64,000 nucleotides of DNA from Hyphomicrobiales bacterium 4NK60-0047b (GTDB lineage Bacteria > Pseudomonadota > Alphaproteobacteria > Rhizobiales > HXMU1428-3). Made by a program: the position numbers and the translations under genes. This document shows, piece after piece, positions 1-64,000 of this stretch. Below the pieces are notes generated by a model. That model made no database searches. It saw nothing but the letters and a program-made list of their open reading frames with translations, and was not told the DNA's origin. Within the stretch, counting starts at the first letter, position 1. Every line of letters begins with the position of its first letter. Location of the stretch: assembly GCA_040367435.1 (NCBI GenBank), contig BAABWY010000001.1:558001-622000 (forward strand). The letters are read 5' to 3'.

Positions 1-159
1 ACCTACCCTTAAAATCATTTCCTTATCAAAATAAAGGTTAACCCAAAGGCCAGTATCTTTCCCCCCTACATTTGAGGCAAACTCATAGAAAATCACCAAT
101 AATACTAAAAATTAAGCGCTTCATAAATCACAACAACACACAAGCCTTAGGAAATCAAA

Positions 160-1167
160 ATGACTGAAAACACCGCCCAAATTGTTAGGTTTCATGAGAC
201 AGGCTCTAGCTCTGTCTTAAAAATAGAATCTCTCCCCATAACAGAACCAGGCCCAGATGAAGTACGTATAAAAGTCGAAGCTTTTGGTTTAAACCGTGCA
301 GAAATTATGTTTCGAAGTGGCGCATATCTAGTAGCCCCCACATTTCCATCCCGCATAGGCTATGAAGCGTCAGGTACAATTGAGAGCATCGGCTCAAACA
401 TTACAGACTTGCAAATTGGAGATCGTGTCAGCACCATCCCAGCCCTCTCAATGAGTGAGTATGGTGTCTACGGTGAAAGTGTAACCCTAGATGCAAGCGC
501 TGTATCCAAATATCCCGCAAAACTGTCACCTGTTGAAGGTACTGCGATTTGGATGCAATACATCACAGCCTATGGCGCACTCATTGACATCGGTAAACTA
601 TCCGCAGACCAAACGGTGATGATCACAGCTTCGAGTAGTTCCGTCGGCATCGCAGCCATACAAATTGCCAAATCAGTCGGTGCAAATGTAATAGCCACAA
701 CAAGAGGCGCTAGCAAAGTGCAAAGCTTAACTGATGCCGGCGCTGATCATGTCATTCAAACCGAGAATGAAACTTTGTCTGAAAAAGCTCTTTCACTAAC
801 CAATGACCAAGGTGTTGACCTCGTGTTTGATCCTATCGGTGGCCCTATGTTAGAAGACCTTGCACTCGCAACAAAATCACAAGGCCTCATCATTGAATAT
901 GGCGCCTTAGATGAACGGCCAACCCCCTACCCTCTTTTCACATCTTTAGGGAAAGGTCTAAAAATCCAAGGATACACACTTTTTGAAATCACCCAAGACC
1001 CAGACCGCGACAGACTAAACGCAGCAAAAAAATTCATATTTGAAGGACTTGAATCTGGAAAATTAAAACCAGTGATAGACCGCACATTCCCTTTAGAACA
1101 AATCAAACAAGCTCATGACCATCTTGAATCAAATGAGCAAATAGGAAAAATCGTCGTTACAGTCTAA
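160..1167 (+). CDS. Zinc-independent MDR (quinone oxidoreductase-like) dehydrogenase
   Basis: A 335-residue medium-chain dehydrogenase/reductase, probably an NAD(P)H-dependent reductase of quinones or enones. The N-terminal GroES-like half (about 1-120) carries GYEASG and GDRV motifs. The nucleotide-binding half contains ASSSSVGIAAIQIA near residue 165, and the C-terminal GKIVV is typical of the family. The Cys cluster of zinc alcohol dehydrogenases is missing, which favours the QOR-like branch. An AGGA box lies about 8 bases before the ATG. It is monocistronic and ends before a terminator shared with the convergent chemoreceptor gene. The family is secure; the substrate cannot be read from sequence. 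Confidence 0.88.
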   Translation: MTENTAQIVRFHETGSSSVLKIESLPITEPGPDEVRIKVEAFGLNRAEIMFRSGAYLVAPTFPSRIGYEASGTIESIGSNITDLQIGDRVSTIPALSMSEYGVYGESVTLDASAVSKYPAKLSPVEGTAIWMQYITAYGALIDIGKLSADQTVMITASSSSVGIAAIQIAKSVGANVIATTRGASKVQSLTDAGADHVIQTENETLSEKALSLTNDQGVDLVFDPIGGPMLEDLALATKSQGLIIEYGALDERPTPYPLFTSLGKGLKIQGYTLFEITQDPDRDRLNAAKKFIFEGLESGKLKPVIDRTFPLEQIKQAHDHLESNEQIGKIVVTV

Positions 1168-1211
1168 GCTGATAAAAAACAACAACAAAACGGATATTGA
1201 AAAAACAAAAA

Positions 1212-1232
1212 AAAGGGCCAAAGGCCCTTTTT
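1212..1232. terminator. Bidirectional intrinsic terminator
   Basis: AAAGGGCC and GGCCCTTT form an 8-bp perfect stem around an AAA loop, with T-runs on both strands. It lies between the convergent MDR gene and chemoreceptor gene and can serve both. Confidence 0.85.
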
Positions 1233-1279
1233 ATTTATTCGCATTTAAAATTTATAAATTTACAGAATGATAAAAGCAG

Positions 1280-3010
1280 TCAACCATTCTGCACTCGAAT
1301 AGAGCTGATAAAACCATCAACATGGTTCTGCAAATTCGTAATTTCTGTATCTAATTGAGAAACAGCACCAATCATTCCCGTAGCTGATTGACCATTTTTT
1401 AGAGCAATTGAATTTAGGTCCGACGTATTTTTATGCACTTCCTTAGTAAGATCAGCTGCTTCCACAATATTGCTACTAATTTCACCCGAAGCATAACCTT
1501 GCTCTTCAACAGCAGCCGCAATTGAACCTGATATCGTATTTAGTTTTCCAATGGTCTCATCCACCTGATCAATCGCTACAACAGCCTCAGAAATTGAGGA
1601 TTGAATATGATCAACTTGACCGGAAATATCTTCTGTAGCACGACCTGTCTGCGTAGCAAGTTCCTTAACCTCAGAGGCAACAACAGCAAAACCTTTACCC
1701 GCATCACCAGCTCTTGCGGCCTCAATAGTTGCATTCAAAGCAAGTAAGTTTGTTTGCTCAGCAATATCTTGAATAAGTTTAACAATATTGCCAATAGCCT
1801 GAGATGCCGTTGAAAGTCCCTCAATAACCTCATTTGCTTTTTTCACTTCAGAAACAGCAACGGTTGACACTTCATTCGACTGAACCATTTGCCCAGAAAT
1901 CTCTGAAATCGAAGCTGACATTTCTTGTGAAGCACGCGCGACAGTTTCAACATTTTGACTGGTAGTATCCATGGCCACAGCAATCGCACCAGCACAATCA
2001 ACATTTTCTTGAGAGCCTTCAGACACATCTTCAGTCATAGCTTTTAAATTATGAGATGAATTACTTACACTCAAAACAATTGAACGCACCTCTTTATCAA
2101 ATTGGTCCGCCATTTTCATCAAAGCAGATCGCTGCTCTTCTTGAGCAAGTTTCTTTTGCTCTTCTTGTTCCTTAGAGAGTTTAATCCGCTCAGACGCATT
2201 AACATGAAACACTTTCAGTGCCTGGCTCATTTGCCCAATTTCATCTTTACGATCATCATAAGAAACATCAATATCCATATGCCCCTCAGAAAGCTTCTGC
2301 ATCGAAGACGTCATATGCTTCATAGGCCGAACAATTGACCGAGCCAATAAGAGAGAGAGCCCTAAGACAGAGATAAAAATGATGAAAGCAACTATGAGTA
2401 ATGATCTCGCATCATGCCAAAACACCGCTTGAATATCATCCACATAAGACCCGGTTCCAATAATCCATCCCCAAGGTTCAAAGTTGCTGACAAAAGCAAT
2501 TTTCTCTTGAGGAGCTTCATCACCCGGTTTCGGCCACATATAATCAACATAACCTGAACCGGTTTCTCGAGTCGCATTCACAAAAGCTACAAACAAAGCA
2601 ACCCCATTTGGATCTTGAATGCCGGTAAGGTCTTTACCATCCAGTTGAGGTTTAATCGGATGCATAATCATCTTAGGAAAACGATCAGTAACCCAAAAAT
2701 AGTTCGAGCCCTGATACCGCAATTGCGAGATAGCAAACTTCGCTCTTTTTTGCGCTTCTTCTTTTGTAAACTCTCCGGAGAGTTCTCGTTTTTGAAAAGA
2801 AACAGCAATACTTTTTGCTGTTGAAACAAGATGCTTCAACTCAGACTTTTTTGTATTTAATAGGTTTGTATGACTGTTATTCAAAGATACAACCAATAGC
2901 CCACAAACACCAAGCATAGCTAAAAAAACAATTAAGTAGATTTTAAAAGAGAGAGAACCTCTCTTCATACTAGACAAAATAGAGGAAGTGTTTTGCATAA
3001 GATTTTCCAC
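1280..3010 (-). CDS. Methyl-accepting chemotaxis protein with a Cache sensor
   Basis: A 576-residue chemoreceptor. TM1 is at about 23-43. A periplasmic single-Cache domain follows (about 50-200, with [14 protein letters not shown] and [16 protein letters not shown]), then TM2 at about 203-223, a HAMP linker, and a long cytoplasmic coiled coil. The conserved signalling tip, [18 protein letters not shown], lies near residue 425. Cache domains of this type often sense small organic acids. The C-terminus (SIRVQNG) has no CheR/CheB pentapeptide. The first ATG may not be the start: Met5 and Met15 are alternatives. It is a stand-alone gene, and its signal would converge with the CheZ-like protein encoded at 40.9 kb. 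Confidence 0.93.
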
Positions 3011-3428
3011 GAATTGAATTATTTTTATAATCAGAAAATATTAATCCGCATACAAATCCATTAGGGTAAACAAAGCCTTACAACGATACCTAAACAGTAC
3101 TAAAGGCCAAAATAAAGCTGAGATCAAAATGGAAGAATAGTGAGCTTCAAGACCAAAAAACCAGCCCACCGGTAACAAGATACCTACTTCATTGCTAAAC
3201 ATACCGGTTTAGAGAAATAGTATAATTCGCAAATTAGTACAAAAAAGATTTCAGTATGTAATATTTTTTAAATCTGCTTTTAACCCCTTGCTGAAACCTG
3301 CTGTTAACTAGCTTTTAATAACCTTGGTGCAGTTCAATATATAAGATTTGATGTATTGCTACTTGTCAGATGATCAGCAGCGATGAAAGGTTATCCCCTT
3401 CACCGCTACGACCAAACAATTTATTTAA
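3011..3428. other. Intergenic region without a recognisable gene
   Basis: A 418-base AT-rich stretch between the starts of the chemoreceptor messages and the 3' end of the metal-transport operon. I see no convincing reading frame, RNA gene or strong terminator. It presumably holds the chemoreceptor promoter on the minus strand. Confidence 0.6.
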
Positions 3429-4313
3429 TTAGCTTTGAACTGTCAGAGCTTTCAAAATTACACTCAGATTATGTTCGAACATAGCAAGGTAGCTTGTTGC
3501 TGGTCCGCCCTTTTCTGAAAGCGCATCAGAGAACAGTCGTCCTCCAATTTTTAGTCCTGTTTCTTTCGAAATTTGTTTAACAAGTGCAGGACTTGTGATG
3601 TTCTCAACAAAAAGCGCAGCAACTTTCTCACGCTTGAGTTGATCAATCAATTCAGCCAGTTCTTTTGCTGATGGTTCAGCTTCTGTATCGATGCCTACAG
3701 GCGCCAAGAATTTTAGCTGATAAGCGCTTGCAAGGTACCCAAACGCATCATGTGCCGTCACAACAGTCCGGTTATCTTTAGGAAGTGCGCTTAATTTTGC
3801 AACTGTGCTCTTATGCAAATTTTCTAACTTTGCGATATAGGCTGTAGCATTTGCTGTGTAAGTTTTTGCATTTTTAGGGTCAGTCTCTGCCATTGCCTTA
3901 GCAATGTTACGAACATATACCACGCCATTTGTGAGGGCATTCCAAGCATGTGGGTCGACTTCCCCATCCACCTTAAGAGGAGTGATGCCTTGTGTAGCAA
4001 CAAAAACTTTAGCTTTTGTGCCTGATGTATCAATCAGCGTTTTCGACCAGGTCTCAAACCCAAGGCCATTGACAAAAATAATATTAGCTTCAGTGACCGC
4101 ACGAGCATCATCCACATTTGGAGTGTAAACATGAGCATCAGCATCAGGGCCAACAATGGTTGTAACAGTAGCCAGATCACCTGTCACCTGCTGTACCATG
4201 TCGCCAAGTATCGAGAAACTGGCAACAACTTTTAGCTTCTCTGCGTGTGCCGGCGCTATAAATAGGGCAAGCGATACAGTATAAGCTGCAACATAAGAGA
4301 GGAGACGTTTCAT
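3429..4313 (-). CDS. ZnuA/MntA-family metal-binding lipoprotein-like SBP (candidate cobalt or zinc)
   Basis: A 294-residue periplasmic substrate-binding protein of cluster A-I metal ABC transporters. A signal peptide spans 1-24 (PAHA, then EKLKVV). The metal ligands expected in the family are visible as His61 (HVYTPN), His122 (DPHAW), His188 (AHDAFGYL) and Asp263 (FSDALS). This is a three-His/one-Asp set, as in zinc-type proteins rather than the Glu-containing manganese type. The His-rich loop found in many ZnuA proteins is absent. It is the last gene of the ABC operon, 49 bases after the permease. Because the operon follows a cobalamin riboswitch, cobalt is the likelier substrate; zinc remains possible. 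Confidence 0.9.
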   Translation of the reverse strand: MKRLLSYVAAYTVSLALFIAPAHAEKLKVVASFSILGDMVQQVTGDLATVTTIVGPDADAHVYTPNVDDARAVTEANIIFVNGLGFETWSKTLIDTSGTKAKVFVATQGITPLKVDGEVDPHAWNALTNGVVYVRNIAKAMAETDPKNAKTYTANATAYIAKLENLHKSTVAKLSALPKDNRTVVTAHDAFGYLASAYQLKFLAPVGIDTEAEPSAKELAELIDQLKREKVAALFVENITSPALVKQISKETGLKIGGRLFSDALSEKGGPATSYLAMFEHNLSVILKALTVQS

Positions 4314-4362
4314 TAACTTTTATTCCTTTTGGGTTAATGAGAACCACTTTTGCGGGCCCCGA

Positions 4363-5226
4363 TTACTTTTCTGTAGATGTTTTAAATATGCGCCTTGCTT
4401 GTGATGCCAGCCTAAATCCATGCGGGCCGAACAGTAGGCTGAAAATGAAAATTCCACCTGCTACGAGTACAATTGCAGGGCCTGACGGTACCTTGGGCAC
4501 ATAAAATGAGATAATCAGCCCAGCCCATGAACTGGTAAGGGCCAAAGCAAAAGTAAGAATGAGATAAGATGTGATCGTGGAGACCCAATAGCGCGCTGCC
4601 GTTGCGGGCAGGATCATAAGGCCAACCGCCATAAGCGTGCCAAGGGCCTTAAAGGCGCCAATGAGATTTAAGACCACGAGAAACATGAACAAGTGCCCAA
4701 CAATCCAAGGACGACGTAATTGGCTTTCATAGAAAACCGGATCGATTGTTGAAACAATCAAGGGGCGAAGTATAATTGCGAAGGAAATCAGTGTGATAAC
4801 AGCTGTTGCACCGATAAGCATCAGAGTGTCATTGCCAATACCAAGAATTGAGCCAAATAAAAAACTTTTTAAAGGTACTGCCGAACCAGCAGCGGATAGG
4901 ATGAAGATACCAAGCGCAAGAGCAAGCAGGTACATCGAGGCCAAGCTCGCATCCTCCCTGATAATAGTCTTGTTAGCTAAAAGCACTGAAAAGAGGGCAA
5001 CACTCACACCAGCAATTAAACCACCCACAATCATGGAAAACACAGACAATCCAGCAACCACAAAAGCAATCACGATACCGGGTACAATCGCATGCGCCAT
5101 CGCTTCGCCCGCCAGAGATAACCTCCGCAGAACAAGAAATGCTCCAACTGGGGCAACCGAGAGACTAAGGATAGACGTCGCCAGCAGCGCACGTTTCATA
5201 AAGTCATAATCCAGCCACTCAAACAT
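4363..5226 (-). CDS. Metal ABC transporter permease (ZnuB/MntB family, ABC-3)
   Basis: A 287-residue integral membrane protein with about eight hydrophobic segments, and the family motif LSLAGEAMAHAIVPGI near residue 35, which contacts the ATPase. It forms the channel of the importer whose binding protein and ATPase flank it. The start codon overlaps the end of the ATPase gene by 8 bases, so the two are translationally coupled. Length and layout are normal for the family. Confidence 0.92.
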   Translation of the reverse strand: MFEWLDYDFMKRALLATSILSLSVAPVGAFLVLRRLSLAGEAMAHAIVPGIVIAFVVAGLSVFSMIVGGLIAGVSVALFSVLLANKTIIREDASLASMYLLALALGIFILSAAGSAVPLKSFLFGSILGIGNDTLMLIGATAVITLISFAIILRPLIVSTIDPVFYESQLRRPWIVGHLFMFLVVLNLIGAFKALGTLMAVGLMILPATAARYWVSTITSYLILTFALALTSSWAGLIISFYVPKVPSGPAIVLVAGGIFIFSLLFGPHGFRLASQARRIFKTSTEK

Positions 5227-6001
5227 TTACAAAGACCTTTGATTTCACGTTTGTCTGTTTTACTTCCGCTTGATCGGCATACATAGTCTCTATCCAGCCT
5301 ACTTGGCTTTGCGAGAGATACCCATAATCAACAAGGTTCGTTGGTGTTAAAACTTCGTGTGGCGAACCAAACAACGCTTCGTTGTTGCCAAGCAAAAGTG
5401 CCTTCGTGCAATGTTTAAGAACAGCCGAAAGATCGTGTAAAACAAGAATAATGGCGCGGCCTTGAGCAGCCCAATCATCAATCAGTCCCAAAAGGTAAGA
5501 CTCTGTCGTCTGATCAATTGCCGTAAAAGGTTCATCAAGCAAAATCAAAGGGGCGTTCTGAACAATGGCGCGAGAGAATAAAGCGCGTTGCAACTGTCCA
5601 GCTGATAAAACATGCAGCGGTTCATCCGCGATATGGGCGATGTTGGTTCGCTCTAGAGCAGCCTCGATTAAATCCTGGTCCTCGTTTGTCAGCCAACCAA
5701 CTAAGCCTAACCTTTGCCACGCTCCCATTGCCGCTAGATCACGCACGCGGATTGGAAAACGTCTATCAAATTCTGTTCGCTGTCCGAGATAAGCGATCGA
5801 TTGCGGTTTCCCCCCGGGCCACTCAAGCGTTCCACTAATTGGAGGAATTACATCTAAGAGAGTTTTTGCAAGCGTCGATTTCCCTGAACCATTATGACCA
5901 ACAACGGCAAGGACCTCACCAGGTTCAACCTGAAAAGAAACGGATTTAATAAGCGGCTCACCTGCATAACCAAGTGCGAGCTGCGAGGCTTTGAGTAACA
6001 T
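5219..6001 (-). CDS. Metal ABC transporter ATP-binding protein (ZnuC-like)
   Basis: A 260-residue ABC ATPase. Walker A is GHNGSGKST (about 35-43), the signature is LSAGQ rather than the usual LSGGQ, Walker B is LILLDEP, and the switch histidine lies in VLHDLS. It powers the importer with the following permease and binding protein. It is the first large gene after the cobalamin riboswitch, about 270 bases downstream, with the 36-codon ORF between them. An AGGA box stands 8 bases before the ATG. The substrate is inferred from context only. Confidence 0.92.
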   Translation of the reverse strand: MLLKASQLALGYAGEPLIKSVSFQVEPGEVLAVVGHNGSGKSTLAKTLLDVIPPISGTLEWPGGKPQSIAYLGQRTEFDRRFPIRVRDLAAMGAWQRLGLVGWLTNEDQDLIEAALERTNIAHIADEPLHVLSAGQLQRALFSRAIVQNAPLILLDEPFTAIDQTTESYLLGLIDDWAAQGRAIILVLHDLSAVLKHCTKALLLGNNEALFGSPHEVLTPTNLVDYGYLSQSQVGWIETMYADQAEVKQTNVKSKVFVNV

Positions 6002-6104
6002 AGCTTGTCCTAGAGTTTCGTTGATGAGTGTTTATACACTGGGTTGTCTGCGATCAGAGCGGTGAAGAAAGTCAAACACCAGAGCTGTGAAAGAGATCGT
6101 AAAA

Positions 6105-6215
6105 TCAAAAATCTTTGATTTTTACACTGTCTAGGAACAAGCGTTTTAGCAGTTTAAATGCAATAAAATCGCCGCGGCTATACGGATTTTGGTAAGAAAA
6201 TATCGTCAAAGACAT
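6105..6215 (-). CDS. 36-residue ORF between riboswitch and metal ABC operon
   Basis: The frame starts MSLTIFSYQNPYSRGDFIAF and ends VKIKDF-stop. It has a strong Shine-Dalgarno (AAGGAG, 7 bases before the ATG) and is the first possible translation start after the cobalamin riboswitch. The peptide is basic and mildly hydrophobic, with no metal-binding Cys or His pattern, and does not resemble CbtB. It could be a leader peptide that couples riboswitch control to the ABC genes, or a small subunit. I do not recognise the family. An AT palindrome covers its stop codon. Confidence 0.45.
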   Translation of the reverse strand: MSLTIFSYQNPYSRGDFIAFKLLKRLFLDSVKIKDF

Positions 6216-6230
6216 GTGTTTACTCCTTTA

Positions 6231-6247
6231 AGGGGTCGCCCGCCCCT
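6231..6247 (-). promoter_or_regulatory. Hairpin in the riboswitch expression platform
   Basis: AGGGG and CCCCT pair around a 7-base loop directly before the AAGGAG ribosome site of the 36-codon ORF. It lies between the riboswitch aptamer and the first start codon and has no T-run. This fits control of translation start rather than termination; that is inference. Confidence 0.4.
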
Positions 6248-6270
6248 CATGATGGAATTAATAATAAAAG

Positions 6271-6471
6271 ACTTGGCAGGTTTTCTGGCTTACGGTTATG
6301 GGCAACTTACTCACCTTCCCAGCTAAATAAAGCCAGTGGTATATTCGAGTGTGCCAACCGTTTACAGTTGCGAGGACAGCCCCGGTCTTGCTGAAAATAT
6401 CTTACTGATAAATATTTACAGCGCACCGAGTTCCCTTTTAAGCCCGACCCATAAGGGTCAAGAGACCAAGT
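6271..6471 (-). promoter_or_regulatory. Cobalamin riboswitch
   Basis: On the minus strand the aptamer runs from ACTTGG (6471-6466) to CCAAGT (6276-6271), which pair as P1. In order it contains AAAAGGGAACTCGGTGCG, GACCGGGGCTG, the conserved CGCAACTGT core, and GTAAGCCAGAAAACCTGCC, the B12-box end. Spacing is about 201 nt, normal for the class. Binding of adenosylcobalamin normally turns off downstream genes for B12 or cobalt uptake. Here those genes are the 36-codon ORF and the ZnuABC-type importer, which argues that the importer carries cobalt. Confidence 0.93.
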
Positions 6472-6949
6472 GTTTGCAACCTAGTGAAGGTTACACGAAA
6501 TGACAAGTTAAATATTTTTGGTTGTATATATAGACGTTACTTTCGCCTACTAGCTTTAGTGAATTAGGTCACACATATTTTAGGGAAGCGAACTTTCAAA
6601 CCGTTATGAATTGAAGATCCTGCCAGGGCTACATTTAGCACGTAAGTGACCATCTCAATCAAAGACTATTAAGATCACTAAGTGACCCAAGGCGGAAACG
6701 AAAGCACGTTGATGAAACGCACAGTTTTCTGTAAAAAACCACTCATAAATGAGCGGAGGTAATCTCTCCTCAAATTTATACATCGATCACTGCCTGTTTG
6801 TAAGCAAAACCAAGCGTATCTTAACAACAGATAAGTTTGTTGCCGGGGTGCTTCATATAATATTCCCCAACTTCCCAAACAAACGGTTCGACATTTTTAT
6901 TATCTAATCTTGAAGCATCTTCAGGAGGTTAATTTTGTCTGGATGATTG
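6472..6949. other. Region of gene debris upstream of the riboswitch
   Basis: No intact gene. The minus strand from 6928 down to 6821 keeps a 35-codon protein-like frame without a start (contains NVEPFVWEVGEYYMKHPG) that I cannot assign. The promoter for the riboswitch transcript must lie just above 6471. The stretch joins the frmA fragment and looks like eroded coding DNA. Confidence 0.45.
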
Positions 6950-7053
6950 ACGATACGTACTAGAACCTCTCCTGCTTTTGGACCTTCCAGATCAAGCTAT
7001 TCGATTTCTAGTGGTCGGTTCGGCTCCCATGCGATAGCGGCACGTGTCTTCAT
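6950..7053 (-). pseudogene. 5' fragment of class III alcohol dehydrogenase (frmA/adhC)
   Basis: From ATG at 7053 the minus strand reads MKTRAAIAWEPNRPLEIE, stop, LDLEGPKAGEVLVRI. This matches the N-terminus of S-(hydroxymethyl)glutathione dehydrogenase (usual form MKTRAAVAWEAGKPLEIE). There is an in-frame TAG at 6999-6997. Similarity ends after about 34 codons, before the zinc-binding Cys region, so only a remnant survives. An AAGGA box still precedes the ATG. It shows that a glutathione-dependent formaldehyde gene once stood here. Confidence 0.75.
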
Positions 7054-7079
7054 CTTTGTATTTCCTTTTTAATTTAGTG

Positions 7080-7732
7080 CTAATGTAAATTTTCTCGATG
7101 TAACTTTTTATCTCGAGGGCTAATGGGGGCAATGACAAGTACAAAGTGTGTTTCTTTAGCACCTTCAGGCAGGGACGAAGAGGAGAATAAGCCGAGCTTT
7201 GGCAGCTCTTGCAAAAACTTATCACGAAGCAAGATTGGAGCCCCGATCGGTACGGTGAAAATATCTTTATGGTCTCTCCCTTCTGTTGAGAAACCATATT
7301 GCGCATCTGTACCTCGATAAGTACAAACAAGACGAGGCAGAGCTGCATCAATGTGGAATTCTTGACAGACATTTGTGTTGACGATATCGATGCGGACTTG
7401 GAGGCACGATGCATGAAAATGCTTGAAAACACCTTAGCAAGAGCAGCCGTATCATCTATCAGCCTGTCTCGTTCACTACAATTCGGAGTGCCATATTTCT
7501 TGCATTTATGGAGCATCGCTTCACGAAGATTTTCAGGGGATAATTTTAGCAGTGCTTTTGGTAACTGTTCTGGCGTTAAGCCATTGATCCAAGATAGAAA
7601 ACTCGGCAATGGGTTGCGCCTCCATATCGCGACGGCACAATCCGAGCGATGAATTGGAAAAAGGCCTTCTGGTGTGTCTGTTTCAAATACGGGCCCTAAA
7701 GAATGCATCGCAGTGTTTCGAACAAACATCAT
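7080..7732 (-). pseudogene. DUF1826-family gene broken by a frameshift
   Basis: The first part reads from 7732 (contains SDCAVAIWRRNPLPSFLSW and DDTAALAKVFSSIF) to about 7410. The continuation is in another minus-strand frame: LQVRIDIVNTNVCQEFHID, then LVCTYRGTDAQYGFS and TVPIGAPILLRD, with a stop at 7082-7080. Together they make a normal DUF1826 protein of about 215 residues, so a net one-base deletion (or two-base insertion) near 7405-7425 broke the gene. DUF1826 genes often lie beside CobW/ZigA-type zinc GTPases and are linked with zinc limitation; that is family knowledge, and the function is unproven. A sequencing error could mimic this. Confidence 0.72.
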
Positions 7733-7957
7733 CTAAGCCTCCCATGCACTGGTCTATGCACTGGCCCTGTTTCACGGATCTTAGTCAAGATCATAACTTC
7801 TGAAAATTCAATTTGATCTGTACTAAAGTGTGTGACTAACATTTTTAGGCCCAGTGATTAGAATAAAACTCATGTAACAAACAAGGTACTAGACTGACGC
7901 AACTTCAAAAGTTACATTTAAACTTCAAATTAAACTATCAGCTAATTCAAAGGACAT

Positions 7958-8404
7958 ATGATTGTGAAGCGTAATAGTCGACTTATTCTTGCTATGCACA
8001 CCCTGAGTCATATGGCGGCAAACCCCAGTCATATGCATACATCTTCTCAGATAGCTGAGCATGTAGGAACAAATCCTGTGGTTGTTCGTCGTGTATTAGG
8101 AAAACTGCGTGAAGCTGGCTTACTCACCTCTGAGAAAGGTCACGCCGGAGGCTGGTGTTTAGCATGAGAATCACAACTGATCACACTTGCTGATATCTAC
8201 CTCGCCTTAGACGAACAACTTATATCTTTGGATAAGAATGTCCGTCCCTCAGACTGTTGCATTGAGCATTCTTTATTGAACCATATATCGCAAGTCATCA
8301 AAAGCACGGAGCAGAGCTTTATCAATCATCTGACAACAACAACAATTGCAGACGTACAAAAAGCAAGAGATTGTAAGTGTACAACTTGTTGTTCAGAAGA
8401 TTGA
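7958..8404 (+). pseudogene. Rrf2-family transcriptional regulator with in-frame stop
   Basis: The first 70 codons encode a winged-helix Rrf2 N-terminus (contains SSQIAEHVGTNPVVVRRVLG and GHAGGWCLA). A TGA at 8165-8167 interrupts it, and the same frame then continues for 78 codons (ESQLITLADIYLALDEQL and so on) to a stop at 8402-8404. Most homologues have an Arg after GGW-LA, so one C-to-T change from CGA explains the stop. The total of 149 codons is a normal Rrf2 length. The C-terminal part has Cys residues (DCCIEH, CKCTTCC) but no clear IscR/NsrR cluster motif. The truncated product could still bind DNA. Confidence 0.75.
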
Positions 8405-9021
8405 CCGTTTGAGGAAAACTATAAGTAGAATACTTAGTTGTTAGTTATAAACATCTACCCCTGCAACAAAAGCCCCTTTAAAACGGGCACTAAATCTAAT
8501 CATCAAAAAACCAGAAAATTCTTAAGTAAGATGTGCAACTAACAAACAATCCTAGGCGCTGCTTTTCTTCTGTTTTTAATAGCACTCCCCCCCTACTTTA
8601 TGGGCAAAAAATTTCCCTTCAAACCCTGATGACACCTGTGGTCCCACCGCGTTCTAGTCATGGCTCGAGCAATAAATCGAGCGTCAAACCCCAGTGCTCA
8701 AAAATAAACACCCTCTTCCCCAAAAGATGAAAGCACCAGCTTCGTGCGGAAAGACAATGGCCTCGATCCCCACGTTCTTAACTGGATCAACCGGATTGTA
8801 AAAAACCAACAAGGCACTCATCCTGAAAAAATGGCTGAAGAGCTTAAACAACGCGGATTTGCATTTACAAGTTCTGCTCAAGAGGCCTCTTTAACGCCTG
8901 CAGCGCCAATAATAAAGCCTAACCACCTGCTCGTTGTTTGCAGATGACTAACTATTACCACTACTCATAACACTTTTTACTGTGATATTCGCACCATACA
9001 TTATCACACCTTGAGGATTGC
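8405..9021. other. Probable gene debris, unassigned
   Basis: No full-length gene. The plus strand shows pieces in shifting frames: a short hydrophobic stretch (ILGAAFLLFLIALPPYFMG, about 8543-8605), and an open frame at 8744-8947 that contains DPHVLNWINRIVKNQQG and HPEKMAEELKQRGFAF. Neither matches a family I recognise. The pattern resembles a decayed gene rather than plain spacer. Confidence 0.4.
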
Positions 9022-9073
9022 TTATTCCCTCGGATTATAGTATAGGGGAGTATACTATAATCCGAGGGAATAA
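9022..9073. promoter_or_regulatory. DmeR operator: 23-bp perfect inverted repeat around a G-tract
   Basis: Bases 9022-9044 are the exact reverse complement of 9051-9073, separated by GGGGAG. The core TATAGGGGAGTATA has the G-tract with AT-rich flanking repeats known for operators of RcnR-like proteins. It ends 2 bases before the dmeR ATG, so a repressor bound here would block both transcription and translation start of dmeRF. As RNA it would form a very strong hairpin right before the start codon. Confidence 0.8.
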
Positions 9074-9075
9074 TA

Positions 9076-9348
9076 ATGTCTCACCTTAGTCGCAATAAGT
9101 CAAAATTGATTACCCGGCTTCGCCGGATTAAAGGTCAGGTAGAAGGAGTTGAACGCTCTCTGGAACAAGAAGCGGCTTGTGGTGAAATACTCAGGCAGAT
9201 TGCTTCTGTACGTGGTGCGATTACAGGTCTAACGAACGAAGTTCTTGTGGAGCATATGCGTAATCACTTGGTTAATGCCCCAACAGCATCAGAACGCGAA
9301 CAAGCCACTACCGAAATGATCGAAATTTTAAAATCATATATGAAATGA
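9076..9348 (+). CDS. dmeR: DmeR: CsoR/RcnR-family Co/Ni-responsive repressor
   Basis: A 90-residue all-helical metal sensor. His3, Cys35, His60 and His64 are all present (MSH, AACGE, VEHMRNHL), the set of ligands used by nickel/cobalt-sensing RcnR. FrmR-type sensors lack one of these. The motif RLRRIKGQVEGVERSLE is typical of the DNA-binding face. It lies between a palindromic operator and dmeF, with 23 bases to dmeF, so it probably represses its own operon until cobalt or nickel binds. Confidence 0.88.
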   Translation: MSHLSRNKSKLITRLRRIKGQVEGVERSLEQEAACGEILRQIASVRGAITGLTNEVLVEHMRNHLVNAPTASEREQATTEMIEILKSYMK

Positions 9349-9371
9349 TTGCGTAAGATAAAAGAATAGCA

Positions 9372-10310
9372 ATGAGCAACCAAAAATTATCAGAACTCAC
9401 TCACGAGCATATTTTTCTTAACACAAATCAAGAACGCAACGAGCGAAAGGTTTGGCTGGTTATTTTACTGACCGCTACAATGATGGTTATTGAAATCATC
9501 GCGGGACATTGGTTCGGCTCTATGGCTTTACTCGCCGATGGTTGGCATATGTCGACACACGCAGGGGCAATGTTGATTGCCGTTCTGGCTTATCGCTATG
9601 CTCGGCAGAATGCGAATAATTCTAAATTCAGTTTTGGTACAGGCAAAGTTGGTGACTTAGCGGGTTTTGCAAGTGCTGTGATACTGTGTCTGATCGCATT
9701 ATTAATTGGCTGGGAAAGTTTGTTACGTCTTGTTGATCCTGTTTCAATCAACTTTGAGCAAGCAATTATGGTTGCTGTAGTTGGACTTATCGTCAATTTA
9801 CTTAGCGCGTGGTTATTACGTGACGACCATCATCATGGCCATAGTCACGCACATCATCACCATGGACATGATCACAATAACGGTCATGGTTCAGACAACA
9901 ATTTACGAGCAGCATACCTCCATGTATTAGCAGATGCTTTAACATCTGTCCTCGCCATTGTGGCCTTACTGTTAGGGCGTGCTTACGGCTGGTTCTGGGC
10001 AGATCCAATTATGGGCATAGTTGGCACTCTTGTTATCTTACGTTGGTCGTGGAGACTTATCCAAGACACAGGGGGAATTCTACTAGATCGTGTACCCGAA
10101 GAGGGGCATTTAGAAAGTAAAATTCGTGAAGCTCTTGAGAGTGAAATAGATAAAGTCATAGACCTTCACATTTGGCAAATTGGACAGGGACATTACTCGG
10201 TGATTGTTTCAATAGCCTCAACGGCTCCTAAAAGTTTGTTGGATTATAAAACTGCACTTAAACAATTTAACCACGTATCCCATACGACTGTGGAAGTGCA
10301 TAAAATTTAA
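9372..10310 (+). CDS. dmeF: DmeF: CDF-family cobalt/nickel efflux transporter
   Basis: A 312-residue cation diffusion facilitator of the inner membrane with six TM segments. Binding-site motifs are ADGWHMSTH (Asp56, His59) in TM2 and HVLAD (His184, Asp188) in TM5. A His-rich cytoplasmic loop lies at about 151-174 between TM4 and TM5. A C-terminal ferredoxin-like domain starts near residue 225. It exports Co2+ (and Ni2+ or Cd2+ in some relatives) in exchange for protons. It is co-transcribed with dmeR and intact, unlike most neighbours. Its presence beside a cobalamin-controlled importer suggests paired cobalt uptake and release. Confidence 0.92.
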   Translation: MSNQKLSELTHEHIFLNTNQERNERKVWLVILLTATMMVIEIIAGHWFGSMALLADGWHMSTHAGAMLIAVLAYRYARQNANNSKFSFGTGKVGDLAGFASAVILCLIALLIGWESLLRLVDPVSINFEQAIMVAVVGLIVNLLSAWLLRDDHHHGHSHAHHHHGHDHNNGHGSDNNLRAAYLHVLADALTSVLAIVALLLGRAYGWFWADPIMGIVGTLVILRWSWRLIQDTGGILLDRVPEEGHLESKIREALESEIDKVIDLHIWQIGQGHYSVIVSIASTAPKSLLDYKTALKQFNHVSHTTVEVHKI

Positions 10311-10670
10311 TCTAAGGCCATGCCACTGTTGCAAAAAAACTTGATGTGGCATAAAAAACGGAAGTGTTTCATATCAATTTACAAAAATGTGTTTCATACA
10401 GCAGTTCCTCAAATTATCTTTATCGGTGCAATCAAATTGAAGCGATATAGTAAAAAAAATATCTAGTATGTCGCACAATGTCTTCTCAACTTGGCACAGA
10501 GCGGGAAAAGTCTATGCTTTAAAATAATACCCGCCTCCCCCTTAAGTTCAGTCTAAAATTTTAGTGTATAAAAACACGTATTGTTGCCCCTAACCTAAAA
10601 CAATCAATAGGTTGTCTAAATTGAACATTTCAGTTCTTATCGTCATTTTCAATAATTTCAAGTGTCTGCT
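10311..10670. other. Intergenic region after dmeF
   Basis: Contains one 7-bp inverted repeat (ATGCCAC and GTGGCAT, 10320-10351) just after the dmeF stop, a possible weak terminator without a T-run. Otherwise AT-rich, no gene seen. Confidence 0.5.
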
Positions 10671-11375
10671 TTAGTGCGGGGTAAGTCCATTTGGTATCGG
10701 GATATTAGCGTTATGAGTATTACCTGATTGAATGAGTTTAGGCAGAAGGTGTGTATGTGGTCCTTCAGGGGATTTATCATCCGTATCTGGTCCGCCGATT
10801 TTTTGAAAGACCTCCTCTCGTCCAATGGGAGTGATGGCTATTCTATGAGGATGAGCCTTTAGGATTTCTGGCATTACAGGGTTTTCACTATGAAAAACGG
10901 GTTTGCCTATGTTCCCTTGGAGTATGCTTATCAGTGCCTCATTATTTGTGCGAATGCAGAAATCAACCTGACCACACCCTGACCCGAGGGCATTGATACC
11001 TAAATCAAATAAACGCCAATTTTTATGATCTGGTAGTACAGCATTTTTATCAAACCCTAGATCTGTTAGACAATTTCGTTGTCCCATCAGAGCCTTTTCC
11101 TCAGATAGGCATAATGCCAAGCCATGCTGCCAACGGTTCTCATTTGAACTTAAAATTTCATAGGCTACCGGAACACTATGATCGAGCGGTTCTATATGTA
11201 TCGCACCCTTGTTCGTTGCGCGAAGAAGCTCATCAGGTTTGTCAGATAACAGGGGATCATCAACATCTTGGCGAAATTCCGTTATTACCCCGAAAGATCC
11301 CATACTCCACCCACTTGCGTGAAGTTGAATGTGATTGTTTAGAACTTTTTTTAACATTGGAATGTCAGACACCAT
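10671..11375 (-). CDS. Conserved hypothetical protein (possibly DUF6925 family)
   Basis: A 234-residue soluble protein without signal peptide or TM segments. It resembles a conserved alphaproteobacterial family found beside FecCD/BtuC-type ABC importers; I believe this is DUF6925 but cannot confirm it. Conserved-looking blocks are LHASGWSMGSFGVI near the N-terminus, QVDFCIRT, AHPHRIAITPIGREEVFQKIGGPDT, and the C-terminal SPEGPHTHLLPKLI. The C-terminus stops shortly after PIPNGLTPH and may be a little short. It is the first unbroken gene beside the ruined ABC operon. Function unknown; a role in cobalamin or iron handling is only suggested by context. Confidence 0.6.
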   Translation of the reverse strand: MVSDIPMLKKVLNNHIQLHASGWSMGSFGVITEFRQDVDDPLLSDKPDELLRATNKGAIHIEPLDHSVPVAYEILSSNENRWQHGLALCLSEEKALMGQRNCLTDLGFDKNAVLPDHKNWRLFDLGINALGSGCGQVDFCIRTNNEALISILQGNIGKPVFHSENPVMPEILKAHPHRIAITPIGREEVFQKIGGPDTDDKSPEGPHTHLLPKLIQSGNTHNANIPIPNGLTPH

Positions 11376-11427
11376 AATGCCCCCTTAGCATGGTTGATCA
11401 TTTTTGTGTTTTGTTGAAAATTAAAAG

Positions 11428-12198
11428 TCATGCGACATCCAGCGGAGTGACCGTTAGTTTGTCATCTATAAACTTAATATCTGCACGATAACCGTAGACC
11501 TGCTCTAAAGCTGATTTTGTAAGAACATTCTCAGCAGTCCCTTTAATAAAAACTTCTCCCTCAAATAACATGACTATTTCGTCACAAAACCGCACGGCGA
11601 GGGACAAATCATGCAGAGCAATAATTGCTCCCATTCCTCTCAAAGTTGAATGGCGCAACAGCTTAAGCAATCTAATTTGGTGGGCTGGATCAAGGGCAGC
11701 GGTTGGCTCGTCAGCTAACAAAAATTTTGGTTGCTGCGCCAAAGCTCTTGCCATAAGAACACGAGCAAATTCGCCACCAGATAGTTTTAAAGCTGAACGT
11801 TTGTGCCATTCAGATATGTCCATGAGAGCCATGGCGTTCTCAATAGCTTGCGTGTCAGTTTCTGAGAGAAGAGAAAAGGATCGGCGATAGGGATGTCTGC
11901 CTAGCGATACTAGATCTTCAACCGTCAAGTTCCAGTGAAGTTTTTTATCCTGAGGAAGGTAAGCAATTTTTTGCGAACGTTTTTTTAAAGACATTTTACT
12001 GAGCTCTAGGCCATCAAGTTTGACGTGACCAGACGCAGATAAATCCAAACCGGCAAGGACACGCAGCAAGGTTTATTTCCCGCCCCCGTTTGGTCCAATG
12101 AGACCTATCAGCTTGCCAGCTTCCACTTTGATCTCAACATCACGTAGTATCTCTTGCTTCCCTTTTGAGACACAAACATTGGTTGTTTCAAGTATCAT
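11428..12198 (-). pseudogene. FecE/BtuD-type ABC ATPase with a stop codon inside Walker A
   Basis: The full frame starts at ATG 12198, overlaps the permease stop as ATGA, and reads MILETTNVCVSKGKQEIL and so on to GPNGGGK, then TAA at 12075-12073, then TLLRVLAGLDL. The stop replaces the Ser of the P-loop (TCA to TAA is one change). The rest is intact: LSGGE signature, LLADEPTAALDP Walker B, ALHDLS switch. A restart at TTG 12069 would give a 213-residue protein without a P-loop, unable to bind ATP normally. It belongs to the siderophore/haem/cobalamin importer family. Confidence 0.82.
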
Positions 12199-13206
12199 GC
12201 TGCAAGCTCCCGTCTCATTTTTAAAACCAAAATCAGAAAGAAAGGGGCTCCTATAAGAGATGTTAAAACGCCGAGTTTTAATTCATGTCCGGGTGTGAAT
12301 ATTCGAACTGCACAATCAGCAGACAGCATGAATACAGCGCCGCCAAAAATACTAAGTGTGATTAATTTACTAGGATGCCCTCCAGAAAAAGGCCTTAAAA
12401 TGTGCGGAGCAACCAAACCAACAAATCCTATGGCACCAGCAACAGATGTCGCAGCACCAACCGAAAGTGCAATGCCACAAACAAGTCTTGTTTGTACACG
12501 TTTTAAATCAACCCCAAGACTATGGGCAACTTCCTCTCCAAGGCTCATCCCATCTAGATCTCGCCCTAATGACCAAATGAGCGCACGACCTATAAGAATA
12601 AAAGGGGCAGCAAGATAAAGATGGATCAAACTACGATCTGCTAAAGATCCCATCATCCAGAACACAATTTCCATGATCGCAAACGGGTTTGAGTACATAG
12701 TAAGGGCCAGGCTTGTGAGTGCGCCAGCAAAGGCGCTGACAGCAACACCAGATAGAATTAAGGTAAAGAGGACTGTTATGCTTACCTGCAAGAAAATATA
12801 CCGCAAGTACAGCCGAAAATGCTCCTGCAATTCCGGACAAGGGAATGGCAAGTGCGTAGGTAGCACTCAAACCAGAATAGAAAGCAAGCACAGCACCAAG
12901 TGACGCTCCTGAAGAAACGCCTATTAATCCTGGTTCGGTCAGCGGGTTACGTAAATATCCCTGTAGTGCGGCACCTGATGCACCAAGCGATGCCCCAATG
13001 AATAGCACCAGTAAAGTTCTTGGCAATCGAACTTCATATATCACCAACCATATGGCTCTGTTCACATCTTCTCTACCAAGGAGGCCCTTAATTAATTGAG
13101 AAACAGTGAGATCTGCTGGCCCTAAGAGGAGTGAGGTAAAAAATACCCCTATTATCTTTGTCAAACAAAGGGCTGTGAAAGCTATGGCAAATCCATCCGG
13201 CAGCAT
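12195..13206 (-). pseudogene. FecCD/BtuC-type ABC permease, frameshifted and N-terminally truncated
   Basis: Two overlapping minus-strand frames together encode one permease. The first has SLLLGPADLTVSQLIKGLLG, RLPRTLLVLFIGASLGASGA and LRNPLTEPGLIGVSSGASLGA. The second continues SITVLFTLILSGVAVSAFAG to GHELKLGVLTSLIGAPFF. The break is near 12775-12790. The first 24 or so residues after the ATG at 13206 are not permease sequence: they are the antisense of the recombinase fragment, so true similarity begins near 13134. No binding protein or receptor remains to show whether cobalamin, haem or a siderophore was carried. Confidence 0.82.
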
Positions 13207-13770
13207 AAAATTGAAGGAGAGTTTGAAGCTCTGCTAAAAGATATGCGCCCGACCAAAGGACTTGTAACAATCATCAGGAATATGTTTAGTGAGGCATGGA
13301 ACCAGCGGCTTGCACAAACTAATGAAATTCGAAAATCCCTGCGCCGTGACATTCTGAAGCTCGAAAAACAGATTGATAGTTTTCTCGATCGTCTTGTCGA
13401 AACAACAAGTCCAACCGCTGTCAAAGCGTATGAACGAAAAATAGAAAAATTGGAAAAAGAGAAGCTTTTAACCTCTGAAAAACTGGAAAAAAGCTGCACT
13501 CCGAAGGTACCAGCAAACGACATGCTAGAACTTTCTCTTAAATTCCTGTCAAACTCTTGTAAAATATGGAATTCTGGTGACATAAATTTGCAAAAACTAG
13601 TACTCAGACTGGTCTTTTCAGAGCGTTTACCTTACCACCGGAATGAAGGGTATAGAACTCTGCAAGTCTCTGTTCCATTTGAACTTTTTGGTTCTTTTAA
13701 TGAGAATTGTAAAATGGTGCGGGCGGCCGGACTTGAACCGGCACGATCGTTTCCAATCGAGGGATTTTAA
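13135..13770 (+). pseudogene. 3' fragment of a large serine recombinase
   Basis: An open plus-strand frame without a catalytic N-terminus. It starts in the zinc-ribbon region (YYLCQTKGCESYGKSIR), then IEGEFEALLKDMRP, then a coiled coil rich in Lys and Glu (about 13360-13490), and ends FPIEGF inside tRNA-Leu. This is the order of the C-terminal half of large serine integrases. The catalytic Ser domain is missing and is replaced to the left by the antisense permease gene, with the junction near 13132-13137. The remnant beside a tRNA marks an old integration site. Confidence 0.8.
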
Positions 13771-13803
13771 GTCCCTTGTGTCTACCAATTCCACCACGCC
13801 CGC
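13715..13803 (-). tRNA. tRNA-Leu (anticodon UAA)
   Basis: The minus strand reads GCGGGCGTGGTGGAATTGG and on, closing with GCCCGC plus encoded ACCA. The 7-bp acceptor stem GCGGGCG/CGCCCGC, the TTCAAGTC T-loop, the long variable arm and the anticodon loop CTTAAAA give Leu-UAA. The 3' half overlaps the end of the recombinase frame, as expected if this tRNA was an attachment site. Confidence 0.95.
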
Positions 13804-14150
13804 ATTAAAGGCCTGACTAATCTTGAAAAAGATTAAAGGATGGAAAGAAAACTGTGTACCCTCAACAGGCTAAAGGTGCAAGCCCAGATTTAAGAAAAAT
13901 GACAATTTTTTCACCACTAAGCCATGGTCTAACGATTAAACAGGATTTTTCGTTGTTTTAAACGCATTTATTCAACCAACTGTGACTTTTCATCGGACGT
14001 AAGCCGCCTTATGTTCAACAAGAAAAAGATTTAAATCTAAAAATCAGCTATAGCTTAAATGAATGCCAAAATCATTTCTCTATGCCATAATCATTTCACT
14101 ACAAAATTACTTCACTATACGGGCATAAATTATACAACGGAGCGAAAACG
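13804..14150. other. Intergenic region upstream of tRNA-Leu and a small secreted protein gene
   Basis: No gene seen. It must hold divergent promoters for tRNA-Leu and for the gene at 14151. There is a loosely repeated AATCATTTC or similar motif at about 14070-14115. Confidence 0.5.
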
Positions 14151-14528
14151 ATGCTTGCTAATTTATTGAAATCAAAAACAAACATATCGATAAAACTCCT
14201 ATCCGTCATGTTAACAGCTAGCATCTCAGCGCTTATAGCTTTATCGCTCATAGGTTTCAGTACAACAGATGCTGAGGCAAAAAAATATAAGCGCCACTAT
14301 AATAACACCATCCGCATCGAAAGCCGCTTTAGCCCAAACAAATACATCATTGCTCCTGTGCGTAGAAATCACTATGGAGATCGAGAAGTTCGCCTACCGA
14401 ATGGTCACTGGATCAATTGCGCAAAAAATTGCCGTTGGACAGTACAAAAAGAATATCTCGACTTTTGGGAATATCAAAGAAGACCTTTTGGTCCAGGTTA
14501 TGTTCGTTTCGAGCGTTATTTCGACTAA
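14151..14528 (+). CDS. Small secreted protein of unknown function
   Basis: A 125-residue protein with an N-terminal hydrophobic export signal (about 12-42, ending DAEAKK), then a basic, aromatic mature part with many Arg and Tyr residues. A Cys pair (NCAKNCRW, near 90-95) could form a disulfide in the periplasm. An ACGGAG box precedes the ATG. I do not recognise a domain. It is followed by a terminator-like hairpin, so it is probably monocistronic. Confidence 0.7.
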   Translation: MLANLLKSKTNISIKLLSVMLTASISALIALSLIGFSTTDAEAKKYKRHYNNTIRIESRFSPNKYIIAPVRRNHYGDREVRLPNGHWINCAKNCRWTVQKEYLDFWEYQRRPFGPGYVRFERYFD

Positions 14529-14593
14529 AATTAGAGAGACCTAATACCAGTTAAAAAGATCTCAAAATATTCATTACAATTTTAATCAAATAA

Positions 14594-14624
14594 AAGGGCT
14601 AAGAGAAAATCTCTGTTAGCCCTT
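14594..14624 (+). terminator. Probable terminator of the small secreted protein gene
   Basis: AAGGGCTAA pairs with TTAGCCCTT, extended by GAG/CTC around a short loop. The following sequence is AT-rich but has no long T-run, so strength is uncertain. Confidence 0.5.
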
Positions 14625-14639
14625 ATCTATTATAATTAA

Positions 14640-14688
14640 GACAAACCACCCGCAAAGAACTCTTGGTTCAACGATAAGGAGGTTTGTC
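14640..14688 (+). promoter_or_regulatory. Stem-loop that could mask the start site of the 36-codon membrane ORF
   Basis: GACAAACC (14640-14647) pairs perfectly with GGTTTGTC (14681-14688), directly in front of the ATG at 14689. The 3' arm overlaps the ribosome site AAGGAGG, so folding would hide it. This suggests control of translation; it is not demonstrated. Confidence 0.4.
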
Positions 14689-14799
14689 ATGAACTATCTT
14701 TTGAGCCCCCCAAATTGGATCTCCGTTGTCTTAAGCTTACTTATAATCGGACAATCAGCCCATCTCATATGGGTCATAAACCAACAATTCATTCTATAA
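14689..14799 (+). CDS. 36-residue single-span membrane peptide
   Basis: The frame starts MNYLLSPPNWISVVLSLLII and ends NQQFIL-stop. A perfect AAGGAGG ribosome site lies 6 bases upstream, stronger than for most long genes in the window. The middle (about 11-31) is one transmembrane segment with short tails. It overlaps by 6 bases the end of the convergent AEC permease gene. Family unknown. The strong ribosome site and clean hydrophobic pattern support a real small protein. Confidence 0.5.
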   Translation: MNYLLSPPNWISVVLSLLIIGQSAHLIWVINQQFIL

Positions 14800-15753
14800 G
14801 CTTTGTAATAACTGCAACCAAAGTGAAATACTAATCACTGAGAGCAAAGTGCTTAATAATAAAACCGATGCCGCCAACCCCATAGCTCGGTTATAAAGAC
14901 TGGCAAATATATAAATATTAAATCCAGCAGGCATCGCAGCAACTATCACTGCCGCCTGAACATAAAGTTTTGGCAAAGCAAACAGAAAATGCGTGATGCC
15001 AAATACAAGCGCTGGATAAAATATCAAAGCAATCCCAGAGATGACTAAGCTTTCAAAAATTTCAGCCTTAATCGTATAACGCGTCAGCGCAACGCCCACT
15101 CCAAAAATAGCAATAGGCAGCGCCCCTTGCGCGATCATATCAATCGCCACCATCAGAGGCTGCGGAATTGGAAGTCCAACCTGGTTACTGAAAATCCCAA
15201 GCAACAAACCAATCATTAGCGGGTTAGAAAAAATCGAGATCAGCGTTTTTTGTATGGTTACCCCAAGCGGAGCACCATCGCGCCGCGCAAGCTCCATCGA
15301 TATCATGCCAATGGAATAAACAATCGGCGTGTGAATAGAAATAATCCCATACGCCAAATTCAATGCTTCGGCCCCAAAAGCACGCTCAGTGATCGGTAAG
15401 CCCAACAGAACCCCATTAGTAAAAAACGCACAGAACCCAACAGCAACAGCTTCTCCAGGCCGCCGCTTCCAAAGAAGACGCCCAAGAAGCCCCGCAACCA
15501 CAAAACTCGCAATCGCACCGCTATAAAAGCCAAACAACATAGGGCCATTTAGAGCTTGGCTAAAATCAAGGTGATACATGGCCTGAAACAACAAAACAGG
15601 CAACGTAAACTTAATACTCAACGCATTGATAACATCAGAAGTCTCAGGCCCAATATAACGAAGAGAACAAGCAATATATCCCGCTAAGATAATTATAAAA
15701 ACCGGAGCAATGATGAGTAAAATTTCAAACACAAGAACTCCCAAACGGAACAA
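14794..15753 (-). CDS. AEC-family (auxin efflux carrier-like) permease
   Basis: A 319-residue membrane protein with about ten TM segments in two halves. It has LPVLLFQAMYHLDF and, later, IFSNPLMIGLLLGI and VAAMPAGFNIYIFA, which fit bacterial AEC carriers that move small organic acids such as malonate or malate. The best start may be GTG 15732 (VFEILLIIAPVF), since the first seven residues add nothing to the fold. Monocistronic, ending against the 36-codon ORF. Confidence 0.85.
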   Translation of the reverse strand: MFRLGVLVFEILLIIAPVFIIILAGYIACSLRYIGPETSDVINALSIKFTLPVLLFQAMYHLDFSQALNGPMLFGFYSGAIASFVVAGLLGRLLWKRRPGEAVAVGFCAFFTNGVLLGLPITERAFGAEALNLAYGIISIHTPIVYSIGMISMELARRDGAPLGVTIQKTLISIFSNPLMIGLLLGIFSNQVGLPIPQPLMVAIDMIAQGALPIAIFGVGVALTRYTIKAEIFESLVISGIALIFYPALVFGITHFLFALPKLYVQAAVIVAAMPAGFNIYIFASLYNRAMGLAASVLLLSTLLSVISISLWLQLLQSL

Positions 15754-15843
15754 GAGGCGCTAAAAAATGAAAACGAAAATAGCTTTTTTCACTTTATTCT
15801 TTGCATTTAGATGACCGAACAAAACAATTGTCAAATAACAAAA

Positions 15844-15875
15844 AACCCTCCCCCTTAAAATTAAGAGGAAGGGTT
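15844..15875 (-). terminator. aspS terminator
   Basis: On the minus strand AACCCT and AGGGTT close a stem with an inner CTTAA/TTAAG, followed by a TTTTTT run. It lies 64 bases after the aspS stop. Confidence 0.85.
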
Positions 15876-15938
15876 CAATCTGTTTTTAGTACTATAAGCA
15901 ATAAATAGTCACTAGCGGCCCCATTACATTAGCTAAAA

Positions 15939-17750
15939 CTACTCATCTTTCGGTAAGTTCAACCTGATGTGCAATTCACGAAGCTGCGCAGCAGATACGT
16001 CTGAAGGCGCTGACATCAACAAATCTTGCGCTTGTTGGTTCATCGGGAACATCGTCACTTCACGAATGTTCGGCTCGCCGCAAAGAAGCATCACAATCCG
16101 GTCCACACCTGGCGCAATACCACCGTGAGGCGGGGCACCGTATTGAAGAGCACGCAACATACCACCAAACTTATCTTCAAGCACTTGACGGTCATAACCA
16201 GCGATATCAAAAGCCTTTTCCATAATCTCAGGCTTATGGTTCCGAATAGCGCCAGAAGAAAGCTCAACACCATTACAAACAATGTCATATTGATAGGCAT
16301 TGATTGTTAGTGGGTCTTGATTTTCCAAAGCCTCTAATCCGCCTTGTGGCATAGAGAACGGATTGTGAGAGAAGTCCACACGCTTCTCATCTTCATTCCA
16401 TTCAAACATTGGGAAGTCAACAATCCAGCAGAACTTAAAGCCCTCTGTTTCTGAAAGTTTAAGTTCATCACCAACACGTACACGCGCCTGACCAGCAAAA
16501 TCAAGAAACGACTTTGGCTTACCACAAACAAAGAAAACAGCATCACCATCTTTTAAGTTCAATTGATCAGCAATTGCCTGCGTACGCTCTGTGCCAATAT
16601 TCTTAGCAACAGGGCCAGAACCAGCTCCATCCTTGAAGAAGATATAACCAAGACCTGGCTGGCCTTGGTCTTGCGCCCAGCTGTTCATCCGGTCACAAAA
16701 AGCACGAGAGCCACCAGTTGGTGCCGGAATGGCCCAAACGCGAACCTCTTCATCCTTCTCAATCATACCCGCAAAAATCTTAAAGCCAGACCCGGCAAAA
16801 TGCTCGGTTACATTTTCCATCTCAATCGGGTTACGAAGGTCAGGCTTGTCATTGCCGTATTTTTCCATTGATGTTTTATATGGAATCCGAGGGAAGCTCT
16901 CTGTTACAGCTTGTCCATCAGCAAATTCCACGAACAAATCACGAAGTACCGGCTCCACTGCTTGGAACACATCTTCCTGTGTCACAAAGCTCATCTCAAT
17001 ATCAAGCTGATAAAATTCACCTGGGCTCCGATCAGCACGTGCATCTTCATCACGGAAACACGGTGCAATTTGAAAATAGCGATCAAAGCCAGCCATCATA
17101 ATCAATTGCTTGAATTGTTGTGGCGCTTGCGGCAATGCATAAAACTGACCAGGGTGCATACGGCTCGGCACCAAAAAGTCCCGCGCCCCTTCAGGGCTTG
17201 AAGCCGTTAGGATAGGAGTTTGAAATTCAAAGAACCCTTCCTCAATCATGCGGCGACGCATTGAAGAAATAATCTCGGCCCGCTTCATAATGTTGTTATG
17301 CAATGTCTCACGGCGCAAATCTAAAAAGCGATATTTCAAGCGAATATCTTCAGGATATTCCGGCTCACCAAAAACTGGGAGAGGCAATTCATTCGCCGCG
17401 CCATGAACTTCCATGTCGCGAATATAAATTTCAACAGCACCAGTAGGCAGGGCATCATTACGGCTTTCTTCATCACGCGCTTTAACAACGCCATCAATGC
17501 GAATAACCCACTCAGAACGAACCTTTTCAATCTCAGAAAAAACCGGGCTATCAGGGTCACAAACACATTGTGTCACCCCATAATGGTCACGCAAATCAAT
17601 AAACAACACGCCACCATGATCACGTACACGGTGAACCCACCCAGACAAGCGCACGGTTTCCCCTACATTATTATCCCGTAAGGCACCACAAGTGTGGCTT
17701 CTAAACGCATGTAATTGCTCGCTAGCAGATGTATCGACTGTCGAATTCAT
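15939..17750 (-). CDS. aspS: Aspartyl-tRNA synthetase
   Basis: A 603-residue class II synthetase of the bacterial type. An OB-fold anticodon-binding domain comes first ([19 protein letters not shown]), then motif 2 ([24 protein letters not shown]), a GAD insertion domain in the middle, and motif 3 near the end ([13 protein letters not shown]). It charges tRNA-Asp, and possibly tRNA-Asn in organisms with GatCAB. Its divergent neighbour is rnd, as in many Hyphomicrobiales. Confidence 0.97.
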
Positions 17751-17997
17751 TATATTCTCTCACCCAAAGGTTAGTTTTTAAAGCTTTAGCCTCTTATATA
17801 GCTTCGCTGCACAAAATACAGACAAAACCACACATAAACACTCATAAATTCTGTGCTTTCGCACAAATAAAACTTGATTATGCGGGAAAAACGCATGAGG
17901 GGCTTTGTTTGTCAAGTTGCTTGCGCTATTGATAAAGAAGAAATTTTTTAAAGAAGAAAATTGATAGACCAAAAATCAAAAGAAATCAAAGCGCAAG

Positions 17998-19149
17998 ATG
18001 CAGATTATAACCTCAACGAATGACCTAACCACCCTTTGTTCAAAATTACATAACAGTGACTATGTTACCGTTGACACTGAATTTATGCGCGAAAGCACCT
18101 ATTGGCCAGATTTATGTCTCATCCAAATCGCCTCAGATACGGAAGAAGCCATCATCGACCCATTGAGCAAAGATCTCGACATGTCCGTTCTTTATGATCT
18201 CATGGCAGACACATCAGTGGTCAAAGTCTTTCATGCCGCCCGTCAGGATATAGAAATCTTCTTTAATTTATCCGGTAAAGTCCCAGCGCCTTTATTTGAC
18301 ACACAGGTCGCAGCTATGGTTTGCGGTTTTGGTGAACAAATCAGTTACTCAATGTTGGTCCAAAAAATTACCAAGACAGAACTTGATAAATCATCTCGCT
18401 TTACAGATTGGGCCAAACGCCCACTGAGTGAAAAACAACTCAACTACGCCATTGGTGATGTTACTCATTTGCGAGATATTTACAAACGCCTGAAAAACGA
18501 TCTGGAAAAAAGCAACAGGAGCTCCTGGCTAGATGAAGAAATGAAACTCCTCACCAGTAAAGAAACATACGATATCCAACCGGTTGACGCCTGGAAACGC
18601 ATGAAAATGCGCGTCAAATCAAGAAAAGCCCTTGGCATATTAATGGAACTGGCAGCATGGCGTGAAAAACTAGCCCAAAGCGCGAATATTCCACGTGGCC
18701 GCGTGCTAAAAGATGACGCCTTGTTTGATATTGCCAATCAAGCCCCCAAAAATACAAAAGATTTAGGTCAATTGCGCGCCGTATCTGAAGGTTTCGCCAG
18801 ATCAGATAAAGGCAAGCAGGTCATAAGCGCCATAGAACGCGGCAAAGCAAAAGACCTCGATAGCATCCCACCTTTGAAAAAAGGAACACCGTTAGATGCC
18901 CAAGCTATGGCCATTTGCGAGCTACTACGCGTACTCTTAAAAGCCATCGCTGCAAACAACGGCGTTGCGCCCAAAATGATCGCGTCCACAAATGATCTGG
19001 AAAAACTAGCTCTCTCCGACGAAGCAGACATCCCCGCCCTTAAAGGCTGGCGCTATGAACTATTTGGCTTACCAGCGCTACGAATTAAACGCGGAGAACT
19101 GCTCTTAACGGTGAAAAATCAAAAAGTCCAAACCATCGAACATCCTTAA
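17998..19149 (+). CDS. rnd: Ribonuclease D
   Basis: A 383-residue 3'-5' exoribonuclease that trims tRNA precursors. The DEDDy catalytic set is visible: Asp26 and Glu28 (VDTEF), Asp84 (AARQDIE), and Tyr150 with Asp154 (YAIGD). An HRDC domain follows at about 205-290. It is divergent from aspS, with about 250 bases between that hold both promoters. Normal length. Confidence 0.95.
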   Translation: MQIITSTNDLTTLCSKLHNSDYVTVDTEFMRESTYWPDLCLIQIASDTEEAIIDPLSKDLDMSVLYDLMADTSVVKVFHAARQDIEIFFNLSGKVPAPLFDTQVAAMVCGFGEQISYSMLVQKITKTELDKSSRFTDWAKRPLSEKQLNYAIGDVTHLRDIYKRLKNDLEKSNRSSWLDEEMKLLTSKETYDIQPVDAWKRMKMRVKSRKALGILMELAAWREKLAQSANIPRGRVLKDDALFDIANQAPKNTKDLGQLRAVSEGFARSDKGKQVISAIERGKAKDLDSIPPLKKGTPLDAQAMAICELLRVLLKAIAANNGVAPKMIASTNDLEKLALSDEADIPALKGWRYELFGLPALRIKRGELLLTVKNQKVQTIEHP

Positions 19150-19219
19150 AACTAACGATCTTCAATTATGGCTCATTTCTAAACCTAATCTGGTCATCAA
19201 TGCCGTTAGCACAGTTGTA

Positions 19220-19534
19220 TTATTTCTTATATTTCAATTCGGCACATAATTTTAAATCATCAGGCCCTTGAAACTCTTTAGGAATTTGCTTGAGCTGGTT
19301 TTCTAAATTCCATTTTTCAGGTTTTAGTTTATAGCTCCACCACTTTGCACCTTCAACTTCCATCCAGTGTTTACGGATATCAATACAGTTTTGTGCATGC
19401 GTATCTCCATACCCAAACTCAACACCACAACATTCACAAATATCAAACGTTGGTAAATTTCCTTCAGATCCCCAAATAAAATACTCATGATCAAGTCCGC
19501 AAACACGACAACAATGTGAAGGATTACTGGGCAT
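19220..19534 (-). CDS. Small CPCC-like zinc-ribbon protein
   Basis: A 104-residue protein with two Cys pairs, CRVCG (about 9-13) and CECCGVEFGYGD (about 34-45), a likely zinc ribbon. It then has HWMEVEGAKWW and the C-terminal EKWNLENQLKQIPKEF, a pattern shared by small 'CPCC' proteins found scattered in bacteria, some beside contact-toxin loci. No toxin gene is present here. It is isolated between rnd (convergent) and a hairpin-rich spacer, so it may be a recent arrival. Function unknown. Confidence 0.65.
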   Translation of the reverse strand: MPSNPSHCCRVCGLDHEYFIWGSEGNLPTFDICECCGVEFGYGDTHAQNCIDIRKHWMEVEGAKWWSYKLKPEKWNLENQLKQIPKEFQGPDDLKLCAELKYKK

Positions 19535-19852
19535 TATAATAACTCAAGGGTGATAATATTTAGCAAGGTTTAATCTTGCTTGGATAGGAAAAATTTTAAG
19601 AACTTAGTTTAATAATAAAGGTAATGTTTCCTACTATTTTGTAAACAGTGAAATTGTTAAATTACGAAGAAGGAGTGACGCCAATTCGGCGGCAGGACAT
19701 GGCAGCAGAGCTGCCCGGTGCCTAGCACCGCCCCTCGGAGGGCCTGTCACTTCAGTGACAGAATAGCCCGTGAGAGATAAAAAAGCGGTTGCTGAACTCA
19801 AAACCACGAAAGCATTTCAACCCCTACAAAAACTCCGAGGTAAACAACTCAC
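19535..19852. other. Spacer between the CPCC-like gene and the dnaJ-like gene
   Basis: No protein gene seen. It holds the five-hairpin block and, on the minus strand, the promoter of the CPCC-like gene and the 3' end of the dnaJ-like transcript. Confidence 0.6.
19679..19761. repeat. Block of five consecutive hairpins (GC-rich)
   Basis: Five perfect short stems in a row: CGCC/GGCG (19679-19691), GGCAGC/GCTGCC (19701-19715), CGGTGC/GCACCG (19716-19730), CCCT/AGGG (19732-19742), and CTGTCAC/GTGACAG (19744-19761). It is far richer in GC than its surroundings. It may be a repetitive extragenic element or a structured RNA; no copy of the same sequence was noticed elsewhere in the window. Confidence 0.7.
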
Positions 19853-20803
19853 CTACCCCGCAAGCAAACGCATAATTTTCCCGCGCGGGTTATAAGGCGC
19901 ATGCTTGCGCCAGTCAGACATCGCAGATTTTGCCTCATCCGACCAAACATTTGGCAACACAACGCGCACGCAAACAATCTGGTTACCATGCCCCTCAAAA
20001 CCGCGACGTAAGCCCATATGCTTCATAACAAGTTCATCGCCATCCCGCGCATTACTAGGGATAGTCAATTTTGCAGGGCCATAAATAGTTGGAACATCCA
20101 GCTCAATCCCAAAAAAACATTCATACGGCGTAATAGGCACATCTAAATAGATGTCCTCACCTTCCCGCACAAAAAGAGAATGCGGCTCAACCCGAACCTT
20201 AACAACAAAAGGCTCCCCATTTTCACCAGGGCTTTTCACGCGCAATCGTTGATCAGACTTCACCCCAGCAGGAATGTTGATTTTAAATTCTGTTTTATTC
20301 GGCAGACGCACATGTTTCGTTGTCCCAACGCAAGCTTCAACAAAATCTATGCTAAGACGATATTGCTTCTCCCGCCGCTGAGCACTTCCGCTCTCTCTGT
20401 TATTCGTTGAAGCACTGTCTTCATCAAAGTAGGCCTTTGCAGCCTCACTAGGAGTTCCCTCACCTGATCTCCCATGCTCTTTTCTTGTGTATTCACGCCC
20501 TGTTGTTTCCTTAACAGGACTTTCTTTTTTCTCATGGGAGCGGTCATAAGACCGCCGTGGCATTGGTTTACCGCGATAATCAATCCGACCCATATCATAT
20601 TGCGCACGTACCTTCGGATCTCCAAGGATTTCAAAAGCAGCGACAACATCTTTAAATTTCGCCTCAGCAACCTTATCCCCCAAATTACGATCAGGATGAT
20701 AAAGCAAAGCAAGCTTATGATACGCACGGCGCACCTCCTGACTACTTGCGGTCACATCTATTCGCAAAATTTGATAAAGCTCGCTCAAGGCAAACCACTC
20801 CAT
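19853..20803 (-). CDS. DnaJ/CbpA-type co-chaperone
   Basis: A 316-residue J-protein without the zinc-finger domain. The J domain spans about 7-70, with the HPD motif in YHPDRN that stimulates DnaK ATPase. A charged linker (about 75-135) follows, then the C-terminal peptide-binding domains (about 145-310, with FKINIPAGVKSDQRLRVKSPG). This is the architecture of CbpA rather than of DnaJ proper. It is likely a cytosolic helper of DnaK or a nucleoid-linked protein. Convergent with no neighbour; the ppx gene lies upstream on the same strand. Confidence 0.88.
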   Translation of the reverse strand: MEWFALSELYQILRIDVTASSQEVRRAYHKLALLYHPDRNLGDKVAEAKFKDVVAAFEILGDPKVRAQYDMGRIDYRGKPMPRRSYDRSHEKKESPVKETTGREYTRKEHGRSGEGTPSEAAKAYFDEDSASTNNRESGSAQRREKQYRLSIDFVEACVGTTKHVRLPNKTEFKINIPAGVKSDQRLRVKSPGENGEPFVVKVRVEPHSLFVREGEDIYLDVPITPYECFFGIELDVPTIYGPAKLTIPSNARDGDELVMKHMGLRRGFEGHGNQIVCVRVVLPNVWSDEAKSAMSDWRKHAPYNPRGKIMRLLAG

Positions 20804-20991
20804 ACTAAAAATACTGAAATTAACTTTGACTTAGCCTAATTAAGGCCCATGCCATACCTAAATAAGGCAAGTGCCATGCCAAAGTAGCACAAATGGCCCC
20901 ATTAACCAAAAGCAACCTGAGCTTCAGGGTTAATTGGTTAATGAAAACAGAGGACTAGAGGACTAGTTGTAAGCTAAAAAAGAGGAGAGAA

Positions 20992-22557
20992 TTAGAAATT
21001 CATAAAACTAAAGAAACGGCTATCAGAATTCACACGAAGCTCTGTTTCAATGTTTAAAAGCTTACCTAGCGAGCGCAAACGCTTCTCCAGGCGCTCACCA
21101 TCCAAAGCATCATAAGGGTGCGGCAATTCAATCACCAAGCGCCCTTCATCATAAAATATGGGTGTTTTAGGGATAATACCAGGCACACCAGCTGAAATCA
21201 TATGAGCTGTGCGAATAGCACCACCTACAATACGAGCACGGTAAAGCATATCCTTACTCAGCAATTTAGAATAGCTTGTTTCAAAACCATTCGAATTTGG
21301 CCCATTATGACGAAAAAAGTTAGACAGTGCCAAAAAAGCACGCCCAGGATGGTCAATTCCAGAATAAACGCTATAGGCAATTGCCCCCATCGTACGCTCA
21401 GCTCGAAAAGAAGGATGCATGCGCCATCCAATATCAGAAACCAGGCAAGCAGCCTTTCGAAGCCGTTCATCTTCTCTCGTTTCTTTCAATTCATCCGTTT
21501 TAAAAATAGAATTTGTCCAGTCCCCCAACTCAAAAGCATGTGCCGGAGAGCGAGACCGCAAATAAGCAAGGTTTTCACAAGCTGACAAAAGCGGGTCTTC
21601 CAACCGATCTTTCTCACTCAGCATGCTATAAAGCAGCCCTTCTCGGACCCCATAATTAGACGTAATAATCTCAGAAGGCTCAATTTTTTTAATAAGCCGC
21701 TCCAAAACCAGTGCACCAAACGGAATAACATGACGCCGTTGCTTAGAAATCTTAGCTATACCCTGAATATCTTTAAGATCTGTTGTTTTCATCAAATGCG
21801 AAGTAAATTCAAGGACACTTTCAGGGGTAATTTTATAACCATGAAGCACCTTCAAAGGATAAGAATGCGCTTCCATATACAATTTAATAAGAGCCCGCCA
21901 AGTACCACCTACAAGATAAAAAGAACGTCCCTTTCCATGATTTAACCAGGCAACCTTCTCTAAATTTTCATCAATGTATTTACGAGCTTCTTTCAAGTCA
22001 TTATTTGCAACATCAATTAAGCGTAACCCCCCAAGAGGTAACGTTTCCCCCTTAGACAGTGTTTTATTGCTTATATCGATGAGCTCTAGGCTACCACCGC
22101 CCATGTCGCCAGCTAAACCATCAGCTTTATGATCTCCAGCAAGAACCCCAGCGGCGGCAAGCTCCGCTTCAACAACACCAGAAATAACTTCTATCGGACG
22201 CCCACAAATAGCCTCCGCATCTTTAATAAATTTGGGGCCATTACTAGCTTCTCGGGCAGCTGCCGTCGCAATCACTCTAAACTCACCAGCACCTAAATGA
22301 TCAACAACGCTTTTAAAACGCCTGAGCGCCATTAATGCACGTTCAACAGCGTCTTCCCCAAGCTTACCGCTAGAGGCAACTTCACGGCCAAGACCGCAAA
22401 GGCATTTTTCATTAAAAAGAGGAATAGGAGTTAAGGTAACCCCTTCAAAAACAACAAGTCTAACTGAATTAGACCCAATATCAATCACCGCTACCGGCTT
22501 AGAATTGGGTAAAACACCACCATTTTTATTTTTCAGTTTCAACGTCGTCATCGCCAT
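20992..22557 (-). CDS. ppx: Exopolyphosphatase, Ppx/GppA family
   Basis: A 521-residue enzyme of the ASKHA fold. The N-terminal [15 protein letters not shown] is the phosphate-1 motif, and [13 protein letters not shown] the second phosphate-binding loop. A helical HD-like C-terminal half follows (from about 320). It removes terminal phosphates from polyphosphate or pppGpp. The start overlaps the end of ppk by 32 bases, so synthesis and breakdown of polyphosphate are translationally coupled. Confidence 0.94.
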
Positions 22558-24706
22558 TCATTAATTCTATTATTTGCGGCGGAAAGTTCTTTTTCAAGGC
22601 TTTGCCTCGACCAGACAAGGAAGGATTATTCATAAAATACTCCTGCGCACTGAATGGTTCTTCTCCCCGAGGAACATCAACGCGTACTGATGATCCATCA
22701 CTCTTAACCATCCAACTTTGCTGATTGTCTTTTAAATTTGCAACCATTATCTGGCTTAAAATCTGATCATGCACAGTTCCTGGCTTAATTGGGATAATAG
22801 ATTCAACACGGCGGTCTAAATTTCTCTGCATCATATCAGCCGAACTAATATAAACAATAGCCTCGGAAGACGGTAGCTCTTTACCAGCACCAAAACAATA
22901 AATCCTAGCATGCTCTAAAAAACGCCCAACAATAGACTTAACACGAATATTCTCAGAAAGTCCCGGAACACCAGGGCGCAGGCAACAAATCCCCCGCACA
23001 ACTAAATCGACAGACACCCCCATAGAACTGGCTTCATAAAGCTTATCAATAACTTTTTCATCAACAAGTGAGTTCATTTTCATCCAAATAGCAGCCGGCC
23101 TACCAGCCTCAGCATGTGCAATCTCTTCGTCAATATGTTGAATAATTCTATCACGCAGCCCAAAAGGTGAGGCTGCCATCCGCTCTAATTCAGCTGGTTC
23201 TGCATAACCGGTGATGAAATTAAAAATCCGCGTCACATCCCGCGCTATGGCAGGGTCTGTTGTAAAATAAGAAAGATCCGTATAAACCTTAGCCGTCTGG
23301 GGGTGATAATTACCAGTTCCCAAATGACAGTAGGTTTTCAACTCGCCATTTTCTCGGCGAATAATCTGGCAAAGTTTGGCATGGGTCTTCAACTCAAAGA
23401 AGCCATAAACAACATGCACCCCAGCGCTTTCAAGATCCCTCGCCCAGCGAATATTTGCCGCTTCATCAAACCGTGCCTTCAACTCAACAACCGCAGTCAC
23501 TGACTTGCCAGCTTCAGCTGCTTCTTTCAGCGCATGAATAATCGGCGAGTTTTTACTGGTCCTATAAAGTGTCCATTTGAGAGATACAACATCAGGGTCA
23601 TAGGCCGCCTGTTTCAAAAACTGCAAAACAACATCAAAGGATTCATAAGGATGATGAACAACAAAATCTTTTTCCTTAATGGCTGAAAAACAATCACCAC
23701 TATGTTGGCGAACAATCCGCTCTGGAAACCTTTTCGTAAAGGAGGGAAAAACAAGGTCTCGGCGCTCATCCACAATCAACTCAGATGTATCATTCAACCC
23801 AAGCAAACCTTCTTGAACAAACACTTCATTGTCTTGAACTTCCAATTCATTCACTACAAACTGGCGCAAATCTTCCGGCATAGAAGCATCAACCTCAAAG
23901 CGAATAACAGAACCACGGCGGCGGCGCTTCAAAGCTGTTTCAAACAAGCGCACTAAATCTTCAGCTTCTTCCTCAATCTCAATATCGCTATCACGCAACA
24001 AACGAAAAGCACCTTGCGCAACAATCTTCATCCCAGGAAATAATCGCGATGCAAAATGGGAGACAACCGTCTCTAACCGTATAAATCGTATAGCCTTAAC
24101 TTTAGCACGCCCCTTAGCAGCAGGAAGCCTCAAGAAACGATCCGATTGCGGAGGCATTGGCACAAGCGCACGCATAGGACTATCATTGCCCTGCCTCAAA
24201 CTAAGGGCAATTGAAAGTCCAAGATTAGGAATAAAAGGAAAGGGATGCGCAGGATCAACAGCAATCGGTGTTAAGATAGGAAACACCTGATTCATAAAAT
24301 AATCATCAAGCCATGAGGCTTCATCTTCCGTTAGCTGGTCTCCCGTCACAACGAGTATTTTTTCTGCTTTCAAATCTTTCGACAAACTCGTCCAGATTAA
24401 TTGCTGATCTTCACTCAATTCTGCAACAGCTTCACTAATCTGATCAAGTTGTTCTCTAGGAGTTAAACCATCCTGACTAGGAGAATCAACACCAGCTAAA
24501 ACTTGTCCCCGCAAGCCTGCAACCCGTACCATATAGAATTCATCTAAGTTGGATGCAGAAATCGATAAAAACCTTAATCTCTCAAGAGCTGGATGAGAAA
24601 GGTTCCCAGCTTCCTCCAAGACACGTTTGTTAAATTCTAACCACGATAATTCACGATTAAAAAATCGCTCTGGACCAGTAAGGTTTTGCGGGGCAACTTG
24701 TTCCAT
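22526..24706 (-). CDS. ppk: Polyphosphate kinase 1
   Basis: A 726-residue PPK1 that reversibly moves the gamma-phosphate of ATP onto polyphosphate. It shows [19 protein letters not shown] and [14 protein letters not shown] in the N-terminal domains, the catalytic His in [12 protein letters not shown], a second conserved His in [14 protein letters not shown], and [10 protein letters not shown] near the C-terminus. Upstream partner of ppx. In Hyphomicrobiales the ppk-ppx pair next to hdaA is common. Confidence 0.97.
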
Positions 24707-24944
24707 TCAATGCGCTCATAATCTAAAATTGAAATTAGGGTCAGGACCCATAAAAAAATATTCTTAAGAAAAACCGCCCCAAATATCATAAAATGAGGGG
24801 AAACTCTAACTTCAATAATTTATAGCATAATACATCATATCTAATATGACAGCTCAAATATTAGCAAAGCAAGAGACGTTTGCTAACTCTTGTTCTGGAA
24901 CAAAGTAAACAGTTTGAAAATATTATCAGCCTTTGAAACTTAAA

Positions 24945-25700
24945 TCAGCTATTGAGGCGCAAAATCTCACCGACAAATTGACGCGTTAACTTCCGCCCAG
25001 TCGCAAGAGCAGCCTTATCAATCATTTCAACCGCAAGCCCAACCCCCTCAAAAGAGCGCTCCATACGAGGTAAAATATATTCAATCAATTGTGGTGTAAC
25101 TTCAAGTTGGCGATCTTCAAATTGTTTCAAAAGCATAAATCGCAAGAGCATATCATCCGGCGCATTAATGCTAACAACAGCAAGCGCCCTAATCCGTGAG
25201 CGCAAATCCGGTAATTCAATGGAAATTTGTCCAGGCCCCGCCACAGATGTAAACAAAAGAGTAAATCCTTTTTCTTTTGCTAAGTTTATCAAATGAAAAA
25301 GCGCGTGTTCATCTCTAATGCCTTCATCAATGTCTTCAATAACCATTGCAGAAACGTCATCTTCCCCTTCAGCAAGATCAGAACTTTTAAAATCAGAAGC
25401 TTTTAAAAGCCTAGCACCAGATGCCATTTGCCATACATGAGCCAAATGGCTCTTGCCAGAACCAACTGGTCCCTGCAAAAACATAGCTGGAGCAGGCCAG
25501 TTCGGCCATTGATCTATCAATTCAATTGCCGCCTGATTAGAATTAGAGACAAAAAAGTTCTCAAGTCCAAGAGCTGGTCGGTGTTGAAAGTCTAAAGTTA
25601 ATTGCGGCGAGGAAACCCTCACTCCGGATGCCTCATTCACTCCAGATGACAAGCCTGAACCATTAGCACTATGTAAATTCGCCTCAGTTTTCTTCGTCAT
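24945..25700 (-). CDS. hdaA: HdaA, DnaA-related replication control protein
   Basis: A 251-residue AAA+ protein related to DnaA domain III without the DNA-binding domain IV. A P-loop (GPVGSGKSHL) lies near residue 80, a Walker B-like VIEDIDE follows, and SFEGVGLAVEMIDKAAL is near the C-terminus. The sequence QLTLDFQHRPAL at about 34-45 fits the clamp-binding motif that lets Hda act with DnaN to inactivate DnaA-ATP after initiation. It stands just downstream of the AI-2E permease, a conserved pair. Confidence 0.9.
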   Translation of the reverse strand: MTKKTEANLHSANGSGLSSGVNEASGVRVSSPQLTLDFQHRPALGLENFFVSNSNQAAIELIDQWPNWPAPAMFLQGPVGSGKSHLAHVWQMASGARLLKASDFKSSDLAEGEDDVSAMVIEDIDEGIRDEHALFHLINLAKEKGFTLLFTSVAGPGQISIELPDLRSRIRALAVVSINAPDDMLLRFMLLKQFEDRQLEVTPQLIEYILPRMERSFEGVGLAVEMIDKAALATGRKLTRQFVGEILRLNS

Positions 25701-25744
25701 ATGCGAAACATCTACCCACTAAATAAAATTACTTTTTACATTAA

Positions 25745-26815
25745 TTACTTTTTACCGTGATAAAGCTCGCTAGTCATATAGCGCTCTAAACAAAACCGAA
25801 CAAGAACACCAATAATCGCAGCAAGAGGTACAGCCACAAGCATGCCAACAAAGCCCATCAGATACCCAAATACAAATAAAGCAAAGATCAGCCATACCGG
25901 ATGTAAGTTTACCTGATCCCCAACAATTTTAGGCTGTAAGAAATTACCTTCAATTAACTGGCCTGTTAAAAACACACCAAAGACCATTAAAATTGAAATC
26001 CAGTCAGGCCAAAATTGTCCAATGGCAAATCCAATAGAAAGAACCAAACCAATAGCCGATCCAATATAAGGCATAAAACTTAAAACACCTGCAATCACAC
26101 CAATTAACAACCCATGCTTCAACCCAACCAACATTAATCCTATTGAATAGATGCAAGCCAAGATAAAACACACGGTCACTTGTCCGCGCATAAAGCCATT
26201 TAAAGTTCGGTCAACTTTGCGTGCCAGACCGCGTAAAGTCTCAAGATGATCTCGAGGTAAAGTCCGATCAACCCGTTCAATCAGCTTGTTCCAATCGAGC
26301 AAAAGATAGAACGCAACAACCGGTGTAATTACAAACAGCGAAACCATATTCACTAGGGCCAAACTGCCGGCCCACAAATGTTTGAGAAATGCACCAAGCT
26401 TCAAAGAAGAACTATCAGCAAACTGGCGAACAGCCTCTTCAAAGCCAAATTCAATCGTATTTAATTCTTTACCAAAAAACGTTTGGGAATAATGCCCAAG
26501 AACCGCCCGTAAACTTTCCATATGCCCAGGCAGAGCAATTGCTAAGTCTCGAGCTTCACGAACTAAAAACGGAAGTACGGTGATGAGAAATAAAATAATG
26601 ACAAGGGAAAAAACAAAAAGAATAAGCAACGTCGCAAGAAAGCGAGACATGCCTAAATTAGAAAGCCTGTCTGCAATTGGGTTTAAAAAATAAGCAATGG
26701 CAGCACCTGCCACGAAGGGAAGCAATATTGGCCTTAGCCAAATCAATCCTGCTATCAATAAAATGCCAACAACACCCCAAAATAAAAATGCTTTTTCCCG
26801 AACAGTCATGCCCAC
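25745..26815 (-). CDS. AI-2E/PerM-family membrane transporter
   Basis: A 356-residue protein with about eight TM segments: two or three at the N-terminus, a soluble stretch (about 85-140), then a block including LLIGVIAGVLSFMPYIGSAIG, a motif of the family. Members export autoinducer-2 or act as Na+/H+ antiporters; substrate unknown here. It sits 45 bases before hdaA, probably in one transcript. Confidence 0.9.
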   Translation of the reverse strand: MGMTVREKAFLFWGVVGILLIAGLIWLRPILLPFVAGAAIAYFLNPIADRLSNLGMSRFLATLLILFVFSLVIILFLITVLPFLVREARDLAIALPGHMESLRAVLGHYSQTFFGKELNTIEFGFEEAVRQFADSSSLKLGAFLKHLWAGSLALVNMVSLFVITPVVAFYLLLDWNKLIERVDRTLPRDHLETLRGLARKVDRTLNGFMRGQVTVCFILACIYSIGLMLVGLKHGLLIGVIAGVLSFMPYIGSAIGLVLSIGFAIGQFWPDWISILMVFGVFLTGQLIEGNFLQPKIVGDQVNLHPVWLIFALFVFGYLMGFVGMLVAVPLAAIIGVLVRFCLERYMTSELYHGKK

Positions 26816-27002
26816 CCTACTTTGTTTAGCACATGCAAAAACACATGCGGTTTCACTTTGAATATAGCTTTATGCTCTTATTATGAACCACTTTTTCAAA
26901 AAACCAAAAATGACATGGGGAGAGAGTGGGAAAACTAGGACAAAGAGGATCATACCTTATCCAAAAGTCAGCTAATTTGATCATAAGAACAAACTAACCA
27001 CA

Positions 27003-28247
27003 TTAATTAGCTAATAAAATCCATTTGTCACCATTAGGCTGCAAATTCATCCCCACACTGGCAACTTGCCTGGCAAAGGCTTCAGCGCCGCCCGGGTAAA
27101 GGCAGCTCACATCAGCCCCACGAGCAGACAATTTTTCTATATTCAGATCTTCAAGCCCGTTAATATCAAGAAGGCGCTTTCGAATAGATTGCCAATGGCG
27201 CAACCCACTAAACTTCACATGCATCAAAATACGTGCACCACCAAGATCTCCCTGCCATCCTTCAACAGGGGCATCTTCTTGCGTCTTAGTTTGCCAAGGC
27301 AAAACTTCAACAGGTTGTTGGCGGCGAACAACTTGCGGGTTAACTCGCAATAATTTCAACCTTTGCTCAAAGAGACCAAGTGCGACTTCAGCCGCAATAT
27401 CAGCTGCGCCAATTGCACTTCCTTCTGGCTTTATATAGTCACTCTTGTAAGCCACTTCACCAATTCCATCAAAGCCAACAAGGCTAAGTCTCAATTTATT
27501 CTTAGATTGAGACGCCGAGAGCAAAGCAATCACAATTGGCTTGCCCTGATAAGCTTTTTTCAAGCCTTCTTTCGCCGCCTTGTCTCCGCGAATAAGCGCA
27601 GCTAAAACAGCATCATCAATAACGGCAAGCCTCTCACCAATCTTCAAGGGTACAAGCGCATGAGTTAAGTCCAGTGTATTCCAACTAGATACCCATTCAT
27701 CCTGACTTAAAATTGGCTTTGTTTCCCCTGACGGGACTTCAAGTAAACCTGCATCAACAACAGGAACAATTATTTGCTCATCCCCTTGGCGATCCCAAAA
27801 AGGTAGGTTATTTTGCCTCAAAAGCGTTTTCACACCCTTGGCAGAAAATTTATAATCCATTGTCGCTAAATATTCAGTGGCAGAATTTCTCTCATTCTGC
27901 ACAGAAAGAGACGTGATAAGCTTTGACAAGGCCTTATCGTCCACGCTCGGTAACTTATCATAAGTGCTATAAAGCGTTAGGCGTTTGAGCAAAAGAGAAA
28001 GCGCAACAGAGCGCCCATCAGCAAGGGCTGCCCGCTTTGCAGCAACAGCATCTTTCGCTTCGGCCCAAACCTCAAAATTTGAAACGGTGTAAACAGGATT
28101 ATCAGACGCTTTATTGGACTGAGCCCCTACAGTATGAATAAAAACAGGGGCCACCAAAACCAAAACAGATAGCATTAAGCAGGCGATCAAGACAAAAAAA
28201 CTGTCTCTAAACTTCATTCCCCAAATATGCCCCAATGTAAGCCGCAT
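27003..28247 (-). CDS. DUF2066 periplasmic protein
   Basis: A 414-residue exported protein. A hydrophobic signal (about 16-42) ends near GAQS. The mature part has the DUF2066 pattern (YTVSNFEVWAEAKDAVAAKRAAL, SLLLKRLT, Y-MDYKFSAKGV). Met11 (28217) is an equally good start and gives a shorter signal peptide. In alphaproteobacteria this gene usually lies between purMN and the AI-2E/hdaA genes, as here. Function unknown. Confidence 0.85.
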   Translation of the reverse strand: MRLTLGHIWGMKFRDSFFVLIACLMLSVLVLVAPVFIHTVGAQSNKASDNPVYTVSNFEVWAEAKDAVAAKRAALADGRSVALSLLLKRLTLYSTYDKLPSVDDKALSKLITSLSVQNERNSATEYLATMDYKFSAKGVKTLLRQNNLPFWDRQGDEQIIVPVVDAGLLEVPSGETKPILSQDEWVSSWNTLDLTHALVPLKIGERLAVIDDAVLAALIRGDKAAKEGLKKAYQGKPIVIALLSASQSKNKLRLSLVGFDGIGEVAYKSDYIKPEGSAIGAADIAAEVALGLFEQRLKLLRVNPQVVRRQQPVEVLPWQTKTQEDAPVEGWQGDLGGARILMHVKFSGLRHWQSIRKRLLDINGLEDLNIEKLSARGADVSCLYPGGAEAFARQVASVGMNLQPNGDKWILLAN

Positions 28248-28653
28248 GAAATTCTATCCCGCCTATTCTAGAAAACTGAGCTCAAAACCCAGTCGCAAAT
28301 TTATTCAGCGTTAGTACAAAAAAACCTAAACATAACCTTAAACAGACACTAGTGTCCCTTTTTGGCATTTTTTTGTGTTAGACCCCATAGAAAATCGGCG
28401 AATTTCCCCACTCTTCCCCAAAAGAGCTCACTTTCTTGGTAAAAACAGAGCAAACTTTAAGAAAAGAGGCCAAACTCAGGGTAATTTATTCTAAATCTCG
28501 TAACTTTTAGGGCAAAGTCCCAATAAGAAGGCTTGATTAGCCCTATGAAATAACGCTAAGACCATGCCTCAAGCTTTAGCCCCTATTTCTCATAACATTC
28601 GAGATAAAACTGGATCAAAGTAAGCTCCAGGATCCAAGAAAGCCAAGCAGCGC
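28248..28653. other. Divergent promoter region between the DUF2066 gene and purM
   Basis: No gene seen in 406 bases. Contains the perfect 12-bp palindrome GACACTAGTGTC at about 28346 and several T- and A-runs. It should hold the purM promoter; I see no PurR-type or purine riboswitch pattern. Confidence 0.5.
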
Positions 28654-29760
28654 ATGTCAGACACACCAAAATCATCTGGTTCAAAAGAAACGCAAAACCA
28701 AGACGGCCTAACCTATGCTGATGCTGGTGTTGATATTGATGCCGGTAACAAGCTAGTAGATGCAATAAAACCCTTGATTAAATCCACCCACCGCTCTGGT
28801 GTAGTTGGTAATATTGGCGGTTTTGGAGGTTTGTTTGATCTCAAAGCAACAGGCCTAAAAGACCCTTTACTCGTGGCCGCCAATGATGGTGTAGGCACCA
28901 AATTAAAGCTCGCAATAGAAACTGGCATTCATGACACTGTCGGCATTGACCTGACTGCAATGTGCGTAAATGACCTCATCGTGCAAGGCGCTGAACCCCT
29001 CTTTTTCCTAGATTATTTCGCCTGTGGCAAATTGGAAAATGGTGTCGCTGAAAATGTCATCAAAGGCATCGCTGAAGGATGTAACCAAGCTGGATGCGCC
29101 CTCATTGGTGGCGAAACGGCTGAAATGCCAGGCATGTATGCAGAGGGTGAATATGACCTCGCAGGCTTTTCCGTGGGCGCGGTTGAGCGCAACGAACTTT
29201 TACCAAATCCAAATCTAAATGCCGGCGATAAAATCATTGCCCTTGCCTCAAATGGCGTTCATTCAAACGGTTTCTCACTTGTTCGCAAAATAGTCAATCA
29301 TGTTGGCCTGAATTGGAATGATCCAGCTCCTTTCGCAAACGAACAAACCATTGGTGAAGCCCTTCTCACACCAACGAGAATTTATGTAAAACCAATTCTA
29401 AAAGCCCTTAAAGAAGTCGGCCACATCCATGCCCTGGCTCATATCACGGGCGGTGGCCTCATTGAAAACATCCCGCGCATCCTCTCAAAAGACCTAAGCG
29501 CTGAAATTGATCTATCAAAAATCACACCTCCACCTGTTTTTGGTTGGTTAAAACAAGCAGGAAACGTCAGTGAAACTGAGATGATCCGCACCTTTAATTG
29601 TGGCGTTGGCATGGTTTTGATTGTAAAAGCGGAAAAAGCCGACGAAATCACAAACCTCTTAAATGAGAACGGTGAAACAGCAACCATCATTGGCGAAATT
29701 AAAAACGCTTCAGCTGACAGCGAACCATTTAGTACAATTAATGAGTTGGTGTTCTCTTAA
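28654..29760 (+). CDS. purM: Phosphoribosylformylglycinamidine cyclo-ligase
   Basis: A 368-residue AIR synthetase, the fifth step of purine synthesis. Motifs include [32 protein letters not shown] (the signature near residue 90), [24 protein letters not shown] and [21 protein letters not shown]. An N-terminal tail of about 18 residues rich in Ser and Gln precedes the core. Its stop touches the purN start, so the two form an operon. Confidence 0.97.
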
Positions 29761-30474
29761 ATGACCGAAATCATGAGAATGCCTGAAAAAAAGAGTGCCA
29801 GCATGTCTAAAGCAAAAAAAACGCAAGTAGGCGTTTTGATTTCTGGTCGAGGCTCAAACATGCAAGCCCTCATCGAGGCAGCCAAAGCACCAGACTACCC
29901 AGCCGAAATCACGCTTGTAATCTCAAATCGCCCCAAAGCAAAAGGGATTGAATTCGCTAAAGAAAATAACATTCCGGTTCAAATAATAGATCACAAATCA
30001 TTTGAAACACGCGATGAGTTTGACAACGCCCTAAATGAAACTCTCCTTGCAGCAAATATTGAATTGCTCTGTAATGCCGGGTTTAAAAGATTATTAGGTA
30101 AAGACTTCGTTGAAAAATGGCGCAACAAACAACTCAACATTCACCCCTCACTCTTACCCGCTTTTAAAGGGCTCAATACCCATGAGCGGGCCCTCGACAC
30201 AGATGTTAAAATCGCTGGTTGTACAGTACATTTTGTCCGTTTCGAAATGGACGAGGGTCCAATTATCGCCCAAGCTGCCGTCCCAGTTCTCCAGGGCGAC
30301 ACCCCTGAAACCTTAGGGGCAAGAGTTTTAAAAGCCGAACATCAAATTTACCCGGAAGCTTTGAGAAAAGTAGCTTCAGGGGAACTTAAAATAGCTGGTG
30401 AACGTCTAGTAGAGACATCAAATCAAAGTGAGCAAGAGGCTTTATTTTCCCCTCCAATTGAAAAAAATCAGTAA
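29761..30474 (+). CDS. purN: Phosphoribosylglycinamide formyltransferase
   Basis: A 237-residue GAR transformylase that uses 10-formyl-THF. It shows VGVLISGRGSNMQALIEA, then the catalytic stretch LNIHPSLLPAFKGLNTHERAL with the Asn-His pair, and HFVRFEMDEGPIIAQAAVPV with the catalytic Asp. The ATG directly after the purM stop adds about 20 residues before the core; Met15 (29803) is a good alternative start. The C-terminal tail after 215 is not conserved. Confidence 0.96.
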   Translation: MTEIMRMPEKKSASMSKAKKTQVGVLISGRGSNMQALIEAAKAPDYPAEITLVISNRPKAKGIEFAKENNIPVQIIDHKSFETRDEFDNALNETLLAANIELLCNAGFKRLLGKDFVEKWRNKQLNIHPSLLPAFKGLNTHERALDTDVKIAGCTVHFVRFEMDEGPIIAQAAVPVLQGDTPETLGARVLKAEHQIYPEALRKVASGELKIAGERLVETSNQSEQEALFSPPIEKNQ

Positions 30475-30995
30475 AAAACACACGAAACATAGAGCCTTAA
30501 CCATGAAGAAGGCATATAAAATGAAATATATGCCCGAAAAACCTGGTCGATTAACCATAAATCTTATAAAAACCTTAGTGGTTTGAGCTATATCAAGACC
30601 TCTTTCAGTAACTATGTATAAGGCTTTACTCTAGACAGATCCTTAAGAGTAATGTTAGGTCCTTGAGATAATTAATTTTGATAAAAAAATGTTAGTCCAT
30701 TGATGCAATGCTCTAACGAAATGCCCAAATAATTAAGGCTTTCACACGGTGTGTACTTAAGATTGTGTGTACTTAAAATTGTGTGTGCTTAAAATTGTGT
30801 GTGCTTAAAATTGTGATACTTAAATATTGCAAGTTAATGACAAACATTTCTATTAAAAGAAACTGTTCACTCATTGAAACCCATTTTTTCTACCACACCT
30901 GGAAAGCCCAAATTGAGCACGTTTTTGCCACCTTTAAAGAGGCAAAATGGTATATGCTCGATAAATGAACTGTAAAAAAGCGTAAAGAGGTACCC
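30475..30995. other. Long spacer between purN and the P450 gene
   Basis: 521 bases without a convincing gene. A tandem 16-bp repeat occupies 30750-30829. The P450 ribosome site (AAAGAGG) is at about 30984. The unusual length and the repeat suggest a regulated promoter for the P450. Confidence 0.55.
30750..30829. repeat. Five tandem 16-bp repeats upstream of the P450 gene
   Basis: The unit is TGTGTACTTAAAATTG. Copies 1 (30750) and 2 differ by one base, copies 3 and 4 (TGTGTGCTT form) are identical, and copy 5 (30814-30829) has drifted. There are no spacers, so it is not a CRISPR. It lies about 165 bases before the P450 start, where repeated protein-binding sites or slippage-driven promoter variation would act. 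Confidence 0.85.
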
Positions 30996-32360
30996 ATGTC
31001 CGTAGCTGACGTGCAAAAAGAAAAGTCACACGACCTAGGCGAAGAACAAAGCATTTGGTTCAAATTGACACCACTCCTAAAGGGGTCCAACCCCATGCAA
31101 GTGGTCATGCACATGTGTGAAAAATATGGGGGAGTTATTCCAATTAACCTCAAGGACCAAAAACTTTGGTTCATGAGTGATGTGGAACATTTCCGCCGTG
31201 TCCTTGTAACAAACGCTGATAATTACACCAAATATTTTGATGGCATCCGCCCTATCTTTGGCGATTCTATGATCACCGTTGACGGTAATCTCTGGCAAAA
31301 TATCCGCACACCACAACAACCAGCGTTTCACCCCAAAGCATTTGATAATTACTTCCCATTTCTCGTTGAAGCCATTAACGCTAAATGCGATCGCTTCTCT
31401 GAATTAGCCAAATCAGGTGAAACAGTTGAAATGGTGGAAGAAACCTGGACACTAGCAGCAGACATGGTTTGCCGCGCACTCTTCGATCGCAAAATGCCAT
31501 TCAACCCGCACTTTGTCTTTAAAGCTGTAAAAACTTACACAGATGTTTCAAGCCATAAATCAATTCGCTTGGGCCGTCAGTCAGGTGAGCTAAAAGACAT
31601 CTCTGAAGTTGATCCAGCCAAAGCGGTTGAAACCTGGTGGTCAGTTCCTGAAATGGTTTTGGGCGAAGATCCTCTAACATCAAGAGAACAAACTCTCATG
31701 AGCCTCCTAATGAAGGCCAAAGATGATGAAAATATCCCAGAGTTTGATGAAAACCAGGTTATCGATGAGCTAAAGCAATATCTTTGGGCGGGAACAGAAA
31801 CAACAGCGCTAACACTTGCCTGGACATTCTACATCGCCTCCCAACATGAAGACATCAGAGAAAAAATCTTAGCGGAAGCTGAAGAAGTTTACGGCGGCAG
31901 AGAGCCAACAATTGAAGACATCCAAAAACTCACCTACACAAAAAATGTCGCTCAGGAAACATTGCGTATGTTCCCACCAATTTGGGCCCTCATCCGTGTA
32001 GCCCAGGAAGATGACGTCATTGAAGGTCATGAAATTAAAGCTGGCGACAAAATGGTAATGTGTACCTACGCTGCTCACCACAGTTCAAAATATTGGAACA
32101 ACCCGGAAGAATTTGACCCGGATCGCTTCTCACCAGATCGTATGAAGAAACGCGCGAAATATAGCTACCTTCCATTTGGTGCTGGCAAACGGTCTTGTAT
32201 TGGCGGACAATTCTCATTCCTAGAAATTTGCTTAGCGCTACCAACCTTGTTGAAGCGGTTCCAGCCTGAATATATCGGCGATCCAATCCAGCTAAACGCA
32301 ACAGTGACACTCACACCAAAAGGTGGCCTACCGTTCAGAATTACAGAACGCAAATCATAA
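30996..32360 (+). CDS. Cytochrome P450
   Basis: A 454-residue soluble bacterial P450, without a membrane anchor. The oxygen-binding I-helix is AGTETT (265-270), the K-helix E-x-x-R is Glu321-Arg324 (ETLRMFPP), and the haem loop FGAGKRSCIGG has Cys401 as fifth ligand. The C-helix WQNIRTPQQPAFHPKAF resembles fatty-acid hydroxylase-like (CYP102/CYP4-like) enzymes. No ferredoxin or reductase is adjacent. The substrate is unknown. A strong terminator follows. Confidence 0.94.
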   Translation: MSVADVQKEKSHDLGEEQSIWFKLTPLLKGSNPMQVVMHMCEKYGGVIPINLKDQKLWFMSDVEHFRRVLVTNADNYTKYFDGIRPIFGDSMITVDGNLWQNIRTPQQPAFHPKAFDNYFPFLVEAINAKCDRFSELAKSGETVEMVEETWTLAADMVCRALFDRKMPFNPHFVFKAVKTYTDVSSHKSIRLGRQSGELKDISEVDPAKAVETWWSVPEMVLGEDPLTSREQTLMSLLMKAKDDENIPEFDENQVIDELKQYLWAGTETTALTLAWTFYIASQHEDIREKILAEAEEVYGGREPTIEDIQKLTYTKNVAQETLRMFPPIWALIRVAQEDDVIEGHEIKAGDKMVMCTYAAHHSSKYWNNPEEFDPDRFSPDRMKKRAKYSYLPFGAGKRSCIGGQFSFLEICLALPTLLKRFQPEYIGDPIQLNATVTLTPKGGLPFRITERKS

Positions 32361-32424
32361 GCGCACTCAACATAAGTACGCCAATCTTAAAAACCGCGTC
32401 TTAATAATATGAGAAATCTTAAAA

Positions 32425-32456
32425 AAACCATGCAATTTCACATTGCATGGTTTTTT
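32425..32456 (+). terminator. P450 gene terminator
   Basis: AAACCATGCAAT and ATTGCATGGTTT form a 12-bp perfect stem with a 5-base loop, then a T-run. About 65 bases after the P450 stop. Confidence 0.9.
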
Positions 32457-32612
32457 GTCTTTTTATTTCCTCAAAAAAACTATTTTTCCCAAATAACTTC
32501 TTAAATGACTACATAGAACCTTCAAATCATTAAACTTTCAAATAGCCTCTGTTTAATAAGATTACCAAACTCATTTAATCTAAAACCCTATGAAATAGTG
32601 TGAGTATCTAAA

Positions 32613-33074
32613 ATGCAAAGCAGTCCATTTCTTATGAACGCCATGGTCATATTAGGACAAATTCTCAAATCAATATTCATCATCACAATGATCTTAATGG
32701 CGTTAAGCCTCTTAGGTTTCTTTGACACAAACAGTCAGGCCAAAAATGATAATTTTGAGATAAGTGAAAAAATAAAACAGATTAAAAAATCCGAAGAACA
32801 GATAAAACGGAACATAAAACAGATAGCCACGTTAGAAAACGGATTGAACGTTTATAGCTTCCAATACAAGTCCGAGCCAACCATCTATGTAGGGTTCTTA
32901 GCCCACGACCTGGCGCAAAACAGCAAGTTTAAACATCACGTGATCCATATGGGGGAAGGCCACTATGCCATACATTATGAAAAGCTTGGCTTCCAAACCA
33001 TCACATTAAAAACTTGGCAACAATCAGGGGTTAATGCTTTGAAAAATTCAAAGAGCATTGCCAATAGAAAATAA
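32613..33074 (+). CDS. Secreted small protein with a tail-fiber/S74 chaperone-like motif
   Basis: A 153-residue protein with an N-terminal TM or signal segment (about 18-42), a charged helix rich in Lys (about 50-72), then LENGLNVYSFQYKSEPTIYVGFLAHDL and HYAIHYEKLGF. This pattern (NG-vY-F-Y, yvGvmAqdv, y-VdYd-lg) is shared with the intramolecular chaperone domain of tail-fiber proteins and with short stand-alone rhizobial proteins. The catalytic Ser/Lys of self-cleaving S74 domains is not evident. Function unknown. No phage genes lie nearby. Confidence 0.65.
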   Translation: MQSSPFLMNAMVILGQILKSIFIITMILMALSLLGFFDTNSQAKNDNFEISEKIKQIKKSEEQIKRNIKQIATLENGLNVYSFQYKSEPTIYVGFLAHDLAQNSKFKHHVIHMGEGHYAIHYEKLGFQTITLKTWQQSGVNALKNSKSIANRK

Positions 33075-33130
33075 AAAAATCCAAGAGTTAAGAAAAAAAG
33101 CATCCATAAACTGAAAAAAATTCGATAAAA

Positions 33131-33164
33131 AAAGAGCTGCACATGAAATATATGCAGCTCTTTT
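33131..33164. terminator. Bidirectional terminator between the secreted protein gene and ndk
   Basis: AAAGAGCTGCA and TGCAGCTCTTT form an 11-bp stem with A- and T-runs at either side. The two genes converge here. Confidence 0.85.
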
Positions 33165-33190
33165 ATTTATTTCTTTCAAAAAGTAGCTAG

Positions 33191-33613
33191 CTACCCAACA
33201 ATTTCTTCGTCTGTAAAGTTCAACGCAATTTCAATCGCTGCATTTTCAGCACTATCTGAACCATGCGCAGTATTACGTTCAATATTTTCAGCAAATTCCT
33301 TACGAATGGTACCAGGAGCTGCTTCTTCTGGGTTAGTTGCACCCATCACTTCGCGGTTCTTAGCAATCGCATCTTCACCTTCAAGAACCTGAACAACAAT
33401 CGGTCCTGATGTCATGAAAGAAACAAGCTCACCATAGAACGGACGCTCTTTATGCACTTCATAAAATTTCTGAGCTTGTGCCTCAGTCCAACGAACGCGT
33501 TTTTGCGCCACAACGCGCAAACCAGCATCTTCTAATTTTGCAATCACCTTACCAGTGATATTGCGTGCAGTTGCATCAGGTTTAACAATAGAAAGTGTTC
33601 TCTCAACAGCCAT
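33191..33613 (-). CDS. ndk: Nucleoside diphosphate kinase
   Basis: A 140-residue enzyme that balances NTP pools by ping-pong phosphate transfer. The active-site His117 lies in [21 protein letters not shown] at the N-terminus is the family opening. Full length. The upstream spacer carries a palindromic element at 33686-33767. Confidence 0.97.
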
Positions 33614-33685
33614 AACGACCCCTTATAAATTTTCTAGACCATATATTTTGAAAAGGATTTGCAAAGATGTTCTAGTTTTTGTTGA

Positions 33686-33767
33686 AGCGTGTTGTCATCT
33701 CAAAACCGGCAAGCCAAATCTCTGTGTTTCAGAGGCACAGGAAAAATCCACTTTTGAGCAACACGCT
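33686..33767. repeat. 82-bp nested palindromic intergenic element
   Basis: Three nested perfect arms: AGCGTGTTG/CAACACGCT (outer), CTCAAAA/TTTTGAG (middle) and CTCTG/CAGAG (inner). The sequence can fold as one long hairpin on either strand. It lies between the GNAT gene stop and the ndk start. Palindromes of this sort are common intergenic repeats in rhizobial relatives; a copy number cannot be measured here. Confidence 0.7.
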
Positions 33768-33838
33768 CTAATTGAGGCGCTTATAGCCCCGTAAACGCTA
33801 TAGTACAAGGCTCATTTGCTGCAAAATGCAATTTATTT

Positions 33839-34324
33839 TCACAAAGGCTTTTTCAAAGGATACATAAAGAACGGCAACCAACGGTCAGCCATTGTTTCAG
33901 ATAAAATATGCCCCACATGATTTGCACCCATTTTTTCATAAAAATCACTCGCATATGGGTCAGCTATAATAAATAAGCTTTCTGCATTCAAAAGTTGCGA
34001 ACTGGATACAGCCCATTGAAACAAAGCCCGTCCCACGCCTTTTTGAAACATAGCAGGGTCGATGAATAATTTAAGCAATTCAATTCCTCTAACAGGAGCC
34101 TGATCGTTAAGGGGCAATATTACAGCTATTTGAGCCACACCGACAAACTTCCCCTGATCAATTGCAATGGAGATCAAGCTTTGTTCCAGATCTTGAGGCT
34201 GAAAGGTCAACTCTTCCTCACAGGACAGCATAAATGCATCATCATATCCCCACGATGCTTTAGAGCGATAACAAAGCTTAGAGAGTTCCTGAAGATCTGA
34301 AAGTGTAGCTGAGTGAAGTTGCAT
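33839..34324 (-). CDS. GNAT-family N-acetyltransferase
   Basis: A 161-residue acetyltransferase. The acetyl-CoA loop is recognised in LKLFIDPAMFQKGVGRALFQWA (motif A, Q-x-x-G-x-G/A), followed by SLFIIADPYASDFYEKMGANHVG (motif B). These fit small-molecule GNATs. The ligand is unknown. Isolated between ndk and the lipid-transport operon. Confidence 0.85.
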   Translation of the reverse strand: MQLHSATLSDLQELSKLCYRSKASWGYDDAFMLSCEEELTFQPQDLEQSLISIAIDQGKFVGVAQIAVILPLNDQAPVRGIELLKLFIDPAMFQKGVGRALFQWAVSSSQLLNAESLFIIADPYASDFYEKMGANHVGHILSETMADRWLPFFMYPLKKPL

Positions 34325-34373
34325 AGAGAAAATTAAACTGAAAAATTAAATTAAAAAGCCAATGTAAGTCGTT

Positions 34374-35057
34374 TTAAGAACCCATCCGCAATCGTCCACG
34401 GCGCACAACCCAGCGCGTTAATGATTGTAAAGCTTGGTTCATACCCTCATTTAAAGCGTCAACACCATCTCCAACCACACGAGTTTTAGAGGGCAGAGAA
34501 ACCTTAAAGCTACGGCTTGCATACACTTTTCCGCTCGCAACATGAATAAGCTTGGCAAAAATCATAATATTAGCCGTCGCCCGCTCCCCTTCAACATCAA
34601 CTTGAAACGCTTCAATTGTTGTCGACAAGGTAACATCACCGCTAATACGATCACTACCATCGCTAACAGCTCTAAACCGGCCGGAGACTTGAAGAGCTTC
34701 GACCATACGAGCTTGCAGTAATTTAGGTAATCTATCACTCCAAACCGCATCACCATAATATGTCACTTGAGTTGGAGACGGTTTGACAAGAATATTATCA
34801 CCCGCAAGAGCTTTAACAGCAGCAGGTAATTGCACTACGATTTGAGTAGATAAGCGGCTCGATCTTTTAATAAGGTCACGATCAAGAACAAGATCAAATG
34901 TCTGAGAAGGGGTACCATCAGATAACGCGCCTTTAACGGCACCAGAAAGCGAACATCCACCCAACGTCAATAGGACCAAAATCCCCATTAGACCAGCGAA
35001 AAACGAAGAATGATCCCCGAATGCTTTTATAAGTTTTTGTAATCGACTACCAAACAT
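34374..35057 (-). CDS. ABC-type transport auxiliary lipoprotein (PqiC/LetC-like)
   Basis: A 227-residue predicted outer-membrane lipoprotein. The lipobox LGGC places the lipidated Cys at 35. The rest has the ABC_trans_aux pattern (QTFDLVLDRDLIKRSS, VWSDRLPKLLQARMVEALQ). It is the last gene of an MCE/Mla-type operon, 122 bases after the MCE protein, and presumably receives or anchors the complex at the outer membrane. Confidence 0.85.
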   Translation of the reverse strand: MFGSRLQKLIKAFGDHSSFFAGLMGILVLLTLGGCSLSGAVKGALSDGTPSQTFDLVLDRDLIKRSSRLSTQIVVQLPAAVKALAGDNILVKPSPTQVTYYGDAVWSDRLPKLLQARMVEALQVSGRFRAVSDGSDRISGDVTLSTTIEAFQVDVEGERATANIMIFAKLIHVASGKVYASRSFKVSLPSKTRVVGDGVDALNEGMNQALQSLTRWVVRRGRLRMGS

Positions 35058-35179
35058 ACAAATACTTCGGCCCCCATATCTGACCGTACTTAATTACTTA
35101 AACCAGCCATCAAATCGAATCTAACGAGTGACGGTTAATTTTTTATATAAAAACACCCCAAACATAATGGATTTAAAGC

Positions 35180-36130
35180 TTAATTGCTAGGATTGTATTT
35201 AGGCACGTTCCCACCACCAAAAATGAAGCTTTGTGGGTTACTATCCATCTTTTCAAGAACTCGATCGAGACTTTGCGCTGCTTTTCGACCATCACGTGCA
35301 AACAGCTCAAACTCTCTCAAACTGCGTTTTGCAGCTGTCATAACCTCCTGAGGGCCATTTCCAAGCGATTTTTCTAAATTCTCTGCCATCGATTTTATAG
35401 ATTGAGCAGCTGCTTTTGCATCATCTAAAACGGAAGAGCCTTCCCCACCAAAAATGCCAGAGACCTGATCTACTGTTTTATCAATTTTTTGAGCTGTGGC
35501 TTTTAAGGAACTAGATAAAGCCTTCACATCTGAGATAATTGAAGCAACATCCTCTCTTTTAGTTGCTAAAGTCTCTGAAAATAGTTCAACATTCTTCACC
35601 GTTGCTCTAATTGAAGCTTCATTGTCGGCAATCATAGTATTCAAACGTTTTAATAGTAGGTTAGCATTGCCCATAATCTCTGGCACTGCATCGGTCAGTG
35701 AACCAGAAACAACAGGAGATGCCGTAATCACCGGACGTTCTCCTTGTTTCGCAAGTGCAACTAATAATGGCTCATCTGCAGTCCCTGGTGTAATTTGGAC
35801 AGCCGCCACACCAGTAAGTGCCTGAGAAACCAACTGAGCTTGTGAATTTTTGCGAATAGGAATGCCTCTTTGCAAGCGCACAATGACCAAAACACGGCGC
35901 GCATCTTTTTCATCAATATTTATTGAATGAACACGCCCAATACGAATACCATTAAATAGCACTTGGCTAGCGCGGCTAAGTCCAGTCACCGCTCCATTAA
36001 AATAGATAGAATAGTCACGCGTCTGGTTTTCAACCCCGCCCTTCTGCATCCAGAAGGTAAAATTAATCACAGCAATCACCAAGGCAATAACAAAACCACC
36101 GATCAATAAATGATTTGCGCGCGTTTCCAT
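35180..36130 (-). CDS. MlaD/MCE-family periplasmic lipid-transfer protein
   Basis: A 316-residue protein with one N-terminal TM helix (about 8-28) and one MCE domain (about 38-120, NGAVTGLSRASQVLFNGIRIG). A long periplasmic helical tail (about 150-300) follows, which in hexamers can form a tunnel. The C-terminus is Asn- and Pro-rich. It binds phospholipid between the inner-membrane ABC core and the outer membrane. Confidence 0.92.
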   Translation of the reverse strand: METRANHLLIGGFVIALVIAVINFTFWMQKGGVENQTRDYSIYFNGAVTGLSRASQVLFNGIRIGRVHSINIDEKDARRVLVIVRLQRGIPIRKNSQAQLVSQALTGVAAVQITPGTADEPLLVALAKQGERPVITASPVVSGSLTDAVPEIMGNANLLLKRLNTMIADNEASIRATVKNVELFSETLATKREDVASIISDVKALSSSLKATAQKIDKTVDQVSGIFGGEGSSVLDDAKAAAQSIKSMAENLEKSLGNGPQEVMTAAKRSLREFELFARDGRKAAQSLDRVLEKMDSNPQSFIFGGGNVPKYNPSN

Positions 36131-36222
36131 TTTCTCAATCCTTCAATTTCAAGCTTTCACAGCTTACTAATAGCACCAGATCTAATAAATATGGCACTTC
36201 AAAGCCATAAATAGAATTAGCT

Positions 36223-37026
36223 CTAAGTTGCAGTATCCTTCGCAGTGCTTTGAGCTTTGCGCCCACGTTCACCACAAAAATAAGATTTAATCCACGGATG
36301 CCCCGGATCTTTTGTCAATTCCGCTGGCGACCCATGCCGTACAATTTTACGGTCCGCCAAAACAGCAACCCGGTCACATATGGCAAAAATACTATCCAAA
36401 TCATGTGTTACCATGAATACGGTTAAGCCCAAAGTTCGCTGCAGATCACGAATAAGCATATCAAATTCATTCGCACCGATCGGATCAAGTCCCGCTGTTG
36501 GTTCATCAAGAAATACAATCTTAGGGTCCAGTGCCAAAGCACGCGCTAAGCCTGCCCGCTTGCGCATCCCCCCTGAAAGTTCAGACGGATATTTATGTGC
36601 TGCATTCGCTGGCAAACCCACAAGCGCTAATTTCAGATAAGCAAGCTCATCCATAATGTTTTTGGGCAGTGATATATGCTCACGCATCGGCACTTGAATA
36701 TTTTGCAAAACAGTAAGCGCTGAAAACAAAGCACCATCTTGAAACAAAAGACCAGACCGCGCCTCAACATGGCGCAAATCTTTACCGCTCATCTCCGCTG
36801 TGTCTTGCCCAAAAAAACTAATCCTGCCTACCGAATACCGCTCTAAACCATTTAAACAACGTAGCAAAACAGATTTACCACCACCTGATTGCCCCACAAT
36901 CCCAAGCACTTCCCCCTCATAAACATCAAGGTTCAGGTCTTCAAAAACAACCTGGGTGTCAAATTGCTTGTGCAAATGGCGCACCTCAATAATCGGGTTC
37001 GAACGTGGTATTTCTAAAGCAACCAT
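36223..37026 (-). CDS. Mla-type lipid ABC transporter ATPase
   Basis: A 267-residue ABC ATPase of the MlaF type. Walker A is GQSGGGKSVLL, the signature LSGGMRKRAGLARAL, Walker B VFLDEPTAGLDP, and the switch VTHDLDS. It drives phospholipid movement across the envelope with the STAS-fused permease encoded just upstream; only one base separates the two genes. The LSGGMRKR signature is characteristic of MlaF/MkI-type ATPases. Confidence 0.94.
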   Translation of the reverse strand: MVALEIPRSNPIIEVRHLHKQFDTQVVFEDLNLDVYEGEVLGIVGQSGGGKSVLLRCLNGLERYSVGRISFFGQDTAEMSGKDLRHVEARSGLLFQDGALFSALTVLQNIQVPMREHISLPKNIMDELAYLKLALVGLPANAAHKYPSELSGGMRKRAGLARALALDPKIVFLDEPTAGLDPIGANEFDMLIRDLQRTLGLTVFMVTHDLDSIFAICDRVAVLADRKIVRHGSPAELTKDPGHPWIKSYFCGERGRKAQSTAKDTAT

Positions 37027-37027
37027 A

Positions 37028-38251
37028 TTAAATTCCCATCGCAGTCAGAGCCATAGCAAACGCCGCATCCAAAATAATCACAAGGAAAATAGATTTCACC
37101 ACTGAAGCTCGTACATGCGTACCGAGTGACTCAGCACTACCCTGCACCCGCATGCCTTCTAAAGTGCCAACAATGCCTATAATTAAGGCAACAAATGGTG
37201 TTTTAATCAAACCCACATAGAAATGACGAATATCAACGCCATCATTTAACCGCTCAACAAACGATTGCAAATCAATATTCATAGTCGTATAGGCAATAAA
37301 CGCACCGCCCGCCAAACACATGATATTTCCAATAAAAGTGAGAAGTGGAAGCGCAATAACAAGCGCCAACACACGAGGTACAATTAACGTCTCTACCGGA
37401 TCAATACCCAGCGCACGCATCGCATCAACTTCTTCGCGCATTTTCATTGAGCCAATTTCAGCAGTAAACGCAGCCCCAGAACGCCCTGCAATCATAATAG
37501 AGGTGAGTAAAACACCAACCTCGCGAAGCGCCAAAATCCCAAGCATATCAATCGAAAAATATTCGGCTGAATAAGCCCGTAATTGCTCAACACTCTGCTG
37601 CATAATCACGGCACCAATTAAAAAACAAATCAGTGAAATAATAGAAACAGCCTTCAGTCCTGCATGTTCCATATGATGCACAAGTGAAGTAAAACGAAGG
37701 CGCCAAGGCCGAATGACCAAACCAAGAAGAGAGACCGTCACCTGCCCTATCATGGCAGTAATTTCAATAATATCTCGCCCAATCGATAGAACCGTTTCCC
37801 CAAGATCACGCACAAGATTGAGAACCATACTGCTTTTTTCTTCAACGTCCCCTCGCTCACGCGGATGACGAGAAATAAGCTCAAACAAAATTTGGTCTGC
37901 TTCACGGGCATTAACAATTTCAGGTGCAAAGCCTTTAGACTTTAAAAGCTCATTCATATCAAGAATAAGCATGGCACCAGCTGTATCCAATCCTGTAAGA
38001 CCGGCCATATCAACAGTAAGGTTTTTAGGCCCAGCACCTACTGTGCCGCATTTTAGCTTTTTTATTTCTTTTGCAATTCGGCGCACATGACGAACTTGCC
38101 AATCACCAAAGATTCGCAAAGAATACCCATCTTGCTCCTGGCTCCATTCAAGAGCTGGGCGAGATGTTGCTCCCTCTTTTGAACCAAAGAGAGAATATCC
38201 AGCTTGCCGATCTTCAGTTTGGTCATAAGATGCCATAAACAAAACTTCCAA
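37028..38251 (-). CDS. Mla-type permease with N-terminal STAS domain
   Basis: A 407-residue MlaE-family permease. Residues about 40-130 form a STAS-like domain (LTVDMAGLTGLDTAGAMLIL), which in other organisms is the separate protein MlaB. The permease half (from about 190) has LREVGVLLTSIMIAGRSGAAFTAEIGSMKM and the EQxxAL-like loop. Met6 (38236) is a possible start. The fusion is common in alphaproteobacteria. First gene of the four-gene lipid-transport operon. Confidence 0.93.
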   Translation of the reverse strand: MEVLFMASYDQTEDRQAGYSLFGSKEGATSRPALEWSQEQDGYSLRIFGDWQVRHVRRIAKEIKKLKCGTVGAGPKNLTVDMAGLTGLDTAGAMLILDMNELLKSKGFAPEIVNAREADQILFELISRHPRERGDVEEKSSMVLNLVRDLGETVLSIGRDIIEITAMIGQVTVSLLGLVIRPWRLRFTSLVHHMEHAGLKAVSIISLICFLIGAVIMQQSVEQLRAYSAEYFSIDMLGILALREVGVLLTSIMIAGRSGAAFTAEIGSMKMREEVDAMRALGIDPVETLIVPRVLALVIALPLLTFIGNIMCLAGGAFIAYTTMNIDLQSFVERLNDGVDIRHFYVGLIKTPFVALIIGIVGTLEGMRVQGSAESLGTHVRASVVKSIFLVIILDAAFAMALTAMGI

Positions 38252-38563
38252 TAATTAAGTCCAAACGACTTAGGATAATTTTTTATTTATCATAGTTAAG
38301 ATAAAAACCCCAAAAATGACAAATGAATTATCTTGACCTTAAAATTGCACATTACTTGCATTAATTTCAAAAGCACCAAATTTACAAAGGCTGAAAGAAA
38401 AACAAAACACAGTATTAAAGGAACATATTTTCGACCTACATATGGCTTTACTCAATAATCATAAATTAACTCTATTCTAGATGATAATAAAAAATACAGC
38501 TAAGAGTTGTAAAAAATCATTTCAGCCTAAAACTAAATAATAAATAAACGATAGATCAAAATA
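38252..38563. other. Divergent promoter region
   Basis: 312 very AT-rich bases between the lipid-transport operon (minus) and the epimerase gene (plus). No gene, repeat or terminator seen; both promoters must lie here. Confidence 0.55.
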
Positions 38564-39556
38564 ATGCCGCGATGCAATCTAACGGTTACCCGTCAAAAAT
38601 GGCCAATTAATGGGAGTTTTCGCATTTACCGCGGTGCAAAACTCCATGCAGAAGTTATTTATGTCGAAATTACACAAGGTGATTTAAAGGGTTGCGGCGA
38701 AGCCGTTCCCTATGGACGCTACGGAGAAACCTGTAAATCCGTAATCAAACAGATCAAAGATGTTAGTAAACAGGTTGAAGAAGGTATCACCCGCATGCAG
38801 CTATTAAATGCTATGCCAGCTGGTGCCGCACGAAACGCCATTGATGCAGCCCTTTGGGATCTTGAAGCCAAATATTACAACCAACCCCCATCTGTTATGT
38901 TGAATATGGGCGAATTAACACCCGTATTATCCTGTTTTACTATTTCTCTCGACGCCCCAGAAAAGATGGCTGAGAACGCCCTCAAGGCACAGTACCATCC
39001 ACTCCTCAAATTAAAACTTGGTGGTGGATATGAAAAAGACGCAGCAACCATGCGCGCCGTTAGAAAAGCACTCCCCCAGCATCGTCTTGTTGTCGACGCC
39101 AATGAAGGCTGGACCGCTCAAACTCTTTTTCCTCTTCTAGATATTGCTTACGAATGTAAAATCGAGCTTGTTGAACAACCCTTACCAACCAATCTTGATA
39201 ATATTCTTTACAACATCACTTCACCTGTCCCCTTGTGTGCCGATGAAAGTTTTCACACCATTAATGACATTGAAGATGTCGCGAAAAAATATCAGGCGAT
39301 AAATATAAAAACCGATAAAACAGGCGGCCTCACTCATGGTCTGGCAACCCTTATGGCGGCGCGCAATGCCAACTTAAAAGTTATGGTAGGATGCATGGTG
39401 GGCACATCTCTCGCTATGGCACCAGCCTTTGTACTCACCAAAGGTGCTGATTGGGTCGATCTTGATGGTCCTCTTTTATTGTTGAATGATAGAGACAATG
39501 GCCTCAAAGAACACAATGGCATTCTCACACCACCAGACAGAACCCTATGGGGCTAA
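38564..39556 (+). CDS. L-Ala-D/L-Glu (dipeptide) epimerase
   Basis: A 330-residue enolase-superfamily enzyme. Catalytic lysines lie in LLKLKLGG. Metal ligands are in VDANEGW, VEQPL and ADESFH, and the second general base in INIKTDKTGGL. Motif and length fit enzymes that epimerise L-Ala-D-Glu released from murein during peptidoglycan recycling. The neighbouring MFS gene is convergent. Other dipeptide specificities are possible. Confidence 0.9.
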   Translation: MPRCNLTVTRQKWPINGSFRIYRGAKLHAEVIYVEITQGDLKGCGEAVPYGRYGETCKSVIKQIKDVSKQVEEGITRMQLLNAMPAGAARNAIDAALWDLEAKYYNQPPSVMLNMGELTPVLSCFTISLDAPEKMAENALKAQYHPLLKLKLGGGYEKDAATMRAVRKALPQHRLVVDANEGWTAQTLFPLLDIAYECKIELVEQPLPTNLDNILYNITSPVPLCADESFHTINDIEDVAKKYQAINIKTDKTGGLTHGLATLMAARNANLKVMVGCMVGTSLAMAPAFVLTKGADWVDLDGPLLLLNDRDNGLKEHNGILTPPDRTLWG

Positions 39557-39605
39557 ATACTCGCTAAAAAAACATAAATAACAGTAATTTGACAGCGTAG
39601 CCTGA

Positions 39606-40811
39606 TCAATCTTCGACAATATGAGCTTTATCCCAAGACGCCAAAAGATAAAAACTAACCAACACACTAAAAGCTGCAATACCAGCCATCACAAAATATC
39701 CAGATGACCCAACCTCATCATAAAGCGGGCCAGAGATCAAAACAGCAATCCCCATAAATACCCCCATACTCATGGTCGCATAAACCCCTTGCGCTGTCGC
39801 AGATAATCGATCCGGGACTGCAAGCCCAATAAAATACATCGCCCCTAAATGAGCAAGACCAAACGAAAAGGCGTGCAAAATCTGTAAACCAATCACCAGC
39901 CATAAATCTGGCTCAAGCCCCATCATCATCCAGCGAATAAAGCTCGCAGTAGCCCCTGCAACAATCAACAACACAGGATTAAAACGACGCAACCAATCAC
40001 CAAAATATAAAAAGAGTAAGATTTCAGAAACGACGCCAATCGTCCAAAGCACCCCAATCAACCAACCGGAATAGCCGAAGTCCTGCCAAAGCCGCGAAGA
40101 AAAACCGTAATAAAAAGCATGGCAAGCCTGCCCCAAGCCAGCACCAATTAAAAACACCCAAAACACGTGGTGTCGAAGCAATCCAAAAATCCCAGCCCAA
40201 GAAATTTTACCACCAGAAACCGCATCTCTTAGACGCCCCTTTCCTTGCGGGGGCGGTAAGTAAACGGCTGCACAAACAATAGCAATCGCAGCAAATATCA
40301 AAAAAGGTAAAACAACCTCAGGACCATAAAAATCAACCAATATCCCAGTAAGCAAACTGCCGGCTATAAACGCAGCAGATCCCCAGGAACGCGCTCGTCC
40401 ATAACGTAATTGATTGGCCTTTACACCAATAACAGCCAAAGTTTCAGTCAGTGGAATAAGAGAACTACCAAAAATAGCATTTAGAGAAGCGACAATAAAA
40501 ATAGCCCAAAATCCACTAATCTGGCTCATAGTACACAGGGAAATAAGAGATCCAAGCGCCAAAATAATCAAAATTTTACGATAATTTCCCTCATAATCAG
40601 CCCAAATACTCACAATCGGTGTAAAAATGATGCGAATGATCATAGGCGCTGCCAAAATAAGAGCGCTCTGATCCCCATTCAGCCCCTGATCCTTCAACCA
40701 AATCGAAAAATAGGGCAAATAACATCCTACACTCAAAAATAGCACCACATAAAACAGTGAAAGTTTAAGTTGAAAGGCACCATCTGTTGTCTGAGAGTCA
40801 GTGTTTTTCAT
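39606..40811 (-). CDS. MFS transporter
   Basis: A 401-residue major facilitator with about 12 TM segments. The pattern (FYVVLFLSVGCYLPYFSIWLKDQGL near the N-terminus, LRYGRARSWGSAAFIAGS in the middle loop) resembles the HcaT/LacY-like MFS_1 group that carries small sugars or phenylpropionate. Substrate unknown. It converges on the epimerase gene, which might link it to peptide or murein fragments; that is speculation. Confidence 0.87.
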   Translation of the reverse strand: MKNTDSQTTDGAFQLKLSLFYVVLFLSVGCYLPYFSIWLKDQGLNGDQSALILAAPMIIRIIFTPIVSIWADYEGNYRKILIILALGSLISLCTMSQISGFWAIFIVASLNAIFGSSLIPLTETLAVIGVKANQLRYGRARSWGSAAFIAGSLLTGILVDFYGPEVVLPFLIFAAIAIVCAAVYLPPPQGKGRLRDAVSGGKISWAGIFGLLRHHVFWVFLIGAGLGQACHAFYYGFSSRLWQDFGYSGWLIGVLWTIGVVSEILLFLYFGDWLRRFNPVLLIVAGATASFIRWMMMGLEPDLWLVIGLQILHAFSFGLAHLGAMYFIGLAVPDRLSATAQGVYATMSMGVFMGIAVLISGPLYDEVGSSGYFVMAGIAAFSVLVSFYLLASWDKAHIVED

Positions 40812-40934
40812 GAGCTCAACGATTTATTAGAGATTTCAGTGAATGATATAGGTGTAAAGTCAAAATTTAGACGAATAAAACAAATTGCGAATCACTTAAA
40901 GTAACAGCAACCAAACAAACAATGATATGCGCAC

Positions 40935-42803
40935 ATGACCCAAGTAAGCTCAAATTCGACAAATGAAAATGAAGTAACTGAAACGAATGTCAGCAGTGAG
41001 GAAGATTACAATCTCATTGAAGGCGCATTGTTGCAAAATCCACGTGGCCGCTGGTTTCTAGAAGAATACATACAGCGAAACCGTCCCGAAGACACGCAAA
41101 AACTCTTATCAGCCATTCAGCGGATTGAAAACACATTAAGTGAAAAGCAAGAAGCTCCAGCGGCAAGCCAGGAGATAGACCCAATCCGCATGAGCATCAT
41201 TGAGATGTCAAAAGCGATTGCGAAAACTCGAGAAGAAATCGCTTCTATTAAGCCAAATGATGAGCAAGACAATCAGATCATCACAGCAACTGAAGAACTC
41301 AGCGCTATTGTTGAATCAACAGAAAATGCGACGAACACAATTCTAGAAGCAGCAGAAGAAATCCAAGAAGCTGCCTGGTCTTTACGAGAAACTGGCGCTG
41401 ATAATGATCCTTGTGATAAAATTGATGAAAAAACTACAGACATTTATACAGCCTGTTCTTTCCAGGATATAACTGGCCAGCGCACCACAAAAGTTGTCCA
41501 AGCACTTTGCTATATTGAAAACCGCGTCAATGCGATGATTGATATTTGGGACTTACAAGGTGAAACAGGCGATAATAATAAAGGCCCTATTCAAGAAAAT
41601 TCAGATACGCGCCCAGACAGTCACTTGTTAAATGGACCAGCTCTTAAAGGAGATGGTCTAGAGCAAGGGTGTGTTGACACAATGCTAACAGACTCAACAG
41701 AAAACTCTGAAGCAAACGGCACATCAGATCAAAATATGGTCGATGAAATGTCATTTGATGCAATCAACGAACAAACAGACACAGTCCCTAATACTGAAAC
41801 CATGGACAGTGAAGATGTTGATGCCATGAGTTTTGATGCCATTGATGTTGAAACTGACGCTGAACCAGCTATGATCACTGAAGCTGAAACAGAGCTATCA
41901 GAAATTTCAGCGGAAAACATGTCAGTTGAAACAGATGAAACTTCAATGGAACTAGGTGAAGTATCATCTGAAATTGATCCAACTTCTGATTTGATTCTAG
42001 AAGAGCCTTCCTTTGAAGAAGCTGCTGTCCAAAATGAACCCGAAGTCGTTGATGAATTTGCACTAGCAGAAAACAATCAAACAGCTGAACTTGAAGCATC
42101 ACAACTTGGAGCATCAGAAGAGCCATCAACTGGTAGCCTTGAAATCAGCGATGAAGCTCCAGTAGAAGACAGTATGCTTGCTGTCGAACCAGAAGAAATA
42201 TTAGCGACTGAACTTGTAACACCGGTTACAAACCCCTTAGACGAGGCAACACAAGATGATATTGCTTCATTTAATGAAATACAATCTGATGTAACACAAA
42301 CTTCTCCTGAAGCCCCCTCTGGTCTGGCTACAGATCCTTATATAGAACCTCAATCACCAGCTGAAATATCTTTAGAAGAAACAAACAACCCACTTCTACA
42401 AGAAAACCACGACCTGGACGGTATAGACGTTGCCGAATTTGAAACAGATTTAGCATCCACTGCCATCAGTGAAATTGCAGAAGTAGTTCCGTCATTAGAT
42501 CCAATGGCGGCTATGGATACAGATTTAGAGCTTGCACAAGATCCCATAGAAACGACCACAAATGACACTGTCTCAGGCGAAATACCCTCACAGGAGATGG
42601 ATCTGAGTGATATGGACTTTGGAGACATTGAAGCCACTGATCTAGATAATCCAGAAGTCAGCCAGGAAATGTCTGCACCAGAAATGGGTATAGCTGAAGC
42701 AACAGAAACTCCAATCACGTCTCAAGATCAACTCAATAACCTTGAAGAAACTGATATTGAGAACTTGACTGAAATGCAGGAACAAATTCTGTTGAATGAA
42801 TAG
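40935..42803 (+). CDS. CheZ-like phosphatase with a very long acidic tail
   Basis: A 622-residue protein. Residues about 85-205 form a helical domain ending with IYTACSFQDITGQRTTKVV. Asp178 and Gln182 match the D-x-x-x-Q catalytic pair of CheZ, which dephosphorylates CheY-P. From about 210 to 622 the chain is extremely acidic and low in complexity (Glu, Asp, Ser, Thr, Ala), with repeated DEMSFDAI- and DAMSFDAI-type units near 275-310. The core is at normal alphaproteobacterial CheZ length, so the tail of about 400 residues is an extension. It may act in localisation or binding. It lies away from other chemotaxis genes. Confidence 0.82.
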   Translation: MTQVSSNSTNENEVTETNVSSEEDYNLIEGALLQNPRGRWFLEEYIQRNRPEDTQKLLSAIQRIENTLSEKQEAPAASQEIDPIRMSIIEMSKAIAKTREEIASIKPNDEQDNQIITATEELSAIVESTENATNTILEAAEEIQEAAWSLRETGADNDPCDKIDEKTTDIYTACSFQDITGQRTTKVVQALCYIENRVNAMIDIWDLQGETGDNNKGPIQENSDTRPDSHLLNGPALKGDGLEQGCVDTMLTDSTENSEANGTSDQNMVDEMSFDAINEQTDTVPNTETMDSEDVDAMSFDAIDVETDAEPAMITEAETELSEISAENMSVETDETSMELGEVSSEIDPTSDLILEEPSFEEAAVQNEPEVVDEFALAENNQTAELEASQLGASEEPSTGSLEISDEAPVEDSMLAVEPEEILATELVTPVTNPLDEATQDDIASFNEIQSDVTQTSPEAPSGLATDPYIEPQSPAEISLEETNNPLLQENHDLDGIDVAEFETDLASTAISEIAEVVPSLDPMAAMDTDLELAQDPIETTTNDTVSGEIPSQEMDLSDMDFGDIEATDLDNPEVSQEMSAPEMGIAEATETPITSQDQLNNLEETDIENLTEMQEQILLNE

Positions 42804-42849
42804 CATTGCTTTCAATCAAGAGGCTTCTAGTAATTGAGAAGCAACGAGA

Positions 42850-43284
42850 TTATTTACCTGTTCCAACGATCTGGTTTAAAGATTTAACAACGACCATTTT
42901 AGGCTCGCGTATAAACTTCCATGGAAGTGCAAGCGGTACTATTTTATTTTCCTTTTTATCTTTTATCAAAAGGCAAGGCTCACCCTTCATAGGGTGAACT
43001 CCCATGCCGACTATTTGTTCTAAAGGAATCTTCAAAGTAAAATTGAGTGTTAAACAATAATGCGTTTTCGTAATAAAAAATGGATATTTTCGGAACAAAC
43101 TGAGTAAAATAAAAAGACAACTCACGCCAAATAACAGACACCCAATAATTGCAATATAAGAAGAATATCTAAGATAAAGATACCCCGAAAGGGAGAATAG
43201 CAAAAATAAAATCAAGGCCCGTTTTACAAAAATGAGCCGAGCACGACGCCTAAAGTGGGTGTGATAAACTATTTCTTTGTCCAT
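42850..43284 (-). CDS. Two-TM membrane protein of unknown function (PH-like?)
   Basis: A 144-residue protein. Two adjacent TM helices (about 20-60) are followed by a soluble beta-rich stretch with HPMKGEPCLLIKDKKENKIVPLAL. This is loosely like bacterial PH domain (YdbS-type) proteins. It is the third gene, 14 bases after the glycosyltransferase, so it is probably in the same transcript as plcP-agt. No function can be read. Confidence 0.6.
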   Translation of the reverse strand: MDKEIVYHTHFRRRARLIFVKRALILFLLFSLSGYLYLRYSSYIAIIGCLLFGVSCLFILLSLFRKYPFFITKTHYCLTLNFTLKIPLEQIVGMGVHPMKGEPCLLIKDKKENKIVPLALPWKFIREPKMVVVKSLNQIVGTGK

Positions 43285-43298
43285 TCAAAATTACCAGA

Positions 43299-44336
43299 TC
43301 ATCCAACAACACGTTCTGGTAAATCAATCGATTGAGACGCACCATTATTTAATTTTAAATTACACAAGAACAATTCTGCACATCTCTGCCAACTAAATTC
43401 AAGCGCTTTATCTCGGCAAATATCTCGATCTAATTTTAATGCTCCTAAAAGTGCGACTTCAAGGTTTTCATCCAAACATCCCGTAACCCCATCTTCAACA
43501 ACATCAATCGGTCCTGTCACAGGATAAGCCGCCACAGGTACACCGCTGGCCATAGCCTCTAATAACACAATACCAAATGTATCGGTCTTGCTCGGAAAAA
43601 CAAAAACATCACCAGAACTATAACACTCCGCTAAGTCTTCACCTTCTTTAGCACCTGTAAATATTACATCCTTGTATGTTTTTTGGAGATATTTTAAATA
43701 TGGCCCATCGCCTACAACAACTTTGTTCACATCCAAATCAAGTTTTAAAAAGGCATCAAGGTTTTTCTCCGGCGCAACCCTACCAACATATAGCGCAACT
43801 TGCTTTTCTCCAAAAATTCGGCAACACCTGGGGCGAAACATGTCCGTATTAACACCACGCGTCCAAGTTCGAAGAGGTCGAAAACCACGTAAACTCAATT
43901 CATTTTGCAAGCTTTTTGTCGCCACCATAATGCCATCCCCAGCATTATGAAATGTACGCACAAATTTATAAATGAAGGAAAGAGGCAGTGGCACCCGCTC
44001 AGTTACATATTCCGGAAAGCGAGTATGATAGGACGTCGTAAAAGAAAGTCCCCGTTTAAGGCAAAACCGTCTCGTTGACCATCCAATCGGCCCTTCAGTT
44101 GCAACATGTACAGCATCTGGCTTAAATTTTTTCATCAAGTTTGCAATATTTTTAGCCCGAACAAAAGACAATCGTATCTCAGGGTATGTCGGACAAGGAA
44201 CCGTAAAAAAGTCAGACGGTGTGATAAAACAAACCTCATGGCCAAGCTTCACCAACTCTTCTTCTAAACGTTGATAAGTCCGAACCACACCATTAACCTG
44301 TGGTACCCAAGCATCTGTAGCAATTAAAATCCGCAT
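43299..44336 (-). CDS. agt: Glycosyltransferase family 4, likely glycolipid synthase Agt
   Basis: A 345-residue GT-B enzyme. The N-terminal domain opens MRILIATDAWVPQVNGVVRTYQ and the donor domain has the E-x7-E motif in FGIVLLEAMASGVPVAAYPVTGP. It starts directly after the stop of the plcP-like gene (TAAATG). In Agrobacterium and marine bacteria this pair converts phospholipids to glycolipids under phosphate starvation: PlcP makes diacylglycerol and Agt adds glucose or glucuronate. The pairing makes this assignment likely, but the sugar is not known. Confidence 0.8.
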   Translation of the reverse strand: MRILIATDAWVPQVNGVVRTYQRLEEELVKLGHEVCFITPSDFFTVPCPTYPEIRLSFVRAKNIANLMKKFKPDAVHVATEGPIGWSTRRFCLKRGLSFTTSYHTRFPEYVTERVPLPLSFIYKFVRTFHNAGDGIMVATKSLQNELSLRGFRPLRTWTRGVNTDMFRPRCCRIFGEKQVALYVGRVAPEKNLDAFLKLDLDVNKVVVGDGPYLKYLQKTYKDVIFTGAKEGEDLAECYSSGDVFVFPSKTDTFGIVLLEAMASGVPVAAYPVTGPIDVVEDGVTGCLDENLEVALLGALKLDRDICRDKALEFSWQRCAELFLCNLKLNNGASQSIDLPERVVG

Positions 44337-45152
44337 TTAAGCTGCATCTTCAATTCTCAAAGGGCGGCGCTCGATAATTTTTTGATCTTCAGACTCAATA
44401 AGTGCCTCACCTTTCACCCAACGAATAATTTCAAATTTACCATCCATGGTTTCACCAATTGCTGTACAGCTCTCAACCCAATCACCTGTATTCAAATAAA
44501 GTACATCGCCAATTTGTTTCATAGCAACCTGGTGAATATGGCCACAAATAACCCCATCAACTTCACGATTTTCCGCCTCAGTGACAAGAGCATTTTCAAA
44601 TTCACCGATAAAATTAACGGCCTTTTTAACACGTTGCTTTAAATAAGCTGAGAGAGACCAATATTCCAATCCAGCCCTACGTCTCACCCAATTAAAATGG
44701 GTGTTCGCCCAAAGCGCAAAATTATAAGCCCAGTCTCCAAGAAGGGCCAACCAGCGAGCGTGTTTCACAACAATGTCAAACTCGTCACCATGAATAACAA
44801 GGATTTTCCGGCCGTCTGCAGTTTCATGCACATCATTACGTTTTAATTTAATGCCACCTATTTCCATTTTACAATAAGCTCGGAGAATTTCATCATGGTT
44901 CCCTGGAACATAAATCATTTCTGTCCCTTTCCGAACGCGGCGTAAAAGCTTTTGGATCACATCATTATGAGATTGATACCATTGAGGGCGGCGCCTAATA
45001 CGCCAAAAATCAATAATATCACCAACCAAATAGATTTTTTCTGCTTCAACTGTTTTAAAAAATTCCAGAAACAAATCAGCCTGACACGCCCCTAATCCAA
45101 GATGAAGATCCGAGATAAACAAGGTCCTGTATTTTTTCTCACAGTCAGCCAT
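44337..45152 (-). CDS. plcP: PlcP-like phospholipase C (calcineurin-type metallophosphoesterase)
   Basis: A metallophosphoesterase of about 271 residues. Metal-binding motifs are FISDLHLG, VGDIIDFWR, PGNHDE, VIHGDEFD and GHIH. The long middle (QSHNDVIQKLLRRVRKGTE, WLALLGDWAYNFALWANT) is characteristic of PlcP and longer than in LpxH. It would cut phosphocholine or phosphoethanolamine from phospholipids. I chose ATG 45152 because AGGGAG lies 9 bases before it; the ATG at 45200 has no such site. It overlaps nothing upstream; the next gene is agt. UDP-diacylglucosamine hydrolase is the alternative label such proteins often carry. Confidence 0.82.
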   Translation of the reverse strand: MADCEKKYRTLFISDLHLGLGACQADLFLEFFKTVEAEKIYLVGDIIDFWRIRRRPQWYQSHNDVIQKLLRRVRKGTEMIYVPGNHDEILRAYCKMEIGGIKLKRNDVHETADGRKILVIHGDEFDIVVKHARWLALLGDWAYNFALWANTHFNWVRRRAGLEYWSLSAYLKQRVKKAVNFIGEFENALVTEAENREVDGVICGHIHQVAMKQIGDVLYLNTGDWVESCTAIGETMDGKFEIIRWVKGEALIESEDQKIIERRPLRIEDAA

Positions 45153-45248
45153 AATGGATAACTCCCTTAAAAAACACTCAATAAAGTGTCTAAAGTTCAA
45201 ATTTCAGTTCCAGAGCACTCCACACAAAATGTGCGATCAATTTTAAAA

Positions 45249-45385
45249 TGGCGCGGTTGCTAGTGGGCAACCCCAAGCGCCAGCTAAAAAGCTGGCTTGC
45301 TAGTGCATATGCTTTATAGGCATCTGAAGCACAACTAGAAAACACAGTTGCTTAGTGCCAGTTGCTGGTGGGCAACTGAAGGCAC
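45249..45385. repeat. Cluster of nested-hairpin intergenic repeats
   Basis: Unit 1 (45249-45282): outer stem TGGCGC/GCGCCA, inner stem GGTTGC/GCAACC, loop TAGTGG. Unit 2 (45303-45332): GTGC/GCAC with inner ATGC/GCAT and the motif GGCATCTGAAGC. Unit 3 (45355-45385): outer stem GTGCC/GGCAC, inner stem AGTTGC/GCAACT, loop TGGTGG. Between units 1 and 2 a further stem, GCCAGC/GCTGGC (45279-45296), overlaps the end of unit 1. The same design recurs at 54229. Confidence 0.8.
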
Positions 45386-45606
45386 GCTAAAAAAGCCTAA
45401 CTAAAGCGACCCAAAAATGCTCTATGACAAAAATATGTATTACGCCCCTAATGTGACAATAAATCATTGCTCATCATTATTTTTCACACGTCTAAACATC
45501 TCATTCAAGATTCTGTAGCAAAAAATGTAAATAATTGGAATTTTTTGAGTGAAAACATACATAAAATATCAAATAACACTCTAACTTTTAAGAAAAGAAA
45601 AACAAA

Positions 45607-45640
45607 AAAACCAGCCTGAGTCCCCATTCAGGCTGGTTTT
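45607..45640 (-). terminator. Terminator of the FadL-like gene
   Basis: On the minus strand AAAACCAGCCTGA and TCAGGCTGGTTTT form a 13-bp stem with an 8-base loop, then a T-run. 31 bases after the porin gene stop. Confidence 0.9.
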
Positions 45641-45670
45641 CTTGGGTTAGCAATCAAAATAAGATGAAAT

Positions 45671-47026
45671 TTATCTGGACAATCCTTTTAATAAACCAAA
45701 AGGACCATCCGCCCCCCATTTCGTCTTCATGCTAACACCAATTATATCAACATCAGCTTCCACCTCACCAGTAAAACTGGATGAGCTACTAATCGGACTG
45801 TCATCCCCAAAAATATGCGTGTAAGCAATGTCAAAAGAAGTTTGTTCTGACCATTTATAAGTTGCACCGGCACTCAACCAAACACGGTCAGTATCAGGAA
45901 TAGAAAGCAATCTTTGTGAAGCTTCTTGTATCGGAGATTGTTCATAAGCAACACCAGTACGCAAAGTTAGTTGGCTATTATAATCATACTCCAAACCCGC
46001 AGAGAAAAAATACCCATCATCCCATTTTGGGCTAAAGGATGAAACAAATGCACCTGTAGTACTATCACTAATAGTTACAACCTGAAGCACACTCCAATTA
46101 CTCCATTCAAAAGTACCAAGCAATCTCAAATTATCTGAAAGGTCCTGACGAAAACTAACAGTAACCATATCTGGTAAATCAAAACCTTCAGCTTTAATTC
46201 CCTGACTTAACCCTGGCGCACCATCAACAGTTAGATCACCTTCAAGAGTTGTCTCCATTCGAGAACGATAACCAACCCCAAGACTTGTTCCCTTAACAGG
46301 CTTCCATAAAAAGCCAGCTGTAAATCCGTAACTCCAATCATCACCTTTTAAATTTGTTGAGGGATTAGTAGCAGAAGGAGGGAGAAAACCAAGAGTGCTA
46401 GCCTGTTTTATTTTCAATTCCGAATACATCACCTGCAAACCAACACCAACATTCAAAGTTGGAGATATTTGATATCCAAGGACTGGATTAAAATTTAGTG
46501 TTTTTAAAGCGGCTTTTCTTGCATCAAATTGGCCAGCATATCCACGATCATCAGGTTCCGTACTTAATCCAAAAGGAGCGTTAAAACCATAACCAAGCAC
46601 CAACTTGTCATTGATACGCCATGAACCATAGCTAGCCGGTACAAGGGCCGTTTTGCCAATATCCGTCGCATTCGTTGACAACACCCCGCCAAATAACCCT
46701 TCATCCGGATCAATTGTAACACTAGGAACAATTACAGCATAATGAGACTCAGTAGTAAGGCCTTTCCCAGCAGACGCTACAGCTGCAGAATTCCAATAGA
46801 TAGAGCTCAATTCATCTCCAGCAGCAATGCCAGCAAATGCAGCACCAAGCCCTAAAGTCGATTGCTCCCTGATAGCAAAGCCACCAGCCTTAGCAACGGA
46901 TGAATAAAAATTTGTAGTGAGAATACTGGAAATAAGGAGACAAAGAGAACATGAACAAATATACGAAAAAGCTTTTGTGGAACAAAAGCTTTTTAAAAAA
47001 TCATTACGAAGGTAAACCATACACAA
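45671..47026 (-). CDS. FadL/TodX-family outer-membrane hydrophobic transporter
   Basis: A 451-residue outer-membrane beta-barrel. The signal peptide ends near SVAKAGGFAIREQS, where the mature N-terminus GFAIREQSTLGLGAAFAGIA with SSIYWNSAAVA is the FadL hatch motif. Many alternating strands follow. The last residue is Arg rather than the usual aromatic. It lets fatty acids or aromatic compounds cross the outer membrane. Codons 1-24 before the signal core may be excess; a later start such as Met3 is possible. Confidence 0.9.
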   Translation of the reverse strand: MCMVYLRNDFLKSFCSTKAFSYICSCSLCLLISSILTTNFYSSVAKAGGFAIREQSTLGLGAAFAGIAAGDELSSIYWNSAAVASAGKGLTTESHYAVIVPSVTIDPDEGLFGGVLSTNATDIGKTALVPASYGSWRINDKLVLGYGFNAPFGLSTEPDDRGYAGQFDARKAALKTLNFNPVLGYQISPTLNVGVGLQVMYSELKIKQASTLGFLPPSATNPSTNLKGDDWSYGFTAGFLWKPVKGTSLGVGYRSRMETTLEGDLTVDGAPGLSQGIKAEGFDLPDMVTVSFRQDLSDNLRLLGTFEWSNWSVLQVVTISDSTTGAFVSSFSPKWDDGYFFSAGLEYDYNSQLTLRTGVAYEQSPIQEASQRLLSIPDTDRVWLSAGATYKWSEQTSFDIAYTHIFGDDSPISSSSSFTGEVEADVDIIGVSMKTKWGADGPFGLLKGLSR

Positions 47027-47389
47027 CCCTCCAACTCAAACTCGACTAACCTTACACAACACTGACGCTAATATGACAATTTTATGAAACTTGAACGATT
47101 AAACTCTAACCAAGAGTGATTAATTGCGCAATCAGGTTGAAGGGTATTTTCAAAGTACAACCTTAGAATGAATCGAAAAAAACAATATCAAGAACAAAAA
47201 TATAGAGAAAAAAACACGTCAAAAAACAAACAATAACGTAAAGATTACAATCACTTAAATTTATAAAAAATCAAATTGATTTCAATAAAAAAAAGGGCCG
47301 CTCAAAAAAGCAGCCCTTGGAATTGAAAACGCAATGTTGCGGCAATGTCACAAAAATTCATAGCTATGTGACATTAAAACAGTAAAAAT
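47027..47389. other. Spacer between two exported-protein genes
   Basis: No gene seen in 363 AT-rich bases. It holds the porin gene promoter (minus strand, above 47026) and the terminator at 47293-47318. Confidence 0.55.
47293..47318 (-). terminator. Terminator of the secreted 170-residue protein gene
   Basis: On the minus strand AAGGGC and GCCCTT plus inner AGC/GCT pairs form a stem followed by TTTTTTTT. It is 72 bases after the stop codon. Confidence 0.8.
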
Positions 47390-47902
47390 CTATCGTCTTA
47401 AAGGAATAACAATCTTATTCCCTGCTGCATGAATCACCATTCTATGACGGCGAGAGCTCTTCAAAGAAATACTCATGCTACCACTAACACCACCCCCCCA
47501 AAATGAGAGGTTCGATTTAAATTTAGAGGCACTACCATTTAAAGAACCGCTTTTAGCATATTTACTTTCACTCCATGAACCAGAAACACTGCCTCCGTTC
47601 ACACGAGCACTCACACGAACATTAATAAAATAACCAGGCCCGGAGCATTTTAAAGCAAGAGATACTTTTTTGCCTGGCACCTTGTAACGAGCCCGGCATT
47701 TCACTCTTTCACGATTACCCGAAATGGTCGCAACAGCGCCGGCACTTCTCCAGCTACCAGCAACCTTTTTAAAAGGGTTCTTAGCACTCGCCGTTGCAGT
47801 ACCAGCAAAAGTAAATGCAATAACAAGTAAAAACGCTGAAACAACTCCAAATGCTGAAGGGGAGCATTTTTTCAAATTCACAGCACTTCTCAACAATTTC
47901 AT
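47390..47902 (-). CDS. Secreted beta-rich protein of unknown function
   Basis: A 170-residue exported protein. A signal peptide of about 40 residues ends near TATASAKNPF. The mature part is rich in Ser, Gly, Lys and alternating hydrophobic residues (WRSAGAVATISGNRERVKCRARY, SGSWSESKYAKSGSLNGSASKF). This looks like a small beta-barrel or lipocalin-like fold of paired strands. Two Cys (about 71 and 88) may bond. I do not recognise a named family. It lies 32 bases after the RND exporter and may share its transcript. Confidence 0.65.
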   Translation of the reverse strand: MKLLRSAVNLKKCSPSAFGVVSAFLLVIAFTFAGTATASAKNPFKKVAGSWRSAGAVATISGNRERVKCRARYKVPGKKVSLALKCSGPGYFINVRVSARVNGGSVSGSWSESKYAKSGSLNGSASKFKSNLSFWGGGVSGSMSISLKSSRRHRMVIHAAGNKIVIPLRR

Positions 47903-47934
47903 ACAACTAAATCCTTAATTCTTATACATATTTT

Positions 47935-50274
47935 TTAAGATGAGCTTTTAGGTTTTGCAAGCTTTTCTTTACAAGTTGAAAGAATGATAGCAGGCAAAAT
48001 AAACAAATCTGCCAATACAGCTGCAATCAACGTAGTCATAGCTAAACTACCAAATTGCCTCATAGAGGGCAATTCACTTAAAATTGTCACCGCAAGTCCA
48101 CAAACCAGAACCATTGTCGTCAGCATCAATACAGGTCCTATATGCACCAGAGTGTTATACACAGCAACTTCCTGACTATCAGTGCGTTGACGCTCAAGAT
48201 GCAATCGGTTCAAGAAATGAATGCTATCATCCACAGCCAAACCAAACGCAACCGTCAAACCAATCACACTGGCATATTCAAGACCAAGATCATTCACAAA
48301 CAACATGGCACCAGCTGCTGCAATTGGTAATAGATTTGGCACAATGGATAAAAGTGCGACTTCGCGTGAACGAAAAGCAAACCCTATTAAGAAAATCACC
48401 ATAATCACAGCTGCTGCCAAACCACGATTTAACTGATTAATCATAGTCGAACTTTGAATAGCAGACACAGAAGAAAGTCCTGTGACACGAATATTCATTT
48501 TATGACCGTCAGGCAACCTCTTATGAAGCTCATCCTCAATGCCTTTTAAAATTGGCAAAGTATCTTTCGCATCAATATCCGGTACCCGGCCAGTAATAAT
48601 CGCAGAATTACGTTTCTCATTCACAAACCGGTTGAGTAAATGCACAGGCATTTTATCCAAGTACTCACCGACAAATTTTGGTTCTGCACTCTTCTCTCCC
48701 TGATTTTCCCGAAGCCAACTGCGTAGAGCTGCAACAGACCAAACATTGGCCACACCAGCTTGCTCTTCCATGATCCGATGAGCTTCTTCAATCGCGTTTA
48801 AAACTTCAACATCTTCACGAAGAGATTTATCAGCCGGCCACTCAATCAAAATATGCAGAGGTGTGGCACCTTCCAAAAATTGATCAATTCGGCTAGACGT
48901 CTCAACAGATTGTTTCCCGGCAGGCACCTGATCAGAAAGACGGTATTGCGCCTGTAACTGACTATGCATGATTGTAAACAAAACAGCCATAGAAATGCCA
49001 ATGATGGTCATTCCCAAATGACGTGGTTTAATAAAATGAGAAATCTTACCAGAAAACGCTTCCATCCATTTCAGCGCTTTATTGTGCTTTTCTTCTTCAG
49101 ATCTAAACTTATCTTCATCTTTCAAAAGCAAACAAGTCAGAGTTGGCACAACCAAAATAACAGCCGCAAAAGCCATTAATGTTGCAAGCGCTGCCGCCAA
49201 ACCAAATTGGCGAATAAGACCACTATCAGTCAATGCTAGTGATGCCATCGCAAGAGACGTTGTCAAAGACGTCAGCACGCAAGCAGGCCCAACATTCAAC
49301 ACAGCTTCTTTTGTCGCCTGAAAACGATCAAGTCCCTTGGTTATATTTCGCCGGATGGAATAAACCATATGCATCGCATCCGAGAGCGCAATCACCATCA
49401 CAAGTGGAGGAATAACATTAATAAAGGTATTCAATTGAAAACCCATATGCCCAAGCAGTCCAAGCGACCATAAAACAGAAAGGGCTGGACAAACAGATGC
49501 GATAAACACAAGGGTTGGACGACGGAAAAACGCCAAACTAATTGCAAATCCAACAATAAAACCAATAGTATTAAAGATAAGCCGATCCCGCTTAATCGCA
49601 GCTTTAATCTCCTGCCTCATAACAGGAATACCAGCCACTTCAATGCTAAAGCCGGGATAATCTTCCAAGGCCAACTCAGCAGTTTGGCGGACGTCCGTCA
49701 TAGCTGCGGACATATCCTTACTAGATCGGATTTCATTTTTTATCGAGAGAACAACAAGAGCAATCTGAGTACCGCTCTTATCTGGCTTAGACATCATCTT
49801 ACCATAAACAAGCGGATGCTCTTTTATAACTTGCTTAACAACAGAAAAACCTTCCCCATCTTTTGGAATATCATGAGGAATAATTGGCGGCGCATATCCA
49901 TCCTTGTTTGGTGGTCCGCGCATAGAAAACATTGAAAGAGCGCCATCAACACTGTCAACAAATTCAAGTTCCTGATGTACATTACGAATTGATTCAAGAC
50001 CTTTAGGACTTAAAAGATCCTTACCCTCAATCATAACAAGCACGTCCCGCTCACTAGAGGGGAACAAATCACTCATAACCTTATAATCAGCAAAAACAGC
50101 TGATTTTGAGCGAAACAAATCACTCAAAGCATCATCTGTTTCCAACTTTAAAATTCCAGTTGCACAAAATGCTGAAAATACCGCTAAAACGACCAGGGCA
50201 ATATATGGTGATCGTAGTGGTAATAAACCTATTTTTTCAAACCCAAATCCAAGTGACTTCATGCGTACACTCAA
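47935..50274 (-). CDS. RND-superfamily exporter (HAE3/MMPL-like)
   Basis: A 779-residue inner-membrane protein with 12 TM segments in two halves, each with a large periplasmic loop. TM4-like VIPPLVMVIALSDAMHMVYSIRR and TM10-like IGLTVAFGLAVDDSIHFLNRL carry the Asp residues of the proton relay. HAE3 exporters lack an adaptor and outer-membrane channel and are linked to hopanoid or lipid transport (HpnN is the model). No membrane-fusion protein lies nearby, consistent with this. Substrate unknown. Confidence 0.9.
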   Translation of the reverse strand: MSVRMKSLGFGFEKIGLLPLRSPYIALVVLAVFSAFCATGILKLETDDALSDLFRSKSAVFADYKVMSDLFPSSERDVLVMIEGKDLLSPKGLESIRNVHQELEFVDSVDGALSMFSMRGPPNKDGYAPPIIPHDIPKDGEGFSVVKQVIKEHPLVYGKMMSKPDKSGTQIALVVLSIKNEIRSSKDMSAAMTDVRQTAELALEDYPGFSIEVAGIPVMRQEIKAAIKRDRLIFNTIGFIVGFAISLAFFRRPTLVFIASVCPALSVLWSLGLLGHMGFQLNTFINVIPPLVMVIALSDAMHMVYSIRRNITKGLDRFQATKEAVLNVGPACVLTSLTTSLAMASLALTDSGLIRQFGLAAALATLMAFAAVILVVPTLTCLLLKDEDKFRSEEEKHNKALKWMEAFSGKISHFIKPRHLGMTIIGISMAVLFTIMHSQLQAQYRLSDQVPAGKQSVETSSRIDQFLEGATPLHILIEWPADKSLREDVEVLNAIEEAHRIMEEQAGVANVWSVAALRSWLRENQGEKSAEPKFVGEYLDKMPVHLLNRFVNEKRNSAIITGRVPDIDAKDTLPILKGIEDELHKRLPDGHKMNIRVTGLSSVSAIQSSTMINQLNRGLAAAVIMVIFLIGFAFRSREVALLSIVPNLLPIAAAGAMLFVNDLGLEYASVIGLTVAFGLAVDDSIHFLNRLHLERQRTDSQEVAVYNTLVHIGPVLMLTTMVLVCGLAVTILSELPSMRQFGSLAMTTLIAAVLADLFILPAIILSTCKEKLAKPKSSS

Positions 50275-50678
50275 TACTCTTTATACTTAATGGCCTCAAT
50301 ATCGCTCCTTTTAATTAACGCCAGCTGCCAATAAAGCATCTGCATAAAAGGATAGGAAAACAGCTTCCACAATATCAAAACAAATATGCTCAAAATTGAT
50401 GAGCCTTAAACTTTCAAAACACTAAACAATTGAACTGTGTTCATAAATTGAACTCTTATCAATTCAAAAAACAATTCTTAAAGTGTTAGAAAAGCAATCC
50501 GCCGTTCATCCCACTAAATCTTTTAGATTTCGTTTAAAAAGCAGGAATCAGGCCAAAAATTTTATCTCCGCTAAAACTTTTTATGTAATAACGGTAAAAT
50601 ACCACTTTGTATCAATTTGCGCGATTTATGGTTTACGCAGCATCATCTGTAAAGTTAATTCTGCGTAATCTGGCTCAC
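50275..50678. other. Intergenic region, nothing recognised
   Basis: 404 AT-rich bases between the RND exporter and thiD. No gene, RNA or strong hairpin seen apart from possible promoters on the minus strand for the exporter. Confidence 0.5.
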
Positions 50679-51650
50679 TTATAGATCAATTTTACGTAAA
50701 TTGGCAATATTTAACGGTCCGGCACCTTTTCCAACTGACATTGCATGAGAGACTTTCAAACACTCTTGCAGCCAATTCCTGGCACTCTCAACGGCCCATT
50801 TATCCGATTTTCCAGCATCTTTACCATAAATTAGATTAGCAGCAATTGCCGAAGCAAGCGCACACCCAGTCCCATGATGGTGCACCACATCAACCCAATC
50901 TGACACAAACACTTTAGAACCAGTATCTTCTGAAACACCGTCTTCTGAAACAATGCCTGCTGAAGCGGCGCCTTCATAAAACACATCTATCGCCTTTCTT
51001 TCAGTAATTTGAGGTACATCACTCTCAGCATTTGAAACTAAATCATAAAAATGACCGCCCTTTAACAAGACAGAACGCGGCCCAAGAGCGAGTAATTTCT
51101 GTGCCTGCGCCTCAAATCCAGCAATAACTTTTTCAAATAAAATGCGCTTCGTTACATCGGCTGAGTAAAAATCTTCAAAAGAAAGAGGTGCTTCATCCAG
51201 TAATAAAGCCGCCTCATGCAAATTAGGCGTAATGATATGAGCTAAAGGAAATAAATGTTCAACGATTGCAGACCGCACCAACTCATCGCCAAGCGCCGCC
51301 CCTGTACCAGACATCAACGGCGTATCAACCACAACCAACTCAACATTAGCCTGTTTGATAAAACACCCAACCAATGACGCAATCGTCGCTGAACCAATCA
51401 TCCCAATCTTGATCGCCCGCACAGGCATATCACTAAAGACAGCATCAAGCTGAGCCTCAATCGAAGACAATGGCAATGTATGGATATCACTGACAGAAGT
51501 TGTGTTCTGCGCTGTCACTGCTGTGATAACTGATGCCCCATGAACCCCAAAAGCAGCAAAACTTTTCAAATCGGCCTGTATACCAGCCCCGCCAGAACTA
51601 TCAGATCCAGCAATGGTTAAAGCAACATAAGGAGCATCAGCATGTGTCAT
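50679..51650 (-). CDS. thiD: Hydroxymethylpyrimidine/phosphomethylpyrimidine kinase
   Basis: A 323-residue ribokinase-fold enzyme of thiamine synthesis. Motifs are TIAGSDSSGGAGIQADLKSF, IKIGMIGS, ITPNLHEAALLL, VLLKGGH, and HHHGTGCALASAIAANL, which holds the catalytic Cys. It is about 55 residues longer than usual ThiD, mainly through an extra stretch before the catalytic loop (about 215-255). That stretch contains a short duplication, VSEDGVSEDTG. It is the last gene of the cbb-sox gene row, 13 bases after ccdA. A thiamine link fits the transketolase in the same row. Confidence 0.92.
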   Translation of the reverse strand: MTHADAPYVALTIAGSDSSGGAGIQADLKSFAAFGVHGASVITAVTAQNTTSVSDIHTLPLSSIEAQLDAVFSDMPVRAIKIGMIGSATIASLVGCFIKQANVELVVVDTPLMSGTGAALGDELVRSAIVEHLFPLAHIITPNLHEAALLLDEAPLSFEDFYSADVTKRILFEKVIAGFEAQAQKLLALGPRSVLLKGGHFYDLVSNAESDVPQITERKAIDVFYEGAASAGIVSEDGVSEDTGSKVFVSDWVDVVHHHGTGCALASAIAANLIYGKDAGKSDKWAVESARNWLQECLKVSHAMSVGKGAGPLNIANLRKIDL

Positions 51651-51663
51651 ATCAACGTCAAGC

Positions 51664-52479
51664 CTATTGCTTCATAATTTGCTCAGGCAAATCATCCGGA
51701 ACCAATAATTTCTCAATAGATTGCAAACTTTCAAAATTCTCAAGCAACCAGGTTGAAAGACCATTTAATGAAATCCAGCTTCCCCACCAATCAAGAGTAG
51801 AATTGATAAAGAGGAAACCAACAAAAATGAGCATGAGCCCCATAATCTTTTCAATGGTTCCAAGATGGCGTTGAAACTTCTTTAAAAATCTCAAAAACGG
51901 TCTAACCGCAATCGCCGCCAACATGAAAGGAACCCCAAGCCCAATTGAGTAAGCAAGTAACATTGAAACACCACGCCCAACTTGACCACTATCAGCTGCA
52001 ACAGACATAACAGGAGATAAAATAGGACCAATACACGGCGTCCAGCCAAAAGCAAACGCCAAGCCCATAACATAAGCACCAATAACACTCACACTCGTAG
52101 AATTCGTTTGAAAACGGGTGTCTCTATATAAAAAACCAATTTTCAAAATTCCTAAAAAATGCAAGCCAAACAATACGATAACACCACCGGCAATTTGCGT
52201 AAGGAGAATTTTATGGCCATGTAACAACTGCCCAAAAGCTGAAGCCCCAGCGCCGAGTGCGACAAAAATCGTCGTAAACCCAAGTACAAAAAACACTGAG
52301 GACAAAATAATTCGTCCATGCATAGCAGGCGTTATATTTTCTTCTGAATTAGAGAGCTCATCAAACGTCACTCCCCCTAAATAACAAAGATAAGGCGGCA
52401 CTAATGGCAAAACACAGGGAGAGAGAAAACTAATTAACCCAGCCAAACCTATAGAAAAATATAAAATTACATCAGCCAT
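51664..52479 (-). CDS. ccdA: CcdA-family thiol-disulfide transporter
   Basis: A 271-residue membrane protein with six or more TM segments. The two redox Cys lie in FLSPCVLPLVPPYLCYLGG (TM1) and GWTPCIGPILSPV (TM4). It moves reducing power across the inner membrane to keep apocytochrome c or SoxW-like thioredoxins reduced. Next to soxXA it plausibly plays the role of SoxV. It lies between soxA and thiD. Confidence 0.93.
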   Translation of the reverse strand: MADVILYFSIGLAGLISFLSPCVLPLVPPYLCYLGGVTFDELSNSEENITPAMHGRIILSSVFFVLGFTTIFVALGAGASAFGQLLHGHKILLTQIAGGVIVLFGLHFLGILKIGFLYRDTRFQTNSTSVSVIGAYVMGLAFAFGWTPCIGPILSPVMSVAADSGQVGRGVSMLLAYSIGLGVPFMLAAIAVRPFLRFLKKFQRHLGTIEKIMGLMLIFVGFLFINSTLDWWGSWISLNGLSTWLLENFESLQSIEKLLVPDDLPEQIMKQ

Positions 52480-52661
52480 TAAATGCTCCTAAGAAATGTC
52501 TCTTACAAAAGACCTTCTACAATTAAAAGAGGGTCTAAACCCAATTTAAAAAATCTACAACCAAACTTTTCGTCCATACATCTATGTGCCAAGATGCTCT
52601 GTCCTACCTATACCAATTAAAAAAAAGACCTTAGGTACTCTTAGGCCTGGGGGTTTAGTCC

Positions 52662-53564
52662 CTAATCACGTACAGCTGGCGTTTCAACTTCAAGACCGGT
52701 ACCGCGCCAGTTTAAATAGAGTTCCAAATTCACATAATACTCTGCACCCAACGCATAGGGTTTAGCCCGCACAAGTTTGTTACATCCTTGAAAACGACGA
52801 TGCAGAGAACCTACTTTTTGCCATGCAACACGGTAACTCGGAAAACCGTTTGCCTGCCCCTGGCTCAAAAGCGTAGAACGCAATTGTTTGCCATAATTAT
52901 TTTCATGGCAATTGGCACATGACATATCAAGTTGTCCGCGCCGTTGATAATAAAATGCCTTTCCCTTATCAAAAAACTCTTTGGCAAACCCATCAATTTT
53001 TACTCGTACAGGTCTATTCCTAGCTTGAGACCGTACAAATGTAGTCAGAGATAAAAGCTCACGGCTTTCATATTCAAAACTTTCAGCCCCTTGGTAATTC
53101 TTCCGGCAGAGGTTAATCCGCTGCTCCAGATTTATAAGCCGTTTAAAGGGCGCATAATATTGCGGATAGCGAGCCCCCGCCTCTCTCATAGAAATACCAG
53201 GTTTTCCATGACATTTCGCGCAGGACTTATTACGCAAACCAACTTTTTGCTCCCACAATAGAGCCCCCTCGGTAACATATTTAAAGCCTGGGTTTTCTTG
53301 CCTATTCTCTTGTAATGCCTGTATGTTTTTCTTTGCATAATAGTAACCAGACCAAAGATTAGATAACGGGTTCGTTTTATCGCTCGGTACAATAGATTTA
53401 TCTCGTCCATTCCCTGCAAAAACTACAATAGAGGACATAAAAGCCATTAGTAGCCAGATAATCACCGTAAAACTAAAGCCAGTCAGGAGACGACGAAAAA
53501 TCGAGAAATCACAAATGTGAACTCCAGAAAAACATGCACGGCGATGTTGGGAACAAAAATTCAA
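52662..53564 (-). CDS. soxA: SoxA, dihaem cytochrome c of thiosulfate oxidation
   Basis: A 300-residue periplasmic protein. The signal or anchor is at about 25-52 (FSFTVIIWLLMAFMSSIVVFA). Two haem-binding motifs are CAKCH (115-119) and CANCH (216-220). The C-terminal motif RRFQGCNKLVRA has the Cys (261) that in SoxA serves as persulfide and haem ligand. With SoxX it forms the enzyme that couples thiosulfate to the SoxY carrier. It starts 10 bases after soxX. Confidence 0.95.
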   Translation of the reverse strand: MNFCSQHRRACFSGVHICDFSIFRRLLTGFSFTVIIWLLMAFMSSIVVFAGNGRDKSIVPSDKTNPLSNLWSGYYYAKKNIQALQENRQENPGFKYVTEGALLWEQKVGLRNKSCAKCHGKPGISMREAGARYPQYYAPFKRLINLEQRINLCRKNYQGAESFEYESRELLSLTTFVRSQARNRPVRVKIDGFAKEFFDKGKAFYYQRRGQLDMSCANCHENNYGKQLRSTLLSQGQANGFPSYRVAWQKVGSLHRRFQGCNKLVRAKPYALGAEYYVNLELYLNWRGTGLEVETPAVRD

Positions 53565-53574
53565 CTTAATAGCC

Positions 53575-54171
53575 CTATTGTAATTTCATCAAAAAACTCA
53601 AAATATCTTCAACATCCTGAGCACTCATAATCGGTTTGTCTAAATATTTATCATCAACTCTCGTCAACCCTTCAATCCGATAATAAGCAGGCATAATCGT
53701 TTCAGGAAAAACAAGCTTCGCATTCACCAAAATCAGTCTTAACTGGCTATCCTTGTAGCGCGAAGCCACACCATCAAGCGACGGGCCAATTTCCCCCATA
53801 TTGCCATAAACATCTGGATTTTTCTTAGCCTTTTCATGAAATTGATCAATCCTATGACATTGAAGACAATTCCCTTTAGCAACATCAAGGATTAAAGCCT
53901 CACCTCGCTTCCAATTCCCTTTTTTTCCAGCCAAGGGCTTAGGAATGGACTTCGATTGAATGAGATTAAAAATTTCATATTCAACCAATTTAGATGTCTT
54001 TTTTTCTGTTGCTTTAGTCGCCTTTTCTGCAGCATTCAAATCCAATACCCAAATTGAAGTCACCAATACAGGTGTGATCAATAAAATCATACATAGTCGT
54101 AAAGACATGCAAAAAGGCGCTCTTAAAAACTGAGCAAGCAAATTAAATTTTTGCGCAATAGAGTTCGTCAT
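53575..54171 (-). CDS. soxX: SoxX, monohaem cytochrome c
   Basis: About 198 residues from ATG 54171. The haem site is CLQCH (Cys102, Cys105, His106), with a probable Met ligand in FPETIMPAYYR. The C-terminus (YLDKPIMSAQDVEDILSFLMKLQ) is the usual SoxX end. A longer frame opens at ATG 54249 but its first 26 codons lie in or next to a repeat (54218-54286) and give no export signal; ATG 54171 yields a hydrophobic leader (SLRLCMILLITPVLVTSIWVL). Partner of SoxA. Confidence 0.92.
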   Translation of the reverse strand: MTNSIAQKFNLLAQFLRAPFCMSLRLCMILLITPVLVTSIWVLDLNAAEKATKATEKKTSKLVEYEIFNLIQSKSIPKPLAGKKGNWKRGEALILDVAKGNCLQCHRIDQFHEKAKKNPDVYGNMGEIGPSLDGVASRYKDSQLRLILVNAKLVFPETIMPAYYRIEGLTRVDDKYLDKPIMSAQDVEDILSFLMKLQ

Positions 54172-54217
54172 ACAATACCTAATGTGTTTCACCCAAAAAT
54201 GAATTCGGCTTTGAGCT

Positions 54218-54286
54218 GCGCGGATACCGCGCCGGTTGCTAGTAGGCAACCTGAAGGCGCTTCAAAAAAGTGGGCATCTGAAGCGC
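54218..54286. repeat. Second site of the nested-hairpin intergenic repeat
   Basis: Core unit 54229-54260: outer stem GCGCC/GGCGC, inner stem GGTTGC/GCAACC, loop TAGTAG, linker TGAA. It is flanked by GCGCGG/CCGCGC (54218-54232) and by GCGCTTCA/TGAAGCGC (54257-54286), which include GGCATCTGAAGC as in the 45.3-kb cluster. Several stems overlap and so exclude one another. It lies just upstream of soxX. Confidence 0.8.
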
Positions 54287-54599
54287 ATTAATAGAGATAG
54301 GTTTATTAACATCTCTACATCTGAAAGGGCAGCATAAAATCCATAGAGTTATAAATACAATGACTAATAAATAGAAAATCGTATAAATTCACAGATCCGC
54401 ATGTATTTTAGGAAAGCACGACAAAAAAAGACGATCAAGCAGAATAAGACACTCTCTCCCGAACGTGATCAAAAGTGAGTGTAAAATGCCTGGATTTTCA
54501 ATAAAGAAAAAATAAAATCTAAGAAATTTAATGATTTAACGTTGAACAAGACTTCTGAAAGTCTGCTTAAGAACAATTATTAAAAGCAAAAATCTCGCT
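54287..54599. other. Spacer between cbbY and soxX
   Basis: About 313 AT-rich bases with no gene seen. A promoter for soxXA may lie here, which would let sox be expressed apart from the cbb operon. A weak AGACTT/AAGTCT hairpin near 54550 follows cbbY. Confidence 0.5.
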
Positions 54600-55301
54600 T
54601 TAAACCATTTCAAACAAACCTTGCAAACCAGCCAAAGTTGGCCGTTCATCGGTCTCGGCATAAATTTTCAAGGCCCCATCAAAATTCTGACCAGCAGAAT
54701 AAGAACTCTCAGTAATAATCGTCGCTATGCCAGCACCAAGTGAAGAAGCCAATCCTTGAGCAGCATCTTCAATTGCCAAACAGGCACTTGCTGGCAACTT
54801 CAGTTCATCTAAAGCCAATTGATAAATCGCAGGATCCGGTTTTTTACGTGGCACACGGTCTCCCGTCGCATAGACTTCAAACCACTTAAGTGCATGCGGC
54901 CCAATTGTCGCCTTCAACAATCGTTCAACATTCACATGACTGGTCGTAGTCGTAATCGCCAATCGAATGCCCGCTTGTCTTGCCTCTTCAAGCAGAGTTT
55001 TAATTCCAGGACGAAGCTCAATTTTCCCTTCATCCATCATCGCCACATAATGTTCAGTTTTTTGAGCATGAAGCTTGGCAATGTAATTTTGTGTGAAGAA
55101 AGCTGTCTCTAATCCAGCGCGTTGAACATGATAAAGAATACGCTCTTTACCACCAGTGACACTCAAAAGTTCATGATAGAGCTTTTGATCCCAATGCCAA
55201 TTAAGATCAGCTTGCGCAAAGGCCTCATTAAACGCAGCCCGATGTACCTCTTCCGTTTCCGCCAATGTACCATCAACATCAAAAAGCAAAGCTTCTAACA
55301 T
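54600..55301 (-). CDS. cbbY: CbbY, xylulose-1,5-bisphosphate phosphatase
   Basis: A 233-residue HAD-superfamily phosphatase. The catalytic motif DVDGTLAETEEVHRAAFNEAF starts the protein, then the cap domain with SVTGGKERI, the conserved TTTTSHVNVERLL, and DRVPRKKPDPAIYQLAL with AIEDAAQGL. In red-type systems CbbY destroys xylulose-1,5-bisphosphate, a RuBisCO side product that blocks the active site. It closes the cbb operon after gph, with a palindrome in the gap. Confidence 0.94.
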   Translation of the reverse strand: MLEALLFDVDGTLAETEEVHRAAFNEAFAQADLNWHWDQKLYHELLSVTGGKERILYHVQRAGLETAFFTQNYIAKLHAQKTEHYVAMMDEGKIELRPGIKTLLEEARQAGIRLAITTTTSHVNVERLLKATIGPHALKWFEVYATGDRVPRKKPDPAIYQLALDELKLPASACLAIEDAAQGLASSLGAGIATIITESSYSAGQNFDGALKIYAETDERPTLAGLQGLFEMV

Positions 55302-55330
55302 AGAGTTATCCTCTCACAACTTTATATAGT

Positions 55331-55376
55331 GCGTTCCGCCTAAAAGTGGTTCCCGGTTTTGGGACAAAAGGAACGC
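55331..55376. repeat. Palindromic intergenic repeat of the rhizobial type
   Basis: GCGTTCC (55331-55337) pairs with GGAACGC (55370-55376). Inside lie AAAAGTGGTTCCCGGTTTTG and GGGAC, the text AAAGTGG..CGGTTTTGGGA that recurs in intergenic repeats of many Hyphomicrobiales. It sits between gph and cbbY. Confidence 0.6.
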
Positions 55377-55408
55377 CAAAAAACAACAAGAGAGTTCCAA
55401 TAAATTTA

Positions 55409-56107
55409 TCAAGAAGAGAAACTCTCTAGTGGAAAAAGAATTTTGAGTAAATCAGACATTTTATCCAAAACACCATCAGGCTTCAGTTCAGAAACCGGTG
55501 TTTTGCAATAGCCATACTCTACTAAGAAAACCGTCATCTCCAGCGCTTCAGCAGCACCACGATCAGCACCGCTATCACCGACAAGCAAGCAGTCATCCAC
55601 ATCAACACCTAATTGATCAGCGCACATCTTCAGTGTTTCAGGGTCTGGTTTGCGTTTTGTATCTGCCGTGCCACCAACGATCGCATCAAAATACGCCGTC
55701 AAATTTAACTGACCAAGTGCCACTTCAGTGATGTCTTGCGGCTTATTAGTGCAGAGCCCAACTTTAAGGCCTCGTGCCCGCAAAGTACTAAGCACATGCT
55801 CAACACCTTCATAAATCACAGTGTTATCAACCGGCGCTTCAGTATAATGCTTCAAAACACCATCAATAATGGCTTGTTCTTTTTCATCATGCGGCATGTT
55901 CCGCGCATCAAACGCACGTTCAACCAATTTGGGAACACCACCACCGATCATGAAACGTACTTCATCAAGTGTAAAAACTGGTAGACCTTCATCTTCAAAA
56001 GCGCAATTCAACGCGCGCGCAATGTCAGGCGCGCTATCAATTAAAGTGCCATCAAGATCCATAATAACGGCCTTAGGCCAGTCTTTTTGTGATGTTTTTT
56101 CACTCAT
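55409..56107 (-). CDS. gph: Phosphoglycolate phosphatase
   Basis: A 232-residue HAD phosphatase (CbbZ). Catalytic DLDGTLIDSAPDIARALN is at about 17-34, then MIGGGVPKLVERA in the cap, GLCTNKPQDI and GGTADTKRKPDPE, and a Mg2+ loop LLVGDSGADRGAA. It dephosphorylates 2-phosphoglycolate, made by the oxygenase activity of RuBisCO, as the first step of photorespiratory salvage. Position between rpe and cbbY supports this. Confidence 0.94.
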   Translation of the reverse strand: MSEKTSQKDWPKAVIMDLDGTLIDSAPDIARALNCAFEDEGLPVFTLDEVRFMIGGGVPKLVERAFDARNMPHDEKEQAIIDGVLKHYTEAPVDNTVIYEGVEHVLSTLRARGLKVGLCTNKPQDITEVALGQLNLTAYFDAIVGGTADTKRKPDPETLKMCADQLGVDVDDCLLVGDSGADRGAAEALEMTVFLVEYGYCKTPVSELKPDGVLDKMSDLLKILFPLESFSS

Positions 56108-56194
56108 TAATCGTAATTTCCCATGAAATAGCTAATGCTAAAATGAAAGTGCTAATGCTAAAATCAGAACGCCCTTAATGGACTTTGTCTGTAT

Positions 56195-56869
56195 TTACCG
56201 AGCAGCAAGCGCACCAGCGCGAATGGCTTCAATATTTTCTTTATAATTGCCGCCTTTAAACACACCGGAGCCAGCAACCAAAGCATTAGCTCCGGCTTCC
56301 GCAACCATAGCAACAGTAGACGGATTCACCCCCCCATCAACTTCCAGGTGGATAGGGCGATCCCCAATCATTTTGCGAATATTACGAATTTTCTGACATT
56401 GGCTCTCAATAAAGCTCTGTCCACCAAATCCTGGGTTCACAGTCATCACCAAAATAAGGTCAACCTTATCAAGCACATATTCAATCACGCTTTCAGGTGT
56501 AGATGGGTTCAGTGAAACACCAGCTTTCGCACCTAATGAGCGAATAAATTGCAAAGAGCGGTCAAGGTGCGGCCCAGCTTCAGCATGAACCGTCACAATA
56601 TCTGAACCAGCTTTAACAAACGCTTCTAAATAAGGGTCCGCCGGTGCAATCATCAAATGCACATCCATCACCTTTTTTGTGTAAGGGCGAATAGCTTCCA
56701 CAATACAAGGACCAAATGTTAAGTTCGGCACAAAATGACCATCCATCACATCAACATGAACCCAATCACACCCCGCCTCATCAATCGCTTTCACCTCTTC
56801 ACCAAGGCGAGCAAAATCAGCAGAAAGAATAGACGGGGCAATCAGGATATCATTGTGTGACATAAGCAA
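56195..56869 (-). CDS. rpe: Ribulose-phosphate 3-epimerase
   Basis: A 224-residue TIM-barrel enzyme that interconverts xylulose 5-phosphate and ribulose 5-phosphate (CbbE). Motifs are [49 protein letters not shown] and LEVDGGVN. It feeds phosphoribulokinase in the Calvin cycle. 18 bases after cbbX. Confidence 0.97.
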
Positions 56870-56887
56870 TATTCTCTTTTTTAATAT

Positions 56888-57865
56888 TTATTTTTCTTCA
56901 AAAGACATCTCATTCATGATGCCATCCGCAGGGTCGCCGTCTAACTTGCCATCAAGAAAAACTCGGCTAGCGCGGAAGTCTTCTTCTCTAAGAGTGATTA
57001 AGTCTTCTTTTTTCAAAGCTTTATCCCGAGAAGCAAACAAACGGTTCGCTTGCCTCAACCGCGCACGGTCAAGAGCATTTCGAATAGAACGCGCATTCGC
57101 AAAATGCGAAAGTTCCATACGAATGGGAATATATTCACTCAAAGCTTGCCTAGCGCAATCACTAAGTTGATAGCTTTGCTCTTTGAGCATTAAATCAGCA
57201 ATTTGCTCAAGTTCATCTGCTGAATAATCAGGAAAATCAAGATGGTGAGCAATCCGTGAGCGCATGCCAGGATTACTTTCAAAAAACTTATCCATCTTAT
57301 CTTTATAACCAGCCAGAATAACCACCAAATCATCACGGTGATTTTCCATAACTTGCAACAAAATCTCAATAGATTCGCCGCCATAATCACGTTCATTCTC
57401 AGGCTTATAAAGATAATAAGCTTCATCAATAAAGAGAACGCCGCCCATGGCCTTTTTAATAACAGCCTTCGTCTTAGGAGCCGTGTGACCAATATATTGA
57501 CCAACCAAATCATCACGCGTTACAGAAACAAGGTGACCCTCACGCACATATCCAAGACGGTGTAAAATCTCAGCCATCCGTAAAGCCACTGTGGTCTTGC
57601 CAGTACCAGGGTTGCCGGTAAAGTTCATGTGTAGTGTTGGTGTTTCAGATGTCAGACTAAAACGTCGGCGTAGACGGTCAACTAACAAAAGCGCTGCAAT
57701 CTCTTTAATGCGCGTTTTAACAGGCACAAGTCCAACCAGCTCTTGATCAAGCTTATCTAAAACTTCTTGCACCTGAGATTTCTCAAATTCAGCTTGTAGA
57801 TCTACAGCTGCATCGTCAGGCAATTTTTCAAATTCTTGTTCGTCTGTTGTTTCAGTGTCACTCAT
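56888..57865 (-). CDS. cbbX: CbbX, red-type RuBisCO activase
   Basis: A 325-residue AAA+ protein. Walker A is GNPGTGKTT (84-92), Walker [12 protein letters not shown], and sensor regions follow near [11 protein letters not shown]. The N-terminal 35 residues are acidic and disordered. CbbX hexamers pull the C-terminal tail of red-type CbbL to release inhibitory sugar phosphates. It comes directly after cbbS, past a strong hairpin. Confidence 0.97.
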
Positions 57866-57938
57866 ATCTTCATCTCAGTCATAATAACTTAGAGGCCTGA
57901 AAACTTAGAGGCCTTCTAACTTAGAAACCTAGGGAGGC

Positions 57939-57962
57939 GGTGGCAGGAACAAACCTGCCACC
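57939..57962 (-). promoter_or_regulatory. Intercistronic hairpin between cbbS and cbbX
   Basis: GGTGGCAGG and CCTGCCACC form a 9-bp perfect stem with a 6-base loop and no T-run. It may protect the abundant cbbLS message from 3' decay or partly lower readthrough into cbbX. Just downstream, 57885-57930 has three loose copies of AACTTAGAGGCCT. Confidence 0.65.
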
Positions 57963-57986
57963 GGTTCTTGTATTAAAAGGCGTGCC

Positions 57987-58424
57987 TTATGGGCGTTCGC
58001 CTTCAGGCTTGTTACTTGCGTAAGAAACAATTGAGTAGCCTTGATTCCGGCCTACACGGTCAGTGCGGACTAAATTAAAGCCCGGCTCTGTAGAAGGACG
58101 GTTCACAATGTATGACATGCGAGGTGCTTCCCAACCATGAGTGTTATCAAACGCTGTTACACGAATGTACATATCCGGGAATGTTTTCCGGCACTCGTTA
58201 ATTTCCATCAAGATCCCAGCTGGGTCTTTCAGGTCAAACATTGGCATACCGTACATTTCCCAATATGTATTCCTTGGGTGTGGGTCATCGGTATATTCAA
58301 TATTTACAGCCCAGTCATTTTTAAGGGCATATTTAATTTGAGCGGTAATTTGCTCATCAGTCAGGTCAGGCAGGAATGAAAATTGTCCCTGAGTAACCCG
58401 ATTACCGGGGTTAGACATTGGCAT
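57987..58424 (-). CDS. cbbS: RuBisCO small subunit (red type)
   Basis: A 145-residue protein opening MPMSNPGNRVTQGQFSFLPDL and with YWEMYGMPMFDLKDPAGILME. The C-terminal extension of about 30 residues (from RPSTEPGFNLVRTDRVGRNQG) forms the beta-hairpin found only in red-type (forms IC/ID) small subunits. 22 bases after cbbL. Confidence 0.97.
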   Translation of the reverse strand: MPMSNPGNRVTQGQFSFLPDLTDEQITAQIKYALKNDWAVNIEYTDDPHPRNTYWEMYGMPMFDLKDPAGILMEINECRKTFPDMYIRVTAFDNTHGWEAPRMSYIVNRPSTEPGFNLVRTDRVGRNQGYSIVSYASNKPEGERP

Positions 58425-58446
58425 AGTCTAGTCTCCTCTCAATAAA

Positions 58447-59925
<1,479 letters not shown>

Positions 59926-60020
59926 TTAAGTCTGTCTCACTCCCAAATAAGGCCTAAGACAAACGTGACATTAAGATCTCTTGTTTTGGCACCTTTTTAA
60001 ATGGCGGATCCCTTAAAGGG

Positions 60021-60048
60021 GGTCTAGCAACTTAAAAGTCACTAGACC
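60021..60048 (-). promoter_or_regulatory. Hairpin between fba and cbbL
   Basis: GGTCTAG and CTAGACC with inner ACTT/AAGT form a stem 11 bases after the fba stop. A second small stem, CCCTT/AAGGG, follows. No long T-run, so a partial terminator or processing site is likelier than a full stop. Confidence 0.4.
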
Positions 60049-60058
60049 AAACCATCAT

Positions 60059-61126
60059 TTAAGATGCTGTTACCGGATCAAGCTCACCCGAGCTGTAGCG
60101 TTTTGCCATATCAGCCATAGGGATTGCTTTAATTTTAGAGGCATGGCCGGAGGTACCAAATGCCTCAAAACGATCCTCACAAACTTTTTGCATAGCTTCA
60201 CGAGCTGGCAATAGAAATTTACGAGGGTCAAATTCTGTTTTCTTAGTCATTGCAACTTTGCGCATTGCACCAGTTGCTGCCATACGAAGGTCAGTATCAA
60301 TGTTCACTTTACGAACACCAAATTTGATACCCTTCACGATTTCTTCGACTGGCACACCATAAGTTTGCGGCATCTCACCACCAAACTCATTGATGATATC
60401 TTGCAAGTCTTGCGGAACTGACGATGAGCCATGCATCACAATGTGAGTATTCGGCAAGCGCTTGTGAATTTCAGCAATTGTATCAATTGAAAGAATGTCG
60501 CCTGTAGGCGGACGTGTAAATTTGTAAGCACCGTGAGACGTACCAATCGCAACAGCAAGCGCGTCAACTTTCGTCTCGGTCACAAATTGAACAGCCTCTT
60601 CAGGGTCTGTTAAAAGTTGGTCTTTATCAAGCTCACCTTCAAACCCGTGACCATCTTCAGCTTCGCCTTTACCTGTCTCTAATGAACCAAGACAACCAAG
60701 CTCACCTTCAACAGACGCACCAACCATGTGCGCAAGGTCAGAAACTGTTTTTGTAATCCCGGCGTTATAATCATAATCAGCTGGAGTAGATGCATCTTCT
60801 TTTAAAGAGCCGTCCATCATCACAGATGTAAATCCATGTTGAATAGCAGATAAACAAGTCGCAGCATTATTACCGTGGTCTTGGTGCATACAAAGCGGAA
60901 CATTCGGATAGATTTTATCAAGAGCATCAATCATATTCGCAAGCATAATGTCATGCGCGTAACCACGGGCACCACGGCTGGCTTGAATAATCACTGGGGC
61001 ATCACATTTTTGGGCAGCATCCATAATTGCTTGACCCTGCTCCATGTTATTAATGTTAAAAGCAGGTACGCCAAAGTCTTGCTCGGCGGCATAATCAAGT
61101 AATTGTCTTAATGTAATTCTAGCCAT
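60059..61126 (-). CDS. fba: Class II fructose-bisphosphate aldolase
   Basis: A 355-residue zinc aldolase (CbbA). [19 protein letters not shown] opens the barrel. Zinc ligands lie in [17 protein letters not shown] (near the catalytic loop) and [11 protein letters not shown], with HGSSSVP downstream. It joins triose phosphates to fructose or sedoheptulose bisphosphate in the Calvin cycle. The long C-terminal region ([16 protein letters not shown]) is the CbbA-type ending. Confidence 0.97.
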
Positions 61127-61365
61127 TTCAATTTAACTCCTAAATCTTTTATTTCTTTAATGCGGCTCTAATCTTAAACGTAAAGATAATGATATTTTTA
61201 ATCGTGTTTAAAACACTCCGGTTTGAATACAGCTCTCAGTTAAAATCAGCAATCATCAGCTCTCAAAAACCCAGCATTTCACCTAAAAAACATATTCCCT
61301 TTTTTTCTATCGTCTAAAATTATCGCCTATATGGGCGCTTAATTATTTTTAAGTTTTAGTCTCGT

Positions 61366-62583
61366 TTATTGGTCTCTCGTCAGAGCAACCACTCCTGGCA
61401 AAGCCCGACCTTCCAACCACTCGAGGAATGCTCCCCCAGCTGTAGAGACATAAGTAAAGTCATCAGTTACATTTGCTGAATTTAACGCAGCAACTGTGTC
61501 ACCACCACCAGCAATTGTTGTTAACTGACCTTCAATTGTTGCTTGAGCAGCGGCTCGTGCCAAAGCAAACGTTCCTTCACCAAATGGCGAAATTTCAAAG
61601 GCACCAAGAGGGCCATTCCAAACAAGTGTTTTGCATGAAGAAAGTTTCTCAACCAATCCTGCAACCGATTGAGGACCTGCATCCAAAATCATCTTATCTT
61701 CAGGTACAGAATGAACATCAACCACATCGCTTGGAGCCCCTTCAGCAAATTCAGCTGAAACAACAACATCTGTCGGCAAAACAATCTTGCAACCACTTTC
61801 AGCAGCACGGCCAAGAATTTCCTCTACCGTATCAATATAGTCAGGTTCACAAAGAGACTTTCCAACTTGAACACCCTGAGCAAACAAGAATGTATTTGCC
61901 ATACCGCCGCCAACAATCACCATATCAACTTTGTTAACAAGGTTCGTCAGCAATTGAATTTTGGTCGAAACTTTCGCACCCCCAACAACAGCTGCCACAG
62001 GGCGTTTCGGAGCTTCAAGCGCAGCTTTAAGCGCATTTACTTCAAGCATCATCAACGGGCCAGCAAAACTAGGCAAATGCCGAGCAATACCTTCAGTCGA
62101 AGCATGTGCTCTGTGAGACGTTGAAAACGCATCACTCACATACAAATCACCCAAAGCAACTAATTCCGCAATGAAAGCTGGATCATTATCCGTTTCACCC
62201 TTATGGAACCGCAAGTTTTCCAACACAGCAACATCACCGTTTGAAAGAGAAGCAACAACTGCTTCAGCCTTTTCACCAATACAATCAGGAGCAAAACTCA
62301 CCTTAGTACCAGGAAGAAGCTCAGCAACTTTCTCAGCAACTGGTGCAAGTGATAGGGAGGGGTCCACTTGACCACCAGGGCGCCCAAAATGCGTCATGAT
62401 AACAACGCGAGCACCGCGTTTTGTTAATTCACGAACAGTCGGTAAAAAGCGCTCAATTCGTGTCGCGTCAGAAATCACACCATTTTGCATCGGTACATTT
62501 AAATCAGCCCGAACCAGAACACGTTTTCCAACAACATCTGCATCATCGATTGTTTTTAATTTATCTAATGCCATTTCAGCCAT
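61366..62583 (-). CDS. pgk: Phosphoglycerate kinase
   Basis: A 405-residue kinase of the Calvin cycle and glycolysis. VLVRADLNVPMQNG (substrate loop), THFGRPGG, and the C-terminal ATP-binding LVWNGPLGAFEISPFGEGT with GGGDTVAAL are all present. 239 bases before fba, a gap without a gene that may hold a separate promoter. It follows the transketolase gene by 17 bases. Confidence 0.97.
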   Translation of the reverse strand: MAEMALDKLKTIDDADVVGKRVLVRADLNVPMQNGVISDATRIERFLPTVRELTKRGARVVIMTHFGRPGGQVDPSLSLAPVAEKVAELLPGTKVSFAPDCIGEKAEAVVASLSNGDVAVLENLRFHKGETDNDPAFIAELVALGDLYVSDAFSTSHRAHASTEGIARHLPSFAGPLMMLEVNALKAALEAPKRPVAAVVGGAKVSTKIQLLTNLVNKVDMVIVGGGMANTFLFAQGVQVGKSLCEPDYIDTVEEILGRAAESGCKIVLPTDVVVSAEFAEGAPSDVVDVHSVPEDKMILDAGPQSVAGLVEKLSSCKTLVWNGPLGAFEISPFGEGTFALARAAAQATIEGQLTTIAGGGDTVAALNSANVTDDFTYVSTAGGAFLEWLEGRALPGVVALTRDQ

Positions 62584-62600
62584 AAATCTAATCTCCCCCC

Positions 62601-64000
62601 TTACGCATTGCCAGTTACGCGGCGTGCCGCATCAGCAACTTTTTCAGCTGTAATTCCAAAATGTTCATACAACTCATTCCAGGGACCAGAAGCACCAAAG
62701 CCACTCATGCCAATAAATTGACCATTAGATCCAAGCCACTTGCTCCATCCTTGCTCAACAGCAGCTTCAACACCAACACGCGGCGCATCACCAAGAACAT
62801 TCCATTGATAATCAGAAGATTGAGCTTCAAACAATTCCCAACAAGGCAAGGAAACAACCGCAACCTTCAAGCCATCAGCTTCAAGAATTTTAGCAGCGTC
62901 CATAGCGATAGAAACTTCAGAGCCTGTGCCAATCAAAGTCACATCACGCTCGCCAGAAGCTTCTTTCAAAACATAACCACCCTTGGCAGATTTGTTTTCG
63001 TCTGTCGCATCATCACGCAAAAGCGGTAGGTTTTGACGAGTTAATGACATAATGGCTGGAGTTTTATCTTGCAGCACAAACGCTTCCCAACACTCAGCAC
63101 ACTCAACACTATCAGCGGGGCGAAACACATTAATGTTCGGCATTGCTCTGAGCGACGCTAGGTGCTCAACAGGCTGGTGCGTTGGGCCATCTTCACCAAG
63201 GCCAATAGAGTCGTGCGTCATAACATAACCAACAGCCTGTTCCATAAGAGCAGAAAGTCGAATGGCTCCCCGTGCATAGTCAGAGAAAACAAGAAACGTA
63301 CCCGAGTAAGGTAAGAATCCACCATGCAAGGAGAGGCCATTCATCACAGCGCCCATGCCATGTTCGCGAACACCATAGTGTATATAATTGCCATCAAATT
63401 GCCCACGGTTAACAGGCTTATATTGATCAGTCTTTGTACCGTTAGATCCGGTCAAGTCAGCTGAGCCGCCAATCATGCCAGGGATAACCGGTAAAATATC
63501 ATCAAGAACTTGCTTAGAAGAAACACGGGTTGCAAGAGCAGCACCGCCTTCAACAAACTTCTTCTTCGCAGTCACAACCGCATGTGACAGACTTTTCTTT
63601 ACCGGCTCGCTCATCGGCGTAACAAGTTCAGCTTGGCCAGCCGGTGTTAAACCTGTGTAAGCTGAAAGCCAGGCATTGCGTTTATCAGCGCCTTTACGGC
63701 CAACACCGCGCCAAGCGTCTAAAACATCTTGTGGAACTTCAAACGGAGGGTGGTCCCAACCAAGTTTTTTGCGAGTTTCCGCAATTTCATCATCTCCAAG
63801 TGGAGCACCATGAGTTGCAGATGTCCCCTGTTTGTTTGGCGAACCGAAACCGATAATTGTCTTACAGGCGATTAGAGTTGGCTTGTCACTTGTTTTAGCT
63901 TCAGCAATCGCAGCTGAAACAGCCGCCATATCATGACCATCAACTGCTATGGTGTTCCAACCAGACGCTTCAAACCTTTTTCTCTGATCATCAGAGCAAG
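62601..64000 (-). CDS. tkt: Transketolase (5' end outside window)
   Basis: About 466 residues of the C-terminal two thirds (CbbT), open to the window edge. The edge reads CSDDQRKRFEASGWNTIAVD, part of the thiamine-binding domain. Then come the pyrimidine-binding domain (VREHGMGAVMNGLSLHGGF with the Glu, VMTHDSIGLGEDGPTHQPVEHLA) and the C-terminal domain. It moves two-carbon units among Calvin-cycle sugars with thiamine diphosphate. First gene seen of the cbb operon, whose start lies beyond the window. Confidence 0.96.
   Translation of the reverse strand, partial: CSDDQRKRFEASGWNTIAVDGHDMAAVSAAIAEAKTSDKPTLIACKTIIGFGSPNKQGTSATHGAPLGDDEIAETRKKLGWDHPPFEVPQDVLDAWRGVGRKGADKRNAWLSAYTGLTPAGQAELVTPMSEPVKKSLSHAVVTAKKKFVEGGAALATRVSSKQVLDDILPVIPGMIGGSADLTGSNGTKTDQYKPVNRGQFDGNYIHYGVREHGMGAVMNGLSLHGGFLPYSGTFLVFSDYARGAIRLSALMEQAVGYVMTHDSIGLGEDGPTHQPVEHLASLRAMPNINVFRPADSVECAECWEAFVLQDKTPAIMSLTRQNLPLLRDDATDENKSAKGGYVLKEASGERDVTLIGTGSEVSIAMDAAKILEADGLKVAVVSLPCWELFEAQSSDYQWNVLGDAPRVGVEAAVEQGWSKWLGSNGQFIGMSGFGASGPWNELYEHFGITAEKVADAARRVTGNA

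Follow-up and report, generated by a model that had tools for sequence, protein, structure and literature searches.

A complete cobalamin (B12) riboswitch stands in front of an ABC-3 metal importer operon of the ZnuABC/AztABC type in Hyphomicrobiales bacterium 4NK60-0047b, and the same arrangement recurs in a well-supported clade of related operons. The operon probably encodes a cobalt importer that is dedicated to de novo B12 synthesis and is switched off by B12. We infer cobalt as the substrate from this regulation, from the link to the cobalt chelatase CobN and from gene context, and cobalt import is the best reading of the operon. The operon lies in a 64,000-nt stretch of contig BAABWY010000001.1 (positions 558,001 to 622,000), which is referred to as the window.

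A B12 riboswitch precedes an ABC-3 importer operon

The operon and its leader contain the following features, given in window coordinates.

6258 to 6485, minus strand: cobalamin (B12) riboswitch aptamer, RF00174 (cmscan 99.5 bits, full model 1-189)
6232 to 6246, minus strand: expression-platform hairpin GGGG-CGGGCGA-CCCC (from sequence; predicted on folding 6195-6255)
6223 to 6226, minus strand: Shine-Dalgarno sequence GGAG, serving the 36-aa ORF (from sequence)
6105 to 6215, minus strand: 36-aa ORF, degenerate remnant of a small one-helix protein (listed ORF; no family HMM match)
5219 to 6001, minus strand: ABC ATPase (nearest model AztA, 197.8 bits, below the cut-off of 220)
4363 to 5226, minus strand: ABC-3 permease (PF00950, 159.6 bits; nearest model AztB, 205.8 bits, below the cut-off of 280)
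3429 to 4313, minus strand: ZnuA-family metal-binding protein (PF01297, 273.7 bits; nearest model AztC, 281.6 bits, below the cut-off of 350)

The aptamer matches the Rfam model end to end (gathering threshold 31.5 bits, E 1.2e-23) and was recovered again in a whole-genome search. The first-pass annotation, which had described a complete aptamer on the minus strand before an ABC-3 ATPase, permease and binding protein and had made its proposal depend on the RF00174 covariance model, is confirmed on this point. The range it gave, 4363-6471, holds the ATPase and the permease but cuts off 14 bases of the aptamer and omits the binding protein that its text describes. The remnant 36-aa ORF, and the hairpin and Shine-Dalgarno sequence at 6223-6246, had been missed.

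The hairpin sits just before the Shine-Dalgarno sequence of the small gene, and its loop GCGGG is complementary to CUCGC of the aptamer, forming a possible kissing loop. Of 62 riboswitch loci, 54 have GCGGG within 75 nt past the aptamer in our own search. Kissing loops and ribosome-site control are described for known B12 riboswitches in the available text of PMC7689651; by analogy, B12 should shut translation here in the same way. Specifically, plentiful adenosylcobalamin would bind the leader RNA, and the hairpin loop before the first gene would dock onto the aptamer, shutting the nearby ribosome site. When B12 is low, the operon would be translated and the periplasmic protein would hand Co(II) to the permease.

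The protein products comprise a PF00950 permease, a PF01297 binding protein (its sole Pfam match) and an ABC ATPase, as expected for an ABC-3 importer. The binding protein is not BtuF-like. It has a site of three His and one Asp (H60, H121, H187 and D262) and no His-rich loop. AztC has the same ligands, so the site does not tell cobalt from zinc. The riboswitch alone would also fit a gene for B12 uptake, but a cobalamin or corrinoid importer is hard to reconcile with a binding protein of the small-metal ZnuA family whose three His and Asp are intact, in hosts that make B12 themselves; we regard it as highly improbable.

The riboswitch and the operon order are shared by a clade of relatives

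Orthologues of the operon occur in six other genomes at 72-93% identity, the next best matches being at or below 53% (61 genomes searched). Five of these six operons have the Rfam riboswitch in front, and the contig of the sixth ends inside the operon. In the order to which the window belongs, 397 genomes were scored; after the eleventh, the best score drops from 487 to 346 bits. Named species genomes were scanned as well and yielded 501 relatives, of which the best 80 (L056-L135) were kept and scored with a model built from six riboswitches. Among these best 80 of 501, 62 have the riboswitch in front, 8 lie on contigs that end too soon and 10 lack it; since the genomes are related, and many of them are MAGs, the counts should not be read as independent events, and absences may reflect gaps. 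The recurrence of riboswitch and ABC-3 genes in other genomes, for which the first-pass annotation had suggested looking, is therefore present, including in Ruegeria, Roseibium, Tritonibacter, Shimia and others. In L135 the riboswitch lies directly before the binding protein gene, and the contig has no ATPase match.

Rfam confirms the riboswitch in the ten positive loci checked (L036, L038-L041, L062, L069, L070, L132 and L135). It finds none in the ten no-riboswitch loci, which do have upstream DNA, and a missed riboswitch was therefore rejected for them. Second riboswitch-like matches were seen near some importer operons (L104, 11026-11208; L109, 10954-11135; L078, L079 and L080, near 7416-7719 on the minus strand), directly downstream of the operon or divergent from it.

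The concatenated tree covers 103 operons and separates the B12 clade (73 rows) from a sister group (30 rows), each with support of 100. The stem of the B12 clade is long, with 1.06 changes per column as the tree was rooted for drawing. The ten members without the riboswitch fall at four separate points inside the B12 clade: six form one group (support 99; five carry the label Gammaproteobacteria and one Rhodospirillales), L106 pairs with L108 (support 100), and L089 and L061 each stand alone. One gain with four losses and several gains of the riboswitch both fit this pattern. The operons of L106 and L108 are very similar and come from MAGs labelled Latescibacterota and Gemmatimonadetes; further clade operons occur in Anaerolineae and Gemmatimonadaceae (L066 and L102). 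Either mis-binning or recent transfer could explain these.

In the binding-protein tree, the genome's own ZnuA, 5KZJ (AztC), 8SVC (ZniA) and 3HH8 (which we take to be MtsA) all fall outside an 84-row clade that contains the window protein, with support of 94. We take 5KZJ as AztC because its sequence matches 5W56/5W57, and 5W57 is named AztC in the available text of PMC12183173. Both trees were made by a quick method; we base the conclusion on the concatenated one, whose frames were taken from tblastn. Seven rows of the binding-protein tree (L011, L140, L145, L146, L149, L158 and L160) group falsely on long branches, most probably through use of the wrong strand, and were ignored; L029 is a partial row. 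The binding protein thus does not group with the four reference proteins as a ZnuABC protein under Zur would, and the leader of the window has no Zur box (best match 4 mismatches). The placement that the first-pass annotation had named as counter-evidence, within proven zinc ZnuA and behind a Zur box, is not what was found.

The three His of the site are kept in all 73 clade proteins (63 with the riboswitch, including the window, and 10 without). The Asp is kept in 71 of them; of the other two, one has Glu and one a gap. At A211 and S89 the six related no-riboswitch proteins differ with some regularity; L106 and L108 deviate and break the pattern, so no metal code is claimed from these positions.

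A small one-helix membrane protein is encoded between leader and ATPase

An unannotated short ORF, often of about 45-60 aa, lies between the leader and the ATPase gene and ends in a single hydrophobic helix, following approximately the pattern LTE.S...L...A..S.LW..I..VI. An HMM, seeded from 23 sequences matched by a strict regular expression and then iterated, finds it in 69 of 72 clade operons (71 loci plus the window; the seeds count by construction); every match is on the coding strand, and none of 4056 control frames matches. The differences at codon positions 1, 2 and 3 number 292, 117 and 481 in 37 pairs from the 23 sequences; thus the ORF behaves as a translated gene. The small protein matches no Pfam or NCBIfam family above cut-off, and in two plasmid records it is entered as a hypothetical protein (44-46 aa). 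In Ruegeria- and Roseibium-type loci, such as L069 (8016-8208) and L074 (8003-8199), more look-alike short ORFs, with SD-like GGAGG before ATG, are located between the riboswitch and the small membrane gene and are perhaps another leader element.

The three operons without an HMM match are those of the window, its sibling L056 and L106. In the window, the Shine-Dalgarno sequence, the start and the first part of the gene remain, and the helix is out of frame. The lack of an intact small gene in the window is a weak point for the cobalt reading. It also leaves 256 bases between aptamer and ATPase with only the degenerate 36-aa ORF in between, as would be expected if the riboswitch had belonged to a lost gene and stood before the transporter by chance. 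This explanation was rejected, with next to no probability left to it, on the conserved order in 62 relatives and the conserved small gene that occupies the gap in 69 of 72 operons.

The sister group has a helix ORF in the same place. Specifically, it ends 0-24 bases before the inferred ATPase start in all 26 sister operons scanned, while 41 of 1040 random positions pass the same filter. The profiles of the two sets align over 26 columns with a probability of 88%, and the B12-clade HMM reaches E <0.01 in 10 of the 26 sister operons. The two small proteins may therefore be related, a moderate link that is strengthened by their equal position. Two plasmid-borne aztABCD operons have no small helix ORF. 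At least five His are found in 16 of 26 sister small proteins, mostly as a tail before the helix, and in 0 of 69 B12-clade ones; these counts vary with the choice of start codon. Those nested members without the riboswitch that have the small protein fall among these 69, and so did not regain the His tail.

The riboswitch goes with CobN and its absence with zinc-type neighbours

CobN was sought in 40 of the 62 riboswitch genomes and in all ten no-riboswitch genomes; 39 of the former and 1 of the latter have a match above its cut-off (Fisher p 3.9e-8, kinship ignored). Nearly all tested hosts of riboswitch operons thus make B12 de novo. The exceptions are L062, which has the riboswitch and no CobN, and L061, which has CobN and no riboswitch. 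Two loci lie beside B12 synthesis genes: L132 adjoins cobO, cobQ, cobD, cobU, cobT and cobS, and the same cob gene clusters adjoin L134, whose upstream part is missing.

The surroundings of the operons differ in a corresponding manner. Within 6 kb, 9 of 10 no-riboswitch operons have a gene for a COG0523 GTPase, a WD40 protein (queries from L111) or a Fur-family protein (query from L108); none of the 62 riboswitch operons does, a count that is limited by flank length (at least 6 kb downstream in 48 of 62, at least 2 kb in 54 of 62). Zinc-type neighbours are also present at L102, a cut locus. The no-riboswitch loci vary: L123 is surrounded by Fur, HisI, CysS, ThrRS and COG0523 genes, L108 has only the Fur-family gene within 6 kb, the zinc neighbour of L122 is a single COG0523-like match 4 kb upstream (41% identity), and L089 has no zinc-type neighbours. 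In the available text of PMC2770081, the kinds of genes found around L123 are listed as Zur-linked, and a COG0523 subfamily is linked to WD40 and znuABC. In four loci (L076, L092, L093 and L105), a shared gene cluster downstream of the binding protein looks nickel/cobalt permease-like by eye; Pfam gives no match for the L093 copy.

A Zur box with at most 2 mismatches is found in 0 of 61 riboswitch loci. The scan worked on its positive control, the separate ZnuA of the own genome: this protein has a His-rich loop, and its gene is preceded by two Zur boxes, with 1 and 2 mismatches. Of the 30 sister operons with a located ATPase, 8 have an exact Zur box, 12 more have one with at most 2 mismatches and 10 have none; COG0523 lies beside 20 of 32 sister loci and WD40 beside 14 of 32. 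Only L111 among the ten no-riboswitch loci has a Zur box; for the other nine, the case for zinc control comes from their gene neighbours.

Because some clade members lie in zinc-starvation-type neighbourhoods, the transporter may carry zinc too. The importer might then be promiscuous for zinc and cobalt, the regulator alone deciding which metal need it serves: cobalt under the riboswitch in B12 makers, zinc under zinc regulation elsewhere. The identical ligands (His in 73 of 73, Asp in 71 of 73) and the nested members in zinc-type neighbourhoods such as that of L123 are consistent with this, as is the published link of the COG0523/WD40/znuABC setting, with such paralogues, to Zur (PMC2770081, available text). 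The long stem of the clade and the absence of the His-rich tail from all 69 small proteins suggest more than a change of regulator, and we consider pure promiscuity unlikely.

MetE is a zinc enzyme, and a zinc importer induced by B12 shortage could feed it in place of the B12-dependent methionine synthase. B12 riboswitches also control B12-independent isozymes (PMC3766115, available text), which would suit such a role. The riboswitch genomes are B12 makers, though, and full MetE (TIGR01371 over cut-off) is found neither in the own genome, where there is no match, nor in any of 40 riboswitch genomes, 12 of which have partial matches below cut-off. The MetE explanation was rejected as very unlikely, and cobalt import remains the preferred reading.

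Own genome and neighbouring genes

The own genome (3.47 Mb, 99.67% complete) encodes CobN (1522.7 bits, cut-off 822) and has two cobalamin riboswitches. The other one (C1:866459-866702; L002 1501-1744) precedes a gene for a CbiM-family permease (PF01891, 55.6 bits, cut-off 23.1), behind which the next large ORF is on the opposite strand. Zinc is covered in this genome by the separate ZnuA with its His-rich loop and two Zur boxes.

Two metal-related genes lie close to the importer in the window.

9372 to 10310: DmeF (465 bits, cut-off 250)
9076 to 9348: PF02583 metal-repressor family gene (below the NCBIfam FrmR and RcnR cut-offs)

DmeF passes its cut-off, and the description of the second gene as its repressor is only plausible. 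The first-pass annotation had joined DmeF and the importer into a matched set for cobalt uptake and release. We rejected this pairing, because it is not conserved: tblastn at E 1e-10 gives no row for DmeF and its neighbour around 80 related operons, including that of the 93% identical sibling L056, some of the contigs being short.

Elsewhere in the window, a BtuC/FecCD-type importer on the minus strand (11428-13206) looks decayed, with its permease split over two overlapping ORFs and an ATPase ORF without the N-terminal part; a DUF6925 gene adjoins it. A tRNA gene lies at 13718-13803 on the minus strand, overlapped by an ORF that is probably spurious.

Comparison with known transporters

The same kind of control is known from CbtJKL of Sinorhizobium meliloti, a Co(II) ABC importer under a B12 riboswitch, whose knock-out grows only with added cobalt (PMC7689651, available text). 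CbtJKL is described there as BtuF-like, whereas the subunits in the window are of the ABC-3/ZnuA families; the two are thus analogues and not one family.

CbiMNQO likewise combines cobalt uptake, a link to the B12 riboswitch and a small membrane subunit, CbiN, but is an ECF transporter, unlike the importer in the window.

AztABC, which provides the closest curated models for all three subunits and shares the three-His-and-Asp site, belongs to AztABCD of Paracoccus denitrificans, a Zur-controlled zinc system with the chaperone AztD (PMC5387054, available text). In contrast, the window has no Zur box and its subunits all score below the AztA, AztB and AztC cut-offs, that of AztC being a weak discriminator since five sister-group binding proteins scanned also fall below it. 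ZniCBA of Rhizobium leguminosarum, experimentally a Zur-dependent zinc system, and Klebsiella ZniA (8SVC) are relatives in the same binding-protein family as the window protein, and the 8SVC row falls among the sister-group rows; the available text of PMC12183173 mentions no riboswitch for ZniCBA, unlike the operon in the window.

A B12-riboswitch cobalt ABC importer of another family is therefore known, and the ABC-3 version is apparently new: we found no report of a B12-controlled ABC-3/ZnuABC importer in the literature searched, and earlier comparative work on B12 regulation (2003) or on Ni/Co transporters (2006) possibly mentions one.

A probable change of regulation from zinc to B12

The sister group has Zur boxes and zinc-type neighbours, so a change from zinc to B12 at the base of the clade is the simplest reading. 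The most likely ancestors of the clade are zinc importers controlled by Zur; acquisition of the riboswitch would have been accompanied by loss of the Zur box, of the neighbouring COG0523 and WD40 genes and of the small protein's His-rich tail. A return to the zinc setting likely followed in lineages without CobN, where B12 is no longer made. The first-pass proposal that a ZnuABC-type system was re-wired or evolved for cobalt is thus supported in part, as B12 control is conserved, goes with CobN and contrasts with a Zur-type sister group; cobalt itself remains the probable substrate.

A fuller account is offered tentatively, at somewhat short of even chances: capture of the B12 riboswitch would have converted the clade from zinc to cobalt, the small helix protein would be a fourth subunit whose His tail serves zinc and was lost with the move to cobalt, and lineages that ceased B12 synthesis would have lost the riboswitch and rejoined the zinc regulon.

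Implications

B12 makers need cobalt, the metal inside B12. According to the available text of PMC4771312, a recognised cobalt uptake system was found in only 76% of 42 Roseobacter genomes, and all 42 have at least one TroA-type binding protein that is placed only to superfamily. The B12-controlled importer in Ruegeria, Roseibium, Tritonibacter and Shimia could fill part of that gap. Where plasmid-borne relatives with less than 60% identity are annotated, most are called zinc or metal transporters, and members of the B12 clade may be mis-labelled in this way too. The nested members in zinc contexts have the same ligands, which makes metal choice testable on close relatives; if the account given here is true, the swap of regulator would be a natural experiment on metal choice.
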